A stretch of DNA of 53,074 nt from Anaerolineales bacterium (GTDB taxonomy: Bacteria > Chloroflexota > Anaerolineae > Anaerolineales > UBA4823). Made by a program: the position numbers and the translations under genes. Under the pieces are notes generated by a model. That model made no database searches. It was not told where the DNA came from and worked only from the letters and a program-made list of their open reading frames with translations. Position 1 is the first letter of the stretch; each line of letters starts with the position of its first letter. The stretch spans positions 2,875,400 to 2,928,473 of the forward strand of contig CP070639.1 of NCBI GenBank assembly GCA_020354045.1, given 5' to 3'. This document shows positions 1 to 53,074 of the stretch, one piece after another.

Positions 1-645
1 GTCTGCTTCTTTGAAATTAAGGCTATACTGCTTCAATTCTGCCTTAAAATCATCGGTGAGCGCCATATCTGGTGGCGAAACAAAAGTTATGGGGCAATCG
101 AATTGTGTCAAGGCATAGCCTAGCGAGTGCATGGTACGCATACGCATATCACCAACTGCCAGCCATTTCAATCCATCAATGCGACCCTTCTCACGCAGCA
201 CAGTATATAGATCGGTCAGAATTTGAGTGGGGTGTTCTCCCCAACCATCACCACCGTTGATAATCGGTATGCTGGCCCATTTTGCTGCTTCATGAGGTGC
301 ACCTTGTTGAAAATGGCGCATAACGATCACATCCCCATAGAATTCAAGCATTTTGACGGTATCCTTGATTGATTCCTGATAGAAATCACCAGCCCGGGTC
401 ATCTTTGGATCGGCAAATCCAGTCACATGACCACCCAGCCTGTGCATTGCCGATTCGTGCGCTAGCCGGGTACGGGTCGACGGCTGGTAAAACGCGCTTA
501 CTAATGTTTTCTCTTTAAGCAGATCGCTGTTTCGGCGGCTGCGCGCAATCGGCTCGAGCTCTTTTGCCACTTCAAAGATGTGGAAAAACTCATTCCGCTC
601 GAACTCTTTTAAAGAAAGTATGTCACGACCTTGAAACGAACGCAT
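1..645 (-). CDS. pyrB: Aspartate carbamoyltransferase (PyrB), C-terminus cut by window edge
   Basis: Catalyses carbamoyl phosphate plus L-aspartate to N-carbamoyl-L-aspartate, the committed step of cytoplasmic pyrimidine synthesis. The visible 215 codons translate to a carbamoyltransferase N-terminal domain. The carbamoyl-phosphate motif Ser-Thr-Arg-Thr-Arg lies near residue 57, and a GDG...HPTQ segment near residue 110. HPTQ is the aspartate-type signature; ornithine enzymes carry HPCQ. The family is about 300 residues, so roughly the last third lies outside the window. The start is the ATG at 645, preceded on the minus strand by a clear GGAGG. It is the fourth gene of a minus-strand series, 79 bp after the GntR regulator, so it may be cotranscribed with the purine deaminases or have its own promoter in that gap. 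Confidence 0.93.
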   Translation of the reverse strand, partial: MRSFQGRDILSLKEFERNEFFHIFEVAKELEPIARSRRNSDLLKEKTLVSAFYQPSTRTRLAHESAMHRLGGHVTGFADPKMTRAGDFYQESIKDTVKMLEFYGDVIVMRHFQQGAPHEAAKWASIPIINGGDGWGEHPTQILTDLYTVLREKGRIDGLKWLAVGDMRMRTMHSLGYALTQFDCPITFVSPPDMALTDDFKAELKQYSLNFKEAD

Positions 646-724
646 TTTTATCCTCCAGAGTTTGTTTTCTATTTAGATTTTCTGATTACAAGGTTTTCCT
701 TGTCACAGTGTCAATTGTAATTAC

Positions 725-1444
725 CTAGCCCACTTTCCGAATTACATGAAAATGGAAATAGCCGGGCAGGAAATAGCTATAGGAATAATCCACGACTCGC
801 CCATCACTCGCATAGAGATATGCCACAAAGCTTAACAACACATCTCGCCGTTGGATACCCAGCAACTTGGCTACTTCAACTGGTGCAGATACGGCTTTAA
901 TCTCGCAACGGGATGAAATTAACATGGGCTTGCCATGTTCTAAGAACAAATCAAGTACTGATCCTGTAAAGTCTTCCTCGAAATCGTCCATTTCCAGCAT
1001 TTCAACCGGCACGATGTCGATGAGATATGCCACCGGTCGATTCTCAACATGTATCACTCGTGAAACATGGGTCACATTTGCGCTATCTTTTAGGTTCAAC
1101 GCTTCGGTTTCCTCAAAGGTTGCAGGGCGTTCAAATACCTTCATTTCGCCCATCTGAACTTCTAAACCGATCCGCTTTGCCATGGTTTCTATGCTCTCCA
1201 ACATCTCCAATCCGCTCTCAAACACCTGGGTGGGATGAGTGACATAGGTGCCCGAGCCTTGCCTGCGACGGATCAACCCTTGGGTCTCAAATGTTCTCAT
1301 AGCCTCACGTAAAGTAGCCCGCGAGACACCCAAATCTTTGGCTAAAGCCGGCTCGGAGGGTAATCTTTCCCCAGGCTTTGTCATGGCAATGAGCTGGCTT
1401 AATTTCTCTTGTAAATATTGCGATTTCGAATTATGTCTTTTCAT
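725..1444 (-). CDS. GntR-family (HutC/UTRA) transcriptional regulator
   Basis: A 239-aa regulator. Residues about 10-70 form the winged helix-turn-helix typical of GntR proteins (LPSEPALAKDLGVSRATLRE followed by a QGSGTYVT wing). Residues about 85-235 match the UTRA ligand-binding fold, which places it in the HutC subfamily; these usually bind small metabolites. Its start codon overlaps the adenine deaminase stop by 4 bp (ATGA), so the two are probably translationally coupled. From this context I infer that it senses a purine base, nucleoside or related compound and controls the deaminase operon. The best operator candidates are the two 11-bp palindromes at 4732-4742 and 4777-4787. The ligand cannot be read from the sequence. 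Confidence 0.9.
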   Translation of the reverse strand: MKRHNSKSQYLQEKLSQLIAMTKPGERLPSEPALAKDLGVSRATLREAMRTFETQGLIRRRQGSGTYVTHPTQVFESGLEMLESIETMAKRIGLEVQMGEMKVFERPATFEETEALNLKDSANVTHVSRVIHVENRPVAYLIDIVPVEMLEMDDFEEDFTGSVLDLFLEHGKPMLISSRCEIKAVSAPVEVAKLLGIQRRDVLLSFVAYLYASDGRVVDYSYSYFLPGYFHFHVIRKVG

Positions 1445-3240
1445 TTTTCTTCCAGTAAAGGGATAAAGTCAAATTGTTTCACATCCACCAAACCTAAATC
1501 AGATATGCGTAGTTCCGGGATTACAACTAATGCCAATAGACTGAGCTGCATATTGGGATTATTTAATCTACATCCACAGCTCCGGAATCCATCTAATATC
1601 GTCTTGGCTTTATTGGCAACCACATCTGCATGCTCATTCGACATCAGCCCTGCAATTGGGAGCTCAATGAGGCCAATAACTTTACCCTCCTTTACAACAA
1701 TTTGCCCTCCACCAACCCTGGCAAGTTCGTTCGCAGCCAAGGCCATATCGCTCTCATCTGTGCCTACCACAAGCATATGATGGGAGTCATGTGCCACCGT
1801 CGTACCAATCGCACCGGGAGAATTGAATCCAAAACCATGAACTAATCCAACCTGCACAACACCTGTACCCCGGTGGCGTTCCACCAGGGCAATCTTTGCT
1901 AGGTCACGTTCAAGGTCTATGTGAACTCTCCCATTTTGGATGTCAACTTTGAACTTGAGGTGACGGGTCGGTGCCTGATTTTCTATGATACCAATCACGT
2001 TGGCTATGGCAGATTGACCCCCAATCTGTTCTGAGTGTAGGTAAAAGTCAGGTGCAGATAGCTGGCGCCCCACTCGCACTGAATCCAACGCCCATTCAGG
2101 AAAGGTATGCTTAGGCATCTCAACCTGTACCTGTCCCTGCAAGGCCGCTATTCTACCCTTTGCAATGACAACCTCTGGGCTTAGTCCAACTAAATCTGGC
2201 ACAAGCAGTATGTCCGCGAATCGCCCTGGAGCAATTAGACCGACATCTCGGGCCACCCCAAAATGCTCTGCCGTATTCAGTGTCGCCATTTGTATCGCTG
2301 TAACAGGTTCCAAACCTTGAGATATTGCTCGCCTGACCGCGCGATTCACATGCCCCTCATTAACTAGAGTCTCAGAATGCGAATCATCTGTACATAATAT
2401 AAAATGGCGTGGATCAAGTCCCATTTCAGTAACTGCCTTGATCTGGGCATCGACGTCATGCCATGCAGAGCCAAAACGTAGCATTGCTTTCATTCCTTGG
2501 CGAACCCTTGCAACTGCATCTTCAAGGCGCGTACCTTCATGGTCATCCTGGGGACCTCCGGCGACATAGGCATGAAAAGGCAAACCTAGATCTAGAAAAG
2601 CATAGTGTCCTCCAATCACCTTCCCTGCCAGACGGGTTTCTGCCATTTCGGAGTGCATCATTTCATCGTTATTAAAAACGCCTGGAAAATTCATCATTTC
2701 CCCCAATCCAATAATCCCTTCCCATTGCAAAGCTTCCGCCACATCTTCAGGGGTTATGCTTGCGCCGGAGGTTTCTAAGCCTGGCGCGGACGGTACGCAG
2801 GAGGGTATTTGCACCCAAACATGTATGGGTTGCAAACCCGCTTCATCAACGATCATGCGTACCCCTCTTAACCCAAAAACATTGGCGATTTCATGCGGGT
2901 CGATGAACAATCCAGTCGTCCCCCAAGGTAAAACTGCACGCACAAACTCAGTGACCGTCAGCATCCCAGACTCTACATGCAGGTGCCCATCCAAAAGACC
3001 TGGTACCATGTAGCGATTCTCCGCCTCTATGATTTGTGTGTTATCACCGATAGTATGCGCAGCATCGGTACCAACATACGCGATTTTCTCGTCCAAGATC
3101 GCGATATCCGTATTCGCAATAATCTCTCCAGATTGCACATTCACCCAGCGGCCATTTCGAATCACTCTATCTGCGGCTGATCTTCCCATGGCAACATTAA
3201 CAAGCCGGCGCGATAATTTAGAGACCGTACTTACATCCAT
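1441..3240 (-). CDS. ade: Adenine deaminase
   Basis: Hydrolyses adenine to hypoxanthine and ammonia (purine salvage, cytoplasmic). At 599 aa it has the usual length of the Ade branch of the amidohydrolase superfamily. Family landmarks are the metal motif GLLDGHLHVESG near residue 83, the FIDPHEIANVFG block near residue 112 and the IPSCVPS block near residue 145, followed by a second barrel strand region with GGH and CTDDSHS. A C-terminal domain typical of bacterial Ade follows. The ATG at 3240 has an AAGGTGG ribosome site only 11 bp after the preceding gene stops, so it is the second gene of the operon after the 8-oxoguanine deaminase. The function is well supported by family signatures; purine specificity within the superfamily is the main residual uncertainty. 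Confidence 0.93.
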   Translation of the reverse strand: MDVSTVSKLSRRLVNVAMGRSAADRVIRNGRWVNVQSGEIIANTDIAILDEKIAYVGTDAAHTIGDNTQIIEAENRYMVPGLLDGHLHVESGMLTVTEFVRAVLPWGTTGLFIDPHEIANVFGLRGVRMIVDEAGLQPIHVWVQIPSCVPSAPGLETSGASITPEDVAEALQWEGIIGLGEMMNFPGVFNNDEMMHSEMAETRLAGKVIGGHYAFLDLGLPFHAYVAGGPQDDHEGTRLEDAVARVRQGMKAMLRFGSAWHDVDAQIKAVTEMGLDPRHFILCTDDSHSETLVNEGHVNRAVRRAISQGLEPVTAIQMATLNTAEHFGVARDVGLIAPGRFADILLVPDLVGLSPEVVIAKGRIAALQGQVQVEMPKHTFPEWALDSVRVGRQLSAPDFYLHSEQIGGQSAIANVIGIIENQAPTRHLKFKVDIQNGRVHIDLERDLAKIALVERHRGTGVVQVGLVHGFGFNSPGAIGTTVAHDSHHMLVVGTDESDMALAANELARVGGGQIVVKEGKVIGLIELPIAGLMSNEHADVVANKAKTILDGFRSCGCRLNNPNMQLSLLALVVIPELRISDLGLVDVKQFDFIPLLEEK

Positions 3241-3251
3241 GGCATACCACC

Positions 3252-4646
3252 TTATTGTGCTACGCGTTCCACAAGACGTTTAGCTCGAAGGTTGTGCGCC
3301 TCTAATAATTCGGACAGTTCCAACGTGACCAAATGGCCTTCCTTGACAATGAATTTACCCCCAACAACAGTATAATCCGCCCGGACAGGCGCACAAAAGA
3401 TTACGGCTGATAATGGATCATGCAAGCCACCCGCATAATCCAATCGGTTCAAATTGATCGCGAAGAAATCTGCACACTTTCCAGCCTCGATCGCTCCCAA
3501 ATCTTGCCTGCCTAATACAGTGGCACTCCCCCGCGTGGCAATTTCCAGCGCCTGGCGCGCCGTCATAAGAGGCATTCCCTTCTCACTGGATAGCGAAGCT
3601 CCTAACAAACCTGACCGGACACGTGAAACCAACATCGCCTGCCGGGCTTCTTCTAACAAGTTTGAACCGTCATTGCTGGCAGATCCATCCACACCTAGCC
3701 CAACCTTAACACCGGCTTGCAGCATTTCTAGCACCGGTGCAATTCCAGAAGCAAGGCGCATATTTGATGTCGGACAATGTGCCACTCCACTACCCGTCTG
3801 GGCATAGGTTGTAATTTCACTTTCATTCACGTGCACAGAATGGGCAAACCAGACATCCTCTCCCAGCCAATTCAGTTGGTCCATATAAGCCACTGGTCGA
3901 TACCCAAACTTCTCTAGACAGAAGACTTCCTCATCCTGGGTCTCAGCTAAATGCGTGTGCAGCTGTACACCATATTCTCTTGCCAAGGACGCGCTCTGGC
4001 GCATCAACTCAGGGGTGACACTAAACGGTGAACAGGGTGCTAATACAACTTGCACCATGGATCCAGGATTTGGATCATGATAAGTTTCAATTAAGCGTTG
4101 GGAATCCTGCAAAATAAAAGCTTCTTCTTCCACCACGCTATCCGGGGGCAAGCCTCCTTTGCTTTCACCCAAGCTCATTGAGCCGCGTGAGGCATGCAAT
4201 CGTAATCCAACCTCTCCCGCTGCTTCGATCTCATCATCCAAACACGCACCATTAGGGAAGATGTACAGGTGGTCAGATGCTGTTGTACATCCAGATAAAG
4301 CCAGTTCAACCAGGGCTGTCTTGGTGGATATACGAATATCATCACTGTTCATACTCGCCCATATGGGGTAAAGCGTCTTTAACCAATGGAACAAATTCAC
4401 ATTTTGGGCTGCTGGAACAACCCGGGTGAGTGTCTGGTAAAAATGATGGTGGGTATTAATCAAACCCGGCAGGACAATATGGTCATGTAAATCCAAAATT
4501 TCATCCGCAGCTGTTGGCAATTCAGAGCTATAGCCCACCTGCTCAATGAAGCCATCCCGGATAAAAAAACCACCGTCGTGTATTTCCCGGCGATGGTCAT
4601 CCATAGTCACTAGCAATTGGGCGTGCCGAACAAGTAGCGTGGACAT
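3252..4646 (-). CDS. 8-oxoguanine deaminase / related amidohydrolase
   Basis: A 464-aa amidohydrolase of the cytosine/guanine deaminase-like branch. Metal-binding motifs are in order: NTHHHFYQTL near residue 64, HTHLAETQDEE near residue 225, an active-site histidine in the FAHSVHV segment and GVDGSASNDGSN near residue 325. The combination of NTHHH, the FHWLKTLYPIW segment and the SASND block resembles characterised 8-oxoguanine deaminases, which convert 8-oxoguanine to urate and ammonia. Hydroxydechloroatrazine and S-adenosylhomocysteine deaminases are close relatives and cannot be excluded. It is first in the operon; no convincing Shine-Dalgarno sequence precedes the ATG, and the leader is about 49 nt from the predicted start site. 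Pairing with adenine deaminase supports a purine-base role. Confidence 0.85.
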   Translation of the reverse strand: MSTLLVRHAQLLVTMDDHRREIHDGGFFIRDGFIEQVGYSSELPTAADEILDLHDHIVLPGLINTHHHFYQTLTRVVPAAQNVNLFHWLKTLYPIWASMNSDDIRISTKTALVELALSGCTTASDHLYIFPNGACLDDEIEAAGEVGLRLHASRGSMSLGESKGGLPPDSVVEEEAFILQDSQRLIETYHDPNPGSMVQVVLAPCSPFSVTPELMRQSASLAREYGVQLHTHLAETQDEEVFCLEKFGYRPVAYMDQLNWLGEDVWFAHSVHVNESEITTYAQTGSGVAHCPTSNMRLASGIAPVLEMLQAGVKVGLGVDGSASNDGSNLLEEARQAMLVSRVRSGLLGASLSSEKGMPLMTARQALEIATRGSATVLGRQDLGAIEAGKCADFFAINLNRLDYAGGLHDPLSAVIFCAPVRADYTVVGGKFIVKEGHLVTLELSELLEAHNLRAKRLVERVAQ

Positions 4647-4701
4647 CTTGGTTTTTTTAATTTTGATTATTTATATTTATCTGTGCAGCGTATCTTACGA
4701 A

Positions 4702-4730
4702 TTTATAACGGTTAAATCAACAATGGTCAA
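4702..4730 (-). promoter_or_regulatory. Sigma-70-type promoter of the purine deaminase operon
   Basis: Reading the minus strand, TTGACC (4730-4725) and TATAAA (4707-4702) are separated by exactly 17 bp. Transcription would start near 4695 and leave a leader of about 49 nt before the deaminase ATG at 4646. The -35 box lies 1 bp from the palindrome at 4732-4742. Confidence 0.7.
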
Positions 4731-4731
4731 A

Positions 4732-4742
4732 TTGTCTGACAA
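4732..4742. promoter_or_regulatory. Putative GntR operator, proximal copy
   Basis: TTGTCTGACAA is an 11-bp palindrome with a single central base. It directly abuts the -35 box of the minus-strand promoter. Paired GTC/GAC half-sites in an 11-13 bp palindrome are typical of GntR-family operators. Assignment to the GntR gene at 725-1444 is inferred from operon context. Confidence 0.6.
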
Positions 4743-4776
4743 ATGCGAGTTTATCAAATATATCTTTAATTGTCAA

Positions 4777-4787
4777 TTGTCAGACAA
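4777..4787. promoter_or_regulatory. Putative GntR operator, distal copy
   Basis: TTGTCAGACAA is the reverse complement of the palindrome at 4732-4742 and differs from it only in the central base. Centre-to-centre distance is 45 bp, about four helical turns, so two dimers could sit on the same DNA face. An extra half-site (TTGTCAA) is at 4770-4776. The site lies in the divergent region, so it could also affect the acylation operon that starts at 4851. Confidence 0.6.
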
Positions 4788-4850
4788 ATAATTGTTTTGT
4801 GGCTTTGGTAAAATTGCCATTAAGTTCATATCAGAGGTCAATGGAGCTCC

Positions 4851-5243
4851 ATGAAAGCATCTATACTTGCCCGCATATTCATCACTCTCTTCGTTTGCTT
4901 GCTTTTGGTCAACTGTCAGGCAGATGATCGCGCAGCTGCCAAAGTGGTGGAAAATTACTTCACAGCTTTAATCGCCAAAGATCCTCAACGCCTTTCAACG
5001 CTTTCCTGTTCTGACTGGGAAGCCAGTGCGCAGACTGACTTGGAATCTTTCGGCGCAGTATCTGCTGAGATATTCGATCTATCCTGTGATTCAACTGGTG
5101 AAGATGGAGAGTACACCCTGGTAACTTGCAAGGGTAAAATTGTAGCAAACTATGGAGATGAGATTCTAGAATTAAACTTATCAGACCAATCCTACCAGAC
5201 GCTTTACGAAGGGGGCGAATGGCGTATGTGCGGTTACCGATAA
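4851..5243 (+). CDS. Small predicted lipoprotein (NTF2/SnoaL-like size)
   Basis: A 130-aa protein. Residues 1-21 are a lipoprotein signal peptide with lipobox Leu-Val-Asn-Cys, the lipidated residue being Cys22. The mature part starts DDRAAAKVVENYFTALIAKDPQ, a pattern like the first helix of NTF2-like (DUF4878-type) lipoproteins, and has three further cysteines that might pair. I do not recognise a specific family. A GGAG ribosome site precedes the ATG. It ends 16 bp before the DltX-like microprotein gene and so is probably the first gene of the envelope acylation operon. It would sit on the outer face of the cytoplasmic membrane, where the acyl transfer is expected, but any role there is inferred from position alone. 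Confidence 0.75.
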   Translation: MKASILARIFITLFVCLLLVNCQADDRAAAKVVENYFTALIAKDPQRLSTLSCSDWEASAQTDLESFGAVSAEIFDLSCDSTGEDGEYTLVTCKGKIVANYGDEILELNLSDQSYQTLYEGGEWRMCGYR

Positions 5244-5259
5244 CTCGACTGGGGCTAGC

Positions 5260-5379
5260 ATGAGAAGTAAATTATTCACACGCGAAAATTTTTGGGCGAT
5301 CATTCTTTGCATGCTCTTGATTGCACTGGTTATCCTGACTACAGATCAATCCCCTCAGTGGATTTACCAGGGATTTTAA
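5260..5379 (+). CDS. DltX-like one-helix microprotein with C-terminal acyl-shuttle hexapeptide
   Basis: A 39-codon reading frame (ATG 5260, TAA 5377-5379), short enough to be missed by standard gene callers. The N-terminus is positively charged (Lys4, Arg8). One hydrophobic helix covers about residues 12-28. The last six residues are Trp-Ile-Tyr-Gln-Gly-Phe, placing Tyr36 outside the membrane. In the Dlt pathway, DltX is a similar one-helix microprotein ending in an aromatic-Ile-Tyr-x-x-Phe hexapeptide; the MBOAT protein DltB loads the acyl group on that tyrosine, and DltD passes it to the polymer. Here the frame lies 49 bp upstream of an MBOAT gene, which is followed by a DltD-like gene. The ribosome site (TGGGG) is weak. 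Size, topology, ending and context all agree; expression is unproven. Confidence 0.8.
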   Translation: MRSKLFTRENFWAIILCMLLIALVILTTDQSPQWIYQGF

Positions 5380-5428
5380 CCCTATTACAAGGTATCAATG
5401 ACTTGATAGTTTTCTTCCCTGGATCACG

Positions 5429-6859
5429 ATGACCCTTCAGCACATCCTGTACTTCACTGTATTCACGATTGTCATATCCAGATTATCACATGGGCTATTT
5501 CGGCATTACCTGCTCTTAACCGGCAGTTTATTCGCTGTTTTTTGGTTACAACCTGCATCTTCCATCCGTAATCTGGATTTTTGGCTGCCCGTTGTTTCAA
5601 TTGGTATGGTCGTGATCATATGGATCCTCACCCAACCCAAAAATCCAGACCGAAAACATAAGCTCCGATTAGAAATACTGATCATCTCAGGTGTCGTGAC
5701 ATTCATTGGCGCCACCCGCTATTTTGGGAACCTGTGCTGTTTAACGGCTACCCGTCCGCCTCCAATCATTCAAATAATCATCGTTCTTACGATCCTTGGG
5801 TGTTTTGGCTTGTTACTACAGCATTTTTCTCAAATCCAGAAAAGCCTGCTCTGGTTGGCAGGTATATTGATTATTGTTATATTTATTCTTTTGAAGTACG
5901 ATATCTATGCATTGCACTTAAGCCAATTTCTGCGAAATTGGATGGGGCAAGACCCCTCACTTGCAACCACCTCGGACCTGCCCTGGTTGGGCTACTCCTA
6001 TCTTGCATTCCGCCTGCTCCACACCATTCGGGATGCTCAGGGGAAGAAGCTTCCTGACTACTCTTTAGGTGAATTTACAACCTATGCATTGTTCTTTCCT
6101 GCGCTTACTGCCGGTCCAATCGATCGTTCCGAACGTTTTATTCGCGATTATCGATCGCCTAGCCAGGAGACAAATAGGAACACCTGGATTGGTCTTCAAC
6201 GGGTCTTGGTGGGTCTGCTTAAGAAATTTGTCCTGGCAGACAGCCTGGCATTATTCGCGTTAAATTCACAAAATGCAAACCAGGTGGGCGCTCCCATCTG
6301 GATGTGGATAGTTTTATACACGTACAGCTTGCGGCTTTACCTTGATTTCTCAGGATATACCGACATTGCCCTGGGCCTTGGGGCAATTGTCGGTATCAAT
6401 TTGCCAGAAAATTTTAATGCTCCTTACTTTAGGACAAATTTAACAGCTTTCTGGAACAGCTGGCATATCACCTTGGCAAACTGGTTCCGGGCTTATCTAT
6501 TTAACCCTCTCACCCGTTTTTTACGGGGGGGTAATTTCAAACTACCCGTCTGGCCAATTGTGCTGGTGGGTCAAATTACGACCATGACCCTGATTGGTCT
6601 TTGGCATGGCATCACCTGGAATTTTTTCATATGGGGACTCTGGCATGCCCTTGGGTTGTTCGTTCATAACCGCTGGACAGAATGGCGTCGTAGGCGAATA
6701 ATAAATATCGAAATTCACCCCTGGAAGCAGAAATACATCAGCTTCTTCAGTTGGTTAATCACCTTCCACTATGTAACTTTGGGATGGGTTTGGTTTGCTT
6801 TACCAGGGACAGATATATCTGGCAGGGTTTTCAGCACATTATTCGGATTAGGCAGTTAG
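5429..6859 (+). CDS. MBOAT-family membrane O-acyltransferase (DltB/AlgI type)
   Basis: A 476-aa multi-pass membrane protein of the membrane-bound O-acyltransferase family. Family motifs are FWNSWHITLANWFRAYLFNP around His346 and GLWHG around His393, in a WHGITWNFFIWGLWHA context; His393 is the expected catalytic residue. PALTAGPIDRSERF near residue 225 is also typical of DltB/AlgI proteins. DltB members take an acyl group from an ACP thioester on the cytoplasmic side and move it to the outer face. The C-terminus (LFGLGS) lacks a Tyr hexapeptide, so the acyl-shuttle tyrosine must be supplied by another protein, which fits the microprotein just upstream. The start codon at 5429 has only a weak ribosome site (GGAT). 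The acyl group is unknown. Confidence 0.92.
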   Translation: MTLQHILYFTVFTIVISRLSHGLFRHYLLLTGSLFAVFWLQPASSIRNLDFWLPVVSIGMVVIIWILTQPKNPDRKHKLRLEILIISGVVTFIGATRYFGNLCCLTATRPPPIIQIIIVLTILGCFGLLLQHFSQIQKSLLWLAGILIIVIFILLKYDIYALHLSQFLRNWMGQDPSLATTSDLPWLGYSYLAFRLLHTIRDAQGKKLPDYSLGEFTTYALFFPALTAGPIDRSERFIRDYRSPSQETNRNTWIGLQRVLVGLLKKFVLADSLALFALNSQNANQVGAPIWMWIVLYTYSLRLYLDFSGYTDIALGLGAIVGINLPENFNAPYFRTNLTAFWNSWHITLANWFRAYLFNPLTRFLRGGNFKLPVWPIVLVGQITTMTLIGLWHGITWNFFIWGLWHALGLFVHNRWTEWRRRRIINIEIHPWKQKYISFFSWLITFHYVTLGWVWFALPGTDISGRVFSTLFGLGS

Positions 6860-6861
6860 TT

Positions 6862-8001
6862 ATGAGTCCTGTGAATGAAACTCAAAACCGCATTTCGTAT
6901 CCTAACCTATTGCTGAAAACTTTATCATTATTTATCTTGCTAAACATGTTGTTTGCCTGGATACAGCCTTTGCCTGCCTTAGGCAAGCTATCAGTCTATA
7001 ACAACCTGATACCTGGTCGCATTCGTCTACCCTATAGCGATGTACCACAGCGATCGTATAATCTGAGCCTTTATAACTTGGAAGCTATGTTTGCTTCCCA
7101 TGAGGTTTCTGCAGTTCCCCACAATAATGAATTCCGGGTTATGCTCATCGGTGATTCATCTACCTGGGGGTTTTTGCTGGAGCCGAACGAAACGCTCGCT
7201 GCCTATATTAACTCCAGAAATCTAATATTACCGGATGGACGAGTCGTAAAAGCCTACAATTTAGGCTATCCAGTCATGTCCCTTGTAAAAGATTTGTTGA
7301 TCCTGTCTTATGCCATGGAATATCAGCCAGACATGATTATCTGGCTATTCACATTGGAATCCTTTCCATACGACAAACAACTTTTTGCCCCTTTGCTCCA
7401 AAACAACGCTGTCAAAGTACGTGCCTTGGATAGCTCCTACGATCTAGACATTGATCCTTATGATTCAGCCCTCAATGATCAGGGGTTTTTAGATCGCACG
7501 ATCATCGGAGAACGCAGGGTTTTGGCAGATATAGTAAGATTGCAGTTATATGGGATTATGTGGGCGGCGACAGGTATTGACCAATTTATTCCAGCAAACT
7601 ACACGGAACGCCAGGTGGATCTATCCTCTGAACTGAGTTTCCATAATCTTCAACCTCCGCAGCTTAATAGAAATGATTTAGCCATTGATGCACTCCAAGC
7701 GGGTGTATCTATGTCCGGGGAAATCCCGATCTTATTCATTAATGAGCCTATTTTTATTAGCTGGGGAGTAAATAGCGATATCCGTTATAACTTCTATTAT
7801 CCGCGTTGGGTATATGATGACTATAGGGAATTACTGGCCTCGATAGCTCAAGAATACGGCTGGTCATATCACGATTATTGGGATTCTGTGCCTGCTGAGG
7901 AATTCACCAATACTGCCATACACCTCACACCAGCAGGTTCTGCCCAACTTGCAGATTTGATTTCAAGAGACATTCAAGGGCTTATCAGCGGTCTGCCATG
8001 A
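6862..8001 (+). CDS. DltD-like membrane-anchored SGNH acyl-transferase
   Basis: A 379-aa protein with one N-terminal membrane helix (about residues 15-35) and a large extracytoplasmic SGNH-fold domain. Block I is GDSSTWG with Ser99 as predicted nucleophile; block V is IHLTPAG with His354. The Asp normally three residues before this His is not obvious here (Thr, with Asn one residue earlier). The ATG at 6862, 2 bp after the MBOAT stop, is preferred over an upstream in-frame ATG at 6751 that would overlap the MBOAT gene by 109 bp. DltD/AlgJ-type partners accept the acyl group from the MBOAT system and esterify a cell-surface polymer. That is the role I infer from fold, topology and gene order. 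Overall sequence similarity to DltD proper is not apparent by eye. Confidence 0.8.
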   Translation: MSPVNETQNRISYPNLLLKTLSLFILLNMLFAWIQPLPALGKLSVYNNLIPGRIRLPYSDVPQRSYNLSLYNLEAMFASHEVSAVPHNNEFRVMLIGDSSTWGFLLEPNETLAAYINSRNLILPDGRVVKAYNLGYPVMSLVKDLLILSYAMEYQPDMIIWLFTLESFPYDKQLFAPLLQNNAVKVRALDSSYDLDIDPYDSALNDQGFLDRTIIGERRVLADIVRLQLYGIMWAATGIDQFIPANYTERQVDLSSELSFHNLQPPQLNRNDLAIDALQAGVSMSGEIPILFINEPIFISWGVNSDIRYNFYYPRWVYDDYRELLASIAQEYGWSYHDYWDSVPAEEFTNTAIHLTPAGSAQLADLISRDIQGLISGLP

Positions 8002-8042
8002 CATGGATGAGAGCAATGCGAATCGGATATAATCCCAGAATT

Positions 8043-9044
8043 ATGAAGCCAGTCCTTTTATGTCTCCACGTGATTGTATTGTTTGTCTTTACTATTGGCT
8101 GCACAGGGCAGGCTAGTCAAACCCTCGTTAGCAATACCCCCTCTGCAGCCTTATTACCATCCTCAACAGTACCAGTACCTACCATAACCATCCCTCCAAC
8201 AGACCCACCAATCACACAGACTGCACAGCAGACTTATGTTCAAGAATTTCCTACATCTCCAACCGCTACATCCATTGCAATCAAACCATCACCAACTTAT
8301 GATCCAAAAATCTGGTCAGGCCTGCCAGTCGTTCCAACGATTTCACCGCGAGTGAAAGAGATCTATGCGCGTGGACATGAACTGGGCAACACCCCAAATG
8401 CTTTTTCTAAGATTGGGGATTGTGGCAGTACTCCTGCCTGGTTTTTAGGCGATTATGACCGTGGTCCAAGATATTACAATCTAGGTGAGTATCAAGTTTT
8501 AAATAATGTCATTCAGGCATTTCAGGGATCATACGATCGTATCAGCCTGGCAGCCAAATCTGGATTCAACGCCTCATCAATCTTTTCACCGCTATGGTCC
8601 AACCGCGAGCTTTGCCAGCCGAACGAGTCACCCCTTGCCTGTGAATACCGTGTACACAAGCCCTCCTTCGCCTTCATTATGCTTGGCACAAACGATGTGT
8701 GGCACCAGGATTCTTTTGAACCTCAGATGCGGTTGATAATCGAGACCTCTATCGATCTAGGCATAGTTCCTATCTTGTCCACAAAAGCAGACAACCGGGA
8801 GGGTGACGGAAGCGTAAATGCCACCATCGCGCGTCTTGCAAATGAGTACCAAATGCCACTATGGAATTTCTGGGCTGCGGTTCAAGATTTGCCTGACCAG
8901 GGTCTTCAAGACGATGGCTCCCATCTCACCTGGGGTCCCAACCAGTTCAATGATCCCCAGGTTCTGGAAAAAGCATGGCCAGTGAGAAATTTAACCGCTC
9001 TGCAGGTGCTCAATAAAATCTGGAATTATGTATCTTCACCCTAG
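8043..9044 (+). CDS. SGNH-fold lipoprotein with Cys at the block I nucleophile position
   Basis: A 333-aa protein with a lipoprotein signal peptide (lipobox TIGC, Cys20) and a Pro/Thr/Ser-rich linker to about residue 95. The globular domain has SGNH landmarks: IGDCGS at block I, MLGTND at block III (Asn217) and DDGSHLT at block V (Asp291, His294). The nucleophile position is Cys127 rather than Ser, with Ser129 two residues on. The start at 8043 is chosen because it gives a clean signal peptide; an in-frame ATG at 7998 would add 15 non-signal residues and overlap the preceding gene. TATAAT at 8028-8033 lies 9 bp before this start and may be an internal promoter or chance. As a second SGNH protein in the operon it may be an acceptor-side transferase or an esterase that reverses the modification. 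Confidence 0.78.
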   Translation: MKPVLLCLHVIVLFVFTIGCTGQASQTLVSNTPSAALLPSSTVPVPTITIPPTDPPITQTAQQTYVQEFPTSPTATSIAIKPSPTYDPKIWSGLPVVPTISPRVKEIYARGHELGNTPNAFSKIGDCGSTPAWFLGDYDRGPRYYNLGEYQVLNNVIQAFQGSYDRISLAAKSGFNASSIFSPLWSNRELCQPNESPLACEYRVHKPSFAFIMLGTNDVWHQDSFEPQMRLIIETSIDLGIVPILSTKADNREGDGSVNATIARLANEYQMPLWNFWAAVQDLPDQGLQDDGSHLTWGPNQFNDPQVLEKAWPVRNLTALQVLNKIWNYVSSP

Positions 9045-9072
9045 ATACTGGATCTAACCAAATTTTCTGGAA

Positions 9073-9339
9073 ATGAGTATTTTAAATCCTATGAATAATC
9101 ACATCCTTTCCACACTTTCCGAATACATTACAACCGAGATATTAAAACAGCCCAACCGGTCACTTGCGCCTGACCAGCCTTTAATTTCGGGTGGTCTCAT
9201 TGACTCATTCAGCCTCGTTGATCTGGCATTGTTTATAGAAAATACCTTTGGTGTCCATATCGAGGACACCGAGCTGAATGCAGAAACATTCGATACGCTG
9301 CATGAGCTGTCTGAGATTATCCAAACCCGGCAATCATGA
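9073..9339 (+). CDS. Acyl carrier protein (DltC-like, stand-alone)
   Basis: An 88-aa acidic helical protein. LISGGLIDSFSLVDL carries the phosphopantetheine attachment serine, Ser45, in the usual D-S context, and the rest fits a carrier-protein four-helix bundle. Stand-alone carriers of this size beside an AMP ligase and an MBOAT gene are the DltC arrangement: the ligase loads the acyl group as a thioester and the MBOAT protein unloads it. The start at 9073 has a GGA stretch close upstream; an in-frame ATG at 9091 is an alternative with no visible ribosome site. The sequence is not the FabF-pathway ACP type (no DSLD-V motif), which favours a dedicated carrier. Confidence 0.9.
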   Translation: MSILNPMNNHILSTLSEYITTEILKQPNRSLAPDQPLISGGLIDSFSLVDLALFIENTFGVHIEDTELNAETFDTLHELSEIIQTRQS

Positions 9340-9406
9340 TCAGCACAACAGCAGTTACCACCAGGCAACTCACACGAATTCCAAGCAGGAAAACCCAATA
9401 CCTTCT

Positions 9407-11095
9407 ATGGCTTCCAACCCAACAATATCTCATGTAGTCCATAATCTATATCAACAAGAGCCTGAAAGGATAGCCATTACGCTCTTGTTCAGTAACCAGC
9501 CGGATCAAAATATCACCTATCGAAGACTTATCGCTGGTGCAGCTGGCTACGCCAAAGCGCTCTCCCAGGCTGGAATAAGACCCGGAGAGGTGGTAATCCT
9601 GATTCTTCAACATGGGACAGAGCTGATTTATTCTTTTTTTGGGGCTATACTGCAGGGTGCCATCCCATCGATTATGCCTTTCCTGACCGAAAAGTTAGCA
9701 CCCGATGAGTACCGCCATTCCCTTGAAGCTTTGTTCGAGATAACAGCTCCAGCAGCTGTCATAACATATCCGGAATTTATCGAAGAAGTACGTGTAGCTG
9801 CCAAAGGGAAAAAATCAATTCGCGCAATTCTTGTCTCTAATGAAGTGACCTCAATCGCAGATAGCATGATCGCTGAATTTAACGGACAATATAGCTCTCC
9901 AAGGGATATTGTTCTACTCCAGCACTCTTCAGGTACAACCGGCTTACAGAAGGGAGTCGCTCTCTCCCATGAGGCTGTCTTCAACCAGCTTGAAAGTTAC
10001 TCCAAAGCCATACGGCTGAGTAAGTCTGATGTAATCGTCAGCTGGCTTCCGCTTTACCACGATATGGGCTTGGTTGCTGGTTTTCTCATGCCCATCCTCA
10101 CGCAGGTACGCTTGATTCTGCTTTCCCCATTTGATTGGGTGCGAGCACCTTTCAGGCTCATGTCTGCTATCTCCAAATATAAAGGCACACTAACCTGGCA
10201 ACCAAATTTCGCATACAATTTTTGCGCTCAAAAAATCCGTTCTCGCGATCTTGAAGGCGTGGATTTAACTAGCCTGCGGGCAGTCATCAATTGCTCGGAG
10301 CCGATGTATTGGGAAAGTCACCAGATGTATTTAGAAAGGTTTCAGCCTTATGGCTTGCGTGCAGACGCCTTGGCGACCAGTTATGCCATGGCAGAAAACG
10401 TATTTGGCGTTACTCAAGGAGGCATAGAAAAGCCAGTTACGATTGACCATGTTAACAGGCAGGCATTAAGTTCTCAAAGAGTCGCAAAATTATCTTTAGA
10501 AGGCGAAGACGCTCTTAAAATGCTTTCTGCGGGGTTCCCAATCGAGAACACCCAGCTGCGCATTATTGATTCAACTGGCATTGACTTACCAGAGCGTCAT
10601 ATCGGTGAGATCGCCATACAAAGTGATTGTATGCTCTCTGGTTATTACAATCGCCCAGATTTGACAAGCAGGGCTTTTCTGGATGGTTGGTACCTGACAG
10701 GTGATTTGGGTTATTTCGCGAATGGAGAACTTTATGTTACCGGTCGCAAGAAGGATTTGATCATTGTAGGAGGTAAGAATATCTACCCACAAGATCTGGA
10801 GAAGCTCGCCAGTGATGTTCCTGGTGTATATCCTGGTCGGGTGGTCGCTTTCGGAGTGTACAATCAGCTTTTGGGTACGGAGGAGGTTGTTTTAATTGCC
10901 GAAGCACAACCAATTGATACAGAGGCTCGGCACAAAATTGCAGATCAGATCCGAACACATGTGAACCGGGGTTCCGATATAGCTTTGCGGTATATCAAAA
11001 TTGTCGATCGCGCTTGGCTACTAAAAACCAGCAGTGGAAAAATTGCTCGCCAGGCAAATCGTGACAAATATCTACAGGAGGAGCGGCATGTATGA
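9407..11095 (+). CDS. Acyl-AMP ligase of the FAAL/acyl-CoA synthetase type
   Basis: A 562-aa adenylate-forming enzyme that would activate a carboxylic acid as acyl-AMP and pass it to the carrier protein encoded just upstream. The P-loop-like A3 motif SSGTTGLQKG starts at residue 174. SWLPLYHDMGLVAGFL follows, then TLTWQPNFAYNFCAQKI, YAMAEN, TGDLGY and GRKKDLIIVGGKNIYPQDLE, with the C-terminal catalytic lysine in TSSGKIAR. The LPLYHDMGL and PNFAY segments are FAAL/long-chain acyl ligase features, not those of D-alanine ligases (DltA). The ATG at 9407 is the only in-frame start before the conserved region; its nearest AGGA is distant. The gene ends inside the SDR start, indicating coupling. Substrate chain length cannot be judged. 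Confidence 0.88.
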   Translation: MASNPTISHVVHNLYQQEPERIAITLLFSNQPDQNITYRRLIAGAAGYAKALSQAGIRPGEVVILILQHGTELIYSFFGAILQGAIPSIMPFLTEKLAPDEYRHSLEALFEITAPAAVITYPEFIEEVRVAAKGKKSIRAILVSNEVTSIADSMIAEFNGQYSSPRDIVLLQHSSGTTGLQKGVALSHEAVFNQLESYSKAIRLSKSDVIVSWLPLYHDMGLVAGFLMPILTQVRLILLSPFDWVRAPFRLMSAISKYKGTLTWQPNFAYNFCAQKIRSRDLEGVDLTSLRAVINCSEPMYWESHQMYLERFQPYGLRADALATSYAMAENVFGVTQGGIEKPVTIDHVNRQALSSQRVAKLSLEGEDALKMLSAGFPIENTQLRIIDSTGIDLPERHIGEIAIQSDCMLSGYYNRPDLTSRAFLDGWYLTGDLGYFANGELYVTGRKKDLIIVGGKNIYPQDLEKLASDVPGVYPGRVVAFGVYNQLLGTEEVVLIAEAQPIDTEARHKIADQIRTHVNRGSDIALRYIKIVDRAWLLKTSSGKIARQANRDKYLQEERHV

Positions 11096-11804
11096 TTTCA
11101 CTAACCAGGTCGTAGTGATTACAGGAGCTGCTGGAAACTTAGGCTCTGCAACTGCTTGGATGTTTTATAAAGCAGGAGGAAAACTCGCTCTAGTAGATCG
11201 ATCAGAAGGCAGGTTGCAAAGGCAGTTTAAAGAGCTGGTGGCATCACAGAATTACTACTTTGCAGATCGTATTGATCTAACGAACCCAGAAAGTGTCTCC
11301 CGGATGGTTGCTGCACTTATACAGCACTTTGGAAAGATTGATGTGATCGTAAATACAGTTGGTGGGTTTCGTGGAGGTAAGCCAGTTCATGATACTCCGA
11401 TGGCTACCTGGGATTTCCTCATTGACTTGAATGCTCGGACAATCCTGAACGCCTGTCAGGCGATCATACCCCATATGATCCAACAAACTTATGGAAGGAT
11501 CATCAATGTTGCAGCTCGAAAGGGGCTAAAAGGAGATGCCAACCTTGGGGCATACAGTGCTTCCAAAGCTGCTGTGATCAGGTTAACAGAAAGCATGTCA
11601 GCTGAATTAAAGAAATACAACATCAACGCAAATTGCGTTATACCTGGCACAATTGACACACCTCAAAATCGTGAAGCCATGCCAGGGGCTGATTTTAATC
11701 GCTGGGTGTCACCAGAAAAAATAGCGGAGGTAATCATGTTCCTGGCTTCACCCGCTGCATCAGCCATAAACGGGGCAGCCATCCCAGTTTATGGATTAAG
11801 CTAA
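11088..11804 (+). CDS. Short-chain dehydrogenase/reductase, Ser-less active site
   Basis: A 238-aa Rossmann-fold SDR. The cofactor motif TGAAGNLG is near residue 12 and the catalytic YSASK near residue 149. At the position of the usual catalytic Ser the sequence reads INVAARKGLKG, so Ala replaces Ser. I recall an SDR subfamily sharing the NV-A-R-LKG and DTP-NR-MP-AD-W patterns, so this may be a family trait rather than a defect. GGAGGAG precedes the ATG at 11088, which overlaps the ligase stop by 8 bp. That makes it the last gene of the acylation operon. A plausible role is reduction of a keto or enoyl group on the acyl precursor, but this rests on position only. Confidence 0.85.
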   Translation: MYDFTNQVVVITGAAGNLGSATAWMFYKAGGKLALVDRSEGRLQRQFKELVASQNYYFADRIDLTNPESVSRMVAALIQHFGKIDVIVNTVGGFRGGKPVHDTPMATWDFLIDLNARTILNACQAIIPHMIQQTYGRIINVAARKGLKGDANLGAYSASKAAVIRLTESMSAELKKYNINANCVIPGTIDTPQNREAMPGADFNRWVSPEKIAEVIMFLASPAASAINGAAIPVYGLS

Positions 11805-11842
11805 AGAACATCATACCACCCAATACCCGGGTATCATAACCC

Positions 11843-13069
11843 TTATTGGATAACATCCGCATAGATTTTGAGGATTCGATCCCTGATCTTCTCCCAACCA
11901 TAATCCTGAGCAAAAACAGCTGCTTGTCTCCCCATTTGAGCATGTAATTCTGGATTCTGTATTAACTGTTTTAGCCGCTCTGCCAGTGCCAGAGGTTCAT
12001 CCACCGGGACAGTAAATCCAGTCTTGCCATCCTGGACAAGGAATGCCAACCCCCCTACTTGAGAGGCAACCACAGGAGTTCCGCACGCCATGGCTTCAAG
12101 TGCCACCATCCCAAAGGACTCATAATGCGAAGGAACAACCACCGCAACGGCTGAGGAGTAATAATATGGCAAGCTATCTTGGCTGCGCTTCCCAATAAAG
12201 GTGATCATATCCTTCAATCCATACTTTTCGCGCATGTCCTGTAAGCGCCTCATTTCTACTCCTGGTGTCTCTCCTTCACTTTCGGGATTACCACCTATCA
12301 CAGATAAACTCACTTTGATATCTGCCTGACGCAAAATTGCCAGTGCTTCTATTAGCGTGTCGATTCCTTTTAGCGGCTCTATTCGACCAACATAAAGTAA
12401 CACCTGTTCGCAAGGTGCTACGCCTATATACTCTTTTGCCTCATCTTCAGGGATAGGGTAGAAGTGACTTAAATCAACACCAGGTGAAATAACCACAATT
12501 TTCTTTGAATCCGCTTTGTATAGCCACTGCAACTGTGCCAGTTCCGCCGGTGTCGCAGCGACAATTCGATCTGCAATCTCCAATACCCGATGTTCACCAT
12601 TAAGCCGGTAATCGCCTTCCGCTTCATCTGGTACACGTGCTACCCTCTGCTTCATCAATCCAAGGGTGTGGAACATGTGGATAACCGGCACATTCCACTC
12701 CTGCTTAAGCTCTTCGGCTGTAATACCAGACATCCAATAATGGCTATGTATTAAATCATAAGTAAGACCCTTACTTTCAGTAAATGTTTGAATTCCCTGA
12801 GTGAATTCTGGTAAGAATTTAGCTAGTTCCCATTTAGGTAATGGCACCTCTGGCCCAGCGGATACATGTACCACTCGATTTCCATATCCCAGATCGTGCA
12901 AAACATACGGTACATGCTCATCTTGGGACCGGGTAAATACATCCACATGAACGCCTACTTTTCCCAGGTGACGGGTTAATTCACGCACGTAAACATTCAT
13001 TCCACCTGTGTCTTTTCCCCCCAGAGTAGCCAATGGGCATGTATGGTAAGACAACATGGCTACACGCAA
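11843..13069 (-). CDS. GT4-family glycosyltransferase (MshA/sucrose-phosphate-synthase-like)
   Basis: A 408-aa GT-B glycosyltransferase of family GT4. The N-terminal acceptor domain has LGGKDTGGMNVYVREL near residue 17, as in D-inositol-3-phosphate glycosyltransferase MshA. The donor domain has LLYVGRIEPLKGID, then a PSHYESFGMVALEAMACGTPVV segment whose E-x7-E pattern binds the nucleotide sugar. It would transfer a hexose or GlcNAc from an NDP-sugar in the cytoplasm; acceptor unknown, and mycothiol synthesis should not be assumed. The start is a TTG at 13069 placed just after GAGGTGA; an in-frame ATG at 13057 is the alternative. It is convergent with the acylation operon (38 bp apart) and stands alone. 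A 12-bp palindrome (ATACCCGGGTAT) lies in the gap. Confidence 0.87.
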   Translation of the reverse strand: MRVAMLSYHTCPLATLGGKDTGGMNVYVRELTRHLGKVGVHVDVFTRSQDEHVPYVLHDLGYGNRVVHVSAGPEVPLPKWELAKFLPEFTQGIQTFTESKGLTYDLIHSHYWMSGITAEELKQEWNVPVIHMFHTLGLMKQRVARVPDEAEGDYRLNGEHRVLEIADRIVAATPAELAQLQWLYKADSKKIVVISPGVDLSHFYPIPEDEAKEYIGVAPCEQVLLYVGRIEPLKGIDTLIEALAILRQADIKVSLSVIGGNPESEGETPGVEMRRLQDMREKYGLKDMITFIGKRSQDSLPYYYSSAVAVVVPSHYESFGMVALEAMACGTPVVASQVGGLAFLVQDGKTGFTVPVDEPLALAERLKQLIQNPELHAQMGRQAAVFAQDYGWEKIRDRILKIYADVIQ

Positions 13070-13191
13070 ATTTCACCTCATCAAGAGCATAGCAACAGCT
13101 GGTATATCGCGAGCATTATCATGCACCGCTTTCCATGAGCAAGGAAACAGAACTCTCCTTGCAATTCCAGTCTATCCCTTGTATAATCGCC

Positions 13192-13197
13192 CCACAA
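13192..13197 (+). promoter_or_regulatory. -10 box for the tRNA-Thr gene
   Basis: TATAAT at 13192-13197 would start transcription near 13204, about 19 nt before the tRNA. I see no good -35 box at 16-18 bp; TTGCAA at 13159-13164 is too far. The interval 13070-13222 holds nothing else I can recognise. Confidence 0.45.
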
Positions 13198-13222
13198 TCT
13201 TCACGGACCATCCGAGACATGT

Positions 13223-13295
13223 GCCACCGTAGCTCAGTCGGCAGAGCGGGCGTTTCGTAAACGTCAGGTCAAGGGTTCGAATCCCTTCGGTGGCT
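13223..13295 (+). tRNA. tRNA-Thr, anticodon CGT
   Basis: A complete 73-nt cloverleaf. The acceptor stem GCCACCG (13223-13229) pairs with CGGTGGC (13288-13294), with discriminator T13295. The D stem is GCTC/GAGC, the anticodon stem GGCGT/ACGTC with loop TTCGTAA, and the T arm AAGGG-TTCGAAT-CCCTT. The loop gives anticodon CGT, reading ACG (Thr). CCA is not encoded. Confidence 0.97.
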
Positions 13296-13340
13296 TCTCT
13301 CTCAGCATCCAATCGAGTGCTGCAGAGTTTTCCACCGCAT

Positions 13341-13370
13341 GAGACAAAACCCGCTTGCATCCAGTATAAT
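13341..13370 (+). promoter_or_regulatory. Promoter of uridine kinase, leaderless-type spacing
   Basis: TATAAT at 13365-13370 lies 6 bp before the ATG at 13377, with GAGACA (13341-13346) 18 bp upstream as a -35 candidate. A start site about 7 nt after the -10 box falls on or next to the ATG, and there is no ribosome site, so the mRNA is probably leaderless. Confidence 0.6.
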
Positions 13371-13376
13371 TCCAAC

Positions 13377-14021
13377 ATGCTTGATCTTGCAACCCCCATT
13401 GTTATTGGAATTGCTGGCGGTACTGGTTCCGGAAAAACCACAGTAGCGAATGTGATTATGTCACGGGTTGGAGCCAAGCACATCGCTTATTTGCCTCATG
13501 ATGCTTATTACAAGGATCTTTGCAATTTACCGAAGGTGCAAAGAGATCTTATAAATTTCGATCACCCAAACTCTCTTGATACAGATTTACTCATCCAACA
13601 TGTCCGTTGTTTGAGAGATAATCAGCCTATCGATCTGCCCCTTTACGATTTCAAAACACACAGCCGCACTACCCAGACAACTCGCATAAACCCCCAACCT
13701 ATCATATTGGTGGAAGGCATCTTGATATTTGCTGACGCTACCTTGCGAGCGTTGTTTGATGTAAAAATTTATGTAGATACAGATGCGGATATCCGTTTCA
13801 TTCGTCGTCTGCAGCGCGACATTGAAGAACGCGGCCGCACCACAAGTTCTGTTATTCAACAATACATGACCACGGTTCGTCCTATGCATCTGGAATTCGT
13901 CGAACCTTCCAAACGCTACGCTGATGTTATCATACCCGAAGGCGGATTAAACACGGTGGCGATGGATATGGTTGTTGCTAGAATCGAATCCCTCTTGGCA
14001 GGCAGAGAACCATCAAACTAA
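13377..14021 (+). CDS. udk: Uridine kinase
   Basis: Phosphorylates uridine and cytidine to UMP and CMP in pyrimidine salvage. The protein is 214 aa, the usual bacterial length. The P-loop GGTGSGKT spans residues 14-21. Further family blocks are LPHDAYYKDL, FDHPNSLDTDLL, LPLYDFKTHSRT and the lid segment RFIRRLQRDIEERGRT. The ATG at 13377 begins the first conserved strand directly and is 6 bp from a TATAAT, so translation is probably from a leaderless transcript. In-frame codons further upstream would run into the tRNA gene. The downstream VTT-domain gene begins 20 bp after the stop and may be cotranscribed. Confidence 0.95.
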   Translation: MLDLATPIVIGIAGGTGSGKTTVANVIMSRVGAKHIAYLPHDAYYKDLCNLPKVQRDLINFDHPNSLDTDLLIQHVRCLRDNQPIDLPLYDFKTHSRTTQTTRINPQPIILVEGILIFADATLRALFDVKIYVDTDADIRFIRRLQRDIEERGRTTSSVIQQYMTTVRPMHLEFVEPSKRYADVIIPEGGLNTVAMDMVVARIESLLAGREPSN

Positions 14022-14041
14022 GCCCGATTCCTTCCTTCATT

Positions 14042-14578
14042 ATGGGTACCTCCCGAAGATTGACGATCGCTCGTATCATTGCCCTTATCTTGGTGATTGC
14101 AATCAGCGTATTTGTGTTCACCATTCGAGAACAAGCTGAAAAATATGCAGTTTATGGCTATCCGGGTATTTTGATCATTTCCTTTTTAGCTTACGCAACG
14201 GTACTATTGCCTGCACCAGGTATTGCAATAATATTTACAATGGGAGCCGTCTTTCACCCGATCGGAGTTGCTCTCGCAGCTGGTGTAGGAGCAACCATTG
14301 GCGAGTTTACTGGCTATTTGGTAGGTTTTAGCGGCCAGGCGGTCATCGAACGGATCGATATTTTCGAGAAATTATCAGAATGGATGCAAAAGAACGGATC
14401 ATTCACTATTCTGGTTCTCTCCGCCATACCCAACCCATTTTTCGACTTGGCGGGTGTGACCGCCGGTGTATTAAAAATGCCAGTGCATATTTTTTTATTT
14501 TGGTGTTGGATAGGTGAGACGATTAAAATGTTGATTTTTTCCTATCTCGGAGATTCATTAATTTACCTGCTCTCTTAG
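14042..14578 (+). CDS. VTT-domain (DedA/SNARE-associated family) membrane protein
   Basis: A 178-aa integral membrane protein. An N-terminal helix spans residues about 10-28, and the VTT core follows. The core includes LPAPGIAIIFTMGAVFHPIG, then GATIGEFTGYLVG (the conserved G-x-x-x-G/E segment) and a second re-entrant half with SAIPNPFFDLAGVTAGVLKMP, containing the P-x-x-x-x-D pattern of the family. Bacterial DedA relatives move lipid carriers or maintain membrane potential; the exact substrate here is unknown. No clear ribosome site precedes the ATG, 20 bp after udk. An M20 peptidase gene starts 21 bp downstream, so several genes here could share one transcript. Confidence 0.85.
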   Translation: MGTSRRLTIARIIALILVIAISVFVFTIREQAEKYAVYGYPGILIISFLAYATVLLPAPGIAIIFTMGAVFHPIGVALAAGVGATIGEFTGYLVGFSGQAVIERIDIFEKLSEWMQKNGSFTILVLSAIPNPFFDLAGVTAGVLKMPVHIFLFWCWIGETIKMLIFSYLGDSLIYLLS

Positions 14579-14599
14579 CACACTAAATAAAGGATAACC

Positions 14600-15967
14600 A
14601 TGGACAATTACTCAAAAATAGACAGCTATCTGGATAAAAACCTCGATCAGAGCATTGAAGAGCTTTCTAAACTGGCTGCCCAACCTAGCGTGGCTGCACA
14701 GAATTTAGGGTTGGTCGAATGTGCCGAGTTGGTAGCCCAAATGCTAACACTGCGCGGATTCAGCGTCGATATCACGCCAACCGAAGGCGCACCGGTTGTC
14801 TTTGCAGAGAGAAAAGGCAGGGTAGATAAAACCCTCCTTTTCTACAACCACTATGATGTCCAGCCAGCAGAACCCTTGGAATTATGGGATAGCCCACCAT
14901 TTGAACCCACACTTCGGGATGGCAAACTGTATGCCCGGGGAGTGAGTGACGATAAAGCGCACATCACCAGTCGTCTGTTTGCCATAGATGCCCTTTTAGA
15001 TGATTCGGGCGAATTGCCTTGCAACATCAAATTCATTATTGAGGGTGAAGAAGAGGTTAGTAGCATACATTTGCATAATTATGTGATAAATAATCGCGAA
15101 AAATTATCTGCTGATGGGTGCATTTGGGAATTTGGTAGTGTTGACCATAGAGAGGTTCCCATGCAGTACCTGGGACTGCGAGGCATTTGTTATGTTGAAC
15201 TCTCAGTTGAAACCGCCAGTATTGATGTCCACTCTGGGATTGGTGGATCAATTTTCCCAAATGCAGCCTGGCGTTTAACTTGGGCGCTCAGCACGCTAAA
15301 GGGCCCCGATGAGCGAATACGCATCCCAGGTCACTATGACAATGTATTGCCTCCCAGCCAACGCGATAAGGCTTTGATGGAGGCCTTGCCGGAGGTGGCA
15401 GAAGAATACAAATCGCGCTATGGGGTCGAAAAATTCCTGCATGATATAGACGGAGGTTTACCCCTCAGATTGGCGGAAGTTTTTGAACCAACTTGTACAA
15501 TCTGTGGGATAACATCCGGTTATCAGGGTCCTGGTTCAAAAACAGTGCTCCCAGCCCGAGCTTCCGCCAAAGTAGATTTCCGTCTTGTACCGAACCAGAC
15601 CCCCGAGCAGGTATTGAAAAATTTACGTCTCCACCTGGATGCAGAGGGCTTTTCTGATGTTCAGATTACCTATCTGGGTGGAGAAGCTCCCGCCCGAACA
15701 GATCCAGATGATCCCTTTGTTGATCTGGTGGTAAAAACAGCAGAACCCGTGTACGGTGTTCCTATGCAAAAAGTACCGCTGATTGGCGGCTCTGGGCCCA
15801 ATTATGTGTTTGTACATCATTTGAATGTGCCCGTTGCCACTGCAGGTATAGGCTACCCAGGTACCAGAGCTCACGCACCTAACGAAAATATCCGTCTGGA
15901 TCTCTATCTCAAAGGAGCTAAACATATCGCTCGCATATTGAAGGAATTTTCAATCTCAACCTCATGA
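14600..15967 (+). CDS. M20-family metallopeptidase (dipeptidase-like)
   Basis: A 455-aa zinc peptidase of family M20, which usually removes residues from dipeptides or short peptides. The first metal histidine is in LLFYNHYDVQPAEP near residue 80. The GVSDDKAH segment near residue 114 carries the bridging Asp, and EGEEEVSS near residue 150 has the general-base Glu and metal Glu. A dimerisation lobe with HSGIGGSIFPNAAW follows, and the final metal His is in the PGTRAHAPNE block. The start has an AGGA site. The kinase gene begins within its stop codon (4-bp ATGA overlap), so peptidase, kinase and regulator are probably one transcript. The dipeptide substrate cannot be assigned. Confidence 0.92.
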   Translation: MDNYSKIDSYLDKNLDQSIEELSKLAAQPSVAAQNLGLVECAELVAQMLTLRGFSVDITPTEGAPVVFAERKGRVDKTLLFYNHYDVQPAEPLELWDSPPFEPTLRDGKLYARGVSDDKAHITSRLFAIDALLDDSGELPCNIKFIIEGEEEVSSIHLHNYVINNREKLSADGCIWEFGSVDHREVPMQYLGLRGICYVELSVETASIDVHSGIGGSIFPNAAWRLTWALSTLKGPDERIRIPGHYDNVLPPSQRDKALMEALPEVAEEYKSRYGVEKFLHDIDGGLPLRLAEVFEPTCTICGITSGYQGPGSKTVLPARASAKVDFRLVPNQTPEQVLKNLRLHLDAEGFSDVQITYLGGEAPARTDPDDPFVDLVVKTAEPVYGVPMQKVPLIGGSGPNYVFVHHLNVPVATAGIGYPGTRAHAPNENIRLDLYLKGAKHIARILKEFSISTS

Positions 15968-18729
15968 AATTCTCCATCCAGCGTGATCTTGGCTTACAGC
16001 TATTGGCCCTCTACCTGCTGTTTGTAGGTCCTGTTGTTATCGCTTATCTGGTTTTTGACCGGGTTGCTTCGGAGAGAATTCAGGCAGATGTCAAAGCCGC
16101 TGATCTGGCATTAGCGCGGGCTATTGCCCAGGAAACTAACACCGCATTAGATCTTGCTCTGCTGGCGGTCGAAAATCTATCCACTTATCCAGAGGTGATC
16201 AATTCTGATGTGAATGGCATGAAAGCCCTTTTCGCCACCCTGATAAGTGCACGGCCAGATATTAACCTTGTTTATCGGTTGGATGAAAAGGGGATTATGC
16301 TCTTCCATGCCCCAACCGGACCAGGGTCCACGGTGGGTGAGGATTTCTCATTCCGTGACTATTTCCAACGCGCCCTGACTGCTGAACAGGCTTTGCTCTC
16401 TTTGGGTAGGATATCACCAACAACAAATCAGCCTGTTACAACCGCAGTGATGCCTATCCGAGATAATTCTGGTAATTTTCTAGGTCTTGTAGCTACCAAT
16501 ATCAAACTACAATCACTCAGTACCACGCTGGAAAGCATCACAGCAGAATATGGACCTAAGGAGGGCTTTGAAGTGCAAATTTTGGATGCCTCTGGGTATG
16601 TTATTGCGCATCCAGATCATACCCTTCTACTCATTGATCTCAAGCAGAGCAATCCCCAAATAGTCAGTGCTGTTCTTTCGGGGCAGACGGGTAATTTAAT
16701 AGAGAAAATCGGCGATGCTCCGGAGAAATTGTACAGTTACGTCCCGATTCCGAGTGCTGGTTGGGGAGTGATTGTCAGCCGACCCACCGCAACAGCCTTT
16801 GCCACAGCACAGGCTACCCACCGGGGAGTTCTGCTTTCTGTGACTGTTTTTCTGATTGTTGGGTTGTTCTTCTGGCTGGCATTATCACGACAAGTCATCC
16901 GCCCCATGGAACGTCTGGCTACCTTTAGCCAAACGATCGGTTTGGAAATTGATCCACCCGATAAAGCACGATCTGCAATGAATTACCTGGCAGAGAGGCC
17001 TGATCAGATTGGACATCTAATCCGTAGCCTGACCCGCATGGAAACTGCCATTCAGGCCCGCCTTAAAGAATTATCAACACTGCTGGAGACCAGCGCCGCT
17101 GTTGTCTCAACCCTCGACTCCCAAACCGTCCTTAACCGTATTCTCGAACAGGTAGAACGATTGACAAACATCCAGATGGCTGCTATTGTCGCTCTCGACA
17201 AGAAACGGAATGTGTTCCGCGCAGTTGCCAGCCGCGGTCTTTCTAACCGCTATGCTGAACAACTGGCAATCTCCCCATCGGAGCCGCATTCAGTCACATT
17301 AAGAGCCATCCGGACCGGGGAACCCATCCAGGTAAGCGATACAGAGATAGATGCATCCTTTACTGCATTCAGACCTCGGGCACGTTCTGAGGGTTATAGG
17401 TCCGTACTGGCAGTTCCACTGCTGATGCATCATGCCCCCTCTTCGGCCCTCCTCGTTTATCGTCCTGATCCGCATGTATTTACAGACAGGGAAGTTGATT
17501 TGATTACAAGTTTCGCGAATCACGCTGCTATGGCGATTGAAAACGCTGCCCTCTACGCCCGCAGTGACATGCGGCTCCAGGAGCAAACTCGCCGGCTTGA
17601 AGCGCTGATAGAGTCTTTACAGGATGGTTTAGTACTGGAAGATTTGCATGGTTGTATACTTTATGCCAATCGTCGGATTGCTGAGATGATTAAACTTACC
17701 GTGATGGAAATTATCGGCGCCCCGGTACAACTACTGGTTGACCAGTTACTTTCCATGGCGGTTTCAGAAGACGACGAGAACAATATCTTCACGCGCCAGA
17801 CTGTAGAGGATACATTCAGTGGTCAGGGTGTTGGACAAGTAGAAATTCAAGTAAAAACACAACTTGAGATCCGATATTTCCGCTTGCAAGTATTCGAAGT
17901 AACAGACCTCGAGGGTATGCTCATTGGTCGTGGTCATATATTGCGTGACATCACTCGCAATCGGGAAATCGATCGGATGAAATCCAGTTTGATATCAACA
18001 GTCTCACACGAGCTGCGCACACCTCTGGCTGCCATCAAAGGTTACGCTACTACTTTACTGGCTGACGATGTTGAGTGGGATAGAGCCACACAATATGAGT
18101 TTCTCGAGATCATATCTAAGGAGACGGATCGCTTGAGCAAGTTGGTAAACGATTTGTTGGATATGTCCAGAATTGAATCTGGCAACCTGGATGTTAATCG
18201 GTCCGATTGCGATTTGCGCGAATTATTGAGTCACGCTGCTCAGCGCGCCCATCCTGATCCAACAGCCAGATTAATGATCGACATTCCTAAAAATATTCCC
18301 ACTTTATACGTGGATGCTCAAAGGATCGAAGCCGTATTGCGAAATTTGATCGAGAACGCGGCCAAGTATGCTGAAGACACCTCTCCAATCACGGTTAGCG
18401 CTGAAACAAGCGAAGACTCGATCATAATTCGTGTGAAAGATGAAGGACCAGGTATCCCATCAGAATTTAACCAAAGCATCTTCCAGAGTTTTTATCGCCT
18501 CGATCAGGGATTAACCCGCACTGCCACGGGGGCAGGGCTTGGACTCGCGATATGTAAAGGGTTTGTTAATGCCCACGGCGGAAATATCTGGCTGGAACCG
18601 CGATCCAATGGTACTTGCATTGCATTTTCACTGCCACTTGATCACCATGATCCAGATCACAAGGACACTGATCGTGATATTGATGATATTATAGAAACAG
18701 CTTTGAAAGATACCCGGCTCAGCAAATAA
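15964..18729 (+). CDS. Membrane histidine kinase: dCache-HAMP-GAF-PAS-HisKA-HATPase
   Basis: A 921-aa sensor kinase. TM1 is at about residues 10-30. A periplasmic-type double Cache sensor spans about 35-280 (includes DFSFRDYFQRAL and the second-lobe segment VQILDASGYVIAHPD). TM2 is at about 284-303, then HAMP, GAF (about 375-525), PAS (about 545-655), HisKA with the phospho-acceptor His682 in STVSHELRTPL, and HATPase with N box NLIENAAKYA, DEGPGIP and GAGLGLAI. dCache domains commonly bind amino acids or small organic ligands. The ATG overlaps the M20 peptidase stop, and the cognate response regulator starts on the next base after the stop. The Liv transporter genes just downstream are an obvious candidate target. 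Confidence 0.95.
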   Translation: MKFSIQRDLGLQLLALYLLFVGPVVIAYLVFDRVASERIQADVKAADLALARAIAQETNTALDLALLAVENLSTYPEVINSDVNGMKALFATLISARPDINLVYRLDEKGIMLFHAPTGPGSTVGEDFSFRDYFQRALTAEQALLSLGRISPTTNQPVTTAVMPIRDNSGNFLGLVATNIKLQSLSTTLESITAEYGPKEGFEVQILDASGYVIAHPDHTLLLIDLKQSNPQIVSAVLSGQTGNLIEKIGDAPEKLYSYVPIPSAGWGVIVSRPTATAFATAQATHRGVLLSVTVFLIVGLFFWLALSRQVIRPMERLATFSQTIGLEIDPPDKARSAMNYLAERPDQIGHLIRSLTRMETAIQARLKELSTLLETSAAVVSTLDSQTVLNRILEQVERLTNIQMAAIVALDKKRNVFRAVASRGLSNRYAEQLAISPSEPHSVTLRAIRTGEPIQVSDTEIDASFTAFRPRARSEGYRSVLAVPLLMHHAPSSALLVYRPDPHVFTDREVDLITSFANHAAMAIENAALYARSDMRLQEQTRRLEALIESLQDGLVLEDLHGCILYANRRIAEMIKLTVMEIIGAPVQLLVDQLLSMAVSEDDENNIFTRQTVEDTFSGQGVGQVEIQVKTQLEIRYFRLQVFEVTDLEGMLIGRGHILRDITRNREIDRMKSSLISTVSHELRTPLAAIKGYATTLLADDVEWDRATQYEFLEIISKETDRLSKLVNDLLDMSRIESGNLDVNRSDCDLRELLSHAAQRAHPDPTARLMIDIPKNIPTLYVDAQRIEAVLRNLIENAAKYAEDTSPITVSAETSEDSIIIRVKDEGPGIPSEFNQSIFQSFYRLDQGLTRTATGAGLGLAICKGFVNAHGGNIWLEPRSNGTCIAFSLPLDHHDPDHKDTDRDIDDIIETALKDTRLSK

Positions 18730-19425
18730 ATGAGCATGAATCCACCAACTGTACTCGTTGTCGATGATGAGAAGCCTTTGAGGGATTTCGTCCGGCGCAA
18801 CCTCGAAGTCCGTAATTACAATGTGGTGACCGCCTCAAATGGCTTGGAAGCATTGGCAATTTTCAACACGAAAAATATCGACCTGGTGATCCTGGACATC
18901 ATGATGCCACGTATGGACGGTCTAGAAACCATCCGGCGGATCCGCCAGAGTTCACTTGTTCCGATTATCATCTTGTCTGCACTTGGTGAAGAGGGGGACA
19001 AAATCAAGGCTTTAAATCTGGGCGCCGACGATTATCTCAATAAGCCTTTTGGAGTTGGTGAATTATTAGCTCGTGTTCAAGCTGTTATCCGCCGGGCTCG
19101 TTGGGCTGAATCACCTGCGCGTCAGGGTCGTCTGATGCATGGTGAGATACATGTCGACCTAGAACGGCATGAAGCCTCTGTGCGAGGTGAGGTTGTTGAT
19201 CTTACACCCACTGAATTTAACCTGCTTGTTTATTTAATGGAGCATGCCGGTAAAGTTCTCCCCCACCAAACGATCTTGCAGCATGTGTGGGGACCCGAAT
19301 ATGGTCCGGAAAATGAATATCTGAGAGTTTATATTGGGCGTCTTCGCCAGAAAATTGAGCAAGATCCCTCCAACCCACATTACCTGCTCACCGAAAGAGG
19401 CATCGGCTATTCTTTTGAAACCTGA
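18730..19425 (+). CDS. OmpR/PhoB-type response regulator
   Basis: A 231-aa two-domain regulator. The receiver domain (1-120) has the acidic pair Asp12-Asp13, phospho-acceptor Asp56 in VILDIMMPRMDG, and Lys105 in NKPFG. The C-terminal winged helix (about 130-230) has LTPTEFNLLVYLMEHAGKVL and the recognition region ending YIGRLRQKIEQ. It begins directly after the kinase stop codon with no spacer, so the pair is translationally coupled and almost certainly cognate. The inverted repeat at 19511-19528, in front of the ABC binding-protein gene, is a candidate binding element, although OmpR-type regulators more often use direct repeats. Confidence 0.95.
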   Translation: MSMNPPTVLVVDDEKPLRDFVRRNLEVRNYNVVTASNGLEALAIFNTKNIDLVILDIMMPRMDGLETIRRIRQSSLVPIIILSALGEEGDKIKALNLGADDYLNKPFGVGELLARVQAVIRRARWAESPARQGRLMHGEIHVDLERHEASVRGEVVDLTPTEFNLLVYLMEHAGKVLPHQTILQHVWGPEYGPENEYLRVYIGRLRQKIEQDPSNPHYLLTERGIGYSFET

Positions 19426-19510
19426 AGAGCTCTTAAAATTTTATCCCTTTTTTATAGAGTTTCCCCCTCTTTTTAGCATATATTTGTAAACCTCTTATAC
19501 AATTCTACAA

Positions 19511-19528
19511 GCAGGTAGACCAACCTGC
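19511..19528. promoter_or_regulatory. Inverted repeat in the leader of the Liv binding-protein gene
   Basis: GCAGGT-AGACCA-ACCTGC is a perfect 6-bp repeat with a 6-nt centre, ending 46 bp before the binding-protein ATG. It may be an operator or an RNA hairpin in the leader. The interval 19426-19574 also contains T-rich tracts but no convincing promoter pair. Confidence 0.45.
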
Positions 19529-19574
19529 AAGTGAGCCCATTAAACCATTGATGCAAGAAAGGAGATAGAAGATT

Positions 19575-20897
19575 ATGAAACGCATTTTTTTTGTTCTGAC
19601 CGCCTTGTTGGTTACATTTAGCATGCTATTAACAGCATGCCAGCAACAAACAACTGAGCCTGATGAACCCCAACAACAGGCAACCGAAGAGGTTGTATCG
19701 GAGGAACCTTCTTCAAAAGAAGTAGCGGTGATAATTGGCTTTACCTCTTCATTAACGGGAAGTCAGGAGGTTTCATCAAAGCGTCAGGTAAATGGATTTA
19801 CGCATTGGATGAATCAGGTCAACGAATCAGGTGGTGTCACACTAAGCGATGGCACAGTGGTCAAGTTCGATTACAAGACCTATGATGATGAATCTAACGC
19901 AGAGCGAGTTCAAGAACTCTACACCCGTCTGATTACCGAAGATAATGCCGACTTCTTAATCAGTCCGTACTCCTCTGGCCTGACTTCCGCCGCATCAATC
20001 GTGGCGGAACAGAACGGCAAAGTAATGATTACAGCTGGTGCAGCGGATGATGACGCCTACAAAACTGGCAATACCAGCCTCTTCCAGTTGTACACGCCTG
20101 GTAGCCTTTACATGGCCAGCACAGTTGACATGCTGGTAGATTTAGATCCCGAAGCCAAAATAGCGCTCGTTCACGAAAGCGACAAGTTCTCCACCGGTGT
20201 AGCAGAAGGTATCAAGCCCTATCTGGAGGCGAATGGTTTCGAAATCGTGCTAGAAGAAGGATATGCCTCTGATACCGCTGATTTTGGTCCGATTGTGAAC
20301 AAAATCGCTGGCTCCGGTGCAACTGTGCTGCTCGGTGGTGGTCACTATAATGATGGCACTGCCCTGGCTCGCGCCCTTTATGAACGCAAGATAGGTCTCA
20401 AGTTCGTATACTTACTTGTAGCTCCAGCTGACACCAAATTCCCCGAGCTGGGAGATGCTGCCCTGGGTGTTGCAACTTCCAGCCAATGGGAACTTGCTGC
20501 AACCCATACGGAAGAGGAAGCTAACAATTTAGGCGTAGAATGGTTTGGTCCTACAGGCGAAGACTTCGCTACAAGTTACGAAGCCGCCTATGGCGATCCA
20601 CCGACGTATCATGTCGCTGGTGGTTATACAGCAGGTCTTGTGCTACAAAAAGCCATCATCGATGCTGATTCCGTCGATCCAGAGGCTGTCAAAGCCGCCT
20701 TGAATGCCATGAATCTCTTTACATTCTACGGTGGCATCCAATTTGACACATCTGAGGAAGCCCATGGCTTGCAGCTTGCTCACAAGATGGTTGTTGCCCA
20801 ATGGCAAAAGACTGAAACTGGTGAACTAAAGCGAGTTATCATCGCCCCAGCAGATGTTGCCACAGCTGATCCTGTCTATCCCATCCCAGCTCCATAA
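19575..20897 (+). CDS. Branched-chain amino acid/amide-type ABC substrate-binding lipoprotein
   Basis: A 440-aa extracytoplasmic binding protein. A lipoprotein signal peptide ends in a lipobox of the form Leu-Thr-Ala-Cys near residue 22, followed by a Gln/Glu-rich linker. The rest is a type I periplasmic-binding fold of the LivJ/LivK kind, starting IIGFTSSLTGSQEVSSKRQVNG. Ligands in this family include Leu/Ile/Val, other amino acids, amides and urea; the pocket cannot be assigned by eye. GAAAGGAG lies close before the ATG. A hairpin terminator follows the gene, before the permease genes. Proximity to a Cache kinase and a peptidase favours amino acids or short peptides. Confidence 0.93.
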   Translation: MKRIFFVLTALLVTFSMLLTACQQQTTEPDEPQQQATEEVVSEEPSSKEVAVIIGFTSSLTGSQEVSSKRQVNGFTHWMNQVNESGGVTLSDGTVVKFDYKTYDDESNAERVQELYTRLITEDNADFLISPYSSGLTSAASIVAEQNGKVMITAGAADDDAYKTGNTSLFQLYTPGSLYMASTVDMLVDLDPEAKIALVHESDKFSTGVAEGIKPYLEANGFEIVLEEGYASDTADFGPIVNKIAGSGATVLLGGGHYNDGTALARALYERKIGLKFVYLLVAPADTKFPELGDAALGVATSSQWELAATHTEEEANNLGVEWFGPTGEDFATSYEAAYGDPPTYHVAGGYTAGLVLQKAIIDADSVDPEAVKAALNAMNLFTFYGGIQFDTSEEAHGLQLAHKMVVAQWQKTETGELKRVIIAPADVATADPVYPIPAP

Positions 20898-20910
20898 TTA
20901 TATCCTCAGG

Positions 20911-20946
20911 AACCATCCCCTCAGAGTACCTGGGGGGATGGTTTTC
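20911..20946 (+). terminator. Hairpin after the binding-protein gene (partial terminator)
   Basis: AACCATCCCC (20911-20920) pairs with GGGGATGGTT (20934-20943), a 10-bp stem followed by TTC. The U tract is short, so partial readthrough into livH is likely. The rest of 20898-21102 holds a T-run (21010-21019) and nothing else recognisable. Confidence 0.7.
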
Positions 20947-21102
20947 ATCTCTCAATATAAGTACCTGAATAATTGAGATTAGGGATAGGCTATGGGCATC
21001 ATAAATCAACGCTTTTTTTTCAAGGTGATTTCGTGCCACCCATGGGTTTCCGCAGCCAACACTGTCGTGAAATTCTTCTAACCATTACAAAAGAGAGTAC
21101 AT

Positions 21103-21969
21103 ATGCAACAAATAAACCTGCTACTGACCTCCCTGCCAGATGGTATTTTGCTCGGTTTTGTGTATGGACTAGCCGCGATGGGTTTGACTCTGATCTGGGG
21201 TGTGATGAATGTGATCAACCTCTCGCATGGTCCTATCATTGCATTGGGAATGTTTGGAACTTTCTTCATTTTCATCCGTATGGGCATAAATCCCTATATT
21301 GGTCTGTTATTTATTGCAATTCTTGGATTAATAATGGGGGTCTTTATATACTTCGTAGCAGTCCACAGGGTGATCAATGCTCCACACCTCTCATCTCTCC
21401 TAGCAACCTTTTCTGTCAACATGATTATCATCGGTCTGGGAACCGCCGCACTCACAACCTCACCTTACAATGTAGATTTCAACGTGGGAAGTTTCCGGCT
21501 TGGTTCAACAACAATTCTTGGAACACGTCTGGTTGCAGCAGTAATTGCGATATTGTTTACTGGAGGGTTGTATATATTTTTATATAGAACCCGGCCAGGT
21601 AAATTCATCCGAGCTGTAACCAACAATCGAGCTGCAGCAGAGTTGATGGGTATACCCTCGACTCGCATCCTGGCGCTCAGTTTTGGATTAGGTACCATGC
21701 TTGCTGCCGTTTCTGGCGCATTGATTGCCACTTTCTTCCCCTTCAACATCCTGTCAGGGGGCGGATACGAGCTGAAGAGCTTCGTTATCGGTGTATTAGG
21801 TGGTCTGGGTAATCCGATCGGTGCCTTGGTAGGTGGCCTCATCCTGGGTGTGCTCGAAGGCATTATCCCCGCTTTTATGGAGACTTCCTGGGTACCAGTG
21901 ATTGAGTTCGGCCTGTTTGTTGTCATCCTGTTGGTACGCCCGCAAGGCATCTTTGGAGCAAAGAAATGA
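21103..21969 (+). CDS. livH: Branched-chain amino acid-type ABC permease (LivH)
   Basis: A 288-aa inner-membrane permease with about eight hydrophobic segments. LPDGILLGFVYGLAAMGLTLIWGVMNVINLSHG at the N-terminus is the LivH hallmark. The conserved cytoplasmic loop that contacts the ATPase is NNRAAAELMGIPSTRILALSFGLG near residue 185. It forms a heterodimeric channel with LivM. GAGA-type ribosome site before the ATG; the stop overlaps the livM start by 4 bp. Order binding protein-H-M-G-F is standard for HAAT-family importers. Confidence 0.95.
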   Translation: MQQINLLLTSLPDGILLGFVYGLAAMGLTLIWGVMNVINLSHGPIIALGMFGTFFIFIRMGINPYIGLLFIAILGLIMGVFIYFVAVHRVINAPHLSSLLATFSVNMIIIGLGTAALTTSPYNVDFNVGSFRLGSTTILGTRLVAAVIAILFTGGLYIFLYRTRPGKFIRAVTNNRAAAELMGIPSTRILALSFGLGTMLAAVSGALIATFFPFNILSGGGYELKSFVIGVLGGLGNPIGALVGGLILGVLEGIIPAFMETSWVPVIEFGLFVVILLVRPQGIFGAKK

Positions 21970-22937
21970 AAAACTTGCGAATTCACCTTGGTTTGCTTGC
22001 ACCATTGCTGGTAGTTACAGCGATGATCCTGTGGCCGATCATTACGGGAAATGTCTCCAGCCGTGAGATCGTCTTCACAATATTAAAGGCTATCGCGCTG
22101 GCTTCTAGCCTGAACATATTACTGGGTTATACCGGCTATGTAAGCTTTGGCCATATAGTATTCTATGGTTTTGGTGGTTATGTTGGCTTGTACTTTGTCA
22201 ACGAACAAGGCTGGTCAATCTGGCTAGGCATGCTCGTTGGTGGAATTGCAGCTGGGATGCTGGCCTTTTTATTAGGCAAAGCGATCCTTAGATTGCGTGG
22301 TGCTTATTTTGCGCTGGCAACGATTGGCATCAACGAAGCGATGAAAGCCTTCATCAATAATTTTGAGTTGTTCGGCGGTCCGATTGGTATGACCATCAAT
22401 TTCTCAGTTTACCGGGATTATGGCGGGGCAGCCCAGGCTTTGAGTATGTCGTTTTACATCATGGCAGTGTTAACATTTACGGCCCTCATCGCGAGTCACC
22501 TGGTTCGCTTGTCAAAATTTGGCTTGGGCTTACAAGCCATTCGAGAGAATGAAGACGCTGCCGAGGTTATGGGTGTGGTCGCTCCCAATGCCAAGACCTG
22601 GGCTTATGTGTTATCAGCCATCATTCCTGGAATGGTTGGCGTATTATTTTTCTTTAAGAACGGTAACGTGGAACCGCATGTTGCTTTCCCCCTGCACTCT
22701 TCTATCGAATTGTTGGTTATGGTTATGTTAGGCGGTCAGGGAACCGTTCTTGGACCAGTCCTGGGAGCGTTGGCTTACCAGGGGATGCGCGGTTATCTAG
22801 TTACCAGCAACTTCTTCAAAGATATTCAGCTATCTGTCTCTGGGGTGCTATTGCTTCTGATCGTGTTATTCATTCCAGCAGGCGCCATTGGCTGGTTGCG
22901 CCACCGGGTTCCGGTGCTTAGGAGGGTGTTGGCGTGA
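21966..22937 (+). CDS. livM: Branched-chain amino acid-type ABC permease (LivM)
   Basis: A 323-aa permease, partner of LivH. Family features are the ALASSLNILLGYTGYVSFGHIVFYG region near residue 45, the LRGAYFALATIGINEA segment near residue 105 and the ATPase-contact loop AIRENEDAAEVMGVVAPNAKTWAYVLSA near residue 190. The gene overlaps livH by 4 bp at its start and livG by 4 bp at its end, indicating coupled translation of all three subunits. About nine hydrophobic segments are visible. Confidence 0.95.
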   Translation: MKNLRIHLGLLAPLLVVTAMILWPIITGNVSSREIVFTILKAIALASSLNILLGYTGYVSFGHIVFYGFGGYVGLYFVNEQGWSIWLGMLVGGIAAGMLAFLLGKAILRLRGAYFALATIGINEAMKAFINNFELFGGPIGMTINFSVYRDYGGAAQALSMSFYIMAVLTFTALIASHLVRLSKFGLGLQAIRENEDAAEVMGVVAPNAKTWAYVLSAIIPGMVGVLFFFKNGNVEPHVAFPLHSSIELLVMVMLGGQGTVLGPVLGALAYQGMRGYLVTSNFFKDIQLSVSGVLLLLIVLFIPAGAIGWLRHRVPVLRRVLA

Positions 22938-23692
22938 GCATATTACTATCTGTACAAGGGGTTACCAAAAGTTTTGGTGGTCTGCAAGCCCTCTCGAAAG
23001 TCACTTTCGATCTGCCTGAGGGTCAAATTCTGGGCTTGATTGGTCCAAATGGGGCTGGTAAAACCACCTTATTCAACGTGGTTAATGGAGTCTATCCGCC
23101 GGATGAAGGCCGCGTCATCTTTCGCGACCAGGACGTGACCGATGCAAAAACCTATCAGCATGCCAAAATGGGCATGGCTCGTACCCACCAGATCGTCCAA
23201 CCATTGAACGAACTCACGGTGCGTGAAAATGTAGAAGTTGGGGCTTGCTTTGGACGCGAAAACCAGAATCTGCGCCATGCTGCTGAAATCGCAGAGGAAG
23301 TTTTAGAATTCCTTGGATTACACAATCGTATTGATCAACTGGCAGGCAGTCTTAATGTCGCCCAAAAGAAACGCCTAGAAATGGCCCGTGCCCTTGCCGC
23401 GCGCCCTTACCTTTTATTGTTGGATGAAGTCCTTGCGGGTCTAAACCCATCAGAGATCGCCAATATGGTTGAAACTGTCCGAAAGATTTGCGAACAAGGC
23501 ATAACTATCATCATGATCGAGCATGTTATGCATGCGGTCATGAATGTTTCTGACCGTATTATTGTCCTGGATTATGGTGAACAAATTGCCGAGGGCACTC
23601 CAGCAGAAATTGCAGTAAACGAAAAGGTAATTGAGGCTTATCTGGGAGATCCGAAACTCGCCCAACGCCTGATGGAGCAGGACAACAAATAA
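22934..23692 (+). CDS. livG: ABC transporter ATPase (LivG)
   Basis: A 252-aa nucleotide-binding subunit. Walker A is GPNGAGKTT near residue 37, Walker B is LLLLDEVLAGLNP, and the switch His is in MIEHVMHAVM. The signature region reads LNVAQKKRLEMARALA where canonical transporters have LSGGQ; LivG proteins are often relaxed here, so it is probably still active. The start is GTG at 22934, overlapping the livM stop and preceded by AGGAGGG. It pairs with LivF to power the importer. The 81 bp after it contain no feature I can support. Confidence 0.94.
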   Translation: MSILLSVQGVTKSFGGLQALSKVTFDLPEGQILGLIGPNGAGKTTLFNVVNGVYPPDEGRVIFRDQDVTDAKTYQHAKMGMARTHQIVQPLNELTVRENVEVGACFGRENQNLRHAAEIAEEVLEFLGLHNRIDQLAGSLNVAQKKRLEMARALAARPYLLLLDEVLAGLNPSEIANMVETVRKICEQGITIIMIEHVMHAVMNVSDRIIVLDYGEQIAEGTPAEIAVNEKVIEAYLGDPKLAQRLMEQDNK

Positions 23693-23773
23693 CTTGCCAT
23701 GCGATCATCTGAATTGGGGTGGCCAAAATTGGTATAAAACATATGATTAACTTAAGAATAACAGGAAAACATT

Positions 23774-24484
23774 ATGGCTATACTCGAAGTTCGTGATGTA
23801 ACCTCTGGTTATGGTGAAGTCCAAATACTCTGGGGTGCCTCTCTATCTTTGGAGGAAGGCAAGTTGACATCCCTGGTCGGGACAAATGGGGCTGGGAAAA
23901 CAACCTTGCTACGCACCATCATGGGGCTGAATAAACCGTGGAGTGGATCGATCTGGTTTGAGGGCAAGGATATCAGCCAACTACCCCCCTATGCGAAAGC
24001 CGAAATGGGGCTTGTCCTTGTACCAGAAGGTCGCCAGCTATTTACAGACATGACGGTAGCCGAGAATCTGGAAATGGGCGCGACGCCCAAGAGGGCCATT
24101 CCTAATTACAAAGGTAATTTGGAGCGCGTGTATGAGCTATTACCACGCTTAAAAGAACGCCGTGAACAAAAAGCTGGTACGCTAAGCGGAGGTGAACAGC
24201 AAATGTTGGCTGTCGCCAGGGGAATCATGGCAGAACCTAAGGCGCTCTTGATTGATGAATTGTCTCTAGGCCTCGCTCCTGTATTGGTGTTAGGATTATT
24301 CGAAACGCTTAACCAATTAAAAGAATTAGGTATAACCTTACTTCTGGTTGAACAAAATGTCCAAATGGCACTGGCAGTAAGCGATTTTGGGTACGTGCTT
24401 TCTCAAGGTCGTATGGAGTTGGAAGGTTCTAGCCGTGAATTGGCAAAGAATGAACATGTACGATCAGCTTACCTCGGATTATAA
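23774..24484 (+). CDS. livF: ABC transporter ATPase (LivF)
   Basis: A 236-aa nucleotide-binding subunit. Walker A is GTNGAGKTT, the Q-loop region is VPEGRQLFTDMTVAENL, the signature is the canonical LSGGEQQMLAVARG, and Walker B is ALLIDELSLGLAP. The D-loop and switch His region has become VEQNVQMAL, as is usual in LivF. An AGGA ribosome site precedes the ATG. With a degenerate signature in LivG and a canonical one here, the two ATP sites may be unequal. It completes the H-M-G-F set and is followed 67 bp later by a CBS-ACT protein gene. Confidence 0.95.
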   Translation: MAILEVRDVTSGYGEVQILWGASLSLEEGKLTSLVGTNGAGKTTLLRTIMGLNKPWSGSIWFEGKDISQLPPYAKAEMGLVLVPEGRQLFTDMTVAENLEMGATPKRAIPNYKGNLERVYELLPRLKERREQKAGTLSGGEQQMLAVARGIMAEPKALLIDELSLGLAPVLVLGLFETLNQLKELGITLLLVEQNVQMALAVSDFGYVLSQGRMELEGSSRELAKNEHVRSAYLGL

Positions 24485-24551
24485 TTATTTTCACAAAAAG
24501 AATTGTCGTGTCCTTACCTAAATAATCGTATCAATTACCCAGGAGGTTGAC

Positions 24552-25199
24552 ATGTTAGTAGGTGAAAGAATGAGCCATCCAGTGATATCGGTTCGTCCAG
24601 ACATGCCGATCGCTGATGCTCTCAATATGATGAAACGCGAGCACATCCGTAGAGCCCCCGTAATCAAAGATGGCAAGCTGGTTGGTATTGTGTCGGACAA
24701 GGATTTACTTAATGCCTCACCTTCCCCAGCCACTTCCTTGAGCGTATGGGAAATGAATTACTTGTTGAGCAAGATCGAAGTGAAAGATGTAATGACCAAA
24801 AATGTGCTCACCGTTAATGAGGACACCCCAATCGAGGAAGCCGCCCGCATCATGGCAGATAACAAGATAGGCGGCTTGCCAGTTACAAGGAATGAAGTGG
24901 TTGTTGGGATCATTACTGAGACAGATTTGTTTAAAATCTTCTTGGAGCTTATGGGAGCACGCGAACTTGGTGTACGGGTAACTGCTCTGGTGCACGAGGA
25001 GCGTGGTCAACTTGCCAAGCTTACCCAGGCTATTGCCAACGCAGGAGGCAACTTTCTAGCTTTTGGTCAGTTTTCGGGTGAAGATTCTACAAACCGTCTG
25101 ATTACCTTTAAGGTTGACGGCATCGATCAGGCCAAGGTAAAAGAAATTGTTGACCCTATTGTTGAATCACTGATCGATATACGTTACTGCTGTTCCTAA
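24552..25199 (+). CDS. CBS-pair plus ACT-domain protein (AcuB-like)
   Basis: A 215-aa soluble protein with two tandem CBS motifs (about residues 1-60 and 76-135) that bind adenosyl nucleotides. A C-terminal ACT domain (about 142-215, beginning ALVHEERGQLAKLTQAIANAGGNFLAFGQF) usually binds an amino acid. It has a strong GGAGG ribosome site. Such proteins act as nucleotide- and amino-acid-responsive switches; AcuB is a named relative with an unclear role. Its place directly downstream of livF and upstream of a strong terminator suggests it closes the Liv transcript and could report cytoplasmic amino-acid or energy state, which is inference. Confidence 0.88.
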   Translation: MLVGERMSHPVISVRPDMPIADALNMMKREHIRRAPVIKDGKLVGIVSDKDLLNASPSPATSLSVWEMNYLLSKIEVKDVMTKNVLTVNEDTPIEEAARIMADNKIGGLPVTRNEVVVGIITETDLFKIFLELMGARELGVRVTALVHEERGQLAKLTQAIANAGGNFLAFGQFSGEDSTNRLITFKVDGIDQAKVKEIVDPIVESLIDIRYCCS

Positions 25200-25225
25200 C
25201 CAAGCCTCATAATCTAACCTGCCGG

Positions 25226-25282
25226 GCGACGCACGATTGTAGTTAATCAACCACAATCAGGAGGGTGCGTCGCATTTTATTT
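25226..25282 (+). terminator. Intrinsic terminator of the Liv/CBS-ACT operon
   Basis: GCGACGCAC (25226-25234) pairs with GTGCGTCGC (25265-25273). The inner segments ATTGT and ACAAT pair as well, and ATTTTATTTATT follows. A T tract follows only on the plus strand, so it acts for rightward transcription. It also marks the end of the convergent DUF4129 gene. Confidence 0.85.
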
Positions 25283-26794
25283 ATTCCCCCCTGGTTTTGT
25301 CCGTATCATTTTCCTCCCTTCAAATGAAATACGTTGCCAGGCTTCCTCCACAATTTCTAACTCCTCACTCTGCTCTGGCAGCTCACCATAACGAATCCTC
25401 ACATACATTGTTGTCACCAGTTCAAGTTCCGAACCTAAAGTTGGGAACAACTGATTCAACGATTCTAAAAACTCAATCGGAGTACGTGAAGGTGGTCTCG
25501 GGTTGTCTAACCTGGCACTTAAATTCATCAGCCTGGCATATATTCGTCGAATGCGAGCCGCTGCAAATAGTCGCCTCAAAGTCTGCAAATGTAGCCCCTG
25601 TTCAATCTCCCCCATAATTCTCTCCAATCCATTGCGGAATGCCCGCTTCAACAGGCTAATCAAATCTTGTTGAACAAATACTGAATCGTAATCTTTGTCT
25701 ATCAAATCTCTCCGGCCGAGATGATACCGGCGCATAGCCAGGACAATAAAGTAGCACACCAGCAAGATGCCCCCCAATAAAATCAAAGGTTTTGAGCTCT
25801 CTAAAAATGTGAGTATGGTTTGAATTGGATTATTTTGAAAATTGGAGACCCAAGAACGGACAACATTCACTACAATCTCCAGGTAACTTATGACCGTTTG
25901 AATGGCACTCAACAGCAGCCCAAAAATTCTTTCTAGGTCGAGATGATCGAAAACCCAGTACATACCCTGGATAACAAGCCACAACAATGGACCGACCAAC
26001 AAAAGAACTGCGTATCCTATCCATGAAAATATGAGCATGATAAATTCTAAGAGTCGTCCATTCGGGAAGCTTCCCAAAAATATAGCCACGCTGATGGTTA
26101 TAACGATAGAAATTATAATTCCACCAAACCACCCCCAGTTGTAGGGCAATTCTTGTCCGCTCTTCACCTGACCCACATAGGCTATCCTGGTCAGACTCAT
26201 CGCAAGCAAACCGGAAAAAAGGAAGATGTAGAACGCGCTGTTCGGATCAATCTGCCCTTCAGGGAGCAACAGACCATATCCAAGAAACATTAAAATCCCC
26301 GTACGAAAGCTACTTACTGCTTTACTTGGTTGTAGGTGTCTGCTGGCAAGCGAAACAGCTCTCCAGCAAACAAACAATGTAAACACGATAATGATGGATA
26401 TATCTGGAGCAAAACTTCCTGCTCTGAACGAGTATATCGTGCGCCTTAATAACTCACCAAAATTGACAAGTCCCTCTGAAGTATCCAAAGTTTCTAATCC
26501 TGCAATGACGGACAGCAGCAAGAGCAAGAATAATATCGCTCGGCTGATGAGCAGGTTAAGACCAAGATAATTCATCCTCCAAACAACATAATATATTCCC
26601 ATCATGATGAAGCCCAAGACAAAGAACGCGCGCGCATAGTAAACATTGTTCTCAGACCATAATAACAGGTTGAACCACAGGGCTATCCAGCTCATCTCCA
26701 TAACTATAAACGCCAAGACTGCAACCCCATGCCACTCGTGCCTGCTAGCCTTGGTCTGATGGTTGGATTGCCCGATATCCAGTTCGTCATTCAT
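25277..26794 (-). CDS. Multi-pass membrane protein with C-terminal DUF4129 domain
   Basis: A 505-aa protein. Residues about 20-290 contain many hydrophobic helices, another helix lies near 345-365, and a C-terminal cytoplasmic region includes a DUF4129-like segment (LRRLFAAARIRRIYARLM and TPIEFLESLNQLFP). DUF4129 is usually found at the C-terminus of transglutaminase-like membrane proteins in MoxR/DUF58 operons. Here no transglutaminase catalytic Cys-His-Asp region is visible, so only the membrane and DUF4129 parts are present. It is the last gene of the operon, 12 bp after DUF58. Its function is unknown. Confidence 0.8.
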   Translation of the reverse strand: MNDELDIGQSNHQTKASRHEWHGVAVLAFIVMEMSWIALWFNLLLWSENNVYYARAFFVLGFIMMGIYYVVWRMNYLGLNLLISRAILFLLLLLSVIAGLETLDTSEGLVNFGELLRRTIYSFRAGSFAPDISIIIVFTLFVCWRAVSLASRHLQPSKAVSSFRTGILMFLGYGLLLPEGQIDPNSAFYIFLFSGLLAMSLTRIAYVGQVKSGQELPYNWGWFGGIIISIVITISVAIFLGSFPNGRLLEFIMLIFSWIGYAVLLLVGPLLWLVIQGMYWVFDHLDLERIFGLLLSAIQTVISYLEIVVNVVRSWVSNFQNNPIQTILTFLESSKPLILLGGILLVCYFIVLAMRRYHLGRRDLIDKDYDSVFVQQDLISLLKRAFRNGLERIMGEIEQGLHLQTLRRLFAAARIRRIYARLMNLSARLDNPRPPSRTPIEFLESLNQLFPTLGSELELVTTMYVRIRYGELPEQSEELEIVEEAWQRISFEGRKMIRTKPGGNK

Positions 26795-26806
26795 TGGATA
26801 CAGTAT

Positions 26807-28048
26807 CTAACCTTCCTCTTCCGAGTTTGGCAGAAGATTTGCGACCTTATAAATATCTGGAGTGTGAAAAGGGAAATGCATGTTTGGCACGCCGATATTG
26901 TTATCAGGTGGTTCTTCTGCCACTGAGATCAAGGAAATTTGTCTCTCGTGTTTTTTCAGCCGTAGTATTGTTTCTGCAAGTTCATCTGTATAAATAGCTG
27001 TCAAGATAATTAAAGTCGCCCCATATGGAACTCGTGGAACTTCTCTCAACAAAAAACGTTCAAAAGGAGCTACCACAACCGGCGATACACCCGCCAATGC
27101 TTCTAACAAATAACCCAACTGTTGGGGAGAGCGTCCAGCTGGTATCCGAAATGGCTGATCAGAATTATTTAGGCAGCCATTCGAGATTATCCCTACACGA
27201 TACCCGTTATGGATACCTTGAGATGCCAGGCTGGCTGCCACCTCCAATAAATATTCCAATAATTCTGGATAAACCCCCTCCCAGTAGCGTAGGTAGGTAG
27301 AAACATTCAAACATAGCATGAGAACTCTTTCAGAAGTGGGCTGAAATACCTTGACCTGTACCTGACCGGTTCGGGCAGTCGCCGGCCAATGGATGTGTCG
27401 AAAGCTATCCTCTGGATGGTATTCACGCATTCCTATCGATAGATTTGGGTCTTCAAAGATTCTTCTTCGCGAACGTTTGTCGCCAAATGGGTTCTCCGCC
27501 TGTATTTCAACATTTGGAATTGGCAGCAATTTTGGAAATACGGTGATATGATCGATGGTCCCAGCTTGTCTTCGCTCATTGTAAAGACCAAACAGATCAC
27601 CGGTCTCCAATAGCGCCGGGCCTATTTTGTACACCCCTCGTTTCCGATGTAACAAATCATACTTTCTTGATATGCGTTGGTACCACAGCAAGCTAAACAC
27701 ATGATTTAAGTAACCCATCTCATTAATATGGCTGAGAGTCAATCGTTCCTCTTCCTGAGGAGCAATCACTCTCGGCCAGGGGTCGACAATTCGCAGCCAT
27801 GAGAGTGGCAATAACTTCCGATTTTCAACCTCAATGGAAACTGGAAACTGTTCCCCTGGAAACGCGCGCATGTATAGAAATTTGCGCTCATAAATTACAC
27901 CCTTCACGGAGTACTTTTTCCACAAGGAAGCTAGTCCCAAAATGATGAAGACGCTAATCGACATCCCCACGATGGATGTCGATCGTAAAATCAAGCCAAG
28001 GTACATAATTAGAACCAGGAATGCAGTCCACCGTTTAAGTGTCATCAT
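26807..28048 (-). CDS. DUF58 domain protein (MoxR-associated)
   Basis: A 413-aa protein with two N-terminal membrane helices (about residues 8-45) and a cytoplasmic DUF58 region. The DUF58 core is EYHPEDSFRHIHWPATARTGQVQVKVFQP near residue 215, followed by a von Willebrand A-like segment (VLMLCLNVSTY). DUF58 proteins are partners of MoxR AAA+ ATPases, probably in maturing or inserting cofactors or envelope proteins. The gene sits 12 bp after the MoxR gene and 12 bp before the DUF4129 gene. No individual substrate is suggested by the context. Confidence 0.9.
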   Translation of the reverse strand: MMTLKRWTAFLVLIMYLGLILRSTSIVGMSISVFIILGLASLWKKYSVKGVIYERKFLYMRAFPGEQFPVSIEVENRKLLPLSWLRIVDPWPRVIAPQEEERLTLSHINEMGYLNHVFSLLWYQRISRKYDLLHRKRGVYKIGPALLETGDLFGLYNERRQAGTIDHITVFPKLLPIPNVEIQAENPFGDKRSRRRIFEDPNLSIGMREYHPEDSFRHIHWPATARTGQVQVKVFQPTSERVLMLCLNVSTYLRYWEGVYPELLEYLLEVAASLASQGIHNGYRVGIISNGCLNNSDQPFRIPAGRSPQQLGYLLEALAGVSPVVVAPFERFLLREVPRVPYGATLIILTAIYTDELAETILRLKKHERQISLISVAEEPPDNNIGVPNMHFPFHTPDIYKVANLLPNSEEEG

Positions 28049-28060
28049 TACCCTTCATGC

Positions 28061-28996
28061 TCAATTCTCAACTGGTACCGGCACAGAATTTACAATATCG
28101 GCTACCAAGTGTTCCACTTTCCGCCCTCGAAGTTGTGCTTGTGGTGCAATCATCAATCGGTGTGTAAGCACGCTGGGAGCGAGCTTTTTAACATCGTCAG
28201 GAATGACATAATCGCGACCACGAATCGCTGCCCACGCCTGTGCAGCTTGATATAACGCCAGCGTGGCACGTGGTGAAGCACCTAATTCTATCTCTGCATG
28301 TTCTCTTGTCGATCGAGCTACGCGCACAATGTATTCTCGTACTGGTTCTACGACTTTGATCTGGCGTCGAAATTCCTGCATATCGACAACTTGCTCTGGA
28401 GAGACAATCGGCTTAAGCTCCGGCAAAGGGTCACTAATTCGAAAGCGTTCCAGAATCGCGTTCTCCTCAGTCTCGGAAGGATATCCAATAGAAATTCTCA
28501 TCAGGAAGCGATCGATTTGTGCTTCAGGCAGGGGGAATGTGCCCTCCAGCTCAACAGGATTTTGTGTAGCCAAAACGATAAAAGGGCGAGGCAGGGATCG
28601 GGTTACGCCGTCAATCGTCACTTGTCGCTCCTGCATTGCCTCCAGGAGTGCAGATTGGGTACGCGGTGTAGCCCGATTAATCTCATCAGCCAGTATAACC
28701 TGGCTTATGATTGGTCCAGGTTTATATTCAAACCATTGTTCTTTTTGATTAAACCAATTTAAGCCAGTTACATCGGATGGGAGCAAATCAGGTGTGAACT
28801 GAATCCGGCTAAAGTTGCAGCCCAGGGAAGCTGCCAGAGCGCGCGCCAGTGTGGTCTTGCCAATTCCGGGCACATCTTCTAAAAGCAAGTGCCCTTCACA
28901 TAGAACTGCCGCCAGTAACTGATCGATTACTTCATCTTTCCCCACAATCACCTTTTGTATATTTGCGCGCAAGCGCCCGGCAGTATCAGAGATCAT
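28061..28996 (-). CDS. MoxR-family AAA+ ATPase
   Basis: A 311-aa ATPase. Walker A is EDVPGIGKTTLARALA near residue 45, Walker B is VILADEINRA, sensor 1 is FIVLATQNPVE, and an arginine finger is in the EAQIDRFLMR segment. The C-terminal helical lid follows. MoxR proteins act as chaperones together with DUF58 partners. I prefer the ATG at 28996, which has GAGG 6 nt upstream, over a GTG at 29008 that overlaps that ribosome site. It is first in the three-gene operon. It is divergent from the DinG-type gene across 219 bp. Confidence 0.93.
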   Translation of the reverse strand: MISDTAGRLRANIQKVIVGKDEVIDQLLAAVLCEGHLLLEDVPGIGKTTLARALAASLGCNFSRIQFTPDLLPSDVTGLNWFNQKEQWFEYKPGPIISQVILADEINRATPRTQSALLEAMQERQVTIDGVTRSLPRPFIVLATQNPVELEGTFPLPEAQIDRFLMRISIGYPSETEENAILERFRISDPLPELKPIVSPEQVVDMQEFRRQIKVVEPVREYIVRVARSTREHAEIELGASPRATLALYQAAQAWAAIRGRDYVIPDDVKKLAPSVLTHRLMIAPQAQLRGRKVEHLVADIVNSVPVPVEN

Positions 28997-29198
28997 AAGG
29001 TGCCTCACACAGTTTTTTGAATAGATTTAAAAGGATGGCTAGCTATAAAACTTTCTTATCATTATGACAAGTTTACCAGAGCGATTTGATCGTAAACGAT
29101 TGAATTCATTGGATAACGTGAGGTCACCTCCGTGATGAAGAAAACCCTCACTATTTTTACAAATCTCTGCATGTTTAGGTTCAGTTTTAGAACGCGGT

Positions 29199-29204
29199 TA
29201 TAAT
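29199..29204 (+). promoter_or_regulatory. -10 box of the dinG-like gene
   Basis: TATAAT at 29199-29204 lies 11 bp before the ATG at 29216. The leader would be only a few nucleotides and there is no ribosome site. No clear -35 box is visible. This is the rightward part of the 28997-29215 divergent region; I found no leftward promoter with confidence. Confidence 0.45.
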
Positions 29205-29215
29205 CAATCCCACCT

Positions 29216-32014
29216 ATGACAGATATTGTTGCCTTGGATCTTGAAACCACTGGTCTTGATCCCAAGAAGGATGCCATCATCGAGATTGGTGCCGTGCGCT
29301 TTAATGGACGGCGCGTGGTAGCTGAATGGTCAAGCCTGATTAACCCGGGTCGCCCTATCCCACCTTTTATCACCCAGTTGACTGGCATAACCGACCAGAT
29401 GGTTCTACGGGCGCCGCCTATCAAGGCGGTCCTGTCTGATTTGACGGACTTTATTCAGGAGCTACCTGTCTTGGGGCATAATGTCAGTTTCGATCTTGAT
29501 TTTTTGCGCCGTCACAGAATCTTGAAATCCAACGATCAACTGGACACTTACGAGCTCGCCTCAGTACTAATGCCAAATGCTGGTCGTTATAACCTAGGTG
29601 CATTGGCTCAGGCTATGAATGTGCCTCTGCCAGCTACACACCGCGCTCTGGATGATGCTCATGCCACGCGCGGCGTTTTTTTGCGGTTATATGATGAAGC
29701 CATGCAGCTGCCATTGCACATGGTAGCTGAAATTGTGCGGCTCAGTGATGCTCTGGACTGGAGTGCCAGTTGGGTTTTTCGCCAGGTATTAAGAGCTCGA
29801 ACGAAGGAGATTGTCTCTTCCCGGCAGGTTCGCCATGTTTATGATGGCCCGCTCTTTGCAGAGACTCAACACCTGCCTGCTCAACCTTTACAACCTTTGG
29901 AGGAATCAACACCGCTAGACACGGATGAAGTTGGTGCCATTCTCGAGCATGGTGGGGTTTTCTCAAAACACTTCCCCAATTTCGAGTACAGACCCCAACA
30001 AGTGGCCATGTTACGAGCGGTGGCTGAAGCGCTGTCTTACTCAAAACATCTCATGGTGGAGGCCGGCACCGGCACCGGCAAAAGCATGGCTTACCTGATT
30101 CCTGCTGCCTTATGGGCACTTCAAAATAATACCCGGGTAGTTGTCTCAACCAATACCATCAATCTGCAAGATCAATTGATAAACAAAGATATTCCCGATC
30201 TAAGGGAGGCCTTGGGACTGGACTTGAGAGCGATAATTCTAAAGGGACGCTCCAATTACCTGTGCCCGCGTCGTTTAGAAAGCATGCGTCGACGTGGACC
30301 TGAGAACGCCGATGATATGCGTGTACTGGCAAAAATATTGGTTTGGTTGAGAGGCACCTACACTGGAGATAGGGCAGAAATCAACCTGAATGGACCCACA
30401 GAGCGAGAGGTATGGATGCGCCTCTCCGCAGAAGATGAGGGTTGTACAACAGAAAATTGCCTTAAGCGCATGGGGGGACTCTGCCCATTTTTCCGTTCTC
30501 GACAACTTGCCCAATCTGCTCATCTATTGATTGTCAACCATGCTCTCCTGCTCTCCGATATAGCAACTGGGAACCGGGTATTACCGGAGTATGAGGTGCT
30601 CATCGTGGATGAAGCCCACCACATGGAGGAAGCTACCACGAATGCTCTCAGCTACCGTGTGAATCAAATAGAAGTAGAACGCATGCTGCGTGAGCTGGGA
30701 GGTCCAACTGCTGGCGCGTTGGGCTGGCTAATGGAGGCCATCCAGGAAACAGTCCGTCCAGAAGATATTGCTAGTTTCAACTTTCTGGTGCAGCGCATAA
30801 CCGATTACGCTTTCCGTCTTCAAAGCCTGGTGAACACATTTTTCACCGGTATTGACCAATTCCTTTTAGACCAAAGAGAAGGCAGGTCCGTAGGTGCTTA
30901 TGCCCACCAGGAGCGCATCACCGCCGCTACACGTACCCAACCTGCTTGGGCAGAGGTCGAATTGTTTTGGGATGAAGCACAAAGAACCTTGCAGCCTTTA
31001 ATTGATACTTTGACGAAATTAGTACAGGGAGTTACTGAGATAGTTGATGAGCTCTCCGAAGAAGATGAAGAACTTTTTGGCACCTTGAGCAGTCTTTACC
31101 GTCGCTTCAACGAATTCAACGAGAATATGAACGCATTGGTTTTCCAACCGGATCCTGGGCAAATTTATTGGGCGCAGGTCAACTCAAGCGGTTGGGGCTT
31201 ATCTCTGAATGCAGCTCCACTGCACATTGGCAAGCTTATGGAGCGCTTTCTCTGGCATGAGAAATCCTCTATAATATTAACCTCTGCCACACTTACGGCA
31301 GCAGGTGAATTTGATTCTTTGCGCGGCCGTTTATTTGCAGAAGATGCGTATGAGCTCGCCCTCGGCTCACCCTTCGATTATCAAAATGCAGCCCTGGTTT
31401 ACCTCGCCAATGATATCCCGGAACCAAGCGACCGTCATGGGCATCAGCGCGCCCTGGAAATTGGGCTTGCCAATTTGTTTCGGGCTACTGGGGGAAGAGG
31501 GCTTGTACTTTTTACCTCTTATGACCAGCTGAAAAGGACTTCTTCGGCCATTTCACCAATCCTGGCAAAAGAAGATATCTTGGTGTACGAGCAAGGTGAG
31601 GGTGCCTCACCGCATAGTTTGTTGGAAAGTTTTCGTAACGCCGAGCGTGCCGTACTGTTGGGAACACGTGCCTTTTGGGAGGGAGTGGATGTACCCGGGG
31701 AGGCATTATCTGTCCTTGTGATTGCCAAGCTGCCCTTCGATGTTCCCTCGGACCCAATTATTTCAGCCAGATCAGAGACTTATGAAGATCCATTCTATCA
31801 GTATGCGCTCCCTGAAGCGATACTACGCTTTCGCCAGGGATTTGGTCGATTAATACGCACACAATATGATCGGGGGGTGGTGGCTGTACTGGACAAACGC
31901 ATCCTCACCAAGCGCTACGGTAGAGCTTTTCTAGAATCGCTCCCAGAATGTACCCTCCGTACAGGTCCCCTCGCGAACTTACCTGGAATTACTGCCCAGT
32001 GGTTAAATCTATGA
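29216..32014 (+). CDS. dinG: DEDDh exonuclease-DinG helicase fusion
   Basis: A 932-aa DNA repair protein. Residues 1-165 are a DnaQ-like 3'-5' exonuclease: ALDLETTGLDP carries the first Asp-x-Glu, HNVSFDLDFL the next Asp, and HRALDDAHAT the final His/Asp. A superfamily 2 XPD/DinG helicase follows, with Walker A EAGTGTGKS near residue 281 and DEAH near residue 464. Cys350, Cys410, Cys415 and Cys423 lie between them, where Fe-S DinG/XPD proteins hold a 4Fe-4S cluster. The final motif VI region reads FRQGFGRLIRT. Bacillus-type DinG has the same exonuclease fusion but lacks the cluster cysteines. Predicted role: unwinding or degrading DNA structures. Confidence 0.93.
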   Translation: MTDIVALDLETTGLDPKKDAIIEIGAVRFNGRRVVAEWSSLINPGRPIPPFITQLTGITDQMVLRAPPIKAVLSDLTDFIQELPVLGHNVSFDLDFLRRHRILKSNDQLDTYELASVLMPNAGRYNLGALAQAMNVPLPATHRALDDAHATRGVFLRLYDEAMQLPLHMVAEIVRLSDALDWSASWVFRQVLRARTKEIVSSRQVRHVYDGPLFAETQHLPAQPLQPLEESTPLDTDEVGAILEHGGVFSKHFPNFEYRPQQVAMLRAVAEALSYSKHLMVEAGTGTGKSMAYLIPAALWALQNNTRVVVSTNTINLQDQLINKDIPDLREALGLDLRAIILKGRSNYLCPRRLESMRRRGPENADDMRVLAKILVWLRGTYTGDRAEINLNGPTEREVWMRLSAEDEGCTTENCLKRMGGLCPFFRSRQLAQSAHLLIVNHALLLSDIATGNRVLPEYEVLIVDEAHHMEEATTNALSYRVNQIEVERMLRELGGPTAGALGWLMEAIQETVRPEDIASFNFLVQRITDYAFRLQSLVNTFFTGIDQFLLDQREGRSVGAYAHQERITAATRTQPAWAEVELFWDEAQRTLQPLIDTLTKLVQGVTEIVDELSEEDEELFGTLSSLYRRFNEFNENMNALVFQPDPGQIYWAQVNSSGWGLSLNAAPLHIGKLMERFLWHEKSSIILTSATLTAAGEFDSLRGRLFAEDAYELALGSPFDYQNAALVYLANDIPEPSDRHGHQRALEIGLANLFRATGGRGLVLFTSYDQLKRTSSAISPILAKEDILVYEQGEGASPHSLLESFRNAERAVLLGTRAFWEGVDVPGEALSVLVIAKLPFDVPSDPIISARSETYEDPFYQYALPEAILRFRQGFGRLIRTQYDRGVVAVLDKRILTKRYGRAFLESLPECTLRTGPLANLPGITAQWLNL

Positions 32015-32104
32015 TGCTGGCAGGATTATGGCCAGCCAGCACCATATGCGTAATCATTCAATATTCTAAATCAGATATCGAGCCGTAATACAGAACTGTT
32101 TTGT

Positions 32105-33175
32105 CTATCTGCCCTCCTCAATAGACCATGAGCCAATCGCTAGATCCAGGCTGATATCGATTTTATCCAAAGCGCTATCATAATTCGGTGAGTAATACAT
32201 ACCATCACGCCGTCGGTAGTCAGAGGGGACTTCCGCACCGACTAATGCAGTATCATACTGGATGCTTACACCATAATCCCTTGGAATTTCCAATATGATA
32301 GATCCAATTGCCCCATTGATGTTGGCATTGTAGGAACCTGCATCGGGAAATTGGATGGTCAGCATGCCCACACCAAGATCAGCATCTATGTCACTTAAAT
32401 TTACTCCAGCTAAATCCAACTCCAAATTTCCCGCTCCTAAGGATACTTCTAAATCAACCGGGACTTCTTTGGTAATCTCTAGATTCCAACCCCAATCGGT
32501 ATTAAATCTTCCAGGGATCGAAGGTCCAACAGCCCGCAAAGTGTAGTCAGCTACTCCACCAGATTGCGAGGAACTTTCCTCTAGACGCATGGTACCCTGA
32601 CGGGAGACCCTGCCCGAGATCAGAGTATTTTCTGACTCACTCGCGCTCAACAGTACCTCACCAGCGCCTGCTTCAATGGCAATATGGGCTCCAGTTGCTC
32701 CGTTGAGTGCCTGGCTGATTGTTTCACCTGCTAACCCTTGTCCCCGTTCTACCCGTACGCCAAAAAACCAGAGCGAACCCGCCAGAATTCCCAGTATAAG
32801 AACCAACCCAATAAAGGAAGCCAGCATCGATCGCCGCCCAATGACTAGATCAAATCCAAATGCGATAAGCAGCACAGGCCAAAGGTAGATGACCATCCTC
32901 CATACGTTGACCGCTAGGAAACCAAAATTAGCCAGTAGAAATATCACCCCTAAACCAATCAGGAAGGTTGCTCCTACCAGCCCTTCACGCTTATATATTC
33001 CATCCAATCCAATCACGATCAACAATAAAGGCCATAAACTTACAACGGTAGCCCAGGTATTCCCTTGTAGGACGCCAATATTGTCTAACAATAAAAATAT
33101 CCCTAAAGCGATAAGAATCAAGGGCCAAAATAAACTACCTCTTCTTCGGGGTTTTTTGTTGTTTTGTTCTTCCAT
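32105..33175 (-). CDS. LiaI/LiaF-type TM region plus toast-rack beta domain protein
   Basis: A 356-aa protein. Two pairs of short hydrophobic helices in WPLILIALGIFLLLDNIGVL-type repeats (residues about 14-125) belong to the DUF5668 LiaI/LiaF-like transmembrane family, and another helix follows near 122-142. The C-terminal 200 residues are repetitive beta strands of the toast-rack kind (IEAGAGEVLL, LGAGNLELDL, LGVGMLTIQF, AIGSWSIEE). LiaF relatives sense or regulate envelope stress. It is last of a minus-strand cluster, 3 bp after the PspC gene. I see no kinase or regulator beside it. A weak inverted repeat (GCTGGC 32016-32021, GCCAGC 32031-32036) lies in the gap to the convergent dinG gene. 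Confidence 0.85.
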   Translation of the reverse strand: MEEQNNKKPRRRGSLFWPLILIALGIFLLLDNIGVLQGNTWATVVSLWPLLLIVIGLDGIYKREGLVGATFLIGLGVIFLLANFGFLAVNVWRMVIYLWPVLLIAFGFDLVIGRRSMLASFIGLVLILGILAGSLWFFGVRVERGQGLAGETISQALNGATGAHIAIEAGAGEVLLSASESENTLISGRVSRQGTMRLEESSSQSGGVADYTLRAVGPSIPGRFNTDWGWNLEITKEVPVDLEVSLGAGNLELDLAGVNLSDIDADLGVGMLTIQFPDAGSYNANINGAIGSIILEIPRDYGVSIQYDTALVGAEVPSDYRRRDGMYYSPNYDSALDKIDISLDLAIGSWSIEEGR

Positions 33176-33178
33176 GTC

Positions 33179-33646
33179 TCATTCTCCTCTTTGATTACGG
33201 ATCAATAACGCTACGCCACCGACAACCAACAACAATGGCCAAATTACATCTAAATCCAGCCAAGTGAGCCAGGGGAGGTGCATATTTTGAAGCAGATAAA
33301 AGAGCCCGGCAATAATTAATGCCCCACCTACGATCAATCCTGTTTGTGGATGTGGCTGTTGTACAATATTACGCAGTTCATCACCCATAGCTTTGGCTCG
33401 ATCAGCAATTTCTGTGCTGCTCGAACGAACAGTATCCTCAAAGCTAACCTCTTGATCCTCCCCCTCCAAAGGCAATATGATCCACAGCAGTATATATATG
33501 AATAAACCGATCCCATTGCCTGCCAACCCAATCAGCACGAAAAACAGGCGCACAAGAGTTGGATCTATATTTAAGTATGCGCCTAAACCGCCACATACAC
33601 CTGCAATCATGCTATTTGTTCGGCTTCTAAATAATCTTCTTTTCAT
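33179..33646 (-). CDS. PspC-domain membrane protein
   Basis: A 155-aa protein. The N-terminal PspC domain reads MKRRLFRSRTNSMIAGVCGG, then LGAYLNIDPTLVRLFFVL and a membrane helix ending IILP. A middle region is hydrophilic, and a C-terminal DUF5668-like pair of helices follows (GALIIAGLFYLLQN, then LDVIWPLLLVVGGVALLI). PspC relatives act in phage-shock/envelope-stress responses. The ATG at 33646, with AGGTGA upstream, is chosen over an upstream in-frame start at 33694 that would overlap the next gene. The order with LiaF-type genes on both sides repeats a common stress-sensing cluster layout. Confidence 0.92.
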   Translation of the reverse strand: MKRRLFRSRTNSMIAGVCGGLGAYLNIDPTLVRLFFVLIGLAGNGIGLFIYILLWIILPLEGEDQEVSFEDTVRSSSTEIADRAKAMGDELRNIVQQPHPQTGLIVGGALIIAGLFYLLQNMHLPWLTWLDLDVIWPLLLVVGGVALLIRNQRGE

Positions 33647-33650
33647 TTCT

Positions 33651-34286
33651 TCACCTGGATAATGCCCTGAACACAAAAAAGATACCCGCGGCAATCAATG
33701 CAACCGGCCAAACATATGCAAATACTCGTTCAGTGGCTGCGATCACTACCAAACCCATAAACATCAACACGCCAGCAGGTATCCAGGCCCATTTCATCTG
33801 ACCTTGTGTTGTGGGGAGCAATGCAATCAGCACAAAGGTCAAACCCATCCCCAGGAAGAAAACCCCACCGACTGCCCCTCCGCTGATGAATTGGTCCAGA
33901 CCTGCTACAATTGCCAGTGTGAACAGCACACCTGCGGGTATCAACGCCCACCAATTATTTCTTTCCGACAGGTAGACTACCAGAAAACCTAAGGCAATGC
34001 CACCTAATATGACGGTTCCGCCAATAATATCCCCTAATCTCGAAAATAAACTGCTGACTAATATGGTAAAGCCGATCCCTAACAAGGAGAAACCCGGAAT
34101 AACAGCCCACCATTGTTGTTTATTGCCGAGGTAAACCGCCAGGAACACAAATCCAGCCACGCCAAACAATAACCCCCAGACTCCCCCCCCGAAAGGAAAG
34201 CCGAGGATGTTCTGGAGCAGGAATACCACCCCTGCCAGGATGAGCAATGTTCCCCAAAGTACACGTGATTCTAGCCATTTAAACAT
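33651..34286 (-). CDS. Multi-pass LiaF/DUF5668-like membrane protein
   Basis: A 211-aa very hydrophobic protein with about eight short membrane segments. An internally repeated unit recurs: GNKQQWWAVIPGFSLLGIG, RNNWWALIPAGVLFTLAIV and QMKWAWIPAGVLMFMGLV, spaced about 50-65 residues apart. These W-A-x-I-P-(A)-G repeats suggest internal duplication of a helix pair. No soluble domain is present, so it may be a structural partner of the PspC and LiaF-type proteins. It ends 4 bp before the PspC start and begins 24 bp after the pncB stop. No precise function can be given. Confidence 0.82.
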   Translation of the reverse strand: MFKWLESRVLWGTLLILAGVVFLLQNILGFPFGGGVWGLLFGVAGFVFLAVYLGNKQQWWAVIPGFSLLGIGFTILVSSLFSRLGDIIGGTVILGGIALGFLVVYLSERNNWWALIPAGVLFTLAIVAGLDQFISGGAVGGVFFLGMGLTFVLIALLPTTQGQMKWAWIPAGVLMFMGLVVIAATERVFAYVWPVALIAAGIFFVFRALSR

Positions 34287-34310
34287 CTTCTCACTCTCCT
34301 TTTCTTTGAT

Positions 34311-35879
34311 TCATATTCTTACATTGTTTGAGACAGTATTTGTAGTTGATTCAATCAAGTTCTGTTTCAGATCCCAAAGACGCTTTGTAAGTGAAACATG
34401 GTAGATATGCGGATTCATCATTCTTCTTACACCCGGATCAAGTCGCTCAATATCTTTATTGCGCTGATCACGCATACTATTAATATCCGGCAGGTCATAC
34501 ACCAGCTTACCATCTTGCAAAATGTCCACCAATAATGGTTCAATCGACGATATTTCTGTATGCCTTAATGTGCGGTATTTACTGTGATTGGTAGGATGGT
34601 GTATAGTCATGCTTTCCATTTTCCCCGGAACTTCATCATCCAGTGTGAGCAAATCCGCTGTAGCTTTCCCTCGCTGATCATATAATCTCCAGACATGCTT
34701 ATGTCCTGGATTAGGTGTTTTCGAAAGTGACTCAGAAATTTTTATAGCTGGCAACCATTTATCGTTTTCACAAACTGCTACCAGTTTATAAACGCCCCCC
34801 AGAGCAGGTTCTCCCCAAGAGGTAATCAGTCTGGTCCCCACACCATAAACAAGCCGCTTGATAAGGTCATCTGGATCCACCTGATAACGCGGCGATTCAT
34901 CGACAATTTGAGTGAGAATCTGCCAGATTACCATTTCATCCAGATTGTTGGACAGCACGATAGAAGTGTCTTCAAAACCCGCCTGATTTAACATCCGGGC
35001 TGCTTGGATACTCAAGTAAGCTAGATCGCCTGAGTCTAACCGTATACCGACTGGTTTATAGCCTTTGCTGCGCAGCTCTTCAAATACCTTGATGGCGTTA
35101 GGAACACCGCTTTCCAGCGTATTGACAGTATCAACCAGCAGTAAACAGTCATCTGGATAGACATCGGCATAGGCTCTAAAGGCATCTACTTCGCTCATTC
35201 CAAGCGCAATAAACAATTGCACCATGCTGTGAGCGTGAGTCCCTTTCGGTGCGTATCCTAGCACAGCAGATAAGCCCACATTGGAGGTAAAATCAGCACC
35301 TCCGATTAAGGCTGCCCTTGCACCGGCATTTGCACCTTTGTCATGTGCTCGACGCAAGCCAAATTCCAGTATTACTTGTCCCCGTCCAATCTCCTTAATT
35401 CGGGCTGCCTTAGTAGCAATTAGAATCTGGTAATTGAGATGATTAAGCAATGAGGTCTCAAGTATTTGAGCCATCGCTAATGGTCCCTGTACAACTGTCA
35501 ATGGTACATTTGGGTGAACAACCCGCCCCTCTGGGATCGCACGCATCGTGATACCTGCAAAATTTCCATAATTACGCAACCAATCCAAGAAGTCTTCATC
35601 GAATAACCGTTTTCCGCTTTGCCCAACTTGTGTACGCAAATAATCAAGCTCCTCTTGGGTGAAGCGAGCCTGATCCATCCAATCTAAAAGCCACTCCAAG
35701 CCAGCATTTATACAAAATCCAGCACGATGCGTGCCGTAATCAGGATAATCTCTAAAAAAATGGTCAAATTGGGCATATTTTTCGTGCATCCCATAGCGAA
35801 AATATAGATTCGCCATTGTCAGCTGGTATTGATCCGTGTACAACATACCTTCTGCCAGCCGCTGCTCAGAAGCGTTCAT
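34311..35879 (-). CDS. pncB: Nicotinate phosphoribosyltransferase
   Basis: Converts nicotinate plus PRPP to nicotinate mononucleotide in NAD salvage, with ATP hydrolysis. The protein is 522 aa, consistent with the longer bacterial class. Family landmarks are [13 protein letters not shown] near the N-terminus, [56 protein letters not shown] and [16 protein letters not shown]. The ATG at 35879 has GAGG 6 nt upstream and is preferred over a TTG at 35891 that overlaps this site. It interrupts a set of envelope-stress genes, with 60 bp upstream to the toast-rack gene and 24 bp downstream to the LiaF-like gene. It is therefore probably cotranscribed, although the functional link is unclear. Confidence 0.94.
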
Positions 35880-35939
35880 AGCAATCCTCAACCAATAAAT
35901 TCAGAGACATATGCTATTCCACCATGATCCATACAATGC

Positions 35940-36731
35940 TTACTTAATGAAAACTGAACCGACTCCCATCTGAACATTAATATCTAACTTGTTTTCTGCC
36001 TGCTCGTAATCCGTAGATTGATAGATACCGCCGGATTTGGGGAAGCGATTCCGATCCACGTTGATACTGGATAAGCCACCTTGCGAGCGAACGCGTGCTG
36101 CTACACCTTCCGGGACATAGAGATTCACAGAAGATACACCCGACTCGACCCTGACCTGGGTTAGTCCGGCACTTGCAGGCAGGTGAACTGTTGTTGAGCT
36201 AACGCCAGATTTAACAATTAATTTGTGAATTTTTAGCTCGGTTAATTCCAGGCGTGTATCATTCGCCCCGGAGCCAATCTCTAAACTTAGGGGTACCTCC
36301 TTGGATAAGTTGAATGACCAATCCAATGAAGAGCCCGGAGTCCAGAATATGGGTAAATATTGGGAAGGCATGCGCATTCGAACATTCAGCTGGTCGCCTT
36401 TCCTTTGAGCATGGAAATCCAGTCCTCCACCAAAATCACCTTCCAATAGATTATTTTGGCTTGTACCTGCAGCGATATGTAAACGGCCTGCACCGTGTTG
36501 TACAACCACATGAGCTGATTGTGCATCCTCATGCGGGATTTCCACATGTTCGCTCTCAGCCGGTCGTCGGTTTATAGTTCCCCAAATAAACCACACCCCC
36601 AGCAAAACTAAGAATAAAGGCCAAATGATCCCCCAGATATCAATATTCCCTAGTAGACCGAGATTATTTAGTACCAAGACAAAGCCAACCAGGATCAATA
36701 ATCCTCCCCAAAACGTTGCGCCTCTTCTCAT
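35940..36731 (-). CDS. Membrane-anchored toast-rack domain protein
   Basis: A 263-aa protein. Two N-terminal helices (about residues 8-25 and 33-50) of the LiaI/DUF5668 type precede a C-terminal beta-rich domain. That domain has short repeats: HGAGRLHIAAG, IGSGANDTRLEL, KSGVSSTTVHLPA, ESGVSSVNLYVP, QGGLSSINVD and MGVGSVFIK. It is a toast-rack fold, as in the 32105-33175 protein but with only one helix pair. GAGGAGGATCTT upstream of the ATG is a strong ribosome site, and this is the first gene of the minus-strand cluster. Adhesin-like or lipid-sensing roles have been proposed for related proteins; none is proven here. Confidence 0.85.
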   Translation of the reverse strand: MRRGATFWGGLLILVGFVLVLNNLGLLGNIDIWGIIWPLFLVLLGVWFIWGTINRRPAESEHVEIPHEDAQSAHVVVQHGAGRLHIAAGTSQNNLLEGDFGGGLDFHAQRKGDQLNVRMRMPSQYLPIFWTPGSSLDWSFNLSKEVPLSLEIGSGANDTRLELTELKIHKLIVKSGVSSTTVHLPASAGLTQVRVESGVSSVNLYVPEGVAARVRSQGGLSSINVDRNRFPKSGGIYQSTDYEQAENKLDINVQMGVGSVFIK

Positions 36732-37269
36732 AAGATCCTCCTCCTCGTATGATATTTCATTCTGAGCAACTCTACAGACCCTTCGTTTTACTTTCTTGAT
36801 CCAACCATCATAACGAAGCCAGAAAACGTTACTTGCCGTAACAAACTCTCACCGAGTCTAAACCAGCAAGGTGAGCAACTTCTCAACTCATTTCACTAAA
36901 GATTTACGTACCTTTATCAATTTGGTTGCAACACGGACGATTGAAGTATTTTCTGTACTCCATCAAATCTACCCTTACTATTTCGCCAGCGAAATCATCG
37001 CGCAAAATTAGACATTTGGAATTTAGGAATAGATAATCAGAAAAGTAACCCGTGAATTTTATAGGCAGCATTAGATTAATTCTACCTTAATAAAAAAATT
37101 TTGTGTCAGTCTGAGACAGACAAACCATTTAGAGATCATTCTTTGATACCAAGCGAGGAATATTTTTATTTTTGAGGTGCGTTCTAAATTGTATAGATTG
37201 GGAAACTCAGCAAGAATAAAAATTTACGACTGGCGACCTAACCTAGAGGCACTTATCCAATTGTCTTGT
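36732..37269. other. 538-bp AT-rich intergenic region
   Basis: No gene is supported here. It holds the upstream region of the toast-rack cluster and the downstream region of the P-type ATPase gene. Two dyads are visible: ATTTCGC-CA-GCGAAAT (36980-36995) and GTCTG-AGA-CAGAC (37109-37121). Either could be an operator. I see no terminator with a T tract after the ATPase. Confidence 0.5.
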
Positions 37270-40077
37270 TTAGTTTTTTCCCCTCTCAACGAGCCTGAAT
37301 ATCCACTTCTGCAATTCTACAATTGCAAACAGGAGTGCGCTGGCCCCAAAACAGATCAGCAGGTCAAGAAATGATAAAGTGACCGTCTCAAAAATGTCTT
37401 GTAAGATGGGCACGTAAATCACTGCAATTTGTAGCAAGGTAGTCAACAAGACCGCACCAATCAGAGGCAGGTTGCTGAATATACCTACCGTAAACAACGA
37501 ATCGCGATGAGAGCGTATTGCCAGAACGAACCCCATTTCACTAATAGTAAGAGTAGTGAACACCATTGTTTGCCAGGCAGGTAAATCACGCCGCCAGTAC
37601 CAGAAGCCTACTCCTAAAGAGAGCAAACCCATCAGGACTCCCAACCAGAGGATATCCCGACCAACCCCGCGGGCGAATATATTCTCATTTGGAGAGTAAG
37701 GTGGTCTGCGCATTGTATTCCGCTCCGCCTTCTCAACGCCAAGCGCCAGGCCGGGTAGTCCATCTGTTACCAGGTTGATCCACAAAATTTGCAGTGGTAA
37801 TAAAGCCAAAGGCATGCCTAATAATGGTCCAATGAGCATCACCCAGATTTCACCCATGTTGCTGCTCATTGTGTACTTGATGAATTTACGAATATTGTCA
37901 TAAATAATCCGGCCCTCTTCGATAGCTGCCACAATGGTAGCAAAATTGTCATCCAGCAAAACAATATCTGACGCTTCCTTGGATACATCCGTGCCTGTGA
38001 TACCCATTGCCACACCAATATCCGCTTTTTTAAGGGCGGGGGCGTCATTCACGCCATCACCGGTCATAGCCACAATCTGGTTGCGGTCTTGTAATGCTTG
38101 TACAATCTTTAATTTATGTTCAGGGGATACCCGGGCGTAAACCGAAACTTTACTCACAGTATCCTGTAATTCAGTCTGGGAAAGATTCTCCAAATCTTTT
38201 CCAGTCAATATACCATCACGAGTAGATATCCCCAACTCCTTAGCAATATAACGTGCCGTAAGAGGGTGATCTCCAGTAATCATTACAGGTCTTACACCCG
38301 CATCTCGGCTTGTATTCACTGCTTGGTACACCTCGGGTCTGGCTGGATCTACCATGCCTACCAGCCCAATAAAGGTTAAATCTCTTTCGATCTTCTCGGC
38401 ATTGATCTCTTGTGGAAGGTCATCTATCGATTTTACTGCCAACCCCAAAACCCGCATGCCCTCTTCAGCCAGTTTTGAATTAGCTGCTTCAATGCGTTGA
38501 CGCCAAATGTCATTGAGCACTTCAACACGATCCTCAACCCAAACATTGGACGAGAGATCGAGTAATCCATCCACAGCACCCTTCGTAAAGGCGACGTTAT
38601 CCACGTTATCTACCCATCCAGCCCAATTCCATATCATTTGGAAACCTGCCGGCAAATCTTCCACATCTGCTGGCATCCCGTGAATGGTTGTCATCCGCTT
38701 TCGGGCAGAGTCAAATGGCACTTCAGCCAGGCGAGGGAAAAAGGATTCCAGAGTACTTTTACCCAGACCAACACGTGCGGCGACGACCACCAACGCTCCT
38801 TCCGTAGGGTCACCCACAATATAAAAATTTTCAGGTCGGTTATCTTCACATTCAAGAATGGCATCGTTACACAACGCACCTGTAGATAGTAACAAAGCCA
38901 GGGCTGGGTTCTCCCGTAGAAAGTCGATTTGGTCTTCTGATGGCTGCGCATTCACAAAAGGGATGGTAAATATGTCTCCGCCACTGGACTTGTCAATCTC
39001 TTCTGTCAAATCGATTCTATGCTCAGCAACATCGATGACTGTTACAGTCATACGATTTTCAGTCAAGGTGCCGGTTTTATCTGAACATATTACGGTTACA
39101 GAGCCTAATGCTTCTACAGCTGGAAGCTTGCGGATTAAAGCTTTCCTGTTGAGCATTCTGCGCGCGCCAAGTGCCAAAGAGATGGTAACAACAGCTGGCA
39201 AACCCTCTGGAACAGCAGCAACTGCTAGGCTTATCGCGGTAAGAAACATCGTTTCCAGATCTTCCCCTTGTACGATGCCAATAACAGAGACTAGCAAGAC
39301 CAGTCCCAGGGCAGCCCAGGCTAGAGTTTTTCCAAGCTGATCCAGTCTCACTTGCAGCGGTGTGCGCTCCTGTCCCGCAGATTGCATCAACTCAGCAATA
39401 TTCCCCAGCTCAGTATTCATTCCCGTTTCGGTTACGACCACCTGACCTCGACCATATGTAACCAAGGTGCCCATATACACCATATTGCTCCGCTCTGCCA
39501 GCGGAAGTTCTCTACCTCGAAGCACCTGATGAGTCTTATCAACCGGCTCAGATTCCCCTGTCAGAGCAGCTTCTTGTGTTCGTAGATTAACGGCTTCCAA
39601 CAACCTACCGTCTGCTGGCACCATATTTCCCGCTTCAACATAGATGATGTCCCCTGGCACCAATTTAATGGCAGACAGTTCAAGCAAATGACCACCCCGT
39701 CTCACTTTCACATTCGGTACCGCTAATTTCTTTAAGGCAGCCATCGCTTTTTCAGCCTGATATTCCTGGCGAAAACCCAGCAAGGCGTTCAGTATTACGA
39801 TAGATACAATCGCTACAGTATCTTTCAAATCACCCAAAAGCCCGGATACAATGGCTGCAATGATGAGAACAACAACCATTGTCTGTGTGAATTGCTCCAG
39901 CAAGATACGCCAGGAACTTTTCATTCCCCGCTCGATCAGTTCATTCTTACCATGCTCACTGATCCGTCTGGCAGCCTCATCTTCATCCAGGCCCCGATTA
40001 GCATTGCTTGCTAAATGAGAAAGAACAACTTCATTCTCTAACTCGTACCAGTGCTTCTTTTTCTTCATATCACTCAT
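37270..40077 (-). CDS. Calcium-type P-type ATPase
   Basis: A 935-aa P2-type cation pump. An N-terminal cation-ATPase domain (HYWYEL-type start, LASNANRGLDEDEAARR) leads to the actuator domain with the TGES dephosphorylation motif. M4 contains VAAVPEGLPAVV, and the phosphorylation site is CSDKTGTLTENRM. The nucleotide domain includes a KGA motif, and the hinge is MTGDGVNDAPALKKADIGVAMG. M6 has WINLVTDGLP, which together with PEGLPA is the SERCA/PMCA Ca2+ pattern rather than a heavy-metal or K+ pattern. It probably exports Ca2+ from the cytoplasm. Two in-frame ATGs are close together at the N-terminus; the first is used. It stands alone, divergent from the stress-protein gene. Confidence 0.93.
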   Translation of the reverse strand: MSDMKKKKHWYELENEVVLSHLASNANRGLDEDEAARRISEHGKNELIERGMKSSWRILLEQFTQTMVVVLIIAAIVSGLLGDLKDTVAIVSIVILNALLGFRQEYQAEKAMAALKKLAVPNVKVRRGGHLLELSAIKLVPGDIIYVEAGNMVPADGRLLEAVNLRTQEAALTGESEPVDKTHQVLRGRELPLAERSNMVYMGTLVTYGRGQVVVTETGMNTELGNIAELMQSAGQERTPLQVRLDQLGKTLAWAALGLVLLVSVIGIVQGEDLETMFLTAISLAVAAVPEGLPAVVTISLALGARRMLNRKALIRKLPAVEALGSVTVICSDKTGTLTENRMTVTVIDVAEHRIDLTEEIDKSSGGDIFTIPFVNAQPSEDQIDFLRENPALALLLSTGALCNDAILECEDNRPENFYIVGDPTEGALVVVAARVGLGKSTLESFFPRLAEVPFDSARKRMTTIHGMPADVEDLPAGFQMIWNWAGWVDNVDNVAFTKGAVDGLLDLSSNVWVEDRVEVLNDIWRQRIEAANSKLAEEGMRVLGLAVKSIDDLPQEINAEKIERDLTFIGLVGMVDPARPEVYQAVNTSRDAGVRPVMITGDHPLTARYIAKELGISTRDGILTGKDLENLSQTELQDTVSKVSVYARVSPEHKLKIVQALQDRNQIVAMTGDGVNDAPALKKADIGVAMGITGTDVSKEASDIVLLDDNFATIVAAIEEGRIIYDNIRKFIKYTMSSNMGEIWVMLIGPLLGMPLALLPLQILWINLVTDGLPGLALGVEKAERNTMRRPPYSPNENIFARGVGRDILWLGVLMGLLSLGVGFWYWRRDLPAWQTMVFTTLTISEMGFVLAIRSHRDSLFTVGIFSNLPLIGAVLLTTLLQIAVIYVPILQDIFETVTLSFLDLLICFGASALLFAIVELQKWIFRLVERGKN

Positions 40078-40249
40078 GTATAATCAGCTTTCGTTTATGG
40101 ATAACTATGTATATTTTAATGGATTATCATCAGCCTGAGTTTCTATTGGATAGCTACAGCAAATTTCTTCTGGAGTTTCCTCGCTTGTACCCTGAAAAAC
40201 CAGGCCTGATAGGATAAATAGTGCACTGAGCTATAGAAGGATTTAAACT

Positions 40250-41992
40250 ATGACCTTTGATAACCGGTTTGGATTTTCCCATGCCATCACTGATTTCCAC
40301 CGTGCTCGCAATCAGGCTGTACTCAAAGAAATCATTGGCCGGATTCGTGGCGAATCAGTTGAGTTGTTATCTTACGAAGAAGTCCGCCAGAAGTTACGAG
40401 TTGAGGGCAGCTCCGAACAAGGATTACAAAACATTCCCATTGAAGCAATTGTTGGCAGCATAGGCAGGTACAATGATTTTACAAGAGATTTTCTTCCCCG
40501 TCGCGATTCGATCCAGGAGCGCTGGGCTAGAGTAAAACTAGCGGTAACAGGTTCAACAGGATTGCCACCGATCGATGTCTATCAAATTGGAGAAGCTTAT
40601 TTTGTCAAAGATGGCAACCACCGTGTATCAGTTGCCAAACAGATGGGGGCTAACTATATTCAAGCATATGTTACTGAAGTTCGTACACGGGTTCCCATCA
40701 CCCCGGACATTGAGCCGGATGAACTGATATTAAAAGCCGAACTTGCTAGTTTTTTAGAAATCTCACGCCTGGATGAGGTTCGCCCTGGCTCAGATCTGAG
40801 TGTAACACTACCTGGGAAATATCCGATCATCCAGGAGCACATTGATGTGCATCGGTATTTTATGGGGATAGAACAACAACGTGAAATACCATATATTGAA
40901 TCTGTCACACATTGGTATGATACAGTGTACATGCCTTTGATAGAAACCATACGCGAACGTGGCATATTGCATAATTTCCCCAATCGAACTGAGACTGACC
41001 TCTATCTTTGGATAACCATTCATCGCCACGAACTGGAAGAAGAGCTTGAATGGGAAATCAAGCTCGAAACCGCGTTGAATGATCTGGTTGAGTCGCATGG
41101 CACACAGTTTAAATCCTCAATCAGCCGATTTGGAGATAAGTTGTTGAGCGTTCTCTCATTGGGTAAGCTTGAGGAAGGACCACCACCTGGTCAGTGGCGA
41201 ACGAGAACCGTTTCGACACGCAAAGGTGATCGCTTATTCACGGAAATTCTCGTTCCGCTGAGCAGTAAACAGGAGAGCTGGGTCTCATTAAATCAGGCCT
41301 TTGTTGTCGCTCACCACGAGAACGCTGCCATACATGGATTACATATTATTGCCAATCAATCAGATATTGAAGATGAAATCATCGCTAGTTTGCGGGATGA
41401 ATTTGAGAGACGCTGTCATGATAATGATCTGCAGGGAGAACTAGCTGTAACGAGTGGAGAAATCGCAAGGCAGATTTCCGATCGTGCCCGTTGGAATGAC
41501 CTTGTCATTACCCACCTTGCCCATCCTCCAGCCTCGAGCCCCAAAGCTAGGTTAGATTCCGGCTTTCACGAGTTAATTCAGCGTTGTCCGAGACCAATTC
41601 TTGCTGTTCCGGGGCAGTTAACCCCTCTGGATAATGCACTATTAGCATATGACGGTAGCCCCAAATCCGAAGAGGCTTTGTTTGTTGCCACATATATGGC
41701 AGGTAAATGGAATATCCGGCTAACAGTTGTCACAGTGTTTGAGGATAATAATCCTGCCCAGGAAACTATGCTCCGTGCCAAGGCATATTTAGAAGAGCAT
41801 GGTATTCAGGCAAATTTCAAGGCAGAAAAGGGCTCTGTTGGAGAAGCGCTCCTCAAAGTTATGGAAAAGGAAAATATTAATTTAATTATTATGGGCGGTT
41901 ACGGTGCTTCGCCGGTGGTTGAGTTTATACTTGGAAGCGTGGTAGATAAAGTTTTACGTGAGTCACAAGTCCCCATATTGATATGTCGATAA
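40250..41992 (+). CDS. Multidomain universal stress protein (ParB-like/DUF4032 plus USP)
   Basis: A 580-aa soluble protein. Residues about 1-155 resemble a ParB/sulfiredoxin-like fold with VKDGNHRVSVAKQMGA near residue 124. A DUF4032-like region follows (SVTHWYDTVYMPLIETIRERGI and FPNRTETDLYLWITIHRHE). From about 320 come two universal stress domains. The first is divergent (ILVPLSSKQESW and so on). The second, about 460-580, begins ALLAYDGSPKSEEAL and has the ATP-binding pattern GGYGASPVVEFILGSVVDKVL. AAGGA precedes the ATG. The universal-stress part probably binds ATP; whether the ParB-like part hydrolyses a nucleotide is unknown. Confidence 0.85.
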   Translation: MTFDNRFGFSHAITDFHRARNQAVLKEIIGRIRGESVELLSYEEVRQKLRVEGSSEQGLQNIPIEAIVGSIGRYNDFTRDFLPRRDSIQERWARVKLAVTGSTGLPPIDVYQIGEAYFVKDGNHRVSVAKQMGANYIQAYVTEVRTRVPITPDIEPDELILKAELASFLEISRLDEVRPGSDLSVTLPGKYPIIQEHIDVHRYFMGIEQQREIPYIESVTHWYDTVYMPLIETIRERGILHNFPNRTETDLYLWITIHRHELEEELEWEIKLETALNDLVESHGTQFKSSISRFGDKLLSVLSLGKLEEGPPPGQWRTRTVSTRKGDRLFTEILVPLSSKQESWVSLNQAFVVAHHENAAIHGLHIIANQSDIEDEIIASLRDEFERRCHDNDLQGELAVTSGEIARQISDRARWNDLVITHLAHPPASSPKARLDSGFHELIQRCPRPILAVPGQLTPLDNALLAYDGSPKSEEALFVATYMAGKWNIRLTVVTVFEDNNPAQETMLRAKAYLEEHGIQANFKAEKGSVGEALLKVMEKENINLIIMGGYGASPVVEFILGSVVDKVLRESQVPILICR

Positions 41993-42014
41993 TCAACAAA
42001 ATTAACGATGAAGC

Positions 42015-42683
42015 TTATCTGACAATTTCTATTAATTTTTCCCGGTATCCGTAAGCATTAATAACATGGGTGGCACCCCACATTGTTTCTGTTGCAGCTT
42101 CTGGATGGTATACATGAATATGACCGTGAAAATGGTATCTTGGCTTAAAAGTCTCAATGAGCCAGCGGAAAGCCCTAATGCCTCGATGAGGAAGATCATC
42201 TTTATCGTGAATTTCATCTGGTGGAGAATGGGTTACAAAAACATCAAGATAGCGGCCATAAACAATGCGATTAAGCAATAATCGCGGTGCTATGCTAAGG
42301 ACATGCTGCCACATCTCAAGCTGGCTGTATTGAAAAGGACCTTCTCTATATTTCAAGCTACCTTCCACACCCGCCAACAAAATGCCCCGGTAGTTCACGA
42401 CTCTACGATGCAGATCCACCCCTCCTCCGGGAGAGTTGCGAATTTGGTGGCCACTGTTTTCTGACAATTTATCATGATTGCCGCGCACAAAATAAAGTGG
42501 TACATCCAGCAGGCTTACCACAAACTCCAAATAATAATAGGGTAAATCTCCGCATCCAATGATAAGACTGGTGTTCGGGAAATGCTCTCGAACTCGTGAG
42601 CTGTATATGATCGGCACAATAATATCGCTGATTGCTAGGGCGTGCTGGGCTTCAGGCAATCTGGCAGGAGCTCGAAGGTTCAT
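42015..42683 (-). CDS. Metallophosphoesterase
   Basis: A 222-aa calcineurin-like phosphoesterase. Motifs in order are ISD (first metal Asp, with the partner His of the usual D-x-H absent or displaced), GCGDLPYYYL, RGNHD near residue 70, THSPPDEIHD and HGHIH near residue 190. Together these build a dimetal site. Substrates of such proteins range from cyclic nucleotides to phosphoproteins, and none is indicated. A GGGAAGA ribosome site precedes the ATG. It is convergent with the stress-protein gene (22 bp) and divergent from the phasin-like gene. The fold assignment is secure; the function is not. Confidence 0.87.
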   Translation of the reverse strand: MNLRAPARLPEAQHALAISDIIVPIIYSSRVREHFPNTSLIIGCGDLPYYYLEFVVSLLDVPLYFVRGNHDKLSENSGHQIRNSPGGGVDLHRRVVNYRGILLAGVEGSLKYREGPFQYSQLEMWQHVLSIAPRLLLNRIVYGRYLDVFVTHSPPDEIHDKDDLPHRGIRAFRWLIETFKPRYHFHGHIHVYHPEAATETMWGATHVINAYGYREKLIEIVR

Positions 42684-42780
42684 TGAATCTTCCCAGAGGA
42701 ATAGAATGAAGATATTTTCATAGCGCGATGTTGGAATTATTTATAACCTATGTGCTGAATTATAAACCGCTCTAAATAGC

Positions 42781-42809
42781 TTGACGATTCAGGTAGGATA
42801 GTATATGAT
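42781..42809 (+). promoter_or_regulatory. Promoter of the phasin-like gene with a dyad at +1
   Basis: TTGACG (42781-42786) and TATGAT (42804-42809) are exactly 17 bp apart, a near-consensus pair. A dyad GACGC-ACC-GCGTC sits at 42816-42828, on the predicted start site, and could be a repressor site. The rest of 42684-42886 is AT-rich without other features. Confidence 0.7.
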
Positions 42810-42886
42810 GATTACGACGCACCGCGTCATGATGAAATCAATACTTTAACAATGACAAGTTTTGATTTGTTAATATGGAGGCTGAG

Positions 42887-43258
42887 ATGGCTGAGAAAAT
42901 TCTAGATCAAGAAAGGACTGAGAAAACCAGACATAGAAAACCCATGTTCAACCTCGCTCGTCATATATTATTGGCTGGGGTTGGTGCCATGGCATTGGCT
43001 CAAGATGAGATTGAGGATTTTGTAGACAAGCTCATAGAACGGGGTGAGATCGCCGAAAAAGAGGGGCGTTCACTTATCCAGGAGATTAAGCAAAAGCGAC
43101 AAAAAAGGGTAGAGAGAGCTGAAGATGACCTTGGAAGGCGGGTGGAAGATATTTTAGCCAGATTAAACATTCCATCCAAAGCCGACTTTGAAACGCTAAG
43201 TAAGAAGATAAACACGCTCACTAAAAAGGTCGAAGAGATCAAGAAAGATCAGGCTTGA
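42887..43258 (+). CDS. Phasin-like / poly(hydroxyalkanoate) granule-associated protein
   Basis: A 123-aa charged helical protein. A short amphipathic/hydrophobic stretch (ARHILLAGVGAMALAQDEIEDFVDKLIERGEIAEKEG, residues about 23-60) matches the PhaI/PhaF granule-associated family. A Lys/Arg/Glu-rich helical tail follows, with a C-terminal coiled coil (LSKKINTLTKKVEEIKKD). Family members coat polyester storage granules, but similar proteins occur where no granules are known. The ATG at 42887 has GGAGG 5 nt upstream; an in-frame ATG at 42875 overlaps that ribosome site and is unlikely. Its neighbour downstream is a PhaR-like regulator. No polyester synthase gene lies in the window. Confidence 0.8.
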   Translation: MAEKILDQERTEKTRHRKPMFNLARHILLAGVGAMALAQDEIEDFVDKLIERGEIAEKEGRSLIQEIKQKRQKRVERAEDDLGRRVEDILARLNIPSKADFETLSKKINTLTKKVEEIKKDQA

Positions 43259-43277
43259 GCGTGACAATGTAGACTGG

Positions 43278-43312
43278 GAGAGATAGGAGTTTAAAAACCC
43301 CTATCTCTCTTT
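43278..43312 (+). terminator. Terminator of the phasin-like gene
   Basis: GAGAGATAGG (43278-43287) pairs perfectly with CCTATCTCTC (43300-43309) over a 12-nt loop, followed by TTT. It separates the phasin-like and PhaR-like genes into two transcripts. Confidence 0.75.
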
Positions 43313-43344
43313 GAATCCTCAAACCATCAAGTATTGATTCGACG

Positions 43345-43350
43345 TATAAT
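43345..43350 (+). promoter_or_regulatory. -10 box of the phaR-like gene
   Basis: TATAAT at 43345-43350 predicts a start near 43357 and a leader of about 28 nt. It lies downstream of the TTG at 43334, which rules that codon out as the start. No good -35 box is visible. Confidence 0.5.
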
Positions 43351-43384
43351 TGATAGACTTGCTCTCCAGGCAGGATTGATGGTA

Positions 43385-43810
43385 ATGAGACTTATCAAAC
43401 GCTACCCTAATAGGAAATTGTATGACACCCAAACCAAGCGATATATCACGTTACGGGGCGTTGCTGATCTCATTAGAGAAGATCAAGATATTCACATTAT
43501 TGACAATTCCACTGGTGATGACATCACAACACTTACACTTACCCAAATCATCCTGGAATATGAAAAAGAAATTGGCGAAATTGCCCCTCGTTCTTTATTA
43601 GCCGAAATTGTCCAATTTGGTAGTGCTAAATTATTACTAAAAGATAGTTCTCACCCTCCTGGTGCTTACCATTTTATAGATGATTACGTTATCAGAATTC
43701 TAGAGAGGCTTAACCTACCCACGATTTCTGACATCCAGCGATTGGAAGAACAGCTTGAAGAGTTAGCTCTAAAAATTAATGCGCTGAATGACACTGACAG
43801 AACAAATTAG
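43385..43810 (+). CDS. PhaR-like regulator (polyhydroxyalkanoate accumulation regulator N-domain)
   Basis: A 141-aa protein. It begins MRLIKRYPNRKLYDTQTKRYITLRG, the near-invariant start of the PHB/PHA accumulation regulator DNA-binding domain (about residues 3-62), followed by a short second domain with a helical C-terminus. In PHA producers PhaR represses phasin genes and detaches when granules form. The ATG at 43385 is chosen because it starts on the conserved core and has AGGA 9 nt upstream; an ATG at 43379 is possible. It follows a phasin-like gene in the same direction, each with its own promoter and terminator, as expected for a regulator-target pair. Confidence 0.85.
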   Translation: MRLIKRYPNRKLYDTQTKRYITLRGVADLIREDQDIHIIDNSTGDDITTLTLTQIILEYEKEIGEIAPRSLLAEIVQFGSAKLLLKDSSHPPGAYHFIDDYVIRILERLNLPTISDIQRLEEQLEELALKINALNDTDRTN

Positions 43811-43866
43811 TTTCCTTGAGATTCCTTATGAGATAAGCACCTCAATGGCTATGCGCAAATCACAGG

Positions 43867-43890
43867 GAGCAGCTTTGCTCTATTTTTTCT
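43867..43890 (+). terminator. Intrinsic terminator of the phaR-like gene
   Basis: GAGCA (43867-43871) pairs with TGCTC (43876-43880) over a GCTT loop, followed by TATTTTTT. The short stem is offset by a strong T tract. Confidence 0.75.
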
Positions 43891-43954
43891 GTTACAAAGC
43901 TCAATTAATCCCAATAATTCCGCCTTACAATCCAGATAGTACAGGTAAATAACA

Positions 43955-46000
43955 ATGAATTATAGAAAATCAAACAAAGAAATTTCATTCTGGCTCTTCG
44001 CAGCTGTAATAGCAATCGTCACTTTATCCTGCCAGGCTGTAACCGGGTTTCCAGAAGAAATTCAAACTCTACAACCCACCGTTAGGCCCACTTTCACTCC
44101 CTTACCACCCATACCAGTAAAACCAGGCGAGCAGAATCCAGATGAGCCGGTATTCATTTCTGGAAATATTCCCTATACTTCACCTTTCTTCCTGGATTCA
44201 ATCTCTGAGCCATTCGTGCTCTTGGAAGACCAGGCTGGTTTTATAAACCGCAACAAGGAGTTTACTTTTTCATTGGCAGGTCAAACAATTGGACCAGTCG
44301 AAGTCCACGAAGATCTTACGCTCTCTTACTTCCTAACCTTGCCAGCCATTCCACAAGGGACCCTGCTTGATGTTGATAATGATGGGGAAACAGACACTGG
44401 GGTTCAGATTTTTGCTATAGCCTACTGGTCGAATACCTGGGGTGATCCATTTCTTGAAGAAAGGGATGGTAAAGGGTGGTCCAATGCCTATGTATCTACG
44501 ATCACCGACCCAGACCAGGATGACGAGATTATTGGCGGTGTGATCATTGCCTGGGCACCAGATGACCATCAGAGCTTTCCGATTGGATTTGGAGCAGACG
44601 GCAAATTATTCACTGAAGATGACCCAACAGAACCAATTCCAGCTGGTTATAACCTTGTAAATCTCGATGATGAGCCATTCTTCATATATAAGGATAGTCG
44701 CCCTGTGCTTGATTTAAATGAAGGCGTCATCGCTGTTAATGACTATTCTGATATGGACTACTCAGATGCCTTCGATACTCTATTCAAAAAAGTATCTCAA
44801 GAATATCCTTTCACAAAAGAGAAATTCATCGATTGGCAGGCTCTGTACGAAGAATTTTCTCCCCGAGTCGCCAGAGCCCGGAATGAATCTGACTTCTACC
44901 AGGCACTCCGCGATTTTACCTGGGAGATACCCGATGGTCACGTTGGGCTATCATTTGATCCGCAGGCATTCTATGAATTGCACGGGGGCGGTTTTGGAAT
45001 TGTCTTGACAGAATTGAGCGACGGGAAAGTAATCGCCTCCCAGCTCGTTCCAGATTTACCTGCTGAGGAAGCTGGCATCCAGGTTGGAGCCGAACTCCTT
45101 TCCTGGGGTGGTAAGCCGATTGCAGACGCTCTAGGCGAGGTGCGCCCTTACTTCGGTCCATATTCCACCGAACATCACAAACGTCTGGAACAGGTGGCAT
45201 TCCTTCCTCATGTACCCCCCGATAGCCGTATCCAGGTGGAGTTCAGGAATCCAGGGCAGGACAATCTTGAGGAAAAAACCCTTGCGTCCGAACCAGAATA
45301 TGCCTCGCTCTTCATGGCCTTACCTTATCTAACTGAGGAGGAATTATCTTTTCCAGTCAGCGGGGAAGTCATCCCGGAGACAGACATAGCCTACATACGC
45401 ATCTCCACATTCTCGGATGATTACCACTTCATGGCCTACCTTTGGGATCGCCTGATAAATGAGATAATCAGTGCAGAGAATCAAATATCTGGCTTAATTC
45501 TTGATATGCGTGAGAATTCAGGTGGTTCATCGGGCTTGGCTTTTGACTTCAGCGGGTATTTTTTTGATGAAGAATTTCCACTTTTCCAAAGCCTGTATTT
45601 CAACGATCTAACTGGGGAGTTCGAAATGCGCGATCACCCTGCGCGCATAACTCCAGCCCCGGCTTATTATGATGGTCCAATTGCCGTTTTAGTGAGTCCC
45701 TATTGCATCAGTGCATGTGAAGCTTATGCATACGCTCTGCAGCAGGATGGACGCTCAATAATTGTCGGGCATCACCCGACTGCGGGTGCTTTTGGAGAGG
45801 TGGGACGTGGTCAATATAGACTGCCAGACGACTTGAATATGCAGTTCCCCACTGGACGTTCGGAAACACTTGACGGTGAACTTCTGCTCGAGGGGGTGGG
45901 AGTGATCCCAGATATTTTCGTTCCCGTGACATTGGAAAGTGCCTTAGGTCAAACTGACGCAGTTCTTGAGGCTGCAATTCAGGCAATTAATGACCAATAA
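43955..46000 (+). CDS. S41-family (tail-specific protease-like) lipoprotein peptidase
   Basis: A 681-aa exported protein. The signal peptide ends in lipobox TLSC near residue 27, and a Pro/Thr-rich linker follows. An N-terminal beta-rich region of about 200 residues is of a type I do not recognise. After it come a helical S41 N-domain, a PDZ-like segment (GFGIVLTELSDGKVIASQLVPDLPAEEAGIQVG) and the peptidase core with LILDMRENSGG. The catalytic Ser is in YCISACEAYAYAL near residue 588. The usual catalytic Lys of CtpA-type enzymes is missing; the equivalent stretch reads GHHPTAGAFGE, closer to the S41B/tricorn-like branch. It is predicted to act on the cell surface, with unknown substrate. Confidence 0.85.
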   Translation: MNYRKSNKEISFWLFAAVIAIVTLSCQAVTGFPEEIQTLQPTVRPTFTPLPPIPVKPGEQNPDEPVFISGNIPYTSPFFLDSISEPFVLLEDQAGFINRNKEFTFSLAGQTIGPVEVHEDLTLSYFLTLPAIPQGTLLDVDNDGETDTGVQIFAIAYWSNTWGDPFLEERDGKGWSNAYVSTITDPDQDDEIIGGVIIAWAPDDHQSFPIGFGADGKLFTEDDPTEPIPAGYNLVNLDDEPFFIYKDSRPVLDLNEGVIAVNDYSDMDYSDAFDTLFKKVSQEYPFTKEKFIDWQALYEEFSPRVARARNESDFYQALRDFTWEIPDGHVGLSFDPQAFYELHGGGFGIVLTELSDGKVIASQLVPDLPAEEAGIQVGAELLSWGGKPIADALGEVRPYFGPYSTEHHKRLEQVAFLPHVPPDSRIQVEFRNPGQDNLEEKTLASEPEYASLFMALPYLTEEELSFPVSGEVIPETDIAYIRISTFSDDYHFMAYLWDRLINEIISAENQISGLILDMRENSGGSSGLAFDFSGYFFDEEFPLFQSLYFNDLTGEFEMRDHPARITPAPAYYDGPIAVLVSPYCISACEAYAYALQQDGRSIIVGHHPTAGAFGEVGRGQYRLPDDLNMQFPTGRSETLDGELLLEGVGVIPDIFVPVTLESALGQTDAVLEAAIQAINDQ

Positions 46001-46105
46001 AATCACTATCGTGGCTTGAAAAATCACTTCAAATTTTTAGCGATAACCATAAAGAATTGGCTTAGTTCATACTATGCAGGAGGAAATTTTATTTCTATAG
46101 AATGA

Positions 46106-46132
46106 GATGCTTACGGAATTAATGTAAGCATC
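46106..46132. terminator. Inverted repeat between convergent genes
   Basis: GATGCTTAC (46106-46114) pairs with GTAAGCATC (46124-46132). It overlaps the end of the phosphatase gene, and T tracts are weak on both sides. It may be a bidirectional terminator. Confidence 0.5.
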
Positions 46133-46566
46133 TTATCATAACCAAGTTCAAAGATGCGCTCAAATTCCTTGGCGGTTTGCTCATATTCATATTGAGGACC
46201 ACCAATCGGATCTTTGATCTCAAATTTCTGTTCAATCAGCTCACTCAGCATATAAATTCTCTGCTCTAATTCAGGGAATTCAGTCTTTAATGCTTCCATG
46301 TGACCTTGTTCCATGGTCAAAATTAAATCAAAGCCTGACAATAAATCTTGTGTGACAATTCTTGAGCGATGGTCGCTGATGTCCAGGCCACGTTCAAACA
46401 GGACATGCTGAACCATCTCTGCGGCTAGCTCCCCTTCGTAAGCCCATGTACCGGCCGATTCAACGCGCCATCTTTCATCGGTATTCCGAACTTTTTCCCG
46501 AAATAGCGCCATCGCCATCGGTGACCTGCAAATATTTGCTGTACAAATAAATATGATTGAAGGCAT
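46111..46566 (-). CDS. Low-molecular-weight protein-tyrosine phosphatase (Wzb/Etp type)
   Basis: A 151-aa phosphatase. The P-loop C-x5-R-S is CTANICRS at residues 8-15 (Cys8 nucleophile, Arg14). The general-acid Asp is in KDPIGGP near residue 117. In polysaccharide loci these enzymes dephosphorylate the BY-kinase that controls chain export. No BY-kinase gene is in the window, so the partner would be elsewhere. It lies 152 bp downstream of an epimerase gene in the same direction and may have its own promoter: TATAAG occurs 11 bp before the ATG on the minus strand with no ribosome site. Confidence 0.92.
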   Translation of the reverse strand: MPSIIFICTANICRSPMAMALFREKVRNTDERWRVESAGTWAYEGELAAEMVQHVLFERGLDISDHRSRIVTQDLLSGFDLILTMEQGHMEALKTEFPELEQRIYMLSELIEQKFEIKDPIGGPQYEYEQTAKEFERIFELGYDKMLTLIP

Positions 46567-46718
46567 ACTTTTATGGGCTTATATCATGATCGATAGATTA
46601 CACCTGCTCCAACCCCGCCTGATTGATTTAGCTTCCTAAGAGCTGTATTCTAAGAATATCATACTTTTAGGCCCATAAAATGCACTATAAATGCTGGATG
46701 TTCACCATCAGGACTAAT

Positions 46719-47825
46719 TTAACAGGTGGTTGTTAGATATTCCTTAAGTACAGCCACGATTCGTTCTGCACTCTTACCATCCCACAGTGGGATTTTAGAT
46801 GTATGCTTATAGTTGCCTGATTCCACCAGCTGGAACGCCTCCCAAATCCTCTCAGGATCACTGCCCACCAAAGTTGATGTGCCCATTTCCACCGTTACGG
46901 GTCTCTCCGTATTGGCTCTTAATGTAATGCAGGGAATGTCTAGGTAGGTAGTTTCTTCCTGCATGCCTCCAGAATCAGTGAAAACCAAACGAGCCTGCTT
47001 TTGCAAACACAGCGAATCCAGGTAATCTAATGGCTCAATCAGGCGAAAGGCATCTGGTATTTGTTTTTGTAAATTAAGTTCGTTAAAACGTTGGAATGTG
47101 CGTGGATGCACCGGAAAGATGATTGGCAAATGCAATGATATTTCTGAAAATACCTCCACAAGACTTATTAATGTCTCTTCCGCATCCACATTAGAAGGAC
47201 GGTGCATTGTAAGCAAAGCATAATTTCCAGAATTCAAGCCCAGTCGGCTGGGAGTACCTCTCGCTAAAGCAGCTGGCAAAGTGTTTTCCAGGCTGTCAAT
47301 CATGATGTTACCCACCAGATGAACCTTTTGGGATGCTATACCTTCCCTAACCAGGTTGAAAACACCAGAGATTTCAGAGGCAAAGAGGATATCAGATAGT
47401 GCATCCGTTATAAGGCGGTTGATCTCTTCAGGCATTGTGCGGTCAAAGGAGCGTAAGCCGGCTTCCACATGGAAGACCGGGATCTGGAGTTTGCTTGCTG
47501 CCAGGGCACAGGCTACGGTGCTGTTAACATCACCAAAAACCACCACTGCACTGGGTGGCGAATCGATAAGCAAACGCTCAAAACGTTCCAATATACGAGC
47601 TGTTTGCAATCCTTGCTCCCCAGAACCGACTTCCAAATTCACATCTGGCACAGGGATCCCCAGTGTGCGAAAAAAAGATCCCGACATCACATCATCATAG
47701 TGCTGCCCCGTATGTACGACCCAATAAGGTAAATCGTCCAGGTTTTGTAATTGCCTGATGAGCGGTGCTAGCTTTATGAAATTTGGTCTCGCACCTGCAA
47801 CTAGGTATAGCGGTCTGTTGATCAA
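46719..47825 (-). CDS. wecB: UDP-N-acetylglucosamine 2-epimerase homologue (copy 1)
   Basis: A 368-aa non-hydrolysing 2-epimerase. Landmarks are GARPNFIKLAPL at the N-terminus, HTGQHYDD, the VVFGDVNSTVACALAASK segment, HVEAGLRSFDRTMPEEINRLITD and TDSGGMQEETTYLDIPCITLRANTERPVT. Family enzymes interconvert UDP-GlcNAc and UDP-ManNAc, or act on their oxidised derivatives. The start is a TTG at 47825; no in-frame ATG fits. It is clearly distinct in sequence from copy 2 at 48967, suggesting different substrates rather than a recent duplication. It is 36 bp downstream of gmd. Confidence 0.93.
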   Translation of the reverse strand: MINRPLYLVAGARPNFIKLAPLIRQLQNLDDLPYWVVHTGQHYDDVMSGSFFRTLGIPVPDVNLEVGSGEQGLQTARILERFERLLIDSPPSAVVVFGDVNSTVACALAASKLQIPVFHVEAGLRSFDRTMPEEINRLITDALSDILFASEISGVFNLVREGIASQKVHLVGNIMIDSLENTLPAALARGTPSRLGLNSGNYALLTMHRPSNVDAEETLISLVEVFSEISLHLPIIFPVHPRTFQRFNELNLQKQIPDAFRLIEPLDYLDSLCLQKQARLVFTDSGGMQEETTYLDIPCITLRANTERPVTVEMGTSTLVGSDPERIWEAFQLVESGNYKHTSKIPLWDGKSAERIVAVLKEYLTTTC

Positions 47826-47861
47826 TATAGAACCTATTTGTATCCGGATTATAAAGGGTGT

Positions 47862-48929
47862 TTATTTCCCCATACTGATTACCTGGTTTTCCCACTGGTG
47901 CCATCTTCCATGATGCTTCTTTAAAATCTTTCGGCCTTCGCCAGGGGATGCAAGACCCAGCAGTTCCATATCGGCATCCACCATGATACGTACCAAATCT
48001 TTAAAAAAGATGCGCGGCTCCCAACCCAACACCCTTATCGCTTGACCAGGGTCAGCCAATAAATGATCGACCTCGGTGGGTCGAAAATATCGCGGGTCAA
48101 TTTTGACATAATCTTGCCAATCCAGATTGACATACCCAAAAGCTTCATCCAAAAATTCACGCACAGAATGAGCCTCTCCAGTGCCAATGACAAAATCATG
48201 TGCCTCTTCTAACTGAAGCATCTTCCACATAGCAGCTACATAATCTGGAGCATACCCCCAATCTCGACGAGCTTCGAGGTTGCCCAAATAAAGATATCGC
48301 TGTTGACCCGCCAGAATAGAAGCCACAGCTCGAGTGATTTTGCGCGTGACAAAAGTCTCTCCCCTGCGAGGTGATTCGTGATTAAAAAGGATTCCATTGC
48401 AGGCAAACATGCCATAACCCTGGCGGTAGTTGCGTGTAACCCAATAGGCGTATAGTTTAGCGGCAGCATAAGGACTTTGTGGCTCAAACGCTGTTGTTTC
48501 GTTTTGGGGAGGGGCAGCACTGCCAAACATTTCACTTGAGGAGGCCTGATAAAATCGAGCCTTTATCCCACTCTTCCTGATTGCTTCCAAAATCCGCATA
48601 GCTCCAAGAGCAGTAACATCTCCAGTATACTCTGGCAGGTCAAAACTAACCCTGACATGTGATTGTGCAGCTAGATGGTAGATCTCCTCAGGTTGAACAT
48701 TGTAGATCAGCTCAATCAAGTTTCCAGAAGCCGCCACATCCCCATAATGTAGGTGCAGGTTGACACCATTGCCGCTATGTGGATCCCGATAAATGTGGTC
48801 GATTCGTTGGGTGTTAAATGTACTGGCTCTGCGTATCAGCCCATGGACTTCATATCCTTGCGATAACAGAAGTTCGGCAAGATAAGAACCATCTTGCCCT
48901 GTTATGCCTGTAATTAAAGCTTTTTTCAT
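47862..48929 (-). CDS. gmd: GDP-mannose 4,6-dehydratase
   Basis: Converts GDP-mannose to GDP-4-keto-6-deoxymannose, the precursor of GDP-fucose, GDP-rhamnose or perosamine. It is a 355-aa extended SDR. The cofactor motif is [14 protein letters not shown], followed by HGLIRRAST, the SSSEMFG segment with the catalytic Thr/Ser-Glu region, and [12 protein letters not shown] with the YxxxK pair. [19 protein letters not shown] is the characteristic substrate block. An AAGG ribosome site precedes the ATG. The enzyme that would finish the sugar (a reductase or aminotransferase) is not in the window, so the final sugar cannot be named. Confidence 0.95.
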
Positions 48930-48966
48930 GACAGATAATTTACCTTTCCAAAAGATTTGCGATCAT

Positions 48967-50055
48967 TCAATTATATACATTGACCTGAAATTCCGAAAGC
49001 AAGCCTACACACCGCTTAGCGGCCCTGCCATCACCATATAATTGCGGGCGCTGCTCAGGCGGTTTGAATGATCTTACTTGCTCAAGTATAACCTCCGCAT
49101 CAGTGCCTACCAAGACATTCCATCCTGCGATGACTGTTTCTACCCATTCCGTCTCTCCACGCAGGGTGAGGCAGGGGACACCTAGCCAATAGGCCTCCTT
49201 CTGGACACCACCTGAATCCGTAAGAATTACGCGAGCACTTTGCTCTAACTTAATCATGTTCAGGTAACCCTGGGGTTCTATTAAGTAGATTAAGTTGTCA
49301 TCCGCAGATAATTTCGTCCATAAACCCTGGTTTTGTAAAGCCTTGCGAGTACGCGGGTGCAGGGGAAAAAGAACTGGCTCATTTAAGGATAATAACCCGC
49401 TGACTATATTCTTTAACTTCTGTGGGTTATCTGTATTTTCTGCCCGGTGAATTGTAGCCAATATATAACCTTTCTCTTTCAGCCCAAAACGTTGCATAGG
49501 CTCTGCAATGACAGGTGTATGGTGAACCGTGTGGTATAACACATCTGCCATTACATCCCCCACTTCAAAAACACCCTCCGATATTCCCTCCTTTTTCAGA
49601 TTTCCAACAGCAGTTTGGCTTGGACAGAACAACAATTGAGAAAGATGATCGGCAACAATGCGGTTAATTTCCTCTGGCATACCTCGATTGTAGCTTCGCA
49701 ATCCTGCTTCCACATGAGCGACAGGTATTCTTAGCTTTGCAGCCGCCAAAGCCCCAGCCATGGTTGAGTTCGTATCTCCATATACCAGCACCCAATCTGG
49801 CCTCTCGCGCAACAAAAGCGTTTCAAGCTTGGCGAGCATCTCAGCGGTCTGTGCACCATGGCTTGCAGACCCAACACCAAGATTGAAGTCTGGTCGTGGA
49901 ATATCCAATTCCTCAAAAAATAAATCCGACAAATTGCTATCGTAGTGCTGGCCGGTATGCACCAGCACTTCATGATGGTTCAACCTTAATTCACGGCTTA
50001 CTACAGATGCTTTGACAAACTGAGGTCTGGCACCAACAATTGAGGTTACTTTCAT
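48967..50055 (-). CDS. wecB: UDP-N-acetylglucosamine 2-epimerase homologue (copy 2)
   Basis: A 362-aa non-hydrolysing 2-epimerase. It begins MKVTSIVGARPQFVKAS, then HTGQHYDSNLSDLFFEEL, VYGDTNSTMAGALAAAKL, HVEAGLRSYNRGMPEEINR and TDSGGVQKEAYWLGVPCLTLRGETEW. The EWVET ending of this block and its adjacency to the dehydrogenase are typical of the WecB/WbpI group. The ATG at 50055 overlaps the dehydrogenase stop by 4 bp and has GAGGAG upstream; an upstream in-frame start at 50085 is unlikely. This coupling makes it the natural partner of the 6-dehydrogenase in making a UDP-mannosaminuronic acid. Confidence 0.94.
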   Translation of the reverse strand: MKVTSIVGARPQFVKASVVSRELRLNHHEVLVHTGQHYDSNLSDLFFEELDIPRPDFNLGVGSASHGAQTAEMLAKLETLLLRERPDWVLVYGDTNSTMAGALAAAKLRIPVAHVEAGLRSYNRGMPEEINRIVADHLSQLLFCPSQTAVGNLKKEGISEGVFEVGDVMADVLYHTVHHTPVIAEPMQRFGLKEKGYILATIHRAENTDNPQKLKNIVSGLLSLNEPVLFPLHPRTRKALQNQGLWTKLSADDNLIYLIEPQGYLNMIKLEQSARVILTDSGGVQKEAYWLGVPCLTLRGETEWVETVIAGWNVLVGTDAEVILEQVRSFKPPEQRPQLYGDGRAAKRCVGLLSEFQVNVYN

Positions 50056-51386
50056 CCCACTCCTCTGGCAATCCCCAGAACCCAATAGTCCAAGCCCGCG
50101 GCATTTGCCCTCTCTACTCCAAAAAAACTGCGTCCGTCTACCAGGATACCTGACCGCAAAACCTGTCGCAATGTTTTCAAATCCAGATTTTGATAAAATT
50201 GATGTTTCACCATCAATACCGCTGCATCACAATCACGGGCCATTTCTAGCACAGAGCCTTGGTATTGGGGAACATATGGATCATGGATAATCACTTGCGA
50301 CTGCCTATCGGAAAGTTGGTAAACCAGACTCTGGCTTGGGCTATTGCGCGTTTCTCCTGTCTCTTCCATGTAGGCATAACCCATGATAAAAATCTTCGCT
50401 CCAGCAAGTTCTCGATTATGCTCAGCGAGTGCTGCATGGATAAGATTTAACATGTGTGTTGGCATATAATCATTTATATTTCGCGCTGCTGGGATAATGC
50501 TGAGTGGCGTTTGGCTACCGCTAACGCTAGAGGCAAGCAACCAGGGATCCTTAGGGATACATGGACCGCCTACTCCCGAGCCGGCATAGAGCATCTGCCT
50601 GCCTGGACTCTTATTCACCAGCTCGCGAACTTTCCATACATCGCCCCCAACTTGCTCACAAATTAACGCAATCTCATTAGCGAAGGCAATTTGCACATCC
50701 CTGTAAGTATTTTCCACGGTTTTCACCAGTTCTGCAGTCACACAATCCACTGGGTCAAGATCTGCCCTGACGATATGTTTATAAAGCTTAACCATGATCT
50801 CCGCAGTCTCAGTTGTCATACCACCCACTACTCGATTTAGTAAACGAAGATTCATTAGCAGTTTACCTGGCATCACCCTTTCAGGACAATTCCCAAGAAA
50901 GAATCCCTCATTCAGCTTCAAACCACTGGATTCTTCTAAAACAGGCTTGACCAGGTGTTGCATGGTACCAGGAGCTATAGTAGATTCTATTATGACTAAG
51001 GATCCTTCCTTGATTAACTTACCCAAAGATACCAGTGCAGAACGAAGGGCATCATAGTGCGGCATGTTGTCCTCACCCACCGGTGTCTCCACACAGATCA
51101 GAATGACATCACGATCCGTGATGTCTGTATATTCCAAGCTTGCCCGTAGCGTACCTTTACTTACCGTTTCAGCAAGGATGTCTTCAAGCCCGGGTTCTAT
51201 TCCCTTAATAGGTGAATCGCCTTTATTGATGCGCCTGACGCGTTCATCCAGAATATCTATACCCAAAACATTGAAACCTACCCGTGCAAACTCACAGGCT
51301 AGTGGCAAACCCACATACCCCAATCCAATAACAGCCAAATTAGCTTTTTTATGCTGAATTTTATTGCTCAGATCAGATATCATCAT
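50052..51386 (-). CDS. wecC: UDP-N-acetylhexosamine 6-dehydrogenase (WecC/WbpA type)
   Basis: A 444-aa NAD-dependent nucleotide-sugar dehydrogenase that oxidises C6 of a UDP-HexNAc to a carboxylate in two steps. The Rossmann motif is LAVIGLGYVGLPLA. A VETPVGEDNMPHY segment follows, then STIAPGTM, ELVKTVENTYRDVQIAFANE and the catalytic-Cys loop GSGVGGPCIPKDPW near residue 275. Whether the substrate is UDP-ManNAc (WecC) or UDP-GlcNAc (WbpA) cannot be told by eye. The start overlaps the end of the oxidoreductase gene by 14 bp, and the stop overlaps the epimerase start, so all three form one coupled block. Confidence 0.92.
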   Translation of the reverse strand: MMISDLSNKIQHKKANLAVIGLGYVGLPLACEFARVGFNVLGIDILDERVRRINKGDSPIKGIEPGLEDILAETVSKGTLRASLEYTDITDRDVILICVETPVGEDNMPHYDALRSALVSLGKLIKEGSLVIIESTIAPGTMQHLVKPVLEESSGLKLNEGFFLGNCPERVMPGKLLMNLRLLNRVVGGMTTETAEIMVKLYKHIVRADLDPVDCVTAELVKTVENTYRDVQIAFANEIALICEQVGGDVWKVRELVNKSPGRQMLYAGSGVGGPCIPKDPWLLASSVSGSQTPLSIIPAARNINDYMPTHMLNLIHAALAEHNRELAGAKIFIMGYAYMEETGETRNSPSQSLVYQLSDRQSQVIIHDPYVPQYQGSVLEMARDCDAAVLMVKHQFYQNLDLKTLRQVLRSGILVDGRSFFGVERANAAGLDYWVLGIARGVG

Positions 51387-52386
51387 TTGTTAATTGGATT
51401 ACTCGATGCGATGTTCCAGATTCCACTAAAGCTACAGCTAGCCTTAAAGCTTTCAGCCCATCTTCACCGCTCACCGGTACTGGCTTATCTTCCTGTATGG
51501 AATGCAAGAATCCCAGCAGCTCTGCCTTTAAAGGTTCGTGGCGTTGCACCGTATATCGGATCATTGGACCCTCACTTACTCCTCTTAACGTTTGTAAGGC
51601 TGGCCAGAATGGCTCAACAATGGAAGCGTTTTCATAAAAAAATAAATCTTGAGTCAAATCATCTACCCTGAACATACCACGTTCACCTAACACGAACACT
51701 TCTCTAACCTTGCTGGGAGTTAGCCAATTAATCTCTAAAGCACCCGAAAGTCCACCAGGAAATCTAAGCAAAGCGAGAAGGAGGTCTTCGAAATCAGTAT
51801 GGATGCGCTGCTCAGTTTCAGCAAATATCCTGATTGGTTCCGTGTCTGTTAGGTAGCGCATGAGATCTAGATCATGAGTAGCCAGATCAATGACAACACC
51901 TACATCTCGTATACGCGCTGGAAATGGTCCAACTCGGCGACACACAATTTGGTAGATACGGCCCAAATCACCATTTTTCAACCTATTCTTAAGTTGCTGA
52001 ATCGCGGGGTTAAACCGGACAACATGTCCCACCATTAATTTACGCTGACGTTCTTGCGCCAAAAGGATCGTCTGCTTACCTTCCGCGACTGTTGCAGCAA
52101 TAGGCTTTTCAATGAGTACATGCGTTCCTGCCTCTATGCAGTCTCTTGCAACTGAACCATGTAAGGCTGTGGGAACTGCAATGGAGACAGCCTCCGGTCT
52201 CAAGGCAGCTAACATGTGTTGATAATCTATAAAGGCTTCCACATTGTAGCGTTTTGCCACCTCTGCCACCAGTTCTGGATTCGAATCGCATACTCCAACC
52301 AGCTGAGATTCATTCAACTCACTGTAGATACGGGCATGATTCACACCCATCGAACCGAGGCCAATGACTGCCGTTCTGATAATCAA
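51373..52386 (-). CDS. Gfo/Idh/MocA-family sugar-nucleotide oxidoreductase (WbpB-like)
   Basis: A 337-aa NAD(P)-dependent oxidoreductase. The Rossmann motif is AVIGLGSMGVNHARIYSEL at the N-terminus. EKPIAATVAEG carries the conserved Lys, GHVVRFNPAIQ follows, and the VIDLATHDLDLMRYLT segment contains the catalytic His/Asp. In sugar-nucleotide loci, relatives oxidise C3 of UDP-GlcNAc or its uronic acid (WbpB/WlbA or UDP-GlcNAc 3-dehydrogenase). The start is uncertain because no ATG precedes the conserved core; TTG at 52386 begins it directly. The frame stays open to 52458, but that extension would run into the hairpin region. It is the first enzyme gene after the NusG-like regulator. Confidence 0.85.
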   Translation of the reverse strand: MIIRTAVIGLGSMGVNHARIYSELNESQLVGVCDSNPELVAEVAKRYNVEAFIDYQHMLAALRPEAVSIAVPTALHGSVARDCIEAGTHVLIEKPIAATVAEGKQTILLAQERQRKLMVGHVVRFNPAIQQLKNRLKNGDLGRIYQIVCRRVGPFPARIRDVGVVIDLATHDLDLMRYLTDTEPIRIFAETEQRIHTDFEDLLLALLRFPGGLSGALEINWLTPSKVREVFVLGERGMFRVDDLTQDLFFYENASIVEPFWPALQTLRGVSEGPMIRYTVQRHEPLKAELLGFLHSIQEDKPVPVSGEDGLKALRLAVALVESGTSHRVIQLTNDDI

Positions 52387-52456
52387 ACGGAATTTCCCGG
52401 AAATATATCGTAGGATAAATACTTCGCTATAGGAATCATACCCGCAACAAGTACCC

Positions 52457-52487
52457 AAAAGATGCCATTCGCTTGAGCGAATGGCAT
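52457..52487 (-). terminator. Strong hairpin with short U tract between regulator and sugar genes
   Basis: On the minus strand ATGCCATTCGC (52487-52477) pairs perfectly with GCGAATGGCAT (52472-52462) around a 4-nt loop, an 11-bp stem, followed by CTTTTGGG. It has the shape of an intrinsic terminator placed before the operon that must be read through. Confidence 0.7.
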
Positions 52488-52495
52488 TATAAAGC

Positions 52496-52512
52496 CTCTA
52501 TGGGTTTTAGAG
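52496..52512 (-). promoter_or_regulatory. Small hairpin upstream of the terminator
   Basis: On the minus strand CTCTA (52512-52508) pairs with TAGAG (52500-52496) around a 7-nt loop. It lies between the regulator stop and the terminator hairpin, where a NusG-paralogue recognition element would be expected. The match to any known element is untested. Confidence 0.45.
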
Positions 52513-52535
52513 ACCGCCACAGTTTCACTGACGAT

Positions 52536-53066
52536 CTATCGCTTATTTTTTCTCGCTTCCTTCTTTTTCTGCAGTTGCCCGGCATCTAACTCTAGTGGTA
52601 CCTGGCGACTGTCATTCAGTAACTGCAACAACACACGCACCCGCTCACTGCCAGGGATGCGAGCATCGAATATTGCTTCGTAACCGGAAAATGGTCCTTC
52701 ATTAATCATGACTTTGTCCCCATGCGACAAGCCATCAAAGATTTCTCCTCCTGCAGCAGAAATCTCATCTACGCGCTTTTGAATCGCGTAAATCAGGTGA
52801 TCTGGAACAATAGCCGGTTCATCCCCAAAACTTACCAATCCCATCGCATGTGGCATCCATTGGAAGGTTGACAGACCAATTTCTTCAATATCTGCTTTCA
52901 CAAACATATAACCAGGAAAATATGGTCTTAACTTCCGGGCGCGCGGGTTTACAGGGTTAACCCGTAAGCGCGGGAAAAACACCTCATGCCCTTGTGTATG
53001 AAGTTGCCGCCAGAGGACTTCTTCTTTACGTGGTTTGCTTCGTAATGCGTACCAATGTTCAGTCAT
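52536..53066 (-). CDS. NusG-paralogue transcription antiterminator (RfaH/UpxY/LoaP type)
   Basis: A 176-aa protein with an N-terminal NGN domain (WYALRSKPRKEEVLWRQLHTQGHEVFFP, then the PYFPGYMFVKADI segment, residues about 5-105) and a C-terminal KOW domain (about 120-165, GDKVMINEGPFSGYEAIFDARIP). It differs from housekeeping NusG in lacking the usual N-terminal extension, in its basic tail (KKKEARKNKR) and in standing first in a polysaccharide locus, as RfaH, UpxY and LoaP genes do. These travel with RNA polymerase and suppress termination of long operons. A GGAATATT upstream stretch is the only visible ribosome-site candidate because the window ends 8 bp before the start. Confidence 0.88.
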   Translation of the reverse strand: MTEHWYALRSKPRKEEVLWRQLHTQGHEVFFPRLRVNPVNPRARKLRPYFPGYMFVKADIEEIGLSTFQWMPHAMGLVSFGDEPAIVPDHLIYAIQKRVDEISAAGGEIFDGLSHGDKVMINEGPFSGYEAIFDARIPGSERVRVLLQLLNDSRQVPLELDAGQLQKKKEARKNKR

Positions 53067-53074
53067 AATATTCC

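Follow-up and report, generated by a model that had tools for sequence, protein, structure and literature searches.

We describe a conserved gene of about 40 codons in Anaerolineae whose product, a microprotein with one membrane helix and the C-terminal hexapeptide WIYQGF, very probably shuttles acyl groups as a separate polypeptide in a Dlt-like MBOAT-SGNH system. This reading draws on sequence comparison and on analogy with Dlt. The microprotein occurs together with a single clade of MBOAT proteins that have no hexapeptide of their own, and the pathway appears to be Dlt-like with a fatty acid in place of D-alanine.

Background

In the Dlt pathway, DltB passes D-Ala from the carrier protein DltC to the tyrosine of the DltX hexapeptide, from which it is handed on to DltD (PMC12148441). 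PatA carries the same hexapeptide as a fused part of the MBOAT, and there the tyrosine is acetylated (PMC12148441). MBOAT-SGNH pathways besides Dlt have been stated to be without a carrier protein and without a microprotein like DltX (PMC12148441). In the literature searched, which comprised papers outside subscription, we found no description of a system such as the one reported here.

Results

A 39-codon frame ending in a hexapeptide

The window, by which we mean the whole stretch of 53,074 nucleotides analysed, contains a frame with an ATG start and a TAA stop that reads MRSKLFTRENFWAIILCMLLIALVILTTDQSPQWIYQGF (Table 1). Its product has a single hydrophobic stretch, with a best 19-residue Kyte-Doolittle mean of 2.43 from residue 11. 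The N-terminus is positively charged, and across the family the net charge is +1.6 before the helix and -0.9 after it. The MBOAT gene follows after a gap of 49 bases, and its product ends in RVFSTLFGLGS. An earlier note on this DNA had described a 39-aa frame with one membrane helix and the C-terminus WIYQGF, directly before an MBOAT without a terminal hexapeptide, and on all of these points it was right. Its further remark that the frame is too short for ordinary gene calling holds in part, as such frames are not always missed: the annotation of Leptolinea sp. HRD-7 lists the homologue as a hypothetical protein of 47 aa (BCY19582.1). Comparison of the microprotein with Pfam, NCBIfam and the PDB gave no meaningful match.

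Table 1. Features of the microprotein locus (window coordinates)
Feature	Position	Strand	Support
Small lipoprotein-like gene upstream of microprotein	4851..5243	+	
DltX-like microprotein, 39 aa, one membrane helix, predicted N-in/C-out by charge	5260..5379	+	Conserved in relatives
Codons of C-terminal hexapeptide WIYQGF (Tyr36 = 5365-5367)	5359..5376	+	Codon-position differences, 68 sequences
DltB-like MBOAT, 476 aa, no C-terminal hexapeptide; His346 and His393 correspond to DltB His289 and His336	5429..6859	+	
SGNH1, N-terminal membrane helix and SGNH domain, GDSS block I (Ser99), invariant His354; DltD counterpart by position	6862..8001	+	
SGNH2, lipoprotein-like SGNH domain, GDC replacing GDS	7998..9044	+	
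Acyl carrier protein, DSF phosphopantetheine site; DltC counterpart by position	9073..9339	+	
Fatty-acyl-AMP ligase (FAAL)-like adenylating enzyme, in the place of DltA	9407..11095	+	
Short-chain dehydrogenase (FabG-like)	11088..11804	+	

Taken alone, the window holds a hexapeptide-at-stop motif that is within chance: among its 4678 stops in six frames, about 0.44 occurrences of [FW]xYxxF directly before a stop are expected, and one was seen. The claim was therefore decided by comparison with relatives.

Conservation and selection among relatives

A search of 61 relatives recovered the MBOAT at ortholog level in 35 genomes, and all fetched loci whose upstream DNA was readable showed a short frame ending in WIYQGF. 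A scan of named genomes yielded 80 MBOAT loci, all from Chloroflexota and, where class or order was named, mostly from Anaerolineae. The microprotein lies no more than 260 bases upstream of the MBOAT match in 64 of the 75 assessable loci, 1.1-2.4 kb upstream in three (L082, L095 and L104) and elsewhere in the genome in seven; L074 is the sole assessable locus for which no microprotein was found. Other absences were due to masked N stretches (L033 (= L009) and L043) or to contig ends (L027, L028, L030, L084, L099, L111 and G021).

The upstream frames encode 33-52 aa with a single helix. Their final six residues are exactly WIYQGF in 66 of 67 cases and WVYGGF in the remaining one, P-x precedes the tail throughout, and all three types of stop codon are in use. 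Among 68 sequences, pairwise differences within the hexapeptide were 0.010, 0.005 and 0.436 at codon positions 1, 2 and 3, respectively; Pro at -8 and the Trp, Tyr, Gly and Phe of the tail are invariant; and over the last 33 codons pN was below pS in every one of the 2278 pairs. Together, these patterns indicate strong purifying selection at the protein level. The 39-aa frame is thereby confirmed as genuine and coding. The earlier note had proposed looking for a conserved hexapeptide and purifying selection upstream of homologous MBOAT genes, and had held that its claim would fall if relatives carried no such frame at this position; this check was carried out and found the frame, its tail and the selection alike.

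Association with one MBOAT clade

Genomes were scanned for the coding pattern P-x-W-[IV]-Y-x-G-F-stop, with the reversed pattern as a control. The pattern was found in 33 of the 61 relatives and the reversed control in none. It was present in 32 of 35 MBOAT-bearing genomes versus 1 of 26 others (Fisher 9e-13), and this one genome (G021) is represented by a contig that breaks off within the beginning of the MBOAT. We then considered 400 genomes across the phylum, with membership of the MBOAT clade set at E below 1e-140. The pattern occurred in 33 of these, all belonging to the class of the window, and the reversed pattern gave a single match across the 400. By clade, the pattern was carried by 33 of 34 genomes with the MBOAT versus 0 of 366 without (Fisher 2e-47). 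In the 34th genome (G296), the microprotein immediately preceding the MBOAT ends in FIYQGF, a canonical FxYxxF, and counting this genome brings the association to 34 of 34. In this survey, the microprotein is thus exclusive to genomes with this clade.

Copy numbers of the two genes track each other, with two of each in G392, and two MBOATs alongside three microproteins in G387. In G404 and several named genomes, the microprotein stands apart from the MBOAT and is still intact, which argues that it is not a by-product of its neighbor gene.

Several other arrangements were observed. An intact microprotein directly precedes a hypB-like hydrogenase-accessory frame at three loci (L137, L138 and L139), and L157 is another locus with the microprotein away from the MBOAT. 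On a 212-kb plasmid of Leptolinea sp. HRD-7 (L112; AP024711.1, ~184139-185738), microprotein and MBOAT occur together with no SGNH, carrier or ligase gene downstream of the MBOAT. Three MBOAT genes are clustered at L132 (G047:C1:4226000-4245000), where two AlgI-type proteins end in their own FIYFQF and one member of the window clade is accompanied by a separate microprotein.

A tail-less MBOAT outside the DltB and AlgI/PatA groups

The MBOAT matches PF03062 at 74.8 bits (cut-off 27), and DltB is its top solved relative both by sequence and by fold (6bug, 8jem). It shares with DltB the His pair, the aromatic cluster and the absence of a C-terminal hexapeptide, and has about 70 additional residues at the N-terminus. 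Both histidines, His393 and His346, are invariant in the window clade. When residues are matched by alignment with DltB, all 12 positions of the aromatic cluster in the DltB funnel are aromatic or His in the window MBOAT; this cluster is the predicted binding place of the DltX tail (PMC11035591). All 23 window-clade members tested match the DltB model TIGR04091, to which the window MBOAT scores 221 bits, under the curated cut-off of 375. In a maximum-likelihood tree of 16 window-clade, 6 DltB and 19 AlgI/PatA-type sequences, each set formed one group (support 100/100, 100/100 and 100/96, respectively). The tree therefore places the window MBOAT in a third clade, belonging to neither DltB nor AlgI/PatA; since it is rooted at the midpoint only, it gives no order for the free and fused forms of the hexapeptide.

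No C-terminal hexapeptide was found on any MBOAT of the window clade. By contrast, AlgI/PatA-type proteins bear the hexapeptide on extra helices of the MBOAT itself, and their paralogues from the same genomes had a terminal copy in 17 of 17 cases (among them FIYGQF, FIYGSF, FLYVLF, FIYFQF, FVYQEF and FVYQGF, the last akin to the WIYQGF of the microprotein), as did 8 of 8 AlgI-type proteins from other phyla. None of the 17 fetched paralogues was accompanied by a neighboring microprotein of its own. Judging from these sequences, the two forms are complementary, with a separate microprotein occurring exactly where the MBOAT is without its own hexapeptide.

Operon partners

Partner genes were counted at 46 loci with enough flanking DNA. 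SGNH1 was present at 40 of these, SGNH2 at 22, and the carrier protein at 25, with the FAAL at the same 25; about half of the loci are without a nearby carrier protein or FAAL. A fold search with SGNH1 returned a clear SGNH fold with carbohydrate esterases ranking first, and DltD (3bma) followed at rank 38 with an E-value of 0.02. By fold, SGNH1 is thus an SGNH protein closer to carbohydrate esterases than to DltD, and its match to DltD is weak. The acid of the usual DxxH before the His is not conserved in SGNH1. The nucleophile position of SGNH2 reads GDC in 32 of 32 copies downstream in the operon, and SGNH2 homologues located upstream mostly have GDS (11 of 16); the GDC may reflect a cysteine acting as nucleophile or a domain put to another use.

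The best PDB matches of the ligase are the FAALs 3kxw (E 7.6e-67) and 3pbk (E 2.5e-66), over nearly its whole length, along with FadD32. Its top PDB hits thus comprise fatty-acyl-AMP ligases together with related enzymes that activate acyl groups, rather than DltA. The match to the NCBIfam family PRK09192 (349.9 bits) is under that family's cut-off of 600. Taken together, the PDB and NCBIfam matches mark the enzyme as FAAL-like, with a predicted activity on fatty acids. Known FAALs serve polyketide or lipid synthesis, and the operon enzyme differs from them in standing with an MBOAT-SGNH system.

The lipoprotein-like gene (130 aa) is conserved immediately before the microprotein gene in many relatives, and its product has no family match in Pfam or NCBIfam. 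At the other end, the relatives examined do not share the FabG-like dehydrogenase at this location. A tRNA-Thr (CGT) at 13223-13295 is the sole tRNA detected in the window.

Structure model

The microprotein and the MBOAT of the window are in different frames, and the AlphaFold model was built instead on a natural in-frame read-through of the two (L032), with Gly in place of the stop; 33 sequences of this kind were used. Most of the MBOAT was modeled with pLDDT above 90 and the transmembrane helix at ~76. The hexapeptide, whose tyrosine the earlier note had expected in the outer tunnel of the MBOAT, had a pLDDT below 50 and was not placed; the short read-through linker may keep the tail from the funnel.

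Discussion

The operon contains every Dlt counterpart, with a FAAL replacing DltA, which points to a Dlt-like relay with the microprotein as its shuttle. From Dlt, and from the chemistry of DltX and PatA, we infer four steps. The FAAL-like ligase would use ATP to activate a carboxylic acid, which is probably a fatty acid, and load it onto the carrier protein, which would then present the acyl group at the cytoplasmic face of the MBOAT. With the aid of His393 and His346, the MBOAT would transfer it to Tyr36 of the tail in the outer funnel. The acyl-tyrosine tail would in turn pass it to Ser99 of SGNH1 and thence to an acceptor in the envelope. A more specific proposal is that FAAL and carrier protein supply a fatty or hydroxy-fatty acyl group, which would travel through the MBOAT and the microprotein acyl-tyrosine to the SGNH protein, and that the cysteine-bearing SGNH2 helps to modify an envelope polymer or lipid; we give this proposal an even chance.

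The microprotein could instead be a subunit with a structural or assembly role in the MBOAT-SGNH complex, its tail docking in the funnel and its tyrosine never being acylated. Small single-helix subunits that merely stabilize membrane complexes are common, and conservation extends over the entire P-x-WIYQGF tail rather than to the tyrosine alone. We nonetheless consider such a role improbable: the tail is found exactly where the MBOAT has no copy of its own, its tyrosine is invariant in 68 of 68 sequences, and it fits the motif whose tyrosine is acylated in DltX and PatA (PMC12148441).

Resemblance to DltX also invites the reading that the microprotein is a true DltX within a true D-alanylation operon of Anaerolineae. 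DltX proteins (Bacillus thuringiensis, Niallia and Latilactobacillus) have 43-49 aa, one helix and a positive N-terminus, and the microprotein is alike. Their hexapeptides (FIYNEF, YIYNDF) place the key tyrosine three residues before the last Phe, as does WIYQGF, and the Tyr and last Phe of the FXYXXF type are present in all 68 microproteins. The gene order of microprotein, MBOAT, SGNH, carrier and adenylating enzyme is that of a dlt operon, and DltB is the best solved relative of the MBOAT. On the other hand, the first residue of the hexapeptide is Trp in the microprotein versus Phe or Tyr in DltX and AlgI/PatA, the microprotein gene precedes the MBOAT whereas the DltX gene precedes dltA, and the hosts of DltX belong to another bacterial class. 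Pfam DltX (PF12459, DUF3687) gave no match to 21 microprotein members or to the genome even at an E-value of 10, and hhalign against DltX, represented by only 2 sequences, gave a probability of 3% with only the last 15 residues aligned. The MBOAT, SGNH, carrier and ligase of a dlt operon are all present, but the ligase is FAAL-like rather than DltA-like and the MBOAT forms its own clade below the DltB cut-off. We reject true D-alanylation on the Pfam, MBOAT and ligase results and regard it as highly unlikely. The term DltX-type, under which the earlier note introduced the microprotein, is thus well supported as a description of the probable mode of action, through the conservation, the selection, the tie to one MBOAT clade and the missing tail of that MBOAT; as a statement of membership in the DltX family it is not supported.

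As a separate observation on dlt genes, a plasmid of Ligilactobacillus murinus (L113, 3468-4876) carries dltB directly after the gene for the bacteriocin bactofencin A, with no other dlt genes in the stretch read.

A chance or non-functional frame, conserved through DNA-level or overlapping constraints, would agree with the single within-chance motif in the window, but it is refuted to the point of a negligible probability by free variation at codon position 3 and not at positions 1 and 2, the use of three stop codons, the persistence of the frame away from the MBOAT and the co-occurrence with the MBOAT in the 400-genome survey.

These operons represent a class-wide system other than Dlt that has both a microprotein and a carrier protein, against the published statement on MBOAT-SGNH pathways (PMC12148441). 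The acyl-tyrosine hexapeptide thus behaves as a portable module, which occurs on its own beside two MBOAT clades and as part of the enzyme in a further one. The analysis also brings to light a conserved family of genes of about 40 codons, which annotation lists as hypothetical at best. The Anaerolineae, which are known largely from metagenomes, gain a concrete and testable candidate pathway for modification of the envelope, and a fatty-acyl counterpart of Dlt, if true, would constitute a third kind of transmembrane acylation machine.
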